IMG/VR virus record: IMGVR_UViG_3300030329_000114
Location: 1-34,999 of that record
Origin: a virus
Length of the DNA stretch: 34,999 nucleotides
Reading direction: 5' to 3' (one strand)
Made by a program: the position numbers and the translations under genes. Shown here one piece after another: positions 1-34,999 of this stretch (its first letter is position 1; the number at the start of each line of letters is the position of its first letter). The notes under the pieces were generated by a model, which saw nothing but the letters and a program-made list of their open reading frames with translations, had not been told where the DNA came from and searched no databases.

Positions 1-30
1 TTTTTTAAAAGTTCTAACAACCCCACCCAT
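1..30 (-). CDS. 5' fragment of the pre-portal gene (copy of 34901-34930)
   Basis: This is the first ten codons of the late gene whose full copy lies at 34577-34930, cut by the window edge. It starts two bases after the stop of the acyltransferase-like gene. A GGGG ribosome site sits about six bases upstream of the ATG at base 30. On the circular map it shows that the late operon runs without a break from terminase to portal. Confidence 0.75.
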   Translation of the reverse strand, partial: MGGVVRTFKK

Positions 31-98
31 GATTAACCCCATTTATGAAAGCCAAGTTTTTGTGTTTGGGTTCTAAACCATACAAACTGTTTATACCC
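1..98. repeat. terminal direct repeat, left copy
   Basis: Bases 1-98 are identical to 34901-34998; base 99 (c) differs from the last base of the window (a). The repeat lies across the junction of two late genes, so it most likely reflects redundancy of a circular assembly. A real T7-type terminal repeat is less likely but cannot be excluded from sequence alone. Confidence 0.95.
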
Positions 99-437
99 CT
101 TACTTGATAACACATTTTTAACAACTCTAAAACCTGTTGTTGTGTTACGAATACCTCCGACAGATATAAAGTCAATAATCCAAGGTGTTTTCCCATTTGA
201 ATCAAACCCTTCTGTAGAGAATTTTAAATCAGTCAAATAGTCTATAATTTGCTCTTCATTCGGAAATGCCCACGTTGCAAAACACACAGGCTTATTATTT
301 TTCCTAACAATAACATATTGATTTAAAGAATACGGCACCTTTATTAAATCTATAAAATATTGTTTACCCCACCAATTATGATAATCACTTTCTCTTATTA
401 AATATACTATATCTTCTATGTCCCTGCTTTTTATCAT
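33..437 (-). CDS. HlyC/RTX-type toxin-activating lysine acyltransferase-like protein
   Basis: The 134-residue protein resembles the HlyC family, which moves fatty acyl groups from acyl-ACP to lysines of RTX toxins. Visible matches are the S17-x-x-H20 pair followed by NW, a central NQYVIVRKNNKPVCFATWAF block, and D89 inside WIIDFISVGG. HlyC has S/H, QYVLL...PVAYCSWA and WFIDWIAPFG at comparable places. The HlyC catalytic His and Asp therefore both have counterparts. It lies between large terminase and the pre-portal genes, two bases after the terminase stop and without a clear ribosome site, so it is probably translated by re-initiation. No RTX toxin is present, so the substrate is unknown; a virion protein is one possibility. 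A generic GNAT enzyme is the alternative. Confidence 0.7.
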   Translation of the reverse strand: MIKSRDIEDIVYLIRESDYHNWWGKQYFIDLIKVPYSLNQYVIVRKNNKPVCFATWAFPNEEQIIDYLTDLKFSTEGFDSNGKTPWIIDFISVGGIRNTTTGFRVVKNVLSSKGYKQFVWFRTQTQKLGFHKWG

Positions 438-439
438 TT

Positions 440-1729
440 TTACAAAGTAAACGGATTATACTCATTAACGGCCATTTTCTGCGGAGGCCGAACCATAGCT
501 TGTCTATTTTCCAGCCCAACAGCCAGATACCTAAACGCATCCGCAGCATGAGACGTAAAATCATGCCTTGGATGATCCCTAAACATTTTTCTGCGTTCAT
601 CCCATTCCTGCCTGTATTGTTTTAGCATTTCTACGCCTTCAGCGCATTTATCACGATCAAAGTGACATTTAGGCATCAATACTCTAGCAGCGTTAATGCC
701 ATCGGCAACTTTCATTTTCGGGATGACTTTGAACCGGATGCCGAGGCTGAACGCCGTTTCGAGGCGGCTTTTGCCCGACCCGATTTCCCTGACTTCGATG
801 TCGTGGGGGGCGAGGTGGTCGCCCCAGTGGTAATCTTTTTGACGTAGGATCTCAGCGTAGTGATCCAAGCCAACACCGCTGCTTTCATAGTAATCAATAA
901 CATTTACTGCTCCACTCCTAAATATCTGGGCAAACCAGATAGCTGTTGAATCATTTATCCCCAGATCCCACGCAGTATGCACAGGGTAGGCTGGGTCATA
1001 CGGCACTCTGGTAATTCTGCCGTTATCTTCTGCATCTGTCAGCAGTTTGCCATAATAAGCACCAATGATAGCTGCTGTAAATGAACATTCATATTCTTGC
1101 TCATACTGTTCTAGTGTCATTTGCGACTGTGCAGCTTCTAGCTCTTCATCCTTGACCAAACCACTCTCAGATGCTTTGACTATCTTCCAGTACCATTGGT
1201 CAGATCCATTGTCTGTTTCTAACTTGGCAGTTTCCAGTAAATCATAAAAATGATTATGTCCTGCCGGGGTGCCTAGAAATACAGCCGCACCCTCTCTGTC
1301 GGATAGTGCCGGACGCACAACCTCCCCCCATACCCTCGGGTTCTGCATCCCAAACTCATCGAACACACAAAGATCAAGATAGATACCACGCAAGCTGTCA
1401 GGGTTCTCAGCAGACAGCAGCATCAGTCTACCGCCATTAGGGAAGTCAACTCTTAATTCAGTTTCATTAAAGTTCACGCCGGGGATGACAGATGCATAAT
1501 ATTTCACATAATCCCACGCAATACGCTTGGCCTGTGTAAAAGTGGGAGCCACGAAAGCAACTCTAGGCCGTGGCAGTTCACAAGTCAGACAATGTTTGAT
1601 TAAATGATTTACAGCCCAGACCGTCTTACCAAAGCGTCTATGCATCACAAGCACGTTCCAACGCCTGACACTCTCGTGCATCTCAGCCTGTAACTCTCTA
1701 GGCTTGTAAGGGATGCGTACCTGTTTCAC
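440..1729 (-). CDS. terL: terminase large subunit
   Basis: This is the DNA-packaging motor ATPase and nuclease, 429 residues. A Walker A-type motif HRRFGKT is at residues 30-36. The Walker B strand LDLCVFDEF is at 118-126 with D124 and E125, followed by the coupling motif LGTPAGHNH near 152. The RNase H-fold nuclease shows WDLG (D255) and the C-terminal SHAADAFRY (D397). The length is usual for phage TerL. It starts seven bases after the small terminase stop and is followed two bases later by the acyltransferase-like gene. It acts at the portal on the procapsid. The terminase pair leads the late operon here, whereas in T7 it comes last. Confidence 0.95.
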   Translation of the reverse strand: MKQVRIPYKPRELQAEMHESVRRWNVLVMHRRFGKTVWAVNHLIKHCLTCELPRPRVAFVAPTFTQAKRIAWDYVKYYASVIPGVNFNETELRVDFPNGGRLMLLSAENPDSLRGIYLDLCVFDEFGMQNPRVWGEVVRPALSDREGAAVFLGTPAGHNHFYDLLETAKLETDNGSDQWYWKIVKASESGLVKDEELEAAQSQMTLEQYEQEYECSFTAAIIGAYYGKLLTDAEDNGRITRVPYDPAYPVHTAWDLGINDSTAIWFAQIFRSGAVNVIDYYESSGVGLDHYAEILRQKDYHWGDHLAPHDIEVREIGSGKSRLETAFSLGIRFKVIPKMKVADGINAARVLMPKCHFDRDKCAEGVEMLKQYRQEWDERRKMFRDHPRHDFTSHAADAFRYLAVGLENRQAMVRPPQKMAVNEYNPFTL

Positions 1730-1736
1730 AGTTGTA

Positions 1737-2114
1737 TCAACTTTCCCACAGTATCTTCACCGCACCGTCAGTAACCTCTACCCCAGCCCTAGCCTTCTGC
1801 TCACCAAACCTCTCAGGTATCACCTTACTTACCTTCCACCTCACATGACTGGCATAATCCCTCAATACATGCGGATCATAGTCCTTACGCTTATGAAGAG
1901 CATCATCATACAAACCATCCAACTCTTCCAAAGCCTTCTCAGCACTTTGACGCTGCGCCTCTCTAATAACAGCATCGTACTCAGCATCCTGCCGCATATG
2001 CTTATACACCGCACTACGACTAATACCAACCTCTTCACAAGCCTGTACCAAGCTAAAGCCATCGCCTACCAGCCTAGCAATACCGTCTTTCTTAAAGTTC
2101 GTGAACCTAGCCAT
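1737..2114 (-). CDS. terS: terminase small subunit
   Basis: The 125-residue protein probably recognises phage DNA for packaging. An N-terminal helix-turn-helix spans about residues 20-40 (SLVQACEEVGISRSAVYKHM), followed by a charged helical region (AEKALEELDGLYDDAL) that would form the oligomer. I chose the ATG at 2114 because GGAGG lies seven bases upstream. The frame stays open to 2477, but that extension would read through the leftward promoter and its operator. It is the first recognisable gene of the late operon and is seven bases from terL. Confidence 0.88.
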   Translation of the reverse strand: MARFTNFKKDGIARLVGDGFSLVQACEEVGISRSAVYKHMRQDAEYDAVIREAQRQSAEKALEELDGLYDDALHKRKDYDPHVLRDYASHVRWKVSKVIPERFGEQKARAGVEVTDGAVKILWES

Positions 2115-2361
2115 GTAACCTCCGGCTGTGTGTTGTAACGTACCATTTAACACATATAGAGTGAGTCGGCGCCTGTCGGGGCATACGGCAACAATAAGCA
2201 CCCGCCCATGCAATATTATTGCACACCGCGCAAAAATGCAACAGCCATGCCGCGCATGATGTGATTTCGCTTTGTCTGGCCATGTTTTGGAAATACAACA
2301 AAGCAAACCAAATGCCAGCAACAAATAGCCACGCCAAGCTATCAATGCTTTGCCTGTACAC
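2107..2361 (-). CDS. possible small membrane protein in the late leader
   Basis: This is an 84-codon open frame with a GTG start, downstream of the leftward promoter and ending eight bases inside terS. The N-terminus looks like a membrane anchor (SLAWLFVAGIWFALLYF); the rest is rich in Cys and Trp with no known motif. There is no convincing ribosome site. It may instead be an untranslated leader that happens to be open. Confidence 0.2.
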   Translation of the reverse strand: MYRQSIDSLAWLFVAGIWFALLYFQNMARQSEITSCAAWLLHFCAVCNNIAWAGAYCCRMPRQAPTHSICVKWYVTTHSRRLHG

Positions 2362-2399
2362 TTTAAGTTAATAGCATAGATTTCGTATACAGTAAACGC
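2115..2399. other. late-operon leader / intergenic region
   Basis: This is the untranslated stretch between the leftward promoter and terS. It contains a perfect inverted repeat TGCAAT-ATT-ATTGCA at 2209-2223, a possible protein site or hairpin, and one doubtful reading frame. No terminator with a T-run is visible. A leader this long could support processing or antitermination, but nothing in the sequence proves it. Confidence 0.5.
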
Positions 2400-2412
2400 G
2401 GCAAACTTTACC
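2400..2412. promoter_or_regulatory. operator-like box, leftward promoter
   Basis: GGCAA-ACT-TTACC lies immediately downstream of the leftward -10 and covers the expected transcription start. It fits the consensus GGYAA-N3-TTRCC shared with the box in the rightward promoter, so one regulator could cover both promoters. Confidence 0.55.
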
Positions 2413-2414
2413 TT

Positions 2415-2444
2415 ATTATATATACCGATCTGAAGCCATGTAAA
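2415..2444 (-). promoter_or_regulatory. late leftward sigma70 promoter
   Basis: On the minus strand, -35 TTTACA (2444-2439), an 18-base spacer and a consensus -10 TATAAT (2420-2415) can be read. The predicted start falls near 2408, inside the operator-like box. It is the only good leftward promoter upstream of the terminase-to-lysis operon, and it implies use of host RNA polymerase. Confidence 0.65.
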
Positions 2445-2462
2445 AATAATTTCATAATGGTG

Positions 2463-2491
2463 TTGACAATGCGGCAAGTATTGCCTATATT
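2463..2491 (+). promoter_or_regulatory. early rightward sigma70 promoter
   Basis: A consensus -35 TTGACA (2463-2468), a 17-base spacer and a -10 TATATT (2486-2491) are present. The spacer contains a GGCAA-GTA-TTGCC inverted repeat. Transcription would start near 2498, so the RNA would begin almost exactly at the first CAACTAGCAA motif. Confidence 0.8.
2473..2485. promoter_or_regulatory. operator-like box inside the rightward promoter
   Basis: GGCAA-GTA-TTGCC is an inverted repeat with perfect five-base arms, placed between the -35 and -10 and touching the -10. A repressor bound here would block polymerase. The likely binder is one of the two HTH proteins encoded at 5293 or 7522. Confidence 0.65.
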
Positions 2492-2499
2492 ACCACTAT

Positions 2500-2516
2500 C
2501 AACTAGCAACAAGGGG
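2500..2516 (+). repeat. CAACTAGCAA linker, copy 1
   Basis: CAACTAGCAA at 2500-2509, then CAAGGGG, ahead of the ATG at 2524. It lies at the predicted 5' end of the early RNA. Confidence 0.8.
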
Positions 2517-2523
2517 CAATGAA

Positions 2524-2658
2524 ATGATTAAGTCAGACAAACTTTACAAGCTTGGCAAGTTTACCTTGTCACTCATCAAGATGCCTTGTGGCACATATGT
2601 TTTTATTAAGCATCAATCTTATGATCATATCGGTTTTAAATTGCCGTTTTGTAAATAA
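2524..2658 (+). CDS. hypothetical early protein, 44 aa
   Basis: This is the first gene of the rightward operon. It encodes a basic 44-residue protein with a hydrophobic/aromatic core and two Cys; I recognise no family. The start at 2524 is set by GGGG seven bases upstream; the ATG at 2519 gives only two codons. Two operator-like boxes lie within the coding sequence, so binding there could couple its expression to the regulator. Confidence 0.6.
   Translation: MIKSDKLYKLGKFTLSLIKMPCGTYVFIKHQSYDHIGFKLPFCK
2536..2565. promoter_or_regulatory. two further operator-like boxes in the first early gene
   Basis: GACAAACTTTACA (2536-2548) matches the leftward box at 11 of 13 bases. GGCAAGTTTACC (2554-2565) has the same arms with a two-base centre. 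Both lie within codons 5-14 of the first early gene, as downstream operators often do. Confidence 0.4.
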
Positions 2659-2662
2659 TCAT

Positions 2663-2680
2663 CAACTAGCAACAAGGAAT
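2663..2680 (+). repeat. CAACTAGCAA linker, copy 2
   Basis: CAACTAGCAA at 2663-2672 followed by CAAGGAAT and AAAACAATG; the ATG is at 2687. Confidence 0.85.
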
Positions 2681-2686
2681 AAAACA

Positions 2687-2917
2687 ATGTTCAAAGCACA
2701 TCCGAAAACAATCGCAAAACGTTTCATGATTTTATTTTTAGCGCTGTTCATTTGCGGCGTTGGCCTTGGCCTTGGCGGTTTGCTCATTATGTCAATCTGG
2801 TTACCTTCAACGATTCAATTCTGGATTGGCCTTGGCCTTTGCTTCATAGCGGTTTTCACAATCGTCTGGACTGCATTGGGGTTTATTTTCAATTTCATGG
2901 ACTATCAAAACGCCTAA
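2687..2917 (+). CDS. small membrane protein, two TM segments
   Basis: This 76-residue protein has a short basic N-terminus (KAHPKTIAKR) and two hydrophobic segments at about residues 13-39 and 44-71, both Gly-rich (GVGLGLGG, GLGLC). It is probably an inner-membrane protein made early; superinfection exclusion or membrane remodelling are possible roles. The start at 2687 follows AAGGAAT in the shared linker. The frame is open back to 2552, but that extension crosses the previous gene and the linker. I recognise no family. Confidence 0.7.
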   Translation: MFKAHPKTIAKRFMILFLALFICGVGLGLGGLLIMSIWLPSTIQFWIGLGLCFIAVFTIVWTALGFIFNFMDYQNA

Positions 2918-2918
2918 T

Positions 2919-2934
2919 CAACTAGCAAGGGAAT
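2919..2934 (+). repeat. CAACTAGCAA linker, copy 3
   Basis: CAACTAGCAA at 2919-2928 directly followed by GGGAAT; the ATG is at 2943. Confidence 0.85.
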
Positions 2935-2942
2935 AAAAGAAA

Positions 2943-3281
2943 ATGGGTAAGCTATCTTGGAAATATCAGGTCAGACGCATGATGAAAAACCACATCAAAC
3001 ACACGCAGGGCGATGACCCATTGGCACGCAAGCAAAGATTTGCCGACAACATAAAGGCAAAGGCAGAAGCAGGCTTTATATGCATTTACGCTGAGGGGCG
3101 TGACTGCGATGGCTTTGGTTGGTCTAGCAACCCATCAACGCTGCCTGCTGTGCCTACAATAGTAAATAAGTATATTGATGACGCACATGAATGGAGTGAT
3201 GGCATTATGCATCACACAATCATAAGACCTAGTGAAGTGGGCAACCCACGACACAAGGCATATGGCAACCGATATGCGTAA
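2943..3281 (+). CDS. hypothetical early protein, 112 aa
   Basis: This is a basic 112-residue protein. The N-terminus is highly charged (KYQVRRMMKNHIKHTQ); the middle holds a compact stretch with YAEGRDCDGFGWSS, and the C-terminus is rich in His. Similar small proteins occur in early regions of many phages, but I cannot assign a function. It follows the shared linker with GGGAAT as ribosome site, and another linker copy separates it from the next gene. Confidence 0.7.
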   Translation: MGKLSWKYQVRRMMKNHIKHTQGDDPLARKQRFADNIKAKAEAGFICIYAEGRDCDGFGWSSNPSTLPAVPTIVNKYIDDAHEWSDGIMHHTIIRPSEVGNPRHKAYGNRYA

Positions 3282-3283
3282 TT

Positions 3284-3316
3284 CTGCCATAGGGCAAACA
3301 ACTAGCAAAGAGGAAT
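3284..3316 (+). repeat. extended linker (CTGCCATAGGGCAAA + CAACTAGCAA), copy 4
   Basis: CAACTAGCAA at 3299-3308 is preceded by CTGCCATAGGGCAAA, which can fold as TGCC/GGCA, and followed by AGAGGAAT. The same longer block recurs at 4012-4043. The ATG is at 3323. Confidence 0.85.
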
Positions 3317-3322
3317 CAAACA

Positions 3323-3517
3323 ATGAAAATGACATGTGACAACGATTGCACATTGAATGGCTGGGTTGAGTATTTTGCAGAGTCTTTCGGACATGATGAT
3401 CTGCACATTTCAGTTGATCCGCAATCTGACCTCGATGATGTGGTTTATGCTTTTTGCCATGACACGCAAGAGATGATTAAGATTAACGGGTGGAACTTTA
3501 CATTTTACAAAGACTAA
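3323..3517 (+). CDS. hypothetical acidic early protein, 64 aa
   Basis: A small, strongly acidic protein rich in Asp and aromatic residues with three Cys (CDNDC near the start, one later). The acidic character and early position would suit a DNA-mimic or host-takeover protein, but that is only inference; no family is recognised. Its start lies 15 bases past the linker's CAACTAGCAA, with AGAGGAAT as ribosome site. Confidence 0.65.
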   Translation: MKMTCDNDCTLNGWVEYFAESFGHDDLHISVDPQSDLDDVVYAFCHDTQEMIKINGWNFTFYKD

Positions 3518-3535
3518 CAACTAGCAATAAGGAAT
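3518..3535 (+). repeat. CAACTAGCAA linker, copy 5
   Basis: CAACTAGCAA at 3518-3527, then TAAGGAAT and CAAACAATG; the start codon is at 3542. Confidence 0.85.
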
Positions 3536-3541
3536 CAAACA

Positions 3542-3778
3542 ATGTTTACAGTTTCATACTCAATTGACTACATGGACACAAATCCAACTAAAATGACATT
3601 CGACACGTTAGACGAAGCCCATGACTGGATTCATAAGGAAGTAGCGAGGCGTGTTGACTTCGCAGTCCAGCATTCAGCTTACACAATGTCAGAGACTGAA
3701 ATACAAGATTTAGAGGCCAATGAATATGCGCTTGTGTCTCTAACAGACGGCGTAGTCACAGAATTTATGTGTGTCTAA
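3542..3778 (+). CDS. hypothetical early protein, 78 aa
   Basis: This 78-residue acidic protein opens with a strand-like segment (FTVSYSIDYMD), continues with a helix containing LDEAHDWIHKEVARRVDF, and ends with a short strand (ALVSLTDGVVTEFM). No known motif is recognised. The start follows the linker's AAGGAAT ribosome site, and a diverged linker copy follows the stop. Confidence 0.65.
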   Translation: MFTVSYSIDYMDTNPTKMTFDTLDEAHDWIHKEVARRVDFAVQHSAYTMSETEIQDLEANEYALVSLTDGVVTEFMCV

Positions 3779-3779
3779 C

Positions 3780-3795
3780 TCACTAGTAAAAGGAA
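3780..3795 (+). repeat. diverged linker, copy 6 (TCACTAGTAA)
   Basis: TCACTAGTAA followed by AAGGAATC is a variant of the family with two substitutions in the core. The ribosome-site half is unchanged. The next ATG is at 3805. Confidence 0.7.
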
Positions 3796-3804
3796 TCAAA
3801 AACA

Positions 3805-3975
3805 ATGGATGAAAAAAACATATATCAAATTGCCGACACTATTCGCGAAGAATTGCAAGTGTTGAGCCAATGCGCCACGCACAGCGATTTTAATCAAGCC
3901 GCTATTCATTTTGATAATATTATGAAATTGACCAGCGACATCAAATCATATGCCGAAAAGAACCAATGGCACTGA
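3805..3975 (+). CDS. hypothetical early protein, 56 aa
   Basis: A 56-residue, mostly helical, acidic protein (MDEKNIYQIADTIREELQ at the N-terminus) with one Cys. No family is recognised. The start follows AAGGAATCAAAAACA from the shared linker family, which is the main reason to call it a gene. A seven-base-pair hairpin lies just after its stop. Confidence 0.65.
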   Translation: MDEKNIYQIADTIREELQVLSQCATHSDFNQAAIHFDNIMKLTSDIKSYAEKNQWH

Positions 3976-3994
3976 CGAGTCTTAATGAGACGAA

Positions 3995-4011
3995 ACACGG
4001 CGATGCCGTGT
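3995..4011 (+). other. intergenic hairpin
   Basis: ACACGGC-GAT-GCCGTGT forms a perfect seven-base-pair stem with a three-base loop. No T-run follows, so it is not a normal intrinsic terminator; RNA processing or stability is more likely. Confidence 0.55.
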
Positions 4012-4043
4012 CTGCCATAGGGCAAACAACTAGCAAAAGGAAT
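4012..4043 (+). repeat. extended linker, copy 7
   Basis: CTGCCATAGGGCAAACAACTAGCAAA plus AGGAAT, nearly identical to the block at 3284-3316; the core CAACTAGCAA is at 4027-4036 and the ATG at 4051. The two extended copies would be good substrates for recombination that removes the three genes between them. Confidence 0.85.
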
Positions 4044-4050
4044 CAAGACA

Positions 4051-4473
4051 ATGAAATTGCATCATTCAAAATATAAAAAGAATTACCGCGCATTTATTCT
4101 TGATCATATTGATCAGGACTATGACGGCAATGAATTGAAAACAGACAAAGCAAAGATCACATTTTTGTTTGATCGGTTTTATTCAGAATACGAATGGCGC
4201 GTAAAGCAAGTTGGTAAACGTCAAGCCATGATCGATTGGCTGTCTGGCCTTGCCTTGTCTTTGCCTTGCTACAATGGTGAGGTGATTGATTTAGCCATTG
4301 AAATGGGATCAATAGACGACAATCCATCCGATCAGCTAATTGATCGTGTGCTGGCAAATTACTTCCCATTCATGGCAAGCATAGTTTTAGATATGGAAAA
4401 GGATATTTTAGAACCAGAAAACATGGCTCTTTATCCAATAGGCCACCCGGCATTTTTAGTTGAAAAGGCATAG
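4051..4473 (+). CDS. hypothetical early protein, 140 aa
   Basis: A 140-residue, mostly helical soluble protein. The N-terminal part has YRAFILDHIDQDYDGNELKT and a FLFDRFYSEYEWR segment; the C-terminal half has LIDRVLANYFPFMASIVLDM. Proteins of this shape are common in plasmid and phage early regions, but I know no function. It is the largest gene in the rightward early cluster and follows the extended linker. The next gene has the AGGAATC ribosome site but not the CTAG core. Confidence 0.7.
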   Translation: MKLHHSKYKKNYRAFILDHIDQDYDGNELKTDKAKITFLFDRFYSEYEWRVKQVGKRQAMIDWLSGLALSLPCYNGEVIDLAIEMGSIDDNPSDQLIDRVLANYFPFMASIVLDMEKDILEPENMALYPIGHPAFLVEKA

Positions 4474-4488
4474 AGAGGAATCAAAGCA

Positions 4489-4785
4489 ATGATTTATCAA
4501 GAAATAACAGAGTCACAATTTCGAGATGCTTTTCACAACATGGGGCGTGCCGATAGTTGGTCATATCAAGGCCTTGGCGCGTTGTATGATTATATCAGCG
4601 AAAACATAGACGACTATCAATTGGATGTGATCGCGCTTGACTGTGAGTTTTGTGAGTATGCCTGTATAGATGAGTTTTTTGAAAGTTACGACTCAGAAGA
4701 CTACCCAGACATTGAAACAATCAGGAATCACACAACGCTAATTGAGGTTCCTAATTCATCATCATTTATCATAGCGGAATTTTAA
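4489..4785 (+). CDS. conserved early protein, DUF7222-like, 98 aa
   Basis: This acidic 98-residue protein matches my memory of a family widespread in phages and plasmids (DUF7222). The diagnostic parts are the N-terminal SQFRDAF, the SYQGLGALYDYISE helix and LDVIALDCEFCEY. The function is unknown; the acidity and early timing would fit an anti-host protein, but that is inference. The ribosome site is AGAGGAATCAAAGCAATG, the second half of the linker family; the CAACTAGCAA core is missing here. Confidence 0.75.
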   Translation: MIYQEITESQFRDAFHNMGRADSWSYQGLGALYDYISENIDDYQLDVIALDCEFCEYACIDEFFESYDSEDYPDIETIRNHTTLIEVPNSSSFIIAEF

Positions 4786-4786
4786 C

Positions 4787-4936
4787 ATGGCAAAGCTGTT
4801 CATATTCATCGGCTGTTTAGCCTTTATCGTCGGCGCTTCAATTGTTCCAAACACAACAAGTGCATTTGTTTTGCAAGTGGTGCTGCTATATGGTGGCCTC
4901 ATTGGGGCAGTGTGGGCTAGCATAAAAGCTTATTAA
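4787..4936 (+). CDS. two-TM miniprotein, 49 aa
   Basis: This is a very hydrophobic 49-residue protein with two predicted membrane segments (LFIFIGCLAFIVGASIV, about residues 4-20, and FVLQVVLLYGGLIGAVW, about 27-43) and a short C-terminal tail. It starts one base after the stop of the previous gene, has no linker of its own, and is probably translationally coupled. A holin- or exclusion-like role is possible but unproven. Confidence 0.65.
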   Translation: MAKLFIFIGCLAFIVGASIVPNTTSAFVLQVVLLYGGLIGAVWASIKAY

Positions 4937-5014
4937 AGCGACTAACTTTGTTTGGGCTGGTATCCTAGCCCGGGCATGACAAAGCCTGCCAGTGGGCTTT
5001 AAATCGCTGGCAAT
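4937..5014 (+). other. structured intergenic segment with two hairpins
   Basis: GGGCTGG-TAT-CCTAGCCC (about 4957-4974) and AAAGCC-TGCCAGTG-GGCTTT (about 4981-5000) are inverted repeats; the second is followed only by AAAT. It may act as a weak attenuator or RNA processing site. Confidence 0.4.
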
Positions 5015-5025
5015 CAACTAGCAAC
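5015..5025 (+). repeat. CAACTAGCAA linker, copy 8
   Basis: CAACTAGCAAC, here followed by CCAAAAGAGAGATGG instead of AGGAAT; it precedes the start at 5046. Confidence 0.8.
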
Positions 5026-5045
5026 CCAAAAGAGAGATGGCAAAA

Positions 5046-5186
5046 ATGGAAAATCTAAACACATACCAAAAGCTAGATTGGATTAGCTTTGCGATTCAAG
5101 AAGCACTCAATGGCAACAGTGGCGAATTGATGCAGGCATTAGAGCTTGTCGAGGATTTGCGCGACTTTGTTGAAATGGAAAACTAA
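5046..5186 (+). CDS. hypothetical acidic early protein, 46 aa
   Basis: A 46-residue acidic helical protein (LDWISFAIQEALNG then ELMQALELVEDLRDFVEME). No family is recognised. I prefer the ATG at 5046, with GAGAG about nine bases upstream. The in-frame ATG at 5037 would add three residues but leaves no room for a ribosome site. A linker copy precedes it and a strong hairpin follows. Confidence 0.6.
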   Translation: MENLNTYQKLDWISFAIQEALNGNSGELMQALELVEDLRDFVEMEN

Positions 5187-5188
5187 AA

Positions 5189-5224
5189 GAGAAACCGCCA
5201 AGGCATTGCGCTTTGGCGGCTCTC
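5189..5224 (+). other. strong intergenic hairpin
   Basis: CCGCCAA (5195-5201) pairs with TTGGCGG (5213-5219), and outer GAGA (5189-5192) can pair with TCTC (5221-5224). No T-run follows, so it is more likely an RNA processing or stability element than a terminator. Confidence 0.6.
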
Positions 5225-5230
5225 ACTCGT

Positions 5231-5240
5231 CAACTAGCAA
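5231..5240 (+). repeat. CAACTAGCAA linker, copy 9
   Basis: CAACTAGCAA followed by AATCAACAAGGCATGAAAACAATG. The linker points at the nine-codon frame at 5262 rather than at the HTH gene. Confidence 0.8.
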
Positions 5241-5261
5241 AATCAACAAGGCATGAAAACA

Positions 5262-5291
5262 ATGAGGTTACACATGCAGAGAGGACAATAA
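5262..5291 (+). CDS. nine-codon leader minigene
   Basis: ATG to TAA encodes MRLHMQRGQ. It is placed exactly where the linker's start codon is expected, with AAGG upstream, and ends one base before the ATG of the HTH gene. It could be a translated leader that couples or tunes HTH synthesis, or the remnant of a deleted small gene. Confidence 0.35.
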   Translation: MRLHMQRGQ

Positions 5292-5292
5292 C

Positions 5293-5511
5293 ATGGATGC
5301 AAAAAAAATCAAGCTTGAACGTCTACAATTAGGCATCAGCCAGCAAAAGATGGCAGAGAGGCTAGGCGTAACAGCACGAACAATAAGAAACTATGAGTCT
5401 GGCGAGACGCATGTGCCAGACACAGTGACCAAGCTGCACAACTGCTTAAAGAGAAACGAAATCATTGAAAGAGAAAGGGCGATGGGATGGATAACGCGCC
5501 AACATGGGTAG
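5293..5511 (+). CDS. Cro/CI-type helix-turn-helix regulator, 72 aa
   Basis: A small DNA-binding protein of the XRE/HTH_3 class. Residues 6-37 read as the five-helix fold: KLERLQLGISQQKMAERLGV, then TARTIRNYESGETHVPDTV. It has little beyond the HTH, as in Cro proteins. AGAGGA lies upstream of the ATG within the end of the minigene. It is transcribed with the early genes and is a candidate binder of the GGYAA-N3-TTRCC boxes, which would turn down early transcription. Its end overlaps the next gene by 25 bases. Confidence 0.85.
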   Translation: MDAKKIKLERLQLGISQQKMAERLGVTARTIRNYESGETHVPDTVTKLHNCLKRNEIIERERAMGWITRQHG

Positions 5512-5738
5512 AATTGAGAAAGGCTTTACGCCTAGTTAGCCACGACGTTTATGTCAACAGACGCATTACAAGAGAACGAGCACGACTAGGCGGACTTAAA
5601 TATTTTTTTACAGGTGAAGAATGTAGTAATCAACACATATCAGACAGACTTGTTTCAAATGGTCTTTGTGTTGATTGCTCAAAAATGAAGCATTTTTCTG
5701 ATAATCGTAAAAAGAGGCAGAAAGAGAGAGGGAGTTGA
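5487..5738 (+). CDS. zinc-binding protein resembling the N-terminal domain of phage HNH nucleases
   Basis: This 83-residue basic protein carries GLKYFFTGEEC followed by SNQHISDRLVSNGLCVDC. That matches the pattern (Y-x-TG-x-x-C...H...R...N-x-x-C-x-x-C) seen in the zinc module at the start of many phage HNH endonucleases. No HNH catalytic region follows, so it is either a stand-alone zinc module or a truncated nuclease. AAAGGG lies about eight bases upstream of the ATG, inside the HTH gene. Confidence 0.65.
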   Translation: MDNAPTWVELRKALRLVSHDVYVNRRITRERARLGGLKYFFTGEECSNQHISDRLVSNGLCVDCSKMKHFSDNRKKRQKERGS

Positions 5739-5742
5739 ACCA

Positions 5743-6060
5743 ATGAGCAGCAATGCAATTATAGACTTTAATAGTCGTGAACTAACCTTTGAAGCATTTG
5801 AAGGTATATTTGAATTAGATAAAACTTTTGTCGGTACAAGCAACTATTTAGGCTTGGCGTATTTTTGGGCTTATGAGTATCGACACTATTTGCGTGATTG
5901 CACTATGGCAAAGCGCAGAAAAGTGCATAAAAGATTTATGCAAGCTGATTTAGAATTACATGGAGAAAGTAAAAAACATTTAGACATCATTGAAACAGTG
6001 CTTGATGGAGTGACGCTAGCTTCTGGTTTCACAGTCAAAAAGAGAGAGAGAAAAAGCTAA
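5743..6060 (+). CDS. hypothetical early protein, 105 aa
   Basis: A 105-residue protein: N-terminal half rich in aromatics (YLGLAYFWAYEYRHYLRD), followed by a basic stretch (MAKRRKVHKRFM) and a basic C-terminal tail. No family is recognised. GGGAG lies about nine bases upstream of the ATG. It is the last gene of this rightward transcript; the terminator begins 30 bases past its stop. Confidence 0.65.
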   Translation: MSSNAIIDFNSRELTFEAFEGIFELDKTFVGTSNYLGLAYFWAYEYRHYLRDCTMAKRRKVHKRFMQADLELHGESKKHLDIIETVLDGVTLASGFTVKKRERKS

Positions 6061-6090
6061 ATACTTAGCAATGCCGCGTGGCAATATCTT

Positions 6091-6128
6091 AAAGCATAGC
6101 CTTAAAGCTTGGGCTATGCTTTTTTTTA
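6091..6128 (+). terminator. intrinsic terminator of the early rightward operon
   Basis: AAAGCATAGCC (6091-6101) and GGCTATGCTTT (6112-6122) form a perfect 11-base-pair stem with a ten-base loop, followed by an uninterrupted T-run to 6128. On the other strand only a short T-run follows, so leftward termination of the resolvase operon would be weaker. Confidence 0.93.
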
Positions 6129-6147
6129 TTTACAAATGGATTGTTTT

Positions 6148-6204
6148 GCATGCTTTATTTGAGCAGGCTTTATTTGAGCATGCTTTATTTAAGCATTGCT
6201 TTAA
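6148..6204. repeat. 15-bp tandem repeats, three and a part copies
   Basis: Units at 6148-6162, 6163-6177 and 6178-6192 follow GCATGCTTTATTTGA with one change in unit 2 and one in unit 3. A partial unit follows (6193-6204). They sit between the terminator and the convergent resolvase gene. Two of the full units contain ATGCTTT, which could pair with AAAGCAT of the terminator stem. Iteron-like protein binding is another possibility. Confidence 0.85.
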
Positions 6205-6231
6205 GGAACGCGCAAGCGCGATTTTATCAAG

Positions 6232-6636
6232 TCAATTTTTCTTGTCAACCCCATAACTTTCACGCACAACTTGAATCCAAGTAGCTAGTGACATTTCTGC
6301 AACAAGCCGTGGGTCATAAGAGAAAGAGCGACACACCGCCATAAGCTGTATGACACAACGAATTGGACGGTTGTTAAACTTGTATATCAACACCGGGAAC
6401 CTATCACCGGATGCTTCGCAACATTGACGCCACCATGCCTCTTTGTAAGTTGCACCAGACGCATAAGCCTTGCACTCGATGCTATAGCCGGGGATCAAAA
6501 TGTCAGCCTCACCTTTTACTTGGTATTGAGAGAGGTTGCGCCTTGGAACTTCTGGCAACTGCTCACCTAAATGATCTTTTATGTAGTTTAGTATCTGCAA
6601 TTCAAACTTTCGCCCTTTTTCTCTACTGTCAGTCAT
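6232..6636 (-). CDS. Holliday-junction-resolvase-like PD-(D/E)XK nuclease
   Basis: This 134-residue protein has an N-terminal helix (SREKGRKFELQILNYI), then GEADI with D45 and SIECKAY with E54 and K56. That is the D...E-x-K core of archaeal Hjc and VRR-NUC-type nucleases. It would cut branched DNA made by recombination or replication before packaging, which fits the exonuclease and annealing genes nearby. I chose the ATG at 6636 because it overlaps the methylase stop as ATGA; the upstream TTG is less likely. It is the last gene of the minus-strand island. Confidence 0.75.
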   Translation of the reverse strand: MTDSREKGRKFELQILNYIKDHLGEQLPEVPRRNLSQYQVKGEADILIPGYSIECKAYASGATYKEAWWRQCCEASGDRFPVLIYKFNNRPIRCVIQLMAVCRSFSYDPRLVAEMSLATWIQVVRESYGVDKKN

Positions 6637-7142
6637 ACCCAATCAATCCTTGTTTCTGTTGCATTACCTTCCCAAACAAACCAGCCGTAAGCGGTTGTGC
6701 CGTTGCCGTTTGGTTCTTCATCACCGCGCCATATTGTCAGCCGTTGAGAGAACACCCAGACCCTAGCTGGCCTATGTTTGTCAAAGAGAGAGACACGGCG
6801 TTGCTGGCCTTCCAAGAATGACAGACGCAACAACCAGCAATGTTTCTTTGCACCCAGATCAATGGCCTTTTGTATGAACTGTTGCGCCAGTTTGTATGGT
6901 GGGTTGGTTATGATGTTGGGGGCTGCAAGTTTTTGTTCCATAAGAAAGTCTACCCCCGAATCGCCAAAGCCGTAGTCATTGAGGTCGGTGCTGATAACGT
7001 TGTGGTATAGAGAGACAGGCGCAGATATAGCACCATTGCCGCAAGCTGGTTCCCAGATGTCACCATCAAAACTTTCATGGTCTAACAATGCTTCAGTGGC
7101 AATCAACGGAGTAGTGTAAAAGTCATCCTTCTGTCTTGTCAT
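6633..7142 (-). CDS. adenine-specific DNA methyltransferase-like protein
   Basis: This 169-residue protein has a Dam-like layout: DFYTTP near the start, the SAM-binding motif WEPACGNGAI, and the catalytic motif IV NPPY in IITNPPYKLA. This points to N6-adenine methylation of DNA. It is short for the class and has no visible separate target-recognition domain. It may protect phage DNA from host restriction. Its start overlaps the DUF6378-like gene as ATGA, and its end overlaps the resolvase start the same way. Confidence 0.8.
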   Translation of the reverse strand: MTRQKDDFYTTPLIATEALLDHESFDGDIWEPACGNGAISAPVSLYHNVISTDLNDYGFGDSGVDFLMEQKLAAPNIITNPPYKLAQQFIQKAIDLGAKKHCWLLRLSFLEGQQRRVSLFDKHRPARVWVFSQRLTIWRGDEEPNGNGTTAYGWFVWEGNATETRIDWV

Positions 7143-7408
7143 TCTTTTGAATCCAGTGTTTCAATGGACAGAGCTAAGTATCCAATTGCATCAAAGTAGT
7201 TATCTAAGTTTTTTTTATTTGATTTGATTCGTGCAATTTTTAAAAGAGACATCATAACAGATACATCGTTAATCGAAACATCAACTCCTAAATGGTTTGA
7301 CCAATACTTTGAAATAGTTAAAAAGTTTTGGTGCATGTCGCCATGTTCTATTGCTCGTTCTACACTTATAAGTTTTTTTACTTTATCAAGAGCTTTGTTT
7401 CGTTTCAT
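7139..7408 (-). CDS. DUF6378-like phage protein, 89 aa
   Basis: This helical 89-residue protein fits the DUF6378 pattern as I remember it: the N-terminal KxVERAIEHGDMHQNF, a Trp-containing helix (ISKYWSNHLG), then the long VSVMMSLLKIARIKSN helix and DAIGYLALSIE. Members are widespread in phages; the fold may be related to all-alpha NTP pyrophosphatases, but that is uncertain. It overlaps the zinc-finger gene upstream by 23 bases. Confidence 0.65.
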   Translation of the reverse strand: MKRNKALDKVKKLISVERAIEHGDMHQNFLTISKYWSNHLGVDVSINDVSVMMSLLKIARIKSNKKNLDNYFDAIGYLALSIETLDSKE

Positions 7409-7562
7409 TACAACTGTCCTGTATTTTTTTTAATTGCAACTTACCAGTACCATTGCACAAGTCACAGTCTTCAGGCACTACATCAGTAGGATCAAACCAG
7501 TCTTTGACGTAACGGAAACCTTTACCGCTGCACTTGTAACATTGCCTCGTTAAAAAAGTCAT
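7386..7562 (-). CDS. DnaJ-type zinc-finger miniprotein, 58 aa
   Basis: This is a short overlapping gene. It encodes two CxxCxGxG-type knuckles, CYKCSGKG (residues 8-15) and CDLCNGTG (33-40), as in the DnaJ zinc-binding region, then a Lys-rich tail. The ATG at 7562 lies within the repressor gene; GAGG is nine bases upstream. It overlaps the repressor by 41 bases and the DUF6378-like gene by 23. Such single-pair zinc modules often serve as protein or nucleic-acid contacts; the partner here is unknown. Confidence 0.7.
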   Translation of the reverse strand: MTFLTRQCYKCSGKGFRYVKDWFDPTDVVPEDCDLCNGTGKLQLKKIQDSCNETKQSS

Positions 7563-7770
7563 TTGGTTTTACCTCACCATTGCTAGCCAATAGAATCCGA
7601 CGCATTGTTTCAGGGTTTGGATAACGCCTACCAGCTATGAAATGATTGATAGCTGACCGCGATATACCACAACGCCTAGCAAACCTAGCTTGGCTTATCC
7701 TGTTGATTTGTATATATTCTTTCAGTGTCATAACTTTTCTCAACTTTAACTGTTGACCGTTTGTAGACAT
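7522..7770 (-). CDS. helix-turn-helix regulator (CI/Cro-like), 82 aa
   Basis: The protein has one HTH_3-type domain: LKEYIQINRISQARFARRCG, then SRSAINHFIAGRRYPNPET, and a short helical C-terminus. It heads the minus-strand island and is divergent from the exonuclease operon with only 36 bases between start codons. The 82-residue form starts at 7770 (AAGG upstream). An internal ATG at 7731 giving 69 residues would better fit the usual family start. A degenerate operator-like box overlaps the intergenic space, so autoregulation is plausible. It is the second candidate binder of the boxes at 2400-2565. Confidence 0.83.
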   Translation of the reverse strand: MSTNGQQLKLRKVMTLKEYIQINRISQARFARRCGISRSAINHFIAGRRYPNPETMRRILLASNGEVKPNDFFNEAMLQVQR

Positions 7771-7781
7771 TAGGCTACCTT
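7753..7781 (+). promoter_or_regulatory. weak candidate promoter for the recombination operon
   Basis: TTGACC (7753-7758), a 17-base spacer and TACCTT (7776-7781) face the exonuclease gene. The -35 is good and the -10 poor, so an activator may be needed. GGCTACCTTACC (7773-7784) covers the -10 and resembles the operator family. Confidence 0.35.
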
Positions 7782-7784
7782 ACC
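7773..7784. promoter_or_regulatory. degenerate operator-like box between the divergent genes
   Basis: GGCTA-CC-TTACC is a relaxed match (one arm change, two-base centre) to GGYAA-N3-TTRCC. It lies three bases upstream of the repressor start and over the -10 of the candidate rightward promoter. Confidence 0.3.
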
Positions 7785-7806
7785 AGAACTAGCAGTGAGG
7801 TCAAGC

Positions 7807-8673
7807 ATGGATATTTACAAACACGATAGCGCGAGTGGCGCAACGTCACCAAAATACGAAATGATATTTAAGTTGTGGCTTAGATCGCAACACGGAATAC
7901 AGTTTCCGGATAATGCTCCTATGCTAACAGGACGTACCGTTGAGGGTGGTGTGCGCCGTGTCGAGGGATTGGAAAACTTTGACCCAGAAAAGGGCAAGCA
8001 GGAAGGTATGAGTATCGCTGAAGCTACAAGACACATGATGGCAGACTTTGATGAGTATGTGCCGCGTGATTGGGACGAAGGCAAAGACAGAGAGGAACAT
8101 GAGGCATTTAGGGAACACCTGCCTGATATGCTTGGCAACGCTCTTGAAGGCTTGAAAGCTTGGCAAAACAAACACGGCCTTAACACTGTGAACGGAGAAC
8201 ATGTAACTTGGCACTCTGTTCCAGAACTTGATGTAAAGATTATGATGTTCCGTGACTTTTATGGTAGTGATGTACTGTGCGATCTCAAATGCAAAATGCC
8301 ACAGAGAAACCCACTGAAAAAAGATGGCACACGCACATGGCGCATACCAAAGCCGGATTTGCAGCCTAGCGAAAACAATATCAAACAGATGTCAGTTTAT
8401 TGGAGAGCGACAGGTCAAAAGCCATCGTTGTTACAAGTCACTGCGTCAGGTTTTCATATCTGGGATGAAGACAACTGCGAACTGCTACAAGAGCAACATC
8501 TTGAGCAAGTCTATCAGGATGTGAAACGCAGTTGGATTACTACACAAAATTTGATTCGTGCCGCTAACGGAAACTGGCACACACTAGCTGGCCTTGTTGC
8601 CCCAGACTTTACGGAGATCGCAAGGAAACATGGGCCACACATACTCAAACTAGCGAGGGAGTTCTGGAAATGA
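7807..8673 (+). CDS. PD-(D/E)XK exonuclease (RecB/YqaJ-like)
   Basis: This is a 288-residue recombination exonuclease. The nuclease core is visible as E140-LD142, then D159-x-K161 in VLCDLKCK, followed by a QxxxY element (KQMSVYW). A GRTVEGGVRR segment near 42-51 fits the conserved N-terminal Glu helix. It would resect duplex ends so that the annealing protein at 9146 can pair strands, as lambda Exo works with Beta. I prefer the ATG at 7807 because GAGG lies six bases upstream; the GTG at 7795 adds four residues. Its stop overlaps the next start as ATGA. Confidence 0.85.
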   Translation: MDIYKHDSASGATSPKYEMIFKLWLRSQHGIQFPDNAPMLTGRTVEGGVRRVEGLENFDPEKGKQEGMSIAEATRHMMADFDEYVPRDWDEGKDREEHEAFREHLPDMLGNALEGLKAWQNKHGLNTVNGEHVTWHSVPELDVKIMMFRDFYGSDVLCDLKCKMPQRNPLKKDGTRTWRIPKPDLQPSENNIKQMSVYWRATGQKPSLLQVTASGFHIWDEDNCELLQEQHLEQVYQDVKRSWITTQNLIRAANGNWHTLAGLVAPDFTEIARKHGPHILKLAREFWK

Positions 8674-9020
8674 TTACAGTGCAAGATTCGGACGATATGT
8701 TTGATTTATTTTACACACCGCCACACAAGCTGGTCAGGCGAGATGATCCAGTGACAAGCCGTGAGGCTGCTGAGAGCGTTGACACAAGCCACATGGAGCA
8801 AGTCGTTCTTGAAGCCATACAAGACTTTGGCGCGACAGGGTGCATCTCTGATGAGGTGCTATCAAGGCTACCGCATCACGGCTACAGCACAGTCACTGCT
8901 AGATACAAACAACTAAAAGAGAAAGGGCTGGTGAAGGTTGACCACCGCAAGCGCAAGTCAGGCCGTGGTCAGCTAGTAATGTGGGCAACAGAATTTTATG
9001 TGGAGCAAGAGGATGGATGA
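8670..9020 (+). CDS. winged-helix DNA-binding protein, 116 aa
   Basis: The N-terminal segment RRDDPVTSREAAESVD is a signature of a phage family with a winged-helix domain. The fold follows as helices MEQVVLEAIQDFG and ISDEVLSRLP, then the recognition helix STVTARYKQLKEKGLVKV and a basic wing (HRKRKSGRGQ). It probably binds DNA; a role in replication or recombination control is inferred from the operon. It overlaps the exonuclease by four bases and the next small gene by eight. Confidence 0.75.
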   Translation: MITVQDSDDMFDLFYTPPHKLVRRDDPVTSREAAESVDTSHMEQVVLEAIQDFGATGCISDEVLSRLPHHGYSTVTARYKQLKEKGLVKVDHRKRKSGRGQLVMWATEFYVEQEDG

Positions 9021-9159
9021 AGAAACACAACAGCGCATCGATATGCTGCAAATGAAAGTCGATGAATTAGAAGCAAAGGTGCTAGAACAAATGGTTGCCT
9101 TTACTACAGCTATGAAGCTGATTGCAGACTTGATGGAGAAAAAAGATGGGGGAAAATAG
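9013..9159 (+). CDS. coiled-coil miniprotein, 48 aa
   Basis: Almost all of this 48-residue protein is one helix with heptad spacing (IDMLQMKVDELEAKVLEQM), so it probably dimerises. It fills the only gap in the operon: its start overlaps the winged-helix gene end, and its last 14 bases overlap the start of the annealing protein. AAGAGG directly abuts the ATG, so coupling from the upstream gene is likely. It could be an accessory factor of either neighbour. Confidence 0.6.
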   Translation: MDEETQQRIDMLQMKVDELEAKVLEQMVAFTTAMKLIADLMEKKDGGK

Positions 9160-9799
9160 CTTTTCAAGCACTATGGATTTTGTCAATGAGTTAAATAAAT
9201 CTCATGGTGTAGCCCAGAGAGGCGGCAAGAAGTACACCCAAGTCGTACACCGCATGGAAGCTTTCAGACGCTTTCATGGCCTTGAGTATGGCATAGATAC
9301 CAACGTGCTTGTTGATGACGGTCATCGCGTGGTCATCAAAGCCATCGTTGTAAATGCCAATGGTGTGCAGATAGGCTCTGGCATGGCAGAAGAGATCCGT
9401 GGACAAGGCCATGTCAATACTACGTCAGCCTTAGAGAACTGTGAGACATCAGCCGTAGGCCGCGCCTTGAGTTCGATTGGATTGTCAGGTGGTGAGTATG
9501 CGTCTGCTAATGAATTGGACGCGGTTGGGCGTAAGACTGAGGCCATGTCAGAGAACAAGCAAGCTGAAGAAACCAGCAGCTTCAACCCTGATGCTCAGAA
9601 AGCCAGAGACTTTTTGCGTGAAGTTGATATGAAATGTAGTCCAGCAAACATGAAGACATCTAATGATTTTAATGCTTTAATATCATCAGACTATTTCGTT
9701 GGGCGGATGAAAGAAGCAAAAGAACATGCACCAGAGGTGTTTAATAAGATTGAAGAAACCCTAGCGCAAGCTGCGCGTAGATTGAAAGTGGAGTGGTAA
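9146..9799 (+). CDS. ERF/Rad52-like single-strand annealing protein
   Basis: This is a 217-residue recombinase. The core of the family is clear: KKYTQVVHRMEAFRRFHG, GHRVVIKAIVV, then ENCETSAVGRALSSIGLSGG and YASANEL. The C-terminal half (from about 130) is charged and less conserved, as usual in ERF proteins. It would coat single strands made by the exonuclease and anneal them to homologous DNA, also acting in genome circularisation. GGAG lies seven bases before the ATG. It overlaps the coiled-coil gene. Confidence 0.85.
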   Translation: MGENSFSSTMDFVNELNKSHGVAQRGGKKYTQVVHRMEAFRRFHGLEYGIDTNVLVDDGHRVVIKAIVVNANGVQIGSGMAEEIRGQGHVNTTSALENCETSAVGRALSSIGLSGGEYASANELDAVGRKTEAMSENKQAEETSSFNPDAQKARDFLREVDMKCSPANMKTSNDFNALISSDYFVGRMKEAKEHAPEVFNKIEETLAQAARRLKVEW

Positions 9800-9800
9800 T

Positions 9801-10160
9801 ATGCCTGTAAGACAAAGAAAAAAAGTTTGGGGTTTTAAAATGTTTCGTAATCATGACAAGAAATTGCCCAAATCACCCGACTACGGGAACGCAAAATTAT
9901 CTTGTTTTGATCCAATTTTGAAACAAATCGCCCCGATTACATTTTCACCCGACAAGCATTACGAATTGTCAGGGTGGATAGACGGAGATGAAATTGGAGT
10001 CTCAATCAACGAAATCACTATGGTGGAATCAGCCGACAACATTGCTGATGGTATTTCACAAGGTGGGTTCAAGCCGATTGCAGAGGCCATCGAAACGCAA
10101 CACTACCCAGAGGGGCGTCAGGAAGCCCCAGAACAGGCCAAAGCGCAAAAAAGGTGGTAA
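9801..10160 (+). CDS. hypothetical protein in recombination operon, 119 aa
   Basis: A basic N-terminus (MPVRQRKKVWGFKMF) precedes a strand-rich central part (LSGWIDGDEIGVSINEITM) and a disordered-looking Gln/Pro/Lys-rich C-terminus. Its position after an annealing protein would suit a single-strand-binding or accessory protein, but I cannot see a diagnostic OB-fold signature. GGAG lies seven bases before the ATG. Its stop overlaps the next ATG as TAATG. Confidence 0.65.
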   Translation: MPVRQRKKVWGFKMFRNHDKKLPKSPDYGNAKLSCFDPILKQIAPITFSPDKHYELSGWIDGDEIGVSINEITMVESADNIADGISQGGFKPIAEAIETQHYPEGRQEAPEQAKAQKRW

Positions 10161-10369
10161 TGAAGCGGAAACCTGACAAAGCCGCTGACAGGGCGTTTAA
10201 ACAGCCGGCAATCGACTATGTAGTCTGTGAGGCTTGTCAGAAATCTATGCCGTTGCTGACAGGATACTGGGTCATCAATGGCTTGGGGGAGTTACTGTGT
10301 TATGGAAACGAAAGTTGTTTCGCTCAGAGAGCATATCGACATCAAAGAAGCGAGGCTGGTAGCGCCTGA
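10160..10369 (+). CDS. small zinc-binding protein, 69 aa
   Basis: The 69-residue protein has a CEAC pair, then LLCYGNESCF, giving C-x2-C...C-x5-C, a likely zinc site similar to small phage zinc ribbons. The N-terminus is basic. The ATG at 10160 overlaps the previous stop as TAATG; the GTG at 10154 is the alternative. The next gene begins inside it at 10302. Confidence 0.6.
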   Translation: MKRKPDKAADRAFKQPAIDYVVCEACQKSMPLLTGYWVINGLGELLCYGNESCFAQRAYRHQRSEAGSA

Positions 10370-10553
10370 CTACTATGCTGCGCTGATCTTGTCGGGCTGG
10401 GGATTGTTCAGAATACTTGAGCATCATGGCTTTGAGCCACTGAAACCCAAGCACGTTGTATCACTGACTGATGCCAGTGCGTACACCACAGAGGCACATG
10501 TCATAGAGTGCCTTGCTCAGTATATTGCAAGCGGTGGAGAGTTAGTTACATGA
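10302..10553 (+). CDS. hypothetical protein, 83 aa
   Basis: This 83-residue protein has an N-terminal METKVVSLREHIDIKEA, then APDYYAALILSGWGLFRIL and a C-terminal helix AHVIECLAQYIASGG. No family is recognised. I chose the ATG at 10302 (GGAG ten bases upstream) over the ATG at 10278, which has no site. It overlaps the previous gene by 68 bases and the next as ATGA. Confidence 0.6.
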   Translation: METKVVSLREHIDIKEARLVAPDYYAALILSGWGLFRILEHHGFEPLKPKHVVSLTDASAYTTEAHVIECLAQYIASGGELVT

Positions 10554-10768
10554 TTATTCACATTAACGGCATGAAATTAAAAAGAAGAATAACAGCCAAA
10601 GAATATAGCGAAATGTTTGATGGGCGGCAAAGTAAATACAGAACAGGTTTATATTGGCAATGTAATTTGACAAAAGATTATTTTTTATGCACAGAGTTTC
10701 ACTCTGGCAATATTATTCCTAGAAGGGGAACCCCTTTTATTCACACTACTGCTTATAAGCGCAAATGA
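10550..10768 (+). CDS. hypothetical basic protein, 72 aa
   Basis: This basic 72-residue protein (MKLKRRITAKEYSEMF near the start, a Tyr/Trp-rich middle and a basic end) is the last gene of the recombination operon. GGAG is ten bases upstream of an ATG that overlaps the previous stop. Its 3' end overlaps the convergent methyltransferase gene by 16 bases, and no terminator is visible between them. Confidence 0.6.
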   Translation: MIIHINGMKLKRRITAKEYSEMFDGRQSKYRTGLYWQCNLTKDYFLCTEFHSGNIIPRRGTPFIHTTAYKRK

Positions 10769-12414
10769 ACTAGCGTTTCTTCTTTGGCTTCTTGCCAGCC
10801 TTCTTCATGGCTATGGCTGTTGCCGCTTGCTTCTTCAAACATAGGAAGGTTCTGAACATTAAGTGAATAGTCATCTTTACCCCATTCACATTTATCCATC
10901 ACGGCGTGAGGAATTTTCTTCAAAGTCAGATTGTCAAAGAAATTAGGGTCTGAATTAAAGGCCTTACAACAGACCATTAATGAGCGGTCAGGCCCCACCT
11001 CAGCAGATAACGCAACGAGGGCATCATGTGTCATGGCATTGGTTGTTACAAAGATGAAGTCACTCTCTGTTGAATAGCCATGATTCCAGTAATCTTTATC
11101 AGACGGCGCATAGGTAAAGCCCATTACCTTACAAATGGCAGCAGACAACATGTTGGGATCATAGTCTTTAGATATCACCCAATTGCCGAATGGGTCTTTC
11201 TCAAGCAGTGATGGCGCGAGGCGATAAAAACGATAACCGCCCCCACCTTTCCAGCCGGTGGCCTCAGTTACACCACCATTATCTTGACCATCAATAACTT
11301 TATTAACACGTGGGACGATATGTGTTTGAGCATGGTCTCCAAGTTCCACCATAATCCACTTACGCCTCATCTTGTGTGCGACAGCAGCAGTTGTGCCAGA
11401 ACCACCAAATGAGTCTAAGACTATGTCATTTTCTTGTGTAGCTAATTCGATGATTTGCCTAGCTAATTTTTCTGGCTTTGGAGTTGCAAACCAATCTTCT
11501 TTATTACGGCTAGGGAAAAGTTTTCTTTGTTCAGCTTTTGCCTGTCTATTATGGCCAGTCTCATCAAGATTAACCCATAGAGATGAGGGCGGAACACCTT
11601 TACTTTCACTGAGATATGTTCGCCTTTTGATTGCAGTTTCTTCTTTGTTGAAAAATATTTCCCCTGTTTTGATTTTTTCTTCAATAGTTTCTTTGCTCCA
11701 ACGCCACCCATTTTTAGGGGGCGAAATCCTATTTCCAGAAGGAGAAATCAAGTCATATATTAAATTTTCTCTAAAGTTTGGAGAGTTCAAAGGGTTGCCG
11801 TCAAAATATGGCCCCTTTGGATCATTATCTGGATTCTTGAAGTGTTTGGTTTGTTCCCCACTAGGAGCAACTTTTTTGGATACCCAACCAGCACTTTTGG
11901 AGTAAACCAAAATTGAGTTGTGATCAGTTGAAAATTGCTTGGCATCGTTATTGCTATTGTCAGATGACCGCCAAACAATATTTCCACAGAAATTATTGCG
12001 ACCAAAAATTTCGTCACACAACACTTTTAAATAATGCGCTTCGTTATCGTCTATGCTTATCCATGCTGTACCATAATCGCATAGTAAATTTTTGATACAC
12101 TCAAGCCTATCCTTCATTAAAGTTAACCATATTGAGTGCTCTAAACCATCATCATACTGTTCAAACGCGTTACCAGTATTATATGGAGGATCAATAAAAA
12201 CACACTTCACCTTGCCGGCATAATCTTGCTCTAATGCTTTCAGTGCGAGCAGGTTATCCCCCTGAATAAGGATATTATCAAACTGGTCATTCTCACCATG
12301 ACGCTTGTCTGCGTGATAAGATAATTCAGGGTCTTCAATTAGGATGCGCGGCTCAAGCTTTGGGCGTTCATCCTTGCCAATCCATGTCAGCTCTAACTTC
12401 TGTTTCTTACTCAT
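10753..12414 (-). CDS. orphan type III-like beta-class adenine DNA methyltransferase
   Basis: This 553-residue enzyme has the beta-class motif order: catalytic DPPYNTG at residues 75-81, a long variable target-recognition region, motif X-like TPKPEKLARQ at 311-320, and the SAM-binding DSFGGSG at 334-340. It resembles Mod subunits of type III systems and would methylate N6 of adenine in phage DNA. No Res subunit is present, so it is a solitary methylase, probably anti-restriction. I chose the ATG at 12414 because it overlaps the stop of the small upstream frame as ATGA; the ATG at 12429 lacks a ribosome site. It is the last gene of the late operon. Confidence 0.88.
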   Translation of the reverse strand: MSKKQKLELTWIGKDERPKLEPRILIEDPELSYHADKRHGENDQFDNILIQGDNLLALKALEQDYAGKVKCVFIDPPYNTGNAFEQYDDGLEHSIWLTLMKDRLECIKNLLCDYGTAWISIDDNEAHYLKVLCDEIFGRNNFCGNIVWRSSDNSNNDAKQFSTDHNSILVYSKSAGWVSKKVAPSGEQTKHFKNPDNDPKGPYFDGNPLNSPNFRENLIYDLISPSGNRISPPKNGWRWSKETIEEKIKTGEIFFNKEETAIKRRTYLSESKGVPPSSLWVNLDETGHNRQAKAEQRKLFPSRNKEDWFATPKPEKLARQIIELATQENDIVLDSFGGSGTTAAVAHKMRRKWIMVELGDHAQTHIVPRVNKVIDGQDNGGVTEATGWKGGGGYRFYRLAPSLLEKDPFGNWVISKDYDPNMLSAAICKVMGFTYAPSDKDYWNHGYSTESDFIFVTTNAMTHDALVALSAEVGPDRSLMVCCKAFNSDPNFFDNLTLKKIPHAVMDKCEWGKDDYSLNVQNLPMFEEASGNSHSHEEGWQEAKEETLVHLRL

Positions 12415-12599
12415 GCGTCTATTGCCCATCTAATTGTAAAGAGATGCGTCAGCTCTGCTTCATTATCAAGGCTATCAGCAATCTCGTCTAACATATCATC
12501 AACTTCTTGGCGGATTTCTTTTCGGCGCTGAAATATGGCTAGCCTTTTGTCATCCCGCTCTGCTTCTTCATCTTGGCAGACTTCATGCCGCCGCCTGAT
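12411..12599 (-). CDS. start-less 62-codon frame, candidate -1 frameshift extension
   Basis: This frame encodes a charged helical sequence (EEAERDDKRLAIFQRRKEIR, then DDMLDEIADSLDNEAEL) and ends ATGA on the methyltransferase start, which is how real genes here are joined. It has no plausible start codon before an internal ATG 27 codons from the end. It is in the -1 frame of the 24-codon gene upstream, and that gene has an A6 run exactly where a -1 slip would fuse the two. Sequencing error or the internal start are the alternatives. Confidence 0.45.
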   Translation of the reverse strand: MRRRHEVCQDEEAERDDKRLAIFQRRKEIRQEVDDMLDEIADSLDNEAELTHLFTIRWAIDA

Positions 12600-12613
12600 T
12601 TTTTACCGTACAT
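12539..12613 (-). CDS. Lys/Gly/Met-rich miniprotein, 24 aa
   Basis: This 24-codon frame begins MYGKKSGGGMKSAKMKK and has a strong GGGGG ribosome site seven bases upstream, downstream of the lysozyme gene. Small basic Gly/Met-rich peptides are familiar in marine podophages but have no known function. Codons 4-5 are AAA AAA (bases 12604-12599), a possible slippery site leading to a 67-residue fusion with the -1 frame. Confidence 0.55.
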   Translation of the reverse strand: MYGKKSGGGMKSAKMKKQSGMTKG

Positions 12614-12642
12614 TATTTTCCCCCTTTAATGTTTTGCCTCTT

Positions 12643-13089
12643 TTACGTTGCCAAAGCTCTCATCCTATCAACCAAACGCCGTGCGCGATTAGGAACCTGT
12701 GTGTACCAACGTGAGTCAACCATAGCATCGGCGGCTGAATCCCACGATCTTGCGTCCACAGCGGCTTTCATATCTTTGAACTTGCTGAGTCTGGGTCTGC
12801 CCATGTTGAACATCATGTTTGCAATGATGTGCTGACATTCTTCGGGCAGGTCATCGAAGTCAGGATACAATACTTTGCATTCGTCAATCGTTACAGCTAT
12901 GTCCAACGCGAACAAGTTTCTCACTCGTTCTTGTTCAACGATTGTACCAACGGGCTTACCGTACTCTTCATCACTTTCAGTGATCAAATGACCCACACCA
13001 CACGTTGGCAGAGCTAAATGATCCAAATAGATCTCGTATTTGCACCCTTCATCTTCGGCTATCTCTTCGCGTAACTTATCTTTATTCAT
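12643..13089 (-). CDS. T4-type lysozyme (GH24 endolysin)
   Basis: This 148-residue muramidase would degrade peptidoglycan at lysis. The catalytic triad spacing of T4 lysozyme is kept: E14 in AEDEG, D23 in YLDH and T29 in LPTCGVGHL (T4: E11, D20, T26). The rest carries the family's helical C-terminal lobe (NMMFNMGRPRLSKFK, RRLVDRMRAL). No signal peptide is visible, so export should depend on the holin, whose gene overlaps its start as ATGA. Confidence 0.92.
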   Translation of the reverse strand: MNKDKLREEIAEDEGCKYEIYLDHLALPTCGVGHLITESDEEYGKPVGTIVEQERVRNLFALDIAVTIDECKVLYPDFDDLPEECQHIIANMMFNMGRPRLSKFKDMKAAVDARSWDSAADAMVDSRWYTQVPNRARRLVDRMRALAT

Positions 13090-13463
13090 TTCTTAAATCC
13101 CTTTATGCCCCTAATACCAAAAGATGCGCCAATGCTGGCGTACATCGCCCATTGGAACCATTCTGGTGTCCGAGAAAGAGCCGCAAAACCTTCTTCAACG
13201 TATGGCTGGGTAAACGGAATGAAGCACATAGCAATTATGACTATAAACAAAATAGTCCATGCCTCATCTTTCCATGAGTTATCAGAGGCTTGCGCCATGA
13301 TCTTTTCCCAGCCAGCCTCATGTGTAGCCGCTGTAACCATAACCTGCGCTTCTGCTTCTGCTCTGGCTTTAGCCACAGCACCCTTAGCTTTTGTTTGTTC
13401 AACTTTGCTTTCCATCCAAGAACCAGCCAATGATGCTATTGGCGCAATTAATGCTTGTATCAT
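13086..13463 (-). CDS. 3TM-type holin
   Basis: This 125-residue protein matches the Holin_3TMs pattern: an amphipathic Ala-rich N-terminal helix, then GWEKIMAQASDNSWKDE and hydrophobic segments WTILFIVIIAMCFIPF (about 69-84) and WAMYASIGASFGIRGI (about 105-120). These are separated by PYVEEGFAALSRTPEWFQ. It would form the membrane lesion that releases the lysozyme encoded next. It overlaps its neighbours on both sides as ATGA. Confidence 0.82.
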   Translation of the reverse strand: MIQALIAPIASLAGSWMESKVEQTKAKGAVAKARAEAEAQVMVTAATHEAGWEKIMAQASDNSWKDEAWTILFIVIIAMCFIPFTQPYVEEGFAALSRTPEWFQWAMYASIGASFGIRGIKGFKK

Positions 13464-13687
13464 TCTATTATCCTCACAATGTAATGTGTGCCGTCTGCAT
13501 TTTTAGAAACCTCTACTGTTTTATTTTCACAAGAATATCTTACAGATTGATTTTCTTTGTAAAGGTTACGTTCAATAGTACGTTTTGCTTTTAAACATTT
13601 AGATATTTTTTCATAAGCTACATGCTCTGTAACATTCCCACTCATATAAAGAATAAGTGTAATAGTTTTAATTACCACTGTTTCCAT
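13460..13687 (-). CDS. hypothetical small secreted-looking protein, 75 aa
   Basis: The N-terminus (VVIKTITLILYMSG) looks like a signal or anchor, followed by a basic helical stretch with a single Cys (ISKCLKAKRTIERN) and a C-terminal strand region with a second Cys. Two Cys outside the membrane may form a disulphide. I recognise no family. Between a coiled-coil membrane protein and the holin, it could take part in lysis. It overlaps the upstream gene by 20 bases. Confidence 0.6.
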   Translation of the reverse strand: METVVIKTITLILYMSGNVTEHVAYEKISKCLKAKRTIERNLYKENQSVRYSCENKTVEVSKNADGTHYIVRIIE

Positions 13688-14072
13688 TACGCATCTTTTC
13701 TATCTGACTTTCTATATTAGTTATTCTTTTTTCATAAAAGTCCAAAGTTAATTTCTGTTGTTGATCGTGTGGTGCGCGGCCTTCATCAATCTGCTCTTGT
13801 AACTTTGAAAGCTGCTCTGCCAAATGTTCAATTAGCATATACTGTTCCGAATCGGCTGGCAAACTACCCATCTCACCCCTCGGCCATTTAATTCTAAACT
13901 CTGTATTTTGTCCTAAGTCTGCTTCCATTAATATAAATTTATTTTCAATAGTATTAAGTCGTTCAATAATACCAAAATATGCCCAAGTGCCTATTGCTGC
14001 ACCAACTACCATTGCCATGAGATTCCTGATAGGCATAGACAGTTCAGTGTTTTCATTCAACTTTGTTGCCAT
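13668..14072 (-). CDS. membrane-anchored coiled-coil protein
   Basis: The 134-residue protein has one N-terminal membrane segment (about residues 14-38, NLMAMVVGAAIGTWAYFGII), then WPRGEMGSLP and a long coiled coil (LIEHLAEQLSKLQEQIDEG...ITNIESQIEKM). This family recurs in marine tailed phages. The topology would suit an inner-membrane spanin-like protein, but function is unproven. I set the start at 14072, where AGGT precedes the ATG and it overlaps the upstream stop as TGATG; the frame is open to 14099. Confidence 0.65.
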   Translation of the reverse strand: MATKLNENTELSMPIRNLMAMVVGAAIGTWAYFGIIERLNTIENKFILMEADLGQNTEFRIKWPRGEMGSLPADSEQYMLIEHLAEQLSKLQEQIDEGRAPHDQQQKLTLDFYEKRITNIESQIEKMRNGNSGN

Positions 14073-14314
14073 CAATCGCACCTGTCCATATTTGCGCAAT
14101 CGGTAGGGAAACAGTGAGCCATCATTCTATAATATTGATTGTTATATGTAGCTACCCACATTTTCTCATCAATTAAATATTCACATTGCTGCTCCGTCAT
14201 CGGTTGCTGAAGCGTAACCTGATTGCCGATATACTGCCATTCAGTCCCAGTGTTGCCCCACATCGTTATAACTAAAACATATAAAGTTTCTACTGTATGA
14301 TGTATGTCAATCAC
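14072..14314 (-). CDS. hypothetical protein, 80 aa, GTG start
   Basis: A small protein with a hydrophobic N-terminal segment (TVETLYVLVITMWG), Trp/Tyr-rich middle and three C-terminal-half Cys (EQQCEYL, AHCFPTDC) plus a final one. I chose the GTG at 14314 because AAGGAG lies ten bases upstream and the codon overlaps the previous stop as GTGA, like other pairs in this operon. The frame stays open to an ATG at 14347 that has no ribosome site. It is probably exported; the family is unknown. Confidence 0.6.
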   Translation of the reverse strand: MIDIHHTVETLYVLVITMWGNTGTEWQYIGNQVTLQQPMTEQQCEYLIDEKMWVATYNNQYYRMMAHCFPTDCANMDRCD

Positions 14315-14514
14315 CTTGACAATTCTCCTTTTGGTAAAGGTCTGCATCTGTAACTAACAGCTTTATATATTTTCATGTGTTTGTGAACATCTTTTCCCAT
14401 TTCCAAAGCTCTAGCTATACATTGCTTCTCTGTTTGAAACCAGTTCTGATCTTCAAATGTTATACAAATCTCCATACTTGCTATCTGACAGGCAACTACT
14501 AAAGCCTGATACAT
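14311..14514 (-). CDS. hypothetical Cys-containing protein, 67 aa
   Basis: The 67-residue protein begins with a hydrophobic, signal-like stretch containing Cys (YQALVVACQIASMEICITF), followed by EKQCIARALEMGKDV and a basic end with another Cys. Four Cys suggest disulphides in the periplasm. The gene directly precedes the GTG-start gene (GTGA overlap) and follows the EF-hand gene with its ATG overlapping the stop. Function unknown. Confidence 0.6.
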   Translation of the reverse strand: MYQALVVACQIASMEICITFEDQNWFQTEKQCIARALEMGKDVHKHMKIYKAVSYRCRPLPKGELSR

Positions 14515-14828
14515 TACTTCCTACTCATCCACGCTGACGTACCCATATAAGCACCAACAATACCAGCACCAGAAATATAAAAAAGATTTGAAATATCAGA
14601 TAGAGCTTTAACTCTATCTAAAGGAATAAAAAACATAGCTACTGTAAAAAGACCCATAGCAATTAAAGTAAACCTAGCCATCCTTAATTGTGCTAAATGC
14701 TTTCTAAGCTCTGTCTCTGTTTCCTTAATAGTTTTAATGTGAGACAATTCTTCATCACTAACGATGCCGTCACCATCTTCATCATATTCTGCAAACTTGG
14801 ATTTTTTCTGTAACTTTTTCTGCGTCAT
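14514..14828 (-). CDS. EF-hand protein with two membrane segments
   Basis: The 104-residue protein has a basic N-terminus, a canonical 12-residue EF-hand loop D16-E-D18-G-D20-G-I-V-S-D-E-E27, a charged helix (ETELRKHLAQLRMAR), and two membrane segments at about 53-70 and 82-101. The ligands at positions 1, 3, 5 and 12 of the loop are all acidic and Gly is at 6, so calcium binding is likely. It sits in the membrane-protein and lysis cassette, and may sense calcium or charge at the membrane during lysis; this is inference. Confidence 0.75.
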   Translation of the reverse strand: MTQKKLQKKSKFAEYDEDGDGIVSDEELSHIKTIKETETELRKHLAQLRMARFTLIAMGLFTVAMFFIPLDRVKALSDISNLFYISGAGIVGAYMGTSAWMSRK

Positions 14829-15346
14829 AAAACAATCTCCTCTGGTGCAGATCGTGCATCAGCTATTGTAATAATAATAAATGTAAAAAGAACTATTATT
14901 AAAACGATCGTACCGGCGATAAGTAACGATGCTTTAAACGTTTCTTCAAGCTCTTGAGCCTTACGAATCTTTTCGCGTCTGGCCTTCTCCTGAGCTTCTT
15001 TCTGTTCTCTGAGAACTTTATTATGATGATCTAATATCTCCTGCCAAGTAGACGGCTGGTTAGCTGGTTTAGGCCAACGCAAATTTATAAGAGTTGCTAT
15101 TTGCTGCATCTCTTCATTTAATTTCTTAGCTTCCAGAACTGTATTAATAGAGCTTTTAAAGCTAATGTCACTAACACCAGCTTGCTTGTTACGCTCTTCG
15201 TTAAGTTTTTTTTGGGCAGAAAAAAGCGTTCCGACTTGTTCGGAAATATCAGCAACAGATTGAACATCATTAATCCTAGCCTTGATAAAAGATATGGCCT
15301 GACTTGCAGCGGTTACAGCAGCAACGGCTGTCGAAATCGGTTCCAT
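14825..15346 (-). CDS. late membrane-anchored helical protein, 173 aa
   Basis: The N-terminus (MEPISTAVAAVTAASQAISF) is typical of a protein common in marine phages. A long Lys/Glu-rich coiled coil follows (REQKEAQEKARREKIRKAQE), then one C-terminal membrane segment (about 141-163, LLIAGTIVLIIVLFTFIIIT). It could be a virion-membrane or lysis-linked factor. It overlaps the EF-hand gene as ATGA. Function unproven. Confidence 0.65.
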   Translation of the reverse strand: MEPISTAVAAVTAASQAISFIKARINDVQSVADISEQVGTLFSAQKKLNEERNKQAGVSDISFKSSINTVLEAKKLNEEMQQIATLINLRWPKPANQPSTWQEILDHHNKVLREQKEAQEKARREKIRKAQELEETFKASLLIAGTIVLIIVLFTFIIITIADARSAPEEIVL

Positions 15347-15364
15347 AACTTTTCCTCATATCAA

Positions 15365-15742
15365 TCACGCATATGGGCTAGAGCCAAGAAGGGATGTATC
15401 CCAAGCTGCCTTGAGCTTCGCAATCGTGTCTGCACTACTAATTGCAGAAGCAGCAGGTGCATCACGCAATTCTTTTTTCTTGTTTGCTGATGTAGTTTTT
15501 GCAGACGCATCGTCAGCCTCGATTGCTTTCATGTAAAGTACATCCTGTGCTTCAAGCAGTGGCTTTCTAACTTCACGAATTTTATCCTTAAAAATTTCTT
15601 TAGCTTTGGTCATATCCTCTGAAATAACTTTGCCAGAAATTGACCATGCATTTCTAAAATGTCTATCGTCAGGCATAGATGACGCATCTGAATAATCAAG
15701 TTGCTTTCCATCCTTATCTACAACAAAAGTTTTTACAGCCAT
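15365..15742 (-). CDS. tail-fibre-assembly-like protein (RNAW domain), 125 aa
   Basis: The protein contains DDRHFRNAWSISGKVISED, then MTKAKEIFKDKIREVRKP. This domain is found alone or at the C-terminus of fibre-assembly proteins in aquatic phages. The C-terminal part is helical and Ala/Asp-rich. It is related through the same R-x-x-RNAW-x-IS element to the end of the gene upstream (REWRNAWRIS), so the two may be products of duplication. A chaperone role for tail fibres is the best guess from context. Confidence 0.65.
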   Translation of the reverse strand: MAVKTFVVDKDGKQLDYSDASSMPDDRHFRNAWSISGKVISEDMTKAKEIFKDKIREVRKPLLEAQDVLYMKAIEADDASAKTTSANKKKELRDAPAASAISSADTIAKLKAAWDTSLLGSSPYA

Positions 15743-15751
15743 TATTATCTC

Positions 15752-16213
15752 CTATGCGGCTAATTCAATTTCATCAGAAATACGCCAAGCATTTCGCCAC
15801 TCTCTCGTAGATGGCAATTGATCTTTATGGCATATAACCATCTTGGGTTTGTTACCTTCATTCCAGTTCATCCACACATGTTGTGGACAATCTTTAAAAA
15901 TTAGATATTCGATTGCTTGTTCTTCAGTCATAGCTTCAATTGGCTTGGTTTCATGTAACAAATAACCTCTTGTATGATTCTTAAATCCGGGCTGCGCCTC
16001 ATCCTTTGCTAGCTCCTGATACACCCATACAGGAGGCAGGATGCCGCCCTGCAATGCACATGCCATCCAGTTAGGATCAGGCAAAAGCACTTTAGCGCAC
16101 TCATCAACGTTATCCTCATACACAACCCGATAGTCTGACTGCACAGGCTCAAGGTTTTCTTTTGCCCAACACAAACGATCAAACAAATGTGTGCCTTGAA
16201 AATCTGGTATCAC
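15752..16213 (-). CDS. tail-fibre chaperone-like protein, 153 aa, GTG start
   Basis: This soluble 153-residue protein has an enzyme-like or chaperone-like N-terminal part (IPDFQGTHLFDRLCWAKENL), a Trp/aromatic-rich middle, and C-terminal REWRNAWRISDEIEL, shared with the next gene. I chose the GTG at 16213: GGAG lies seven bases upstream and the codon overlaps the previous stop as GTGA. The frame is open to 16327, but that lies within the upstream gene. The late fibre context suggests assembly or attachment of receptor-binding proteins. Confidence 0.65.
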   Translation of the reverse strand: MIPDFQGTHLFDRLCWAKENLEPVQSDYRVVYEDNVDECAKVLLPDPNWMACALQGGILPPVWVYQELAKDEAQPGFKNHTRGYLLHETKPIEAMTEEQAIEYLIFKDCPQHVWMNWNEGNKPKMVICHKDQLPSTREWRNAWRISDEIELAA

Positions 16214-16587
16214 GATAGTTCTCCAACTGCCTGTGCAAAAACTTTGTCGCAATCCAAAGTTCCGGTTGACTGAGATGGTTGAGTAATAGTTTGAACAGTG
16301 CCAGCCGCTATTGCATGTATTGAGCAACCTACATAATTACCACCAGTCGTTAGACCATCACCGACCGGCGCATAATTTGCGTTAGCGAAATTGGTGCTCC
16401 AAGCTGTCGTCAGATCGCCAGTTCCGTTGTCAGTTATCCCACTCACGTTTAGCGAATCCAAAATAGCTGCTGTGCCTGTCTGGTCAGCAGTGATCCAACC
16501 CTTGCAAACTCCTTCAACTACATAGCTTGTAGCTACCGAACCTGCGGTTGAATGGGTTAGTGTATCAAATGCTACTGTGCCTGCCAT
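16210..16587 (-). CDS. tail-fibre accessory/receptor-binding-like protein, paralogue 2
   Basis: The 125-residue protein has the domain KGWITADQTGTAAILDSLNV then ITDNGTGDLTTAWSTNFANA, typical of marine phage tail-fibre ends. The gene upstream has the same pattern (AKMWANINQ..., DSVNVASLTDHATG, NTNYVFAM). It probably forms a distal fibre tip or decorates it. Start: ATG overlapping the previous stop as TAATG with GGAG upstream. Confidence 0.7.
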   Translation of the reverse strand: MAGTVAFDTLTHSTAGSVATSYVVEGVCKGWITADQTGTAAILDSLNVSGITDNGTGDLTTAWSTNFANANYAPVGDGLTTGGNYVGCSIHAIAAGTVQTITQPSQSTGTLDCDKVFAQAVGELS

Positions 16588-17000
16588 TACGATAAATCTC
16601 CAAAAATCACCATTGATGCTTTAGTGTTATCTACATTCGAGCCAGACCAGTTATAACTAACATGGTTACACTGAGATGTACTTTGTGATTGGTTATCAAG
16701 ACCGTGATGTACTGCTTCTCCTGCTCCGGCTGAGGATGCATCAAAACCAGTCATGGCAAAAACGTAATTGGTATTACTCATATTTGTCGTTAGGTTAGCA
16801 CCGACCCTGCCAGTGGCATGATCTGTTAATGATGCAACATTCACTGAATCAGAAGCAGCAGGGGTAGACTGATTAATGTTTGCCCACATTTTAGCCAAGC
16901 CCTGTTGGAGAGAGGCTGTGTTTGTACCGCCCTCGCCTGTGACTATTACTACACCAGTAGAGGCGGTTCCTGAAATTTTATCAGCTTTTAATGTAGACAT
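16587..17000 (-). CDS. tail-fibre accessory/receptor-binding-like protein, paralogue 1
   Basis: The 137-residue protein starts MSTLKADKISGTASTGVV, the short attachment-like segment also seen at the head of the fibre protein encoded at 17177 (SLLKVDTVQNLAGSG). It continues with the conserved W...DSVNV...TDHATG...NTNY domain. It may be a separate fibre tip joined to the fibre by its N-terminus. Start overlaps the previous stop as TAATG. The Ser/Thr/Gly-rich composition fits beta-rich fibre proteins. Confidence 0.72.
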   Translation of the reverse strand: MSTLKADKISGTASTGVVIVTGEGGTNTASLQQGLAKMWANINQSTPAASDSVNVASLTDHATGRVGANLTTNMSNTNYVFAMTGFDASSAGAGEAVHHGLDNQSQSTSQCNHVSYNWSGSNVDNTKASMVIFGDLS

Positions 17001-17176
17001 TAGTCAGCATCCTCTATCGTTATAGTACCAGCTTCTTTTTGCCGCATAATTTCATCGTAGTGTCTGTTACCAATTGCGTTAACTGAAACAGTGTGAACCT
17101 GATTATTAAGCGTAAAGCGTATTCCAGCAATATCACTGCCCTGATTTTTATAATATTTTAGATTTGTAAAAACCAT
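17000..17176 (-). CDS. small fibre-region protein, 58 aa
   Basis: This 58-residue protein ends HYDEIMRQKEAGTITIEDAD. The pattern H/Y-x-x-I-M...G-x-x-TI-x-DAD is a recurring late miniprotein of marine phages, always close to tail-fibre genes. The N-terminal half has strands (IAGIRFTLNNQVHTVSV). It is inserted exactly between the two fibre genes, with TAA and ATG touching at both ends. Function unknown; a fibre-linked structural piece is likely. Confidence 0.7.
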   Translation of the reverse strand: MVFTNLKYYKNQGSDIAGIRFTLNNQVHTVSVNAIGNRHYDEIMRQKEAGTITIEDAD

Positions 17177-18217
17177 TTAAAGCTCCGATTCAAACTGAAT
17201 AAACATCATGTCTGTATTGTTTACCTTTTGGACAACAGCCGCACCATTAGTCAAAAACCCAGAGCCAACGACAGAAAGCTCTTTAAGCGTAAAACTCGAA
17301 TCAATAGCCCCACTATTAATGGCACTCAGCGAGTATGAAAAATTACTAGAGTTTACTGTCGAAGTGCTGACAGTAGGGTTCGCTCTCATTGGTACAGGTA
17401 AATTATATGGACAAGTTCCATTTGTACTGTCGTATGTTCTAACTAGAAAAAACTCACCATAAGCCGTATTGCGTTCAACCCGATGCAGATAACGCTTACA
17501 GTCAAGTAACTCCTGCTGGTAACTGCGTTGATTGTAGCTAGTTGCAACGGCACCAGCTTCTAATTGTACGTCTGTAATATACAGAAAATGACCAGCAGTT
17601 GTATCTGTAACATCAGACCAGATAAAAACTGCTATGTTTGCTGTGCTGCTGGTATCTACTGCTGCTGACACAGAATATGTAGCATAGCTTGTCGTAACGC
17701 TGAGATTGGCTGGTGTATTTTCATATGTAAAATTAGAAGCCAATGTTGGATTAGTGCCTTCAGCACCCCATGCAGAAATCATATCCGCAGTTGGTGAATC
17801 AGCAGTGCTCGACCAGCTAATAATAGCAGCCTTTACATTGTCAAGTTTCGTAGTGGATGAAACTTTAGCTTGAAACGACAGTGTGACTGTCTGACCAATT
17901 AACTCAGCACAATTCTTTTTTTCAATACATTGAGTAATACCAAATTTTTTATTAGTAGTCTCAACATCCAAAGCAATTGCAAACTGTTTATTGGTCGGGA
18001 CAGTGGTAGTTTCCTGAGTGACATCAACGATATCGTTACCGTCAGATAACAGTTTCCAGCGATCAAGAGTGTAATCTCCATCGTCATTAGTCCCTGATGT
18101 AAACGAGGTTGCTCTTTGTGCAATTGCACCCTGACCATTTATAATGGCATTTCTTTCGGGTGCGCCAAGCCCAGAGCCAGCTAGGTTCTGAACTGTATCA
18201 ACTTTAAGTAAACTCAT
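17177..18217 (-). CDS. tail fibre / receptor-binding protein, 346 aa
   Basis: The N-terminus (SLLKVDTVQNLAGSGLGAPERN) looks like a short attachment segment. The body (residues about 40-230) has a carbohydrate-binding-module-like beta domain (DYTLDRWKLLSD...HFLYITDVQLEAGAVATSYN). It is followed by the fibre signature QELLDCKRYLHR and a C-terminal beta domain. It would recognise the host surface. I chose the ATG at 18217 (GGTGG seven bases upstream) one base after the fibre-stem stop; the frame is open to 18250. Confidence 0.78.
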   Translation of the reverse strand: MSLLKVDTVQNLAGSGLGAPERNAIINGQGAIAQRATSFTSGTNDDGDYTLDRWKLLSDGNDIVDVTQETTTVPTNKQFAIALDVETTNKKFGITQCIEKKNCAELIGQTVTLSFQAKVSSTTKLDNVKAAIISWSSTADSPTADMISAWGAEGTNPTLASNFTYENTPANLSVTTSYATYSVSAAVDTSSTANIAVFIWSDVTDTTAGHFLYITDVQLEAGAVATSYNQRSYQQELLDCKRYLHRVERNTAYGEFFLVRTYDSTNGTCPYNLPVPMRANPTVSTSTVNSSNFSYSLSAINSGAIDSSFTLKELSVVGSGFLTNGAAVVQKVNNTDMMFIQFESEL

Positions 18218-18218
18218 A

Positions 18219-19835
18219 TCAAACCACCGTCCATGTTTCGCCAGAACCAACAGTAACCGTTACAGAACTATTTATAGTTATCGGGCCAGCCGACATTGCA
18301 TTTTTTCCATTCGTTATAGTGTAATCAGCAGTTACACTCTGCCCATTTTCCCAGAATATTTCATCGCTGCTACCACCAGTAGCGCCGCCAGATGCAGCAG
18401 CAGCCTCAAGACCTAATGAAGTACTTGAATGGTCATAAGTCAGAACATAATTATCCTGCCCTGAACCTACAGACTGATCCGCATTTAAAGTAAAATTGCC
18501 GAGTACAATATTACCTGACCCATTAGGTGTAAGACTAATGTTGCCATTAGCTCCATCAAGGATAGTTATAGTACCTGAATTTGTACCACCATTTGTATTT
18601 AATATAAGATCACCAGTACCATTTGTTGTAATGGTAGCATTTGCGCCGCTATCACCAACCTGAACAGTGTCAGCTTGCAGCGTTACATCGCCTGTGCCAT
18701 TTGGAACAATATCAATATTCCTATTGGAAGTGCTAACAATGTCGTAAGTCACAACATCAAGATCACCACCTAACTGCGGTGAAGAATCAACAGACAAGTC
18801 AGTGCTTGCGGCATCTGCGCCTGAATAACTAAACTGAACTGTAATACCGTCAGTATTGGAAAATGAACCATTAGATACAACGTGTGTAACAGGAACCTTC
18901 GTATAACCAGAAGCATCAGTAACCGCGCCAGAAACTTTAAACAAAGCATATGTTGAAGGTGTGCCTTCTTTAGTTATAAGAACAATACCTCTTGCTGTGG
19001 AATTTGAAATATCATCCCAACTTTGCACAAATCCTGAAATATCAACTGAATGGTCATCTGCATCATCAATATATAGAATTGAAACACTTGACACAGTTCC
19101 GTGATTAAAAGCAAGTTTACCTGCACCCGGATCTGCGTCTGAAGTAGCATTACTCCATGTCATGTCTAAACCAGCATCCGACCCTCTAGCACCTGTCGAT
19201 CCGGTAGCCCCTGTGTTACCAGTAACCAGCCCAAATGCCAACGCTAATGCGCCTGTAGATGCTGTGTATGTCGCTGATGCAGTAGGCGTTCCACCAGCGG
19301 AAACGCTTGAAACGCTTGAAGATACAGTATCAATTTTTCCTTCAGTTACAATTAAATCGCCATCTGCATCAAACCCAAGTATCTTGTTAGCTCTAGCCGT
19401 AGCGTCAGCAGTAAATTCAGATGTCGCAATAACGTTAGTTTGTGAAACTTTTAAAGACCTACCAAGCTCTTCCTCAAGCTCTTGAACAATAAAAGTCAAT
19501 TTGTCTAAAGCGTCCTCATGTGTCGCCGCCGGAAATGGATCATTCGCCACATAATCTGTAAGCTGTGTTCGTGCTGTGTTGCGTAATAAAACTACAGTTT
19601 CACCGCTAGCTGGTATGTTGCCTGATGTAAAAGTAACATTACCACCGCTAGAACTCCCTACTCCTGAAACAGTGTAGTGCGTAGTTTTGGTTTTAGTGGC
19701 CTCTGCCCCTGATGAATCGGTACGAATAATAACCGTAATGTCATCATCATCAAATATTTTAAAACCATAGGCAAAAGCAGAAGTGCTGCCGTTGCCACTG
19801 TAACTGTTTCTAGTTGTTGCGCTACTAACTGTCAT
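18219..19835 (-). CDS. tail fibre with T7 gp17-like N-terminus, 538 aa
   Basis: The first about 130 residues match the T7 fibre attachment domain (YSGNGSTSAFAYGFKIFDDD, NTARTQLTDYVANDPFP, LDKLTFIVQELEEELGRS), which anchors the fibre to the tail. Then comes a collagen-like stretch of Gly-x-y (TGNTGATGSTGARG) near residue 210, a middle beta domain, an NG-rich repeat region (GTGDLILN, GNISLTPNGSGNIVL), and an end VTVGSGETWTVV common in aquatic phages. A ribosome site GGAG lies nine bases upstream. Confidence 0.88.
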   Translation of the reverse strand: MTVSSATTRNSYSGNGSTSAFAYGFKIFDDDDITVIIRTDSSGAEATKTKTTHYTVSGVGSSSGGNVTFTSGNIPASGETVVLLRNTARTQLTDYVANDPFPAATHEDALDKLTFIVQELEEELGRSLKVSQTNVIATSEFTADATARANKILGFDADGDLIVTEGKIDTVSSSVSSVSAGGTPTASATYTASTGALALAFGLVTGNTGATGSTGARGSDAGLDMTWSNATSDADPGAGKLAFNHGTVSSVSILYIDDADDHSVDISGFVQSWDDISNSTARGIVLITKEGTPSTYALFKVSGAVTDASGYTKVPVTHVVSNGSFSNTDGITVQFSYSGADAASTDLSVDSSPQLGGDLDVVTYDIVSTSNRNIDIVPNGTGDVTLQADTVQVGDSGANATITTNGTGDLILNTNGGTNSGTITILDGANGNISLTPNGSGNIVLGNFTLNADQSVGSGQDNYVLTYDHSSTSLGLEAAAASGGATGGSSDEIFWENGQSVTADYTITNGKNAMSAGPITINSSVTVTVGSGETWTVV

Positions 19836-19899
19836 TTTTTAATCTCCAACAGTTCTGCATATTATCAGATAAACATACTTTGTGAAAGCCTCTAACATA

Positions 19900-22800
19900 T
19901 TAGTCGTATGTGTCATATTTAGGCTGCATCTCAACTAATTTGTTCATAACATTCTTAATACCAATAGCGTTTTGCAGAGGGGCAATAGAATTTAAAGCAC
20001 GTTGCTGACTGCGCGACCATTGATAATCTGGATTAATTAAAGCCCTACTTGCACCTGTAACTACGTTAAACGCCTTCTGACTCAAATCTACTGCGGGTAT
20101 ACCAGTAAATACATTTGTTGCCAGACCTGTTGTTCTTCCATAAGCAAACACAGGGTCTTCAGTTACAAAAGCCGCGCCAGTATCTATCATTGCTGGGAAA
20201 AGTGACGCCCATGAACTGCGCTGGAAAGAAGCCTTGCCAATCTCAACGACACTAAGTCTTTCATCTAGATATTCTTCTTTATCTTCTCTGAACTGTGCAT
20301 TTAAAGATGTTTGCCCTATGTAGGATGTTCCTGCAAAAAACATAGATGTCATCATGGCTGAATAAGCTCTAAAATCATTAGCCTTGATGTTACGCAAAAA
20401 CTGCTTTGACCACGACACAAGCATAAATGTGCGGAACTGAGTAAGCATTTTACCCATTGTTGTTGTCATGTATTTGTTCAGATTGCCGATATCATTCTGT
20501 TGGATTGATTGTCTTGTCCATCGTGATACAGCAACAATAAAAGCATCTCTTGCTTGCACATCATCCCAAGCTTCTAAATTGATTGCTCTGACTTTTCTGT
20601 TTCTAAATAGCGCAGATGGGTTTGTTACAGCATTTTGTCTTATTTGTTGCAAGACACGCTCTGTCATTTCGTCATTCAATCCCAAACCAGCAAGCCGTTT
20701 GGCAGACAATCTTCTTGCAGTAAACGCCATGTCCACGATTGTTTGTACAGCCATACGACCAGCCGCACGTTCTAATGCTAGTGTAACTGGTGCCATGCCT
20801 GATATATCTGCAACAAAGCGTTTGACTGGCTGTATTGCTGCTGTCGCTGTATCAATAAAATCGCCCCTTCCTGTAAGCAACAAATCTTGTGGGTCATACT
20901 TGTTCATACTTTGGTGGATTAAACGATCTGACCCAATTCCAGCAAAAGCCTCTAAATCTCTTGCAACAGCGTCTTCTATCTGTCCATCTCTGCCGCGCTT
21001 TAGCATCATTCGCATTTCTGGCATGGCTTGCAAAAGACCACGGAAACCACCTATAGACAATGCGTTGCCTAATTCAGCAATTTGTGCAAATCCAACTTGG
21101 TTCATAAGCCTAACAAAGTTGTAATCACCTACAACCCTTGCAAGCCTAGCCGCTGTTCCATCTGGCTTTCCAACAAGCGGTGAAGATCTGCCAAGTATTA
21201 GATTGTATAAAACATCCATATTTTCTATATCAGACACAAGTTTGCTAGATGCGTTTACATCACCTTCAGCAGCCGCTTGTGCGCGTATGCGGTCTATCAT
21301 TCTGTTGTAGTCTGTGTCTGATGCTATGCCTTTCTTAGCCAAGGCAATACGACCCTGCATTTGACTTTGATAAGAACTAAACACCTGTTCAGCGTCCCGG
21401 CTCATCAAATCTTTAACGCGCAAAATACTTCCATCTTGAAGACTTATTTCAGCGTTAATATCAATCTTCATGCGGCGTTTGGCTCTTGATGGCAAACCTT
21501 CTCTTGGCTTGTCAAACAGAGCAATTAAACTATTGGCATCTTCAAGAGACAGTATTTCCTCTTCAACAAGTATGTCTCGCAAAGTGTCTTTGTCTGTTGT
21601 GGTGAAAACTCTGGAAAGACCGCTTTCCATCCCAGCATGTGCTTTGCCAAGTTTTGTAATCATGTTCCCGGCGAGTTTATCTGCCAACGCCTCATCCATA
21701 TCAGGCGTTCCCCGCAACAAAGCTGTTTTCATTAGTCTTTGAACTTCTAAAGTACCCACACCAGATTTTGTGGTCTGTACTCTGAATTTGTATGGATCCC
21801 ATAAATGCGTGAAATAAGTTAAGTCTTCGGGTATGTCATCAAAGCCTTTTACTCCAGCTTCTTTTGCTTGACGTAAGGTATCTCTAAACAATTCAGCTTG
21901 ACGTTGTGCAGCTTTTACAACATCTGGGTGGTGTAAAGCATTGGGGCTTTCTATAGCGTCTGCTACTAATTCGCCAAATTGAGTGCGAGAACTACCCCAT
22001 GTTGAGCGAAAATATCCAATTCCTTGAGACTTCGCCCAATCCTTATATGCTGTATCGTATATCTGATAATACTTTGCCAGTGCCGCTTTCATTCCGTTTG
22101 TTTTCAACAAGTCGGCGGTGTCTTCCATAACCTCACCACCCCGGTTGAAACCAACTGAATCCTCACCAAGTATACTTCCCATTTTACGAACTAATGAAAA
22201 TGGAGAAGATTTGAGTGCGCCTGTCATATCAAACCGCACCTTACCCCACGTTGCGTATGGAACCTCACCAACCTCATCAATTAGATCCTCAAGGTCAACG
22301 CGCAAATCTGGTATTTGTATAGGCGCCGACATGGGATTTATAGCGGCTCCAACGCCTGTGTCAGCGTGACTAAATGCTATGCTTGGTATAGCTGTCTGAT
22401 CACCAGCCGCGCCGCCGCCACCAAACTTGTTTTGAAGAGATTGCAGAACATCAGCTTCTTGTGCAGCTTTTGTATCTTTGTCCATCTTGACTAAAGCTTT
22501 GTGAAACAACTCATCGCTGCTTTTTCCCAAAGCAAAGCCAATACCACCACCCAATATCAAGCCGCCAGTAAACCCATAAAGTATGTCATACGGGTCTTTT
22601 ACATCGTTCTGAGATACTAAATACGCTTCAATAGCTGAGTTTGTTACAGCACCCCCTGCCGCGCCTCTAACAGCCCTAGCAAGCCTTGTGGCTTTGTTCC
22701 CCCATATCAGAGGGGCTGCATAGCCTTCTGTTAGAACGGTGGCTCCTATAGCCGCTGGATCAAGTATTGATGCCATAACGCGCAAGCCAACGCCTGACCA

Positions 22801-23235
22801 TCCGTATTGAGCCAAGGTTTTCTCATGTTCTACTGATTGAAGCACACGCTCACGCAAAGCCTCTGCATGTTTTAGACTAACAGAGTCTTCAACAAAATCG
22901 TGAAACTCAGGCGGGATGTCCTTAGTTAGCGTTTCAAACTGTTCTTCATCTAGCCTAAAATTATAGTCAGGCTCGTAATCCGGCATGTCATTAAATATGT
23001 AAGACATCATGTTATCTTCTTTGAAAGCAGCACTAGCTGCCTCGCCAAAGGTAACTTGTGGTTCATACAACGCTTCTATTTCAGCAGCGCGAGTTTGTTC
23101 TCTTGGAATGGGCTGAAAAGGCGTTCTAGCTGGTTGTATAGGCGCAGGGTCTAAACGCATGGTAGGCGGCTTTTGAAAGTCGCTTTGACGCTCACCAAGT
23201 ATGTTGAAATCTTCTTGTTGCGCTTCTTCAGCCAT
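19900..23235 (-). CDS. internal virion protein D (T7 gp16-like), 1111 aa
   Basis: This very large protein is in the place of T7 gp16, which forms the DNA-ejection tunnel across the cell envelope. It is shorter than T7 gp16 (about 1300). I see no transglycosylase catalytic motif in its N-terminal region, which instead is Pro-rich (RLDPAPIQPARTPFQPIP). Hydrophobic/Gly-rich segments near 215-245 (YGFTGGLILGGGIGFALG) could insert in a membrane. The remainder is long helices. Its ATG overlaps the upstream stop as TAATG. Confidence 0.82.
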   Translation of the reverse strand: MAEEAQQEDFNILGERQSDFQKPPTMRLDPAPIQPARTPFQPIPREQTRAAEIEALYEPQVTFGEAASAAFKEDNMMSYIFNDMPDYEPDYNFRLDEEQFETLTKDIPPEFHDFVEDSVSLKHAEALRERVLQSVEHEKTLAQYGWSGVGLRVMASILDPAAIGATVLTEGYAAPLIWGNKATRLARAVRGAAGGAVTNSAIEAYLVSQNDVKDPYDILYGFTGGLILGGGIGFALGKSSDELFHKALVKMDKDTKAAQEADVLQSLQNKFGGGGAAGDQTAIPSIAFSHADTGVGAAINPMSAPIQIPDLRVDLEDLIDEVGEVPYATWGKVRFDMTGALKSSPFSLVRKMGSILGEDSVGFNRGGEVMEDTADLLKTNGMKAALAKYYQIYDTAYKDWAKSQGIGYFRSTWGSSRTQFGELVADAIESPNALHHPDVVKAAQRQAELFRDTLRQAKEAGVKGFDDIPEDLTYFTHLWDPYKFRVQTTKSGVGTLEVQRLMKTALLRGTPDMDEALADKLAGNMITKLGKAHAGMESGLSRVFTTTDKDTLRDILVEEEILSLEDANSLIALFDKPREGLPSRAKRRMKIDINAEISLQDGSILRVKDLMSRDAEQVFSSYQSQMQGRIALAKKGIASDTDYNRMIDRIRAQAAAEGDVNASSKLVSDIENMDVLYNLILGRSSPLVGKPDGTAARLARVVGDYNFVRLMNQVGFAQIAELGNALSIGGFRGLLQAMPEMRMMLKRGRDGQIEDAVARDLEAFAGIGSDRLIHQSMNKYDPQDLLLTGRGDFIDTATAAIQPVKRFVADISGMAPVTLALERAAGRMAVQTIVDMAFTARRLSAKRLAGLGLNDEMTERVLQQIRQNAVTNPSALFRNRKVRAINLEAWDDVQARDAFIVAVSRWTRQSIQQNDIGNLNKYMTTTMGKMLTQFRTFMLVSWSKQFLRNIKANDFRAYSAMMTSMFFAGTSYIGQTSLNAQFREDKEEYLDERLSVVEIGKASFQRSSWASLFPAMIDTGAAFVTEDPVFAYGRTTGLATNVFTGIPAVDLSQKAFNVVTGASRALINPDYQWSRSQQRALNSIAPLQNAIGIKNVMNKLVEMQPKYDTYD

Positions 23236-25826
23236 TATCTAGTACCACCGCCAAACATACGCGCTTCTTCTGATTGCATCCTAAACATGCTGCTTTGCTG
23301 AACAATATCTGGCACTTCATCAAAATCATTTGCCGTTGTTTGCAATGCCGCATCCAACCATTGATTTAAGGTCAAACCATCATTGATACCTTTGCCATCT
23401 TGTATCAACTGCATATCATCTGGTGTGGCAAAGCCCTCATAGCCAAGCATCGCGTTCTGCCTGTTTTGCATTGCTTGATTTTGATTTGCTATTATTTGTT
23501 GACTTTTCATTGTGGCATCAGCATCCATCAGCGTATTTAACTGTTCTGAAGTGTAAAGTATCACACGCGCATTTTTATCTTCTACAGGCTGCGCACCGTT
23601 GGACACCAAAGCAAATGTTTTTGGATCTCCATATTGAATGATGCTCAATTCATCTTTTTCGATGCCTTCGTCTTTCAGATAAGGATGGTTTTTCAAAGCA
23701 TCATTTACAGCCATGTCTGCCACCGCACCAAAATCTGCTGGCATACTTTGATCCATTTTGACAAACAGTCCATGAACAAAGGCATGGGTTCTTTTCATGT
23801 CCTCAACTGCTGATGTCAAAGCATCTGTTGGCGTTGAACCTAAAGCAATTCTTTGTTCCGTGCGTTTTTTCAATTCAGCCGTTACATACGCGCCATTCAT
23901 CACCTTTGTTGGCTTGTCTGTAAACAAACCTGTGAACCAAGATGCGTCTGAAGCAGAACCCTCAATTTGGTCTACCTTTTCAGATACTTGCTTCATTTTC
24001 GGCTTTACATCAATTTTCATTCTTTTAGCAGCAGCAACATTATTGATCGCTGTTTCCAAACTTTCGTAGCCTAGTCTGTCGTTGACAGCATCATAAAATG
24101 CCCTGTCATCTTCTGTCGTGTGATTAGTCAGAACTCTTGGGTATCTCTTCATTGCTTGATATAATTGAAAGTTCTTTGCAACAATATCAAACCCCTCAGT
24201 CTGCTCGGTTGCGTCACCCTTTACTTGATCTGGTACGTTTATATCTTTTGTCTTGAACCCACCAGCCAAACCAATGGCAGAGCCTTGGCCTAATGACTGT
24301 TTAAACATCTTGTATGTAGCATTGTTGGCTTCAAGTAAATCAAGTTGATGACCCATAGGATATGGATTACCTGTTTGCGGATTTGTCAAGCCAGCTTTTA
24401 TGGCTGCTTGCATTTTTGGTTCGCTAACTCCACTCTGATCCATCCTTGGCAAAACTTTGGCTCTAAAGCCATCAGACAATGTTCCAAGTTGAGCCGCTTC
24501 ATTTACCTGTTTTTTGATTTCGTTTTCGTACTTAACAATCTTATCAAGCAATGTTGACGCATCGTTGCCAACCACACCCTCTCTTCCAGACAATGCTCCG
24601 TAAGGGCTAATGTCGCTCTCCAACATTTTTCTGTTTTCAGCTAATGCCGCCATCATATCTGCTGGGTTAAATTTACCGCTGTCTATCTTTCTTGCGGTGT
24701 CATCAACAGATGAGTCTACAGATTGCAGAATAGCTTTTTCAGCCTCTTCATTGCTTATGCTGTTTGCCTCTTGATATTCTGGCGTAAACGCAGCTTGTGA
24801 AGCAGCAAAACGATCTTCTGAGTCATTGATATCATCCATCGTGTTTTGCGTTTTAAGGTCTGCCATGTCTTTGAATTTTGGGTTTACATAGGCAGATATA
24901 AGCTGTTCGCGTTCTGTCTTTTTCAGTGAAGATGTGTCAACAGTAACTCTTTCACCTTTTCTATTAACACCTTCAATTAGTTCTCCATCTCTCACTTTTT
25001 GTATTAATTGGTCTTGATCGCCGGGATTTACCTCTAAAGAAGCCAAGCCGCCAACACTGGCATCATACACAAGAACTCGTAATTCTTTTTTTCTTCCTTT
25101 GATATTCTTTTTAATTTGTTGCTTAGTGGTGAATTGCAATCTTGAGTTTGGCAAATCTGCTTCAATCTGGTCTAACTCAGCAGGATTAGCAGCAGCCATA
25201 ATCTTCTTTTCGTAGTCAATGGCTTCAAAACCTTGCGCGATAGATGCGCTGTCATATCCAGTTCTGATGCCGTCAATAAGATTGTTTCTTAATTCAAGAT
25301 CTATCTCTGCTTCTAAACGCCTTCTGTCAGGGTGCGTCTCTGGCACGTTAGACGCTTGGCTTATCATCTCAGTTATCTTGGCCTTTGAAGCATCTGTTTG
25401 TATGGCTCTGCCTTTTCTAAACGCTTCGTTTTCACCCTTAAACTGAAACGAAAGAAAAGTTGATGAAAGTGATCTTTTAATTTCATCCTTTTGGCCTTTA
25501 GACAGATCTGTTCTAGCGTCTATCTGATCAATTTTTTTGTCTACAATATCTCTTTTGAAATTTGCTTGGAAAGTCTCTGTATCAGTGCTTTTGTCATTTC
25601 TTACATAGTCATCAGCCTCTTGGCTTGTGCTAGTAAAGTATTCATCTTTTTCACGGCGAGTTTCGGCGTTTTTTTGATTTTGCAAAAAGTCAAAGGTTAC
25701 CTGATCGACCTTTGCACCAAACCCAGCTAGTGCTTTTCCGGGTGCCTCAAATGCACCGCTGGCCCTTGGCCCAAGACCACCAGCGGCTACTCCTACCTGT
25801 TGTTCATATTTTTTAATTTGTACCAT
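23235..25826 (-). CDS. internal virion protein C (T7 gp15-like), 863 aa
   Basis: The 863-residue, highly charged helical protein occupies the place of T7 gp15, part of the ejection channel. It starts MVQIKKYEQQVGVAAGGLGP with a short Gly/Ala segment, as gp15 homologues in marine podophages do, and then is nearly all helical (EIDLELRNNLIDGIRTG...). A signature motif is lacking, so the assignment rests on length, composition and order. It begins four bases after the previous gene's stop region and overlaps the next start. Confidence 0.78.
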   Translation of the reverse strand: MVQIKKYEQQVGVAAGGLGPRASGAFEAPGKALAGFGAKVDQVTFDFLQNQKNAETRREKDEYFTSTSQEADDYVRNDKSTDTETFQANFKRDIVDKKIDQIDARTDLSKGQKDEIKRSLSSTFLSFQFKGENEAFRKGRAIQTDASKAKITEMISQASNVPETHPDRRRLEAEIDLELRNNLIDGIRTGYDSASIAQGFEAIDYEKKIMAAANPAELDQIEADLPNSRLQFTTKQQIKKNIKGRKKELRVLVYDASVGGLASLEVNPGDQDQLIQKVRDGELIEGVNRKGERVTVDTSSLKKTEREQLISAYVNPKFKDMADLKTQNTMDDINDSEDRFAASQAAFTPEYQEANSISNEEAEKAILQSVDSSVDDTARKIDSGKFNPADMMAALAENRKMLESDISPYGALSGREGVVGNDASTLLDKIVKYENEIKKQVNEAAQLGTLSDGFRAKVLPRMDQSGVSEPKMQAAIKAGLTNPQTGNPYPMGHQLDLLEANNATYKMFKQSLGQGSAIGLAGGFKTKDINVPDQVKGDATEQTEGFDIVAKNFQLYQAMKRYPRVLTNHTTEDDRAFYDAVNDRLGYESLETAINNVAAAKRMKIDVKPKMKQVSEKVDQIEGSASDASWFTGLFTDKPTKVMNGAYVTAELKKRTEQRIALGSTPTDALTSAVEDMKRTHAFVHGLFVKMDQSMPADFGAVADMAVNDALKNHPYLKDEGIEKDELSIIQYGDPKTFALVSNGAQPVEDKNARVILYTSEQLNTLMDADATMKSQQIIANQNQAMQNRQNAMLGYEGFATPDDMQLIQDGKGINDGLTLNQWLDAALQTTANDFDEVPDIVQQSSMFRMQSEEARMFGGGTR

Positions 25827-25830
25827 TTTA

Positions 25831-26256
25831 TTAACTCATACCGTAACTTGCTGCTTTTTCTGCGCCTTCTAGTAAAGATTGATATGAAGCTGTTTTGTAA
25901 GCTGTTGCTTTTGCTCTTCCCTCTGCTCTTGCAAGCGCAGCCTCACTAGCCTTTGCGGTCTGCTCAATGTCTGAAGCGTATGCTAAATTCAAAGCATCCA
26001 TCTGTGTATTCATGTATGAGTCTTTCAAAGCTTCAAGCGCACTGCCAGACATTTCAATGCCTGATGCGACTGTAGCTACGCGCTGGGTGGCAATAGTGCG
26101 TTCAGCCGTTTTTCTGAGGTTAGCATCTTCAGCAGTCTTTTTAGTTTGTGATACCTTTGCCTCATTCTCAGCCGTTTTTGCATTGAACTCAGCAACGCCT
26201 TGTGCGGCCTTTGCCGCTGCCTGATTACCCTTGTATCCTAAAAATGCGCCAATCAT
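25831..26256 (-). CDS. internal virion protein B (T7 gp14-like), 141 aa
   Basis: This Ala-rich helical 141-residue protein (NQAAAKAAQGVAEFNAKTAE..., MSGSALEALKDSYMNTQMDA) begins with a short hydrophobic Gly segment (MIGAFLGYKG), as do gp14 proteins, which form the outer-membrane pore of the ejection machine. Order between gp13-like and gp15-like genes supports this. Its start overlaps the GNAT-like gene by one base. Confidence 0.75.
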   Translation of the reverse strand: MIGAFLGYKGNQAAAKAAQGVAEFNAKTAENEAKVSQTKKTAEDANLRKTAERTIATQRVATVASGIEMSGSALEALKDSYMNTQMDALNLAYASDIEQTAKASEAALARAEGRAKATAYKTASYQSLLEGAEKAASYGMS

Positions 26257-26681
26257 TACAACACCATTGACATCCTATAATAGTTTGAGCCATCTGGCCC
26301 ATACTTGGGCATCATGCCTTCGTCTTTGAAACCCAACCATCTAGCAAATCTGATGGCCTCTGGGTCTAATTCATTGATACTTGCCTGTACTCTGTGCAAG
26401 TCATTGTTTGCTACTATACCGTCAAACATCGTTTTTGCATATCGTGCAACTGACGTTTGCCATCTGCCAGCGTGTTTGGACAGCATACAGAAGCCTTCTC
26501 CAACGCCTTCCCACAACACATGAATACCGCCAATCGCTACCACTGTTTCGCCTTGCATAACTGTAAACGCATCAACCTGACCATCTTTTTGAAACGCATC
26601 TTTAAAAGATTTTGGCAAATCAAAGTTTGTTTCAATTTTAAAAACATGATCTGCTTTAAATTTTACCACATTAAGCATCAA
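26256..26681 (-). CDS. internal virion protein A (T7 gp13/DUF2833-like, GNAT fold), 141 aa
   Basis: This protein has the GNAT-like layout of T7 gp13 and relatives: FTVMQGETVVAIGGIHVLW (central strands), RWQTSVARYAKTMFDG (helix), and LHRVQASINELDPEAIRFARWLGFKDEG, the last a classical acetyltransferase C-terminal half. gp13 homologues are packaged or assist internal core assembly and are not proven enzymes. It overlaps the tail tube B gene by 11 bases. Confidence 0.8.
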   Translation of the reverse strand: MMLNVVKFKADHVFKIETNFDLPKSFKDAFQKDGQVDAFTVMQGETVVAIGGIHVLWEGVGEGFCMLSKHAGRWQTSVARYAKTMFDGIVANNDLHRVQASINELDPEAIRFARWLGFKDEGMMPKYGPDGSNYYRMSMVL

Positions 26682-29403
26682 ATGTATTCGACCTTCTCAT
26701 AATTGCTAAAACTGTCATAGGAAGCGGTTGAGATTGTCTTACTACAACCTTTGCATCATTATCATATCCAGATGGGAAACTAATTTCCTTATCTCCGTTA
26801 AATAAAGGAACCGCCTCATCCATTGCCATACTGCTATCTCTAAAAGGCAATCTGTCTAAGTTAGAAGTGTCCGGCCCTATTTCTGCCCCTACTGTATTAA
26901 AAAACCGCACAGTAACACCATGTATGCGCTTTATTTTACCTTGTGCTATACCGTCTTCTGCGCCAGCTTCAAGCCTTAATGTTTCTAATGTAGACCTATA
27001 TCCAAAACCAATATGCACTTTTGAGGCAGACCTATCCAACGTAACAGAACCATTTGTAACCGTTTTATCAGGGTGCGTTGATCCATCAGCCAATATAGAA
27101 ATTATTTCGCCTTCTAAATGATTAAGACTATTAATCGTTGTCGTTGCAGTGCTGTCATATGTCAGACCACTATCTAAATAAAAAGCATCTGTTACATCGT
27201 TTCCAAATTCTATTGTTTTTAAAAATTCTATGTGTCTGACTGTGCTGCCGTCAATTTCTCTTTTAACAGACAAATAAACCTGATCTTCTGCTCCACTTGG
27301 TATAGCTGTTACGCTTTCTACAATAGAAGCCGCCTGATTTGTTGTTGTAAGTCTGGTTGTGTCAGAACTCTTTATTGATAACAAACCGCCAGCAGTAGGT
27401 GATGATTCTTTTATAGTCACCACTGCCGCCGCTGGATTTTCCACTGTAAAATCATCATGTGCGTTGATTGCTGTATAAATATTATCTGCCGTTGTGTTGT
27501 TATTTGTATATGGCCTAAATCCAAGGCTTGATGAAGGTGCTGACCCACTACTTGCTTCAGATGTAAAAGTAACAGTTGTCCCATCACTTTTTGTAAAAAC
27601 AAGAGTAGTTCCAGCAGCTATGTTTGCGTAGTCACTGACAGTAATGGTTGCATGTGCGCTTGTGCCGCCAATGACATGATCGTGCCAACCAATAGCAGCA
27701 TTAGCCCTATCATAAGTTAAACCAACTAAACGCCCATCACTGTGAACAAACCACAAGATTAACTCTGGTTCTTGTTGCCATACCATGTCTGTAAGACCGC
27801 CGCGAGGTATATGGTCAGCCAGTATTGTTAAGTCGATGCCAAGCAACCCATCAGTATCTAAATCAAAAGTAATTTCTTTAACTTTTTCCTGACCTTTTTG
27901 TATTAAAATTGTACTATTACCAGCCCTTACAGGACGAACCTGCGAACAACCAAAAGTGGTTTCTCTCAAAACGTTTACGTTTGTTGGTGTAACTGGCGTA
28001 GCACCTGTGCCACCTGACAAGGTAAATTCTGCGCTAGTTGTCAAAACTTGTAAAAATCTGGCTGGAAGCAAATGTCTAATAACATTCACTTTGTCAGATG
28101 CTATAGTAAAGTTTACTGCTGAGTCATCCAAAGTTCCGGGTGTCATGTTTTCAAAATCAGCCGATACCGAGCCAAATATGGACTGTGGTTGGCCTGTAGT
28201 GCCAGCAAAATACAAACGTTGCTCATAAAGGCCAACAGCTTTAGGGAAGCCCTGATCGCCGCCAAACGCCCCTAACGACCATTTAGTTGTTGTGTTACTG
28301 CTGCTGACAACACTATCGGGCAAAAATCCTTCTGCATTTTTAAATGTAGCCGTTACTTCTGTTGCGCTTGTGTAGCCTGTTATTTTAACGTACCCAAAAC
28401 CACTATGCTGAAACTGCCATTCAAGGCTGCCATATGTTTCTGTTCCAGATAGATGCACTGGCGGCGTAGTACCACTCGTTTCTGTGCCGCTGTCTGTTTT
28501 TTTGTAGACATTGTTTCCGTGTCTTACTAAAGCATTTTGAGCGTACCCAGTGCTTGCTGCCCAAGCATCATGCACAACCTCTATAACTTCTCTAAATCGT
28601 ATTAGTCTGCCAACATCTGTTGCAGCAAACAAGCTAGCTGAAGCTGTAATTGTTACGCTTCCAGTATTTGCAGATGAATATAATGTAGTTGTTGTTATGT
28701 TTTCATCAAGATAAGGCCCATCTGTAAAATCTATGTCGGTCAAAGTAAAGCTGGTAGATGTTGCTCTAGTTAATTTTGCTGGCTCATGGTCTTTGTGCGC
28801 TAAATACAAAACATCAGCAGATTGAGCATGATTGATTTCAAATATGTCTGTAACTGTGTATGTGGTTGTTACCTCAACTATTTTGCCAACTGTGCCGCCA
28901 CTTGAATATGCAGTAAATGCGCTGCTATTGATGCCGGATAACTGAAATGTGTTTGTTGTTTTGTTAGCCACAGTAAATTCAAGATTGTTTACCTGCGTCA
29001 TTCCAACAACGCCGCTAATAAACACCCTATCACCGTTGTTGTACCCATGTGAGTTAGAGGTAACTACCGCTGGATTTGCTGCTGTAATTGCCGTAATCGC
29101 TTTTGTCGCTTCAGTGAGCAAACCACCATCTTTATAAAAACGTATATACAATGCGCCAAATTCAAGAACGTATGCCTGTTCATCACTGTATTCAAAATTA
29201 ACAAGCCTTACTTTACCACCGTCTTTAGAACGACCAGCAAAGTATGAACCCGGCCTTCTGGTAACACCGCCAGAAGGAAAGCCAACCATATTGTTTACGG
29301 TTTGCGCTGCTTCGTTGTATTTTTGTAAATCAGTACGGCCTTCAAGTTTTGGCGATATTTCACCAGCTCGGAAGTTGGTAATAATAGTCGAAACACGAGC
29401 CAT
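26671..29403 (-). CDS. tail tubular protein B (T7 gp12-like), 910 aa
   Basis: This 910-residue protein forms the nozzle at the tail end. The start is typical: TIITNFRAGEISPKLEGRTD, then NMVGFPSGGVTRRPGSYFAG. Conserved middle parts (SIFGSVSADFENMTPGT, PARFLQVLTTSAEFTLSGG) follow. It is longer than T7 gp12 (794 aa). An extra Thr/Ser-rich beta module around residues 600-700 (ITVSDYANIAAGTTLVFTKS) looks like an insertion domain seen in marine relatives. The start follows the tail tube A stop by one base. Confidence 0.9.
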   Translation of the reverse strand: MARVSTIITNFRAGEISPKLEGRTDLQKYNEAAQTVNNMVGFPSGGVTRRPGSYFAGRSKDGGKVRLVNFEYSDEQAYVLEFGALYIRFYKDGGLLTEATKAITAITAANPAVVTSNSHGYNNGDRVFISGVVGMTQVNNLEFTVANKTTNTFQLSGINSSAFTAYSSGGTVGKIVEVTTTYTVTDIFEINHAQSADVLYLAHKDHEPAKLTRATSTSFTLTDIDFTDGPYLDENITTTTLYSSANTGSVTITASASLFAATDVGRLIRFREVIEVVHDAWAASTGYAQNALVRHGNNVYKKTDSGTETSGTTPPVHLSGTETYGSLEWQFQHSGFGYVKITGYTSATEVTATFKNAEGFLPDSVVSSSNTTTKWSLGAFGGDQGFPKAVGLYEQRLYFAGTTGQPQSIFGSVSADFENMTPGTLDDSAVNFTIASDKVNVIRHLLPARFLQVLTTSAEFTLSGGTGATPVTPTNVNVLRETTFGCSQVRPVRAGNSTILIQKGQEKVKEITFDLDTDGLLGIDLTILADHIPRGGLTDMVWQQEPELILWFVHSDGRLVGLTYDRANAAIGWHDHVIGGTSAHATITVSDYANIAAGTTLVFTKSDGTTVTFTSEASSGSAPSSSLGFRPYTNNNTTADNIYTAINAHDDFTVENPAAAVVTIKESSPTAGGLLSIKSSDTTRLTTTNQAASIVESVTAIPSGAEDQVYLSVKREIDGSTVRHIEFLKTIEFGNDVTDAFYLDSGLTYDSTATTTINSLNHLEGEIISILADGSTHPDKTVTNGSVTLDRSASKVHIGFGYRSTLETLRLEAGAEDGIAQGKIKRIHGVTVRFFNTVGAEIGPDTSNLDRLPFRDSSMAMDEAVPLFNGDKEISFPSGYDNDAKVVVRQSQPLPMTVLAIMRRSNTFDA

Positions 29404-29404
29404 G

Positions 29405-30001
29405 TTACAGCCTTATATTAGTAAAATCGTCTGCCTGTGGTTGTTCAGGGTAGCCTTCCATACTGTCAACACCCTTTGCTTCCTTTAAACGCGATTCATA
29501 AACGCCAAACATAGCTTGCGATACACTATTACTGCCTGTAATGCCATACGCTATTTCAGACGCTAGCCTTGCTGATATAGCTTTGTTAAGAAGTGAATCG
29601 TATTGCTCTGTATCTTCTAAACGCCCAATGTAAATAATATTACAAGTTCCCTCGTTAGATAAGATTTTTCTACCTTCTATTTTAAACATTACATTACTAT
29701 CGTATGCAGCTTGCTCATTGTTTACATTGCTGTTCCAAAAAGAAAGCACACGCAAACAAAAAGGGTCTGATGGCAAAGTAAATTGATAGGTAAAACCAAA
29801 GTCAGGCGCAGTTGTATCTTGCGCTAAATTTTTTCTTGTTACAGCTACGTTCCAAGGATGAGAACGTAAAACAGCATCCCTAACATCGTCAAAGTTGCCA
29901 TTACAAAGTCTAGCCTCTTTTGAGTTTTCTGTTAAAGATGTAATGTTAGCAGCACCCAACAAATCTAACGCTCTGTTACACAGATCAACCACTGATGCCA
30001 T
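29405..30001 (-). CDS. tail tubular protein A (T7 gp11-like), 198 aa
   Basis: This protein forms the adaptor ring below the portal. The N-terminus SVVDLCNRALDLLGAANITS and the element RSHPWNVAVTRKNLAQ are hallmarks of the family. T7 gp11 is 196 residues, so the length fits. I set the start at 30001, with AGGAG six bases upstream; the frame stays open to 30058 but that includes the terminator region. It is the first gene after the transcription terminator. Confidence 0.92.
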   Translation of the reverse strand: MASVVDLCNRALDLLGAANITSLTENSKEARLCNGNFDDVRDAVLRSHPWNVAVTRKNLAQDTTAPDFGFTYQFTLPSDPFCLRVLSFWNSNVNNEQAAYDSNVMFKIEGRKILSNEGTCNIIYIGRLEDTEQYDSLLNKAISARLASEIAYGITGSNSVSQAMFGVYESRLKEAKGVDSMEGYPEQPQADDFTNIRL

Positions 30002-30054
30002 AGCAAACTCCTGAATGGTGGTGGGGGAGTGCCTGCCCGGATTTAACTCCCCTA

Positions 30055-30088
30055 CCATAAAAGAGGAGGCAGCTTAAACCGCCCCCTC
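30055..30088 (-). terminator. intrinsic terminator after the capsid genes
   Basis: On the minus strand a ten-base-pair stem (30088-30079 with 30072-30063, two G-T pairs) and a six-base loop are followed by TTTTAT. It lies between the decoration-like gene and tail tube A, where T7 has its late terminator T-phi. With a short T-run it should be partial, giving more capsid than tail mRNA. Confidence 0.82.
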
Positions 30089-30095
30089 AATCTTT

Positions 30096-30578
30096 TTAGT
30101 TTACAACATAGTGAATAATAAACGACATATCGCCACCAGTGCCACCTGTGGCATTGAATGTAGCGGCTATGTAATAATACCCACCCGGATCAGTTGACGC
30201 TCCTGCATTTGTATACAGTTTCGCACCAATCGTGTTGATGTCTGCTGCTTCTGTTCGCACATCTGCAACCGCTGTAGTGCCATCTGCAACTGACGTTGCA
30301 TAAAAGTCTTCGTCTACGACAGTTCCATCTGTTTGATAGATGCCAACATTAAATGTGCAGCTACCGCCTAATCCATCTGCCGCAACCTGAATGGCTGTGA
30401 TAGACGCATTACTTGGTATTGGGGCAAGCATAACAATATCATCGTCAGTGCTATCCCCTGCCGCTAATGCGATTGTGCCTTGAGCAACACGCAAAACACC
30501 GTGTAGCTCTTGGCTGTCGTTGGCAACTTGAGGAGCAGCTTCAAAATTAGCTACAAGATCTGAATTTTTCGTAGTCAT
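30096..30578 (-). CDS. capsid decoration-like protein, 160 aa
   Basis: The 160-residue acidic protein has LHGVLRVAQGTIALAAGDST then IPSNASITAIQVAADGLGG, and ends MSFIIHYVV. This beta-rich layout recurs immediately after the capsid gene of many marine phages, where it is thought to be a head-decoration or fibre protein. Its position between capsid and terminator ties its level to the capsid's. Confidence 0.7.
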   Translation of the reverse strand: MTTKNSDLVANFEAAPQVANDSQELHGVLRVAQGTIALAAGDSTDDDIVMLAPIPSNASITAIQVAADGLGGSCTFNVGIYQTDGTVVDEDFYATSVADGTTAVADVRTEAADINTIGAKLYTNAGASTDPGGYYYIAATFNATGGTGGDMSFIIHYVVN

Positions 30579-30592
30579 AACTTGCCACTCCT

Positions 30593-31456
30593 TTAAGCTG
30601 ATTCGTCACAGTCAATCTGGACAACTTTTTCTTCTTCCATGCGAGTAGCACCGATGCTCATGCAATAGTAGACTTGCGTTGCGTAACCTTTGTCAGAACG
30701 CTCATCTATTCTTGCCATTACATCTTTACCAATCGCCAAAGCAAGACCATCCTCTGCCCATGCAATACATGAACGGATGTTTCCAGATTTTGACAAACGG
30801 TTTGATACAATAAAGGTAAATCCCATAAATTGATTAACCTCACCCTGTACTAAGGCTTTGACCGTGTTAAAGTCACTGCTAGTAACGCTTGTGTCACCTA
30901 ACAATGCTTCAATTTGGTCTGGGCCAACAGCAACGTACCTTGGTATTGACGGATCAACTGATGCAAGGTCTAAGGTCTTTTTGGCAGTCCTTAGTTTTGC
31001 AACAGAAAGATCTGCACTACCGTGAGCAATTTGCTGACCAGCAGGAAGCGTAGTAGCTGTGCTACCTGTTTCTCCAGTATATGCAGTACCCAAAGCCGCA
31101 GTAATAAGCTCATCATCCATTGCCCTACCCATAGCAAAAGCACTAGCTTGAGCATAGGCAGACGTTGGATCGATCAAGAGTCTTACCTTATCCTGCTGAT
31201 CTATCAAATCAGCGTATTCATAGTCCACAAGACTCACCCTGCGTCTAGCTTGGGGTGTGTCAATTTGGGGAGTGTCAGAATGACGCGAAGTGCGTTTTTG
31301 TGCTGTCGCTACCCCTACTTGGTCAAAAAAGGCATTTTTGCCAGTAATACTTTCTACACGCACAGCATCCCTTAAAAGAGAACCTTTTTGCTGTGATAGC
31401 ATCTGCACGTTGGCAGAGTATTGCTGGACAAATGCCGTGGTTACTTCAATAGACAT
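30593..31456 (-). CDS. major capsid protein, 287 aa
   Basis: The 287-residue protein builds the shell, presumably with an HK97-type fold. Supporting features are the position after the scaffold, a lead segment STTAF-like (EVTTAFVQQYSANVQMLSQQ), the helix DDELITAALGTAYTG, and a strand-rich C-terminal part (CIAWAEDGLALAIGKDVMAR). It is shorter than T7 gp10A (345), and it belongs to the smaller capsid group seen in marine podophages. A GGAGACAGAG site precedes the ATG. Confidence 0.85.
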   Translation of the reverse strand: MSIEVTTAFVQQYSANVQMLSQQKGSLLRDAVRVESITGKNAFFDQVGVATAQKRTSRHSDTPQIDTPQARRRVSLVDYEYADLIDQQDKVRLLIDPTSAYAQASAFAMGRAMDDELITAALGTAYTGETGSTATTLPAGQQIAHGSADLSVAKLRTAKKTLDLASVDPSIPRYVAVGPDQIEALLGDTSVTSSDFNTVKALVQGEVNQFMGFTFIVSNRLSKSGNIRSCIAWAEDGLALAIGKDVMARIDERSDKGYATQVYYCMSIGATRMEEEKVVQIDCDESA

Positions 31457-31497
31457 CTCTGTCTCCTTTTACCTAATGACATTTGATTTGCAGACTG

Positions 31498-31716
31498 CTA
31501 CCCGACAGCTCGGACACTCCTAGAATTTTTAGCCTTCATATGGCTTTCGTCTTTCCGATTGTCAGCAAGACGAGTTTCCCCGCTACCCTGCATTACCCAC
31601 TCGTAGTATTTATCTGCAAGTAGGTGTGGCTCCATAATACCACGACTTGTGCCATTTTCAACAGCTAGTCGCAAACATTCAAGCCTTATTTCTTTTGTTG
31701 TCAAAGCGTCAACCAT
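31498..31716 (-). CDS. small protein between scaffold and capsid, 72 aa
   Basis: The N-terminal two thirds form a conserved late-phage helix (LTTKEIRLECLRLAVENG), then a short linker, Tyr/Trp (DKYYEWVMQGSG) and a basic tail. Proteins with this element are common next to the capsid genes of podophages; no function is known. It overlaps the scaffold end by eight bases; GGGG lies seven bases before the ATG. Confidence 0.65.
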   Translation of the reverse strand: MVDALTTKEIRLECLRLAVENGTSRGIMEPHLLADKYYEWVMQGSGETRLADNRKDESHMKAKNSRSVRAVG

Positions 31717-32554
31717 GCACGATCCCCATTAAGTGCTGCACTCTATCAATAGCCCTTTGCCGCACAATAGCGTCTTTGCTGGTATAATCTGCTCCTCGCA
31801 TAATTTCGTCTATCTCTTTTTGCGCTGACTGCTTTGTCATATGATTAACTTGTGCGCCTTCTTTAACAGTATCTTCGCTGGTTACAGATTGCCTGAACTC
31901 GGCAAATTTTGCAAACGTCTTAATAAACTCAGGATGATCACCCAAGTTTGTCCCATCTTGAAGAACAATCTTCGTAATTGCTTCGGTGTCAGAAAACTCA
32001 TCTGCGATAGCTTTTGCTTGTCCAACCTTTTTTTCAAAGCTGGTTCCCCACTCCGCTTTTAGCGCATTAACAGAATCAATCTGGTTTTGATTACGCTTTT
32101 CAATGTCTTCCTTTATCGTGTCTTCAGCAGAAGATTTGTAAAAATCCATTAGTTTTGAGGTTTGTGTTTTATTTAAACCCAGTTCATACGCCACCTCACT
32201 AAATGATTTGGCAACTTCCTCAGTAACTACGGTTCCATCAACAACTATCTCATAGCCTGACGCTGCCTCTGGCCTTCCAAGTCTATCCCAAATCTTTCCC
32301 ATATCTTCTTCTGTTGGGTTAGCTGGCAGTGGCAACTTGTCAGCGCCTATTAGCTTCTGGCTGTTAACGTATGACCTAGCCAAGTTTGGCACATCTTTTA
32401 TAGGCGATAGACTTGGATGCTCTCGCAAGTCCTCTGGTATCATGTTCAAAAACTCGTTACCAGACCCACCTGACGCTACCTCTGCTGGCGTTTCAATCGC
32501 TGGCGCAGGGGTTGCCTCTGGCTGGGCTACCTGTTCGGTGTTTTCTAATGACAT
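31709..32554 (-). CDS. scaffolding / capsid assembly protein, 281 aa
   Basis: This acidic helical protein has a disordered Pro/Ala-rich N-terminus (PEATPAPAIETPAEVASGG), a conserved block (LREHPSLSPIKDVPNLARSY, RLGRPEAASGYEI), and a Glu/Lys-rich coiled coil with a C-terminal helix that would dock on capsid subunits. It guides procapsid assembly and then leaves. The ATG overlaps the Bbp19-like stop as TAATG, with AGAGGAG upstream. Confidence 0.87.
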   Translation of the reverse strand: MSLENTEQVAQPEATPAPAIETPAEVASGGSGNEFLNMIPEDLREHPSLSPIKDVPNLARSYVNSQKLIGADKLPLPANPTEEDMGKIWDRLGRPEAASGYEIVVDGTVVTEEVAKSFSEVAYELGLNKTQTSKLMDFYKSSAEDTIKEDIEKRNQNQIDSVNALKAEWGTSFEKKVGQAKAIADEFSDTEAITKIVLQDGTNLGDHPEFIKTFAKFAEFRQSVTSEDTVKEGAQVNHMTKQSAQKEIDEIMRGADYTSKDAIVRQRAIDRVQHLMGIVHG

Positions 32555-32760
32555 TATGACTCCTCTCTCATCATGTTACAAATGTGAAGAATGACTGCTC
32601 TTTTGCCCTCTTCATAAGCTGTTGCATTAGCATCGCCTGCAACATAACTAGGCGTTCTAAAATTACACCTAGACTCTAAATCAGTTAAGACTTTACTACC
32701 GCTATCCGTGTTAAACGTTTGTTTGTAAAGGTCTTTTAACTTTTCTATTTCTTTGTTCAC
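32554..32760 (-). CDS. Bbp19-like phage protein, 68 aa, GTG start
   Basis: This small protein shows the pattern TFNTDSGSKVLTDLESRCNF then AYEEGKRAVILHICNMM, which I recognise as the Bbp19 family placed between portal and scaffold in podophages. It is likely to be a minor virion or assembly factor. The start codon is GTG and overlaps the portal stop as GTGA. Confidence 0.82.
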   Translation of the reverse strand: MNKEIEKLKDLYKQTFNTDSGSKVLTDLESRCNFRTPSYVAGDANATAYEEGKRAVILHICNMMREES

Positions 32761-34346
32761 TTGCTTATCATTCTACTTGCTTGTGCTATTTGTGCTACGT
32801 TTTGCACATCTTGTGCGTCTTCCATAGCTTGCATTTGTTTTTGTTCTGCTTCTGCCCTAGCTTGTCTAGTTTCTTGGATTTCCGCTGATGATCTTAATGT
32901 AGTTTTAGGAACACCAAGCGATTCAGTAACGTGCTTAACTAACCCATCTGGATCTATGTGATCTCCAACAGGAAGCATTTGAGCAAGCGGCATTAGTATT
33001 TCTAACGCTTTCATGGTGCTATTAAGGCTACTTGATTTTTGTGCTCTAGCTAGTGGGGACACATACTCTATGTCTACGTTACGACCTTGTAACATTTCTG
33101 GTGCTTGTTGAATCATATCAGCCCTTAACATCAAAGAAAAAACACGATCAATTAAAGGTCTCAGCATTTCATTCATTAATCTACCAAGCACAGGCCCAAT
33201 AACTCTCATACGCTCTTCTTGACGCTGTATGATTTCTGTAGCAGTCATGTTAGGCGTACCGCCTGTAAGTAACTGGTCAATAAAAAAAGCAGACCTAATA
33301 GCAGTTCTACGCTGATCCTCCATGTTTAAACCAATAGGAATGTTTGCGCCTGTGTTTAGTGGTGTAATTGTATCTCTTGTTCCGCTTCTAAAAAAGTTTA
33401 ATCCCCCCGGCTGCGTTCTAATGGGCAAAAGGAACCCATCATCAGGGACAAGCAATGGAGGATCTATTTGCTTTTGAGCAGCTTGTATGATTGTTTTAGA
33501 CATCAGGTTCAGCATCTTGACATCAGGCAACGCAACCATTGCAGGAGAACGCCCCATTATTTCCCCAGTCGCTTTCAAAAATCGTGGGACAATATAAGGA
33601 AACTCTTGGAAACCGCTTTCAGACAACATGACAGACGACTGCATATCAATGTATATTGAAGCATAAGGCATGTTTTTATTGTCAATTTTTGATTTATCTC
33701 TTTCTTCTCTTGGTATAACCACATGCAGTATTTCTACTTCTTCATCTGGCGTGTCTTTAAATTTTTTAGAAATATAATCTGTTACGTTTTCTAGCCCAAA
33801 CCTTTGTGCTACCTGTCGGACAGGCGACTTATATGATCTAAAAACAGTATCAACAATCCCAAACTGGTTTTCCTGAACGTAAAATTCGGATATGTGTCGC
33901 GTACTAAAACGCAAATCATTGTCTTCCATTTCAATAAACATGCAACCTGTGCCAAATACAACAAGGTCAACATACATTTCATGTACTTCTGTTTCAAAAT
34001 TTGATTGATTAAAAGCTCTCATCATACGTAGACTAGTGTCTTGTAGCCACTCACGAACATCGTCATCACGGCCTATTTCTTCATCTTTAAGATCTAAGTG
34101 AAACCAAGGAGTTGCGCCACTAGTCAACATGCCATGCAAACTAGAAGACAAAAGATCAACAGACTGCAATGCTGTGCCATCAAAAATAAGCTCCATGCGT
34201 TTGTCGCCTTTTGAGCGACTTTTGACAACATCCGCTTTTCTTGGAAGCATATAGTCAGCCAATTCCTGATAATGACTATTCCAGTTATCACGCTGGGTTT
34301 TAATATGTTCGTACCTATCGACAAGACTTTTAATATAAGATTCCAT
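32757..34346 (-). CDS. portal / head-tail connector protein (T7 gp8-like), 529 aa
   Basis: The dodecameric ring at the DNA entry vertex. The family is visible from RYEHIKTQRDNWNSHYQELADYM-type start, DGTALQSVDLLSSSLHGMLT, and TGCMFIEMEDNDL to RSAFFIDQLLTGG and MTATEIIQRQEERMRVIGP. Length matches T7 gp8 (536). The Gln/Ala-rich C-terminal tail (RQARAEAEQKQMQAMEDAQ) is usual. GGGGTAGG precedes the ATG. Confidence 0.93.
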   Translation of the reverse strand: MESYIKSLVDRYEHIKTQRDNWNSHYQELADYMLPRKADVVKSRSKGDKRMELIFDGTALQSVDLLSSSLHGMLTSGATPWFHLDLKDEEIGRDDDVREWLQDTSLRMMRAFNQSNFETEVHEMYVDLVVFGTGCMFIEMEDNDLRFSTRHISEFYVQENQFGIVDTVFRSYKSPVRQVAQRFGLENVTDYISKKFKDTPDEEVEILHVVIPREERDKSKIDNKNMPYASIYIDMQSSVMLSESGFQEFPYIVPRFLKATGEIMGRSPAMVALPDVKMLNLMSKTIIQAAQKQIDPPLLVPDDGFLLPIRTQPGGLNFFRSGTRDTITPLNTGANIPIGLNMEDQRRTAIRSAFFIDQLLTGGTPNMTATEIIQRQEERMRVIGPVLGRLMNEMLRPLIDRVFSLMLRADMIQQAPEMLQGRNVDIEYVSPLARAQKSSSLNSTMKALEILMPLAQMLPVGDHIDPDGLVKHVTESLGVPKTTLRSSAEIQETRQARAEAEQKQMQAMEDAQDVQNVAQIAQASRMISK

Positions 34347-34349
34347 AGC

Positions 34350-34577
34350 CTACCCCAAAATAGTCGGTTTACCGCCAGATTGATTTGCAGACGCAGAATC
34401 GTCCATTAATGCACCAGCAACAATAGTTGATTTTGAGCCTTTTTTCTTTCTTTGCTTTTTCATATTTTCTTCCGCAAGCATAGCGGCTCTTTCAGTATCT
34501 TCTTCACCTGCTTCTGCCGGAGGAGGAGGAGGAGATGGAGGAGGTGGTATATTTATTTTAGGTTTTAAAAATGACAT
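34350..34577 (-). CDS. proline-run pre-portal protein, 75 aa
   Basis: The protein starts MSFLKPKINI then PPPPSPPPPP, an acidic helical part, basic KKQRKKKGSKSTIVAGA, and ends with PTILG. Similar proteins directly upstream of portals (a Pro-rich N-terminus, R/K-x-x-STI and a TxLG end) are common in podophages and may be virion or maturation factors. The Pro runs should need EF-P and slow translation. A GGAGGTG site precedes an ATG that overlaps the previous stop. Confidence 0.7.
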   Translation of the reverse strand: MSFLKPKINIPPPPSPPPPPAEAGEEDTERAAMLAEENMKKQRKKKGSKSTIVAGALMDDSASANQSGGKPTILG

Positions 34578-34930
34578 TACACACCTCCTGTTGGGGCTTT
34601 ATCAATAGGCTTTGCATAGGCCACACCATACTCTTCCATTATAGTGCCAGCACCACCAAGTTTTTTTGCATATTTTGTACGTCTTCTTTTCCCCAAAATT
34701 GTCTCATCATCAGGCACAATTTCCGGCGTTACCTCTGGTGTATATTCAGGTTCGGGGAATTCCCCATAAAGCAATGCTCTGCGTTCTTCGTCTGTAGAGC
34801 CTGTAAGAATATCAAATTTTTCTTTACCGATCTTTTTAACAGGTTTTTCAATACCTATTTCAATAATATCGCCTAAACCTTTTGTAGCTTGTTTTGCAGC
34901 TTTTTTAAAAGTTCTAACAACCCCACCCAT
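34577..34930 (-). CDS. pre-portal hypothetical protein, 117 aa
   Basis: This 117-residue protein has a basic amphipathic N-terminus (RTFKKAAKQATKGLGDIIEI), an acidic Pro/Glu-rich middle (PEPEYTPEVTPEIVPDDE) and a basic KRRRTKYAKK before GAGTIMEEYG. I prefer the ATG at 34930 (GGGG six bases upstream; two bases after the acyltransferase-like stop on the circular map) over the ATG at 34942, which has no site and would overlap that gene. The basic-acidic-basic order resembles virion maturation or head-completion proteins, without proof. Confidence 0.65.
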   Translation of the reverse strand: MGGVVRTFKKAAKQATKGLGDIIEIGIEKPVKKIGKEKFDILTGSTDEERRALLYGEFPEPEYTPEVTPEIVPDDETILGKRRRTKYAKKLGGAGTIMEEYGVAYAKPIDKAPTGGV

Positions 34931-34998
34931 GATTAACCCCATTTATGAAAGCCAAGTTTTTGTGTTTGGGTTCTAAACCATACAAACTGTTTATACCC
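34901..34998. repeat. terminal direct repeat, right copy
   Basis: Identical to bases 1-98. The final window base (34999, a) does not match base 99 (c). The unit length implied is 34,900 bp. Confidence 0.95.
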
Positions 34999-34999
34999 A

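Follow-up and report, generated by a model that had tools for sequence, protein, structure and literature searches.

The window, by which we mean the whole stretch of DNA analysed (34,999 nt, which is also the record that was searched), comes from a marine phage that is HTVC010P-like. Most of its early genes are preceded at a fixed distance by the same short leader, CAACTAGCAA (Table 1). Eight exact copies lie within 2.7 kb, all on the + strand and at the coordinates given by a first-pass annotation of this DNA, and no further exact copy was found elsewhere in the record. CAACTAGCAA is the commonest 10-mer in the window; order-3 Markov genomes contain it 0 to 2 times (mean about 0.15) versus 8 in the window. 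Exactly 14 nt separate the element from the ATG of an ORF in six of the eight copies, and the variant TCACTAGTAA, which differs from CAACTAGCAA at 3 of 10 bases, is placed alike. The 12-codon ORF behind copy 8 runs into an HTH gene (5293). The earlier claim that the element precedes nearly every early gene is true chiefly of the first seven; those at 4787, 5487, and 5743 have no element, and the start at 4489 keeps, as had been reported, the ribosome-site half AGGAATCAAAGCA only. CTAG, which had been called usually rare in bacterial DNA, is not so in this genome, where it is seen 97 times versus 94 expected.

Table 1 Coordinates of leader copies, promoters, and folded modules in the window
Feature	Position	Strand	Remarks
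Early promoter TTGACA, 17 nt, TATATT	2463..2491	+	Consensus scan, 11/12 matches
Element copy 1	2500..2509	+	14 nt before ATG 2524
Element copy 2	2663..2672	+	14 nt before ATG 2687
Element copy 3	2919..2928	+	14 nt before ATG 2943
TCTGCCATAGGGCAAA	3283..3298	+	Equals sequence from 2 nt before hammerhead cleavage site on; ribozyme body missing
Element copy 4	3299..3308	+	14 nt before ATG 3323
Element copy 5	3518..3527	+	14 nt before ATG 3542
Element variant TCACTAGTAA	3780..3789	+	15 nt before ATG 3805
Predicted hammerhead ribozyme	3966..4018	+	Predicted cut 4012^4013
Hairpin TGCC-ATAG-GGCA	4013..4024	+	Predicted at cleaved mRNA's 5' end
Element copy 6	4027..4036	+	14 nt after predicted cut, 14 nt before ATG 4051
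AGGAATCAAAGCA, ribosome-site half of leader without CTAG half	4476..4488	+	Before ATG 4489
Pseudoknot-like module AAAGCC/GGCTTT with TGCCAG/CTGGCA	4981..5012	+	Ahead of copy 7
Element copy 7	5015..5024	+	12 nt to ATG 5037 or 21 nt to ATG 5046
Hairpin CCGCCAAggcattgcgctTTGGCGG	5195..5219	+	Ahead of copy 8; similar hairpins in relatives
Element copy 8	5231..5240	+	12 nt to 12-codon ORF (5253)
Terminator-like hairpin with T run	6091..6122	+	Early operon end
Second early promoter TTGACC, 17 nt, TACCTT, with element variant GAACTAGCAG	7753..7795	+	Before exonuclease gene, ATG 7807
Element variant AAACTAGCGA	8647..8656	+	Inside exonuclease gene 3' end, before ATG 8670

The first copy had been placed at the predicted 5' end of the early RNA, and the start predicted from the early promoter does fall there (2500). 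The spacer of this promoter contains a palindrome, GGCAAgtaTTGCC, and its layout is alike in relatives, 21 of 25 of which have the element 4 or 8 nt past the -10 box. An element had also been noted before the exonuclease gene; one is present, at 7786, but it reads GAACTAGCAG, and CAACTAGCAA stands there in several relatives. At 8647, most relatives read AAACTAGCAA. The pseudoknot-like module ahead of copy 7 is kept in relatives, and a Rfam scan of it returned nothing at E<=5.

Judged by its sequence and predicted fold, the segment at 3966-4018, ahead of copy 6, shows every feature typical of a hammerhead ribozyme that cuts itself. It has an open stem I, stems of 6, 4, and 7 bp, and a core of CUGACGA, GAAA, and GUC, which agrees with the hammerhead core (CUGANGA, GAAA, A15.1-U16.1, and H17 before the cut), and its MFE fold is the hammerhead. 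The stop codon of the upstream gene (3973-3975) is the UGA within its CUGA. All three stems are borne out by covariation. Among the window and seven relatives, 6 pairs are altered on both sides, and 100% are paired versus 87% in shuffles, although the percentage paired is biased because the sets were picked for having stems; in 18 other viruses, covariation covers 11 of 16 pairs. Scanned by E-value, Rfam Hammerhead_1 matches this RNA with 26.4 bits (E=0.0031), short of the curated cut-off (34 bits), and the gathering threshold returned nothing, either for the window or for 94 kb from relatives and further viruses that bear the same RNA. Our own hammerhead model, trained with the window left out, finds it with 44.2 bits (E=1.8e-10).

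This RNA was missed in the first-pass annotation, which had described an extra upstream block, CTGCCATAGGGCAAA, on two copies of the element. The block is real (3283-3298 and 4011-4026) but belongs to the hammerhead: at 4011-4026 it is recognizable as the 3' side of the predicted ribozyme and is no part of the leader. An intact ribozyme accompanies only one of the eight exact copies. The hairpin predicted at 4013..4024 has a counterpart in relatives that reads TGTC...GACA.

The same hammerhead subtype is present in 105 viral stretches, whereas a search of cellular genomes totalling 257 Gb returned no match. In 72 of 75 hammerheads, an ATG ORF begins no more than 90 nt from the cut (median 32 nt; random 38%), and the majority either overlap the stop codon of the gene upstream or adjoin it. 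The arrangement of hammerhead before leader is common to related phages, and other viruses pair the hammerhead with leaders of their own. Neither the early region nor the hammerhead array L319 gave a DNA match when cultured relatives were sought.

Sites with the core ACTAGCA were collected from relatives, which are often short fragments with mechanical gene calls. Of these sites, 180 of 270 (67%) precede a Shine-Dalgarno sequence and a start, versus 2-23% for 24 permuted 7-mers; equal frequency of the motif away from starts, which would have spoken against the earlier proposal, is thus not seen. The element is kept before dozens of early genes that are unrelated to each other (77 downstream gene clusters), and its upstream context consists of promoters, ribozymes, pseudoknots, or stop codons. 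Because homologous genes in other lineages bear different leaders (TTGGAGGGTTA, GAAAGGATCA, and CAACAACAAAAGGATC), the leader follows the genome rather than the gene. Relatives that keep the genes and lose the motif are found only across lineages, where another leader takes its place. Opening the -20..+12 region costs 5.57 kcal/mol in the native sequences, 5.88 with the element shuffled (p=0.015), and 6.82 with a random 10-mer (p=2e-10), a gain that is mostly one of base composition.

We consider it probable that CAACTAGCAA is a start-associated translation leader, situated at or near mRNA 5' ends that arise from promoters or ribozyme cleavage. The suggestion of a translation-control or RNA element in the first-pass annotation is thereby favored indirectly, by the fixed start spacing, the enrichment at gene starts, the single orientation, the smaller energy needed to open the start region, and the retention before unrelated genes. 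The positions, spacing, hammerhead structure, and lineage specificity can be read from the DNA itself; cleavage in the cell, an effect on translation, and recognition by a factor are inferred. The standard early-gene leader would consist of CAACTAGCAA as its upstream half, an A/G-rich Shine-Dalgarno sequence (AGGAAT type), an A-rich spacer, and the ATG. The element would act at the RNA level, keep the ribosome-binding region single-stranded, and probably be recognized in a lineage-specific way. It would lie at or near the 5' end of an early mRNA where a promoter starts there (2500, 7786) or where the hammerhead cuts just ahead (4012^4013); the remaining cistrons have the leader immediately behind the preceding stop codon or behind a different folded module. 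The CTGCCATAGGGCAAA block would be the 3' stem-I strand of the ribozyme, able to refold as a 5' hairpin once cleaved, and 3283-3298 would be a leftover whose ribozyme body is gone.

A wider and distinctly tentative idea, which we regard as unlikely, is a virus-wide format of early mRNAs. Their 5' ends would be made by a promoter or by a stop-overlapping intercistronic hammerhead, one lineage-specific leader, common to all of them, would be read by a matching phage factor to control early translation, and ribosomes ending the upstream gene could block folding of the ribozyme. No trans-acting partner for the leader was found. An antisense RNA complementary to the element was considered and rejected, since the reverse strand holds no exact match and the near matches lie in structural genes only.

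T4 RegA or RegB shut off early genes together, and an RNA-binding protein or nuclease of this phage could likewise target the element for joint early-gene shut-off, which would be one particular form of RNA-level element. We hold this to be improbable: the core contains T and G, which pure A/C openness does not need, and the element occurs on early genes only, but no candidate protein was identified, and the invariance of the core stems from the search pattern. There is also a slim chance that the leader is a recombination seam, as proposed earlier, its short homology allowing the phage exonuclease and annealing proteins to shuffle early genes. Unrelated neighbors do meet at the element: homology is confined to the downstream side in 114 pairs and to the upstream side in 383, versus 151 pairs that share both sides. 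Where a pair has only the downstream gene in common, identity is 0.90 within the element and drops to about 0.25-0.37 immediately before it. The same gene is likewise found behind a promoter, a ribozyme, or a stop codon. However, in these regions the starts that lack the element show no less mosaicism. Among pairs with a homologous downstream gene, the upstream side is also shared by 24% at element-less versus 58% at element starts, and in the reverse comparison the downstream side is shared by 35% versus 37%. The element is therefore no preferred breakpoint, and a seam as its main function was rejected on this control. Nor would a seam need the fixed 14-nt spacing to the ATG or the Shine-Dalgarno association; the same genes occur in lineages with different leaders, and 10 bp is very short homology. 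That the element is a site through which a DNA-binding repressor controls transcription of the early genes, comparable to the stoperators of cluster A mycobacteriophages, is very unlikely, for although the element is asymmetric, lineage-specific, and present in one orientation in many copies in short intergenic gaps, two of them at predicted start sites, its position is locked to the Shine-Dalgarno sequence and start codon, it is kept even within coding sequence just ahead of a start (8647), and the promoters own a separate palindrome.

Read as a start-associated translation leader, CAACTAGCAA would bring together phage start-associated repeats and gene-flanking hammerhead ribozymes, which have until now been described as separate kinds of element. 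The hammerhead subtype occurs in many uncultured viruses, is placed as an intercistronic cutter, and is missed by the standard RNA library at its curated cut-off. It offers a direct test case for the role of natural phage hammerheads in making mRNAs with defined 5' leaders, and the lineage-specific leaders before homologous genes are a natural experiment for finding their reader.

The capsid of this phage is 77-78% identical to those of HTVC010P, HTVC034P, and HTVC035P, and as in HTVC010P-like pelagiphages there are nuclease and annealing genes and the early genes adjoin the terminase; neither a hammerhead nor a comparable leader was found in those three genomes. The SAS and ESAS of cluster K mycobacteriophages are short asymmetric repeats in one orientation, restricted to non-structural genes and located a few nt before the start codons of different gene families, a subset with an extra upstream block. 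Their abundance and sequence vary between subgroups, and in ESAS the extra block is an inverted repeat of 17 bp, the departures from which lend no support to RNA pairing (PMC3203893, PMC12699233). CAACTAGCAA is of the same kind, being asymmetric, in one orientation, and beside the starts of unrelated non-structural genes. It is not a cluster K SAS sensu stricto: the SAS, GGGATAGGAGCCC, includes the Shine-Dalgarno sequence, whereas ACTAGCA/CAACTAGCAA sits upstream of a separate one; the extra ESAS block is an inverted repeat, whereas the one here is part of a covarying ribozyme; and the phages and the sequence are unrelated.

Hammerheads flank genes in prophages and phages and have been proposed to cut long phage transcripts into gene-length mRNAs (PMC3088659; Rfam RF00163); in haloviruses HF1/HF2, HHphage is located 13 nt ahead of a start codon (PMC3088659). 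The hammerheads described here are like the known phage examples in their canonical core, three stems, and occurrence several per region. They differ in forming a subtype, with stem-loop II GNCUUNAUGAGNC, that is without a match in the cellular genomes searched, in overlapping the upstream stop codon, and in scoring below the Rfam cut-off, and in this phage group they are followed by a shared gene-start leader.

The first-pass annotation had reported eight exact copies of CAACTAGCAA, a short element ahead of early-gene ribosome sites, and all eight are present where it placed them. Every one lies on the + strand, and the rest of the 34,999-base record, an IMG/VR-type virus contig, has no further copy; genomes simulated with an order-3 Markov model average 0.15 copies. 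The element-to-ATG gap is exactly 14 nt in six cases (ATG 2524, 2687, 2943, 3323, 3542, and 4051) and 12 nt to the first ATG for the copies at 5015 and 5231. The claim that it precedes nearly every early gene is too broad, since the full element is absent at the genes at 4489, 4787, 5487, and 5743, and CTAG, described as usually rare in bacterial DNA, is not depleted in this genome.

The phage capsid is 77-78% identical to those of the cultured pelagiphages HTVC035P and HTVC010P; its portal, internal virion, and tail proteins match families from phages that are likewise of this podovirus kind, and its G+C content is ~42%. A palindrome (GGCAAgtaTTGCC) in the -35/-10 spacer of the early promoter varies among related loci (L017, L026, L159, L189), often remaining palindromic (GGAAAgtaTTTCC, GGCAAGtCTTGCC); arm lengths exceeded shuffles in part of the promoters examined, and the palindrome looks like an operator. 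A 12-codon ORF (MKTMRLHMQRGQ) between the eighth element copy and the HTH gene (5293) overlaps the ribosome site of that gene and is a possible leader peptide.

Features of the early region, by position in the window
Feature	Position	Remarks	Basis
Early promoter	2463-2491	TTGACA-17-TATATT; early genes run rightward from here	Consensus scan
Promoter-spacer palindrome	2469-2485		
Second block copy	3283-3298	Same sequence as at the hammerhead, beginning two nt ahead of its cut; without ribozyme	
Hammerhead	3966-4018	Hammerhead_1, 26.4 bits (curated cut-off 34 bits, not reached), E=0.0031	Rfam E-value scan
Pseudoknot-like module	4981-5012	Invariant AAATCGC	
12-codon ORF	5253-5291		
Early-operon end	6061-6122		

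Two protein searches gathered ~100 loci, which are fragments with mechanical gene calls and related, non-independent sequences; over these, 180 of 270 distinct sites of the core ACTAGCA are followed by a Shine-Dalgarno sequence and ORF start, versus 2-23% for 24 same-letter permutations, so the motif is enriched ahead of starts in relatives as well. These sites precede 77 downstream protein clusters. Close relatives carry the identical leader ahead of many early genes, a second group uses ACACTAGCAAAA, and more distant groups use CAACAACAAAAGGATC, TAACAACAA, TTGGAGGGTTA, or GAAAGGATCA. Homologues of the gene at 3542 follow CAACTAGCAA in the window, TTGGAGGGTTA in L230 and L236, and GAAAGGATCA in L233, and those of the gene at 4051 follow CAACTAGCAA, ACACTAGCAAAA (L176), and CAACAACAAAAGGATC (L209), indicating that the leader tracks the genome rather than the gene. 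One and the same gene family can follow a promoter, ribozyme, or pseudoknot module, or come straight after a stop codon, and still keep the leader. At the early-operon end, L015, L018, L028, and L030 have ACTAGCAATGCCGCGTGGCA ahead of the terminator, which shows that a 3' segment without coding function can begin with the element too; low-G+C relatives have clustered ATTGCATGCTATGAAT repeats in a gap after the early genes (L218, 9661-9790; L222, 3103-3210).

A role in translation initiation is suggested by the fixed start-codon distance and by the element being kept ahead of unrelated genes, as well as by copies at predicted transcript starts and inside coding sequence just before another start (8647). 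Opening the start region is predicted to cost 5.57 kcal/mol natively versus 6.82 with random 10-mers (p=2e-10) and 5.88 with the element shuffled (p=0.015); most of the gain is thus compositional, which would leave specific recognition to the conserved CTAG. The annotation's other reading, a seam for recombination between early genes, fits the many homologous pairs sharing a single side of the element (downstream in 114 and upstream in 383, against 151 that share both). However, starts that lack the element show at least as much mosaicism in these regions (24% share the upstream side versus 58% with the element, among pairs with a homologous downstream gene), and on these data the element is therefore no preferential breakpoint.

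Ahead of the copy at 4027 lies a predicted hammerhead ribozyme, ATGGCA-CTGACGA-GTCTTAATGAGAC-GAA-ACACGGCGATGCCGTGT-C^TGCCAT, with a full core, stems I, II, and III, and a predicted cut at 4012/4013; the hammerhead is also the minimum-free-energy fold. Across the window and seven relatives, six pairs are altered on both sides and every stem pair forms in all eight sequences, versus 26-38% pairing in shifted registers. Trained on 18 other viruses with the window left out, a covariance model recovers seven relatives and gives the window RNA 44.2 bits (844 kb searched; E=1.8e-10, a rough value from our own model). The upstream gene's stop codon is the UGA of the hammerhead CUGA. The extra block CTGCCATAGGGCAAA noted earlier does occur twice, but its identity changes: it is the stem I 3' strand plus the next bases of the hammerhead. 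These bases can instead pair into a TGCC-ATAG-GGCA hairpin, which would sit at the predicted new 5' end and reads TGTC...GACA in relatives.

The pattern CTGANGAGNCTTNATGAGNCGAAAC, which itself partly fixes the conservation of loop II, retrieved 105 viral stretches but nothing from 257 Gb of cellular genomes, where a looser pattern does match, so the scan works. An ATG ORF lies no more than 90 nt from the cut in 72 of 75 distinct well-formed cases, compared with 38% for random positions; the median distance is 32 nt. The ribozyme usually overlaps the stop codon of the upstream gene or lies right against it (median -1 nt). Rfam at its gathering threshold gave no hits in 14 loci known to hold these RNAs. 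Tandem arrays of four to six hammerheads per contig (L319, L255, L336, L248, L321; also L278 and others) precede successive genes of uncultured viruses. In L319, L255, and L336, leaders come after the hammerheads, for example CAACTACAAGGGAAA and CAACAACAAGGAAACAAAAC, and the L319 array has no DNA match among cultured phages.

Other folded modules precede leaders. The pseudoknot-like module, whose window copy matches nothing in Rfam at E<=5, is conserved in L010, L012, L017, L025, L030, L169, and L230 and precedes another lineage's leader too. A three-hairpin module, CGGCTGGCACGG-GCAA-CCGTGCC ... GCGGCG-N-GCCGANAACGC (L015 1-80, L154, L227, L230, L234), is conserved, covarying-looking, and directly ahead of the start leaders of two lineages; it is possibly a further ribozyme or regulator.

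Our readings of leader, hammerhead, and function all derive from sequence. Neither the combination of start leader and hammerhead nor the virus-specific subtype with its stop-codon overlap was found in the literature searched, which was limited in extent. Gene-flanking hammerheads in phages have been proposed to cut transcripts (Perreault et al. 2011, PMC3088659), and in kind the element comes closest to the start-associated sequences found in cluster K mycobacteriophages.
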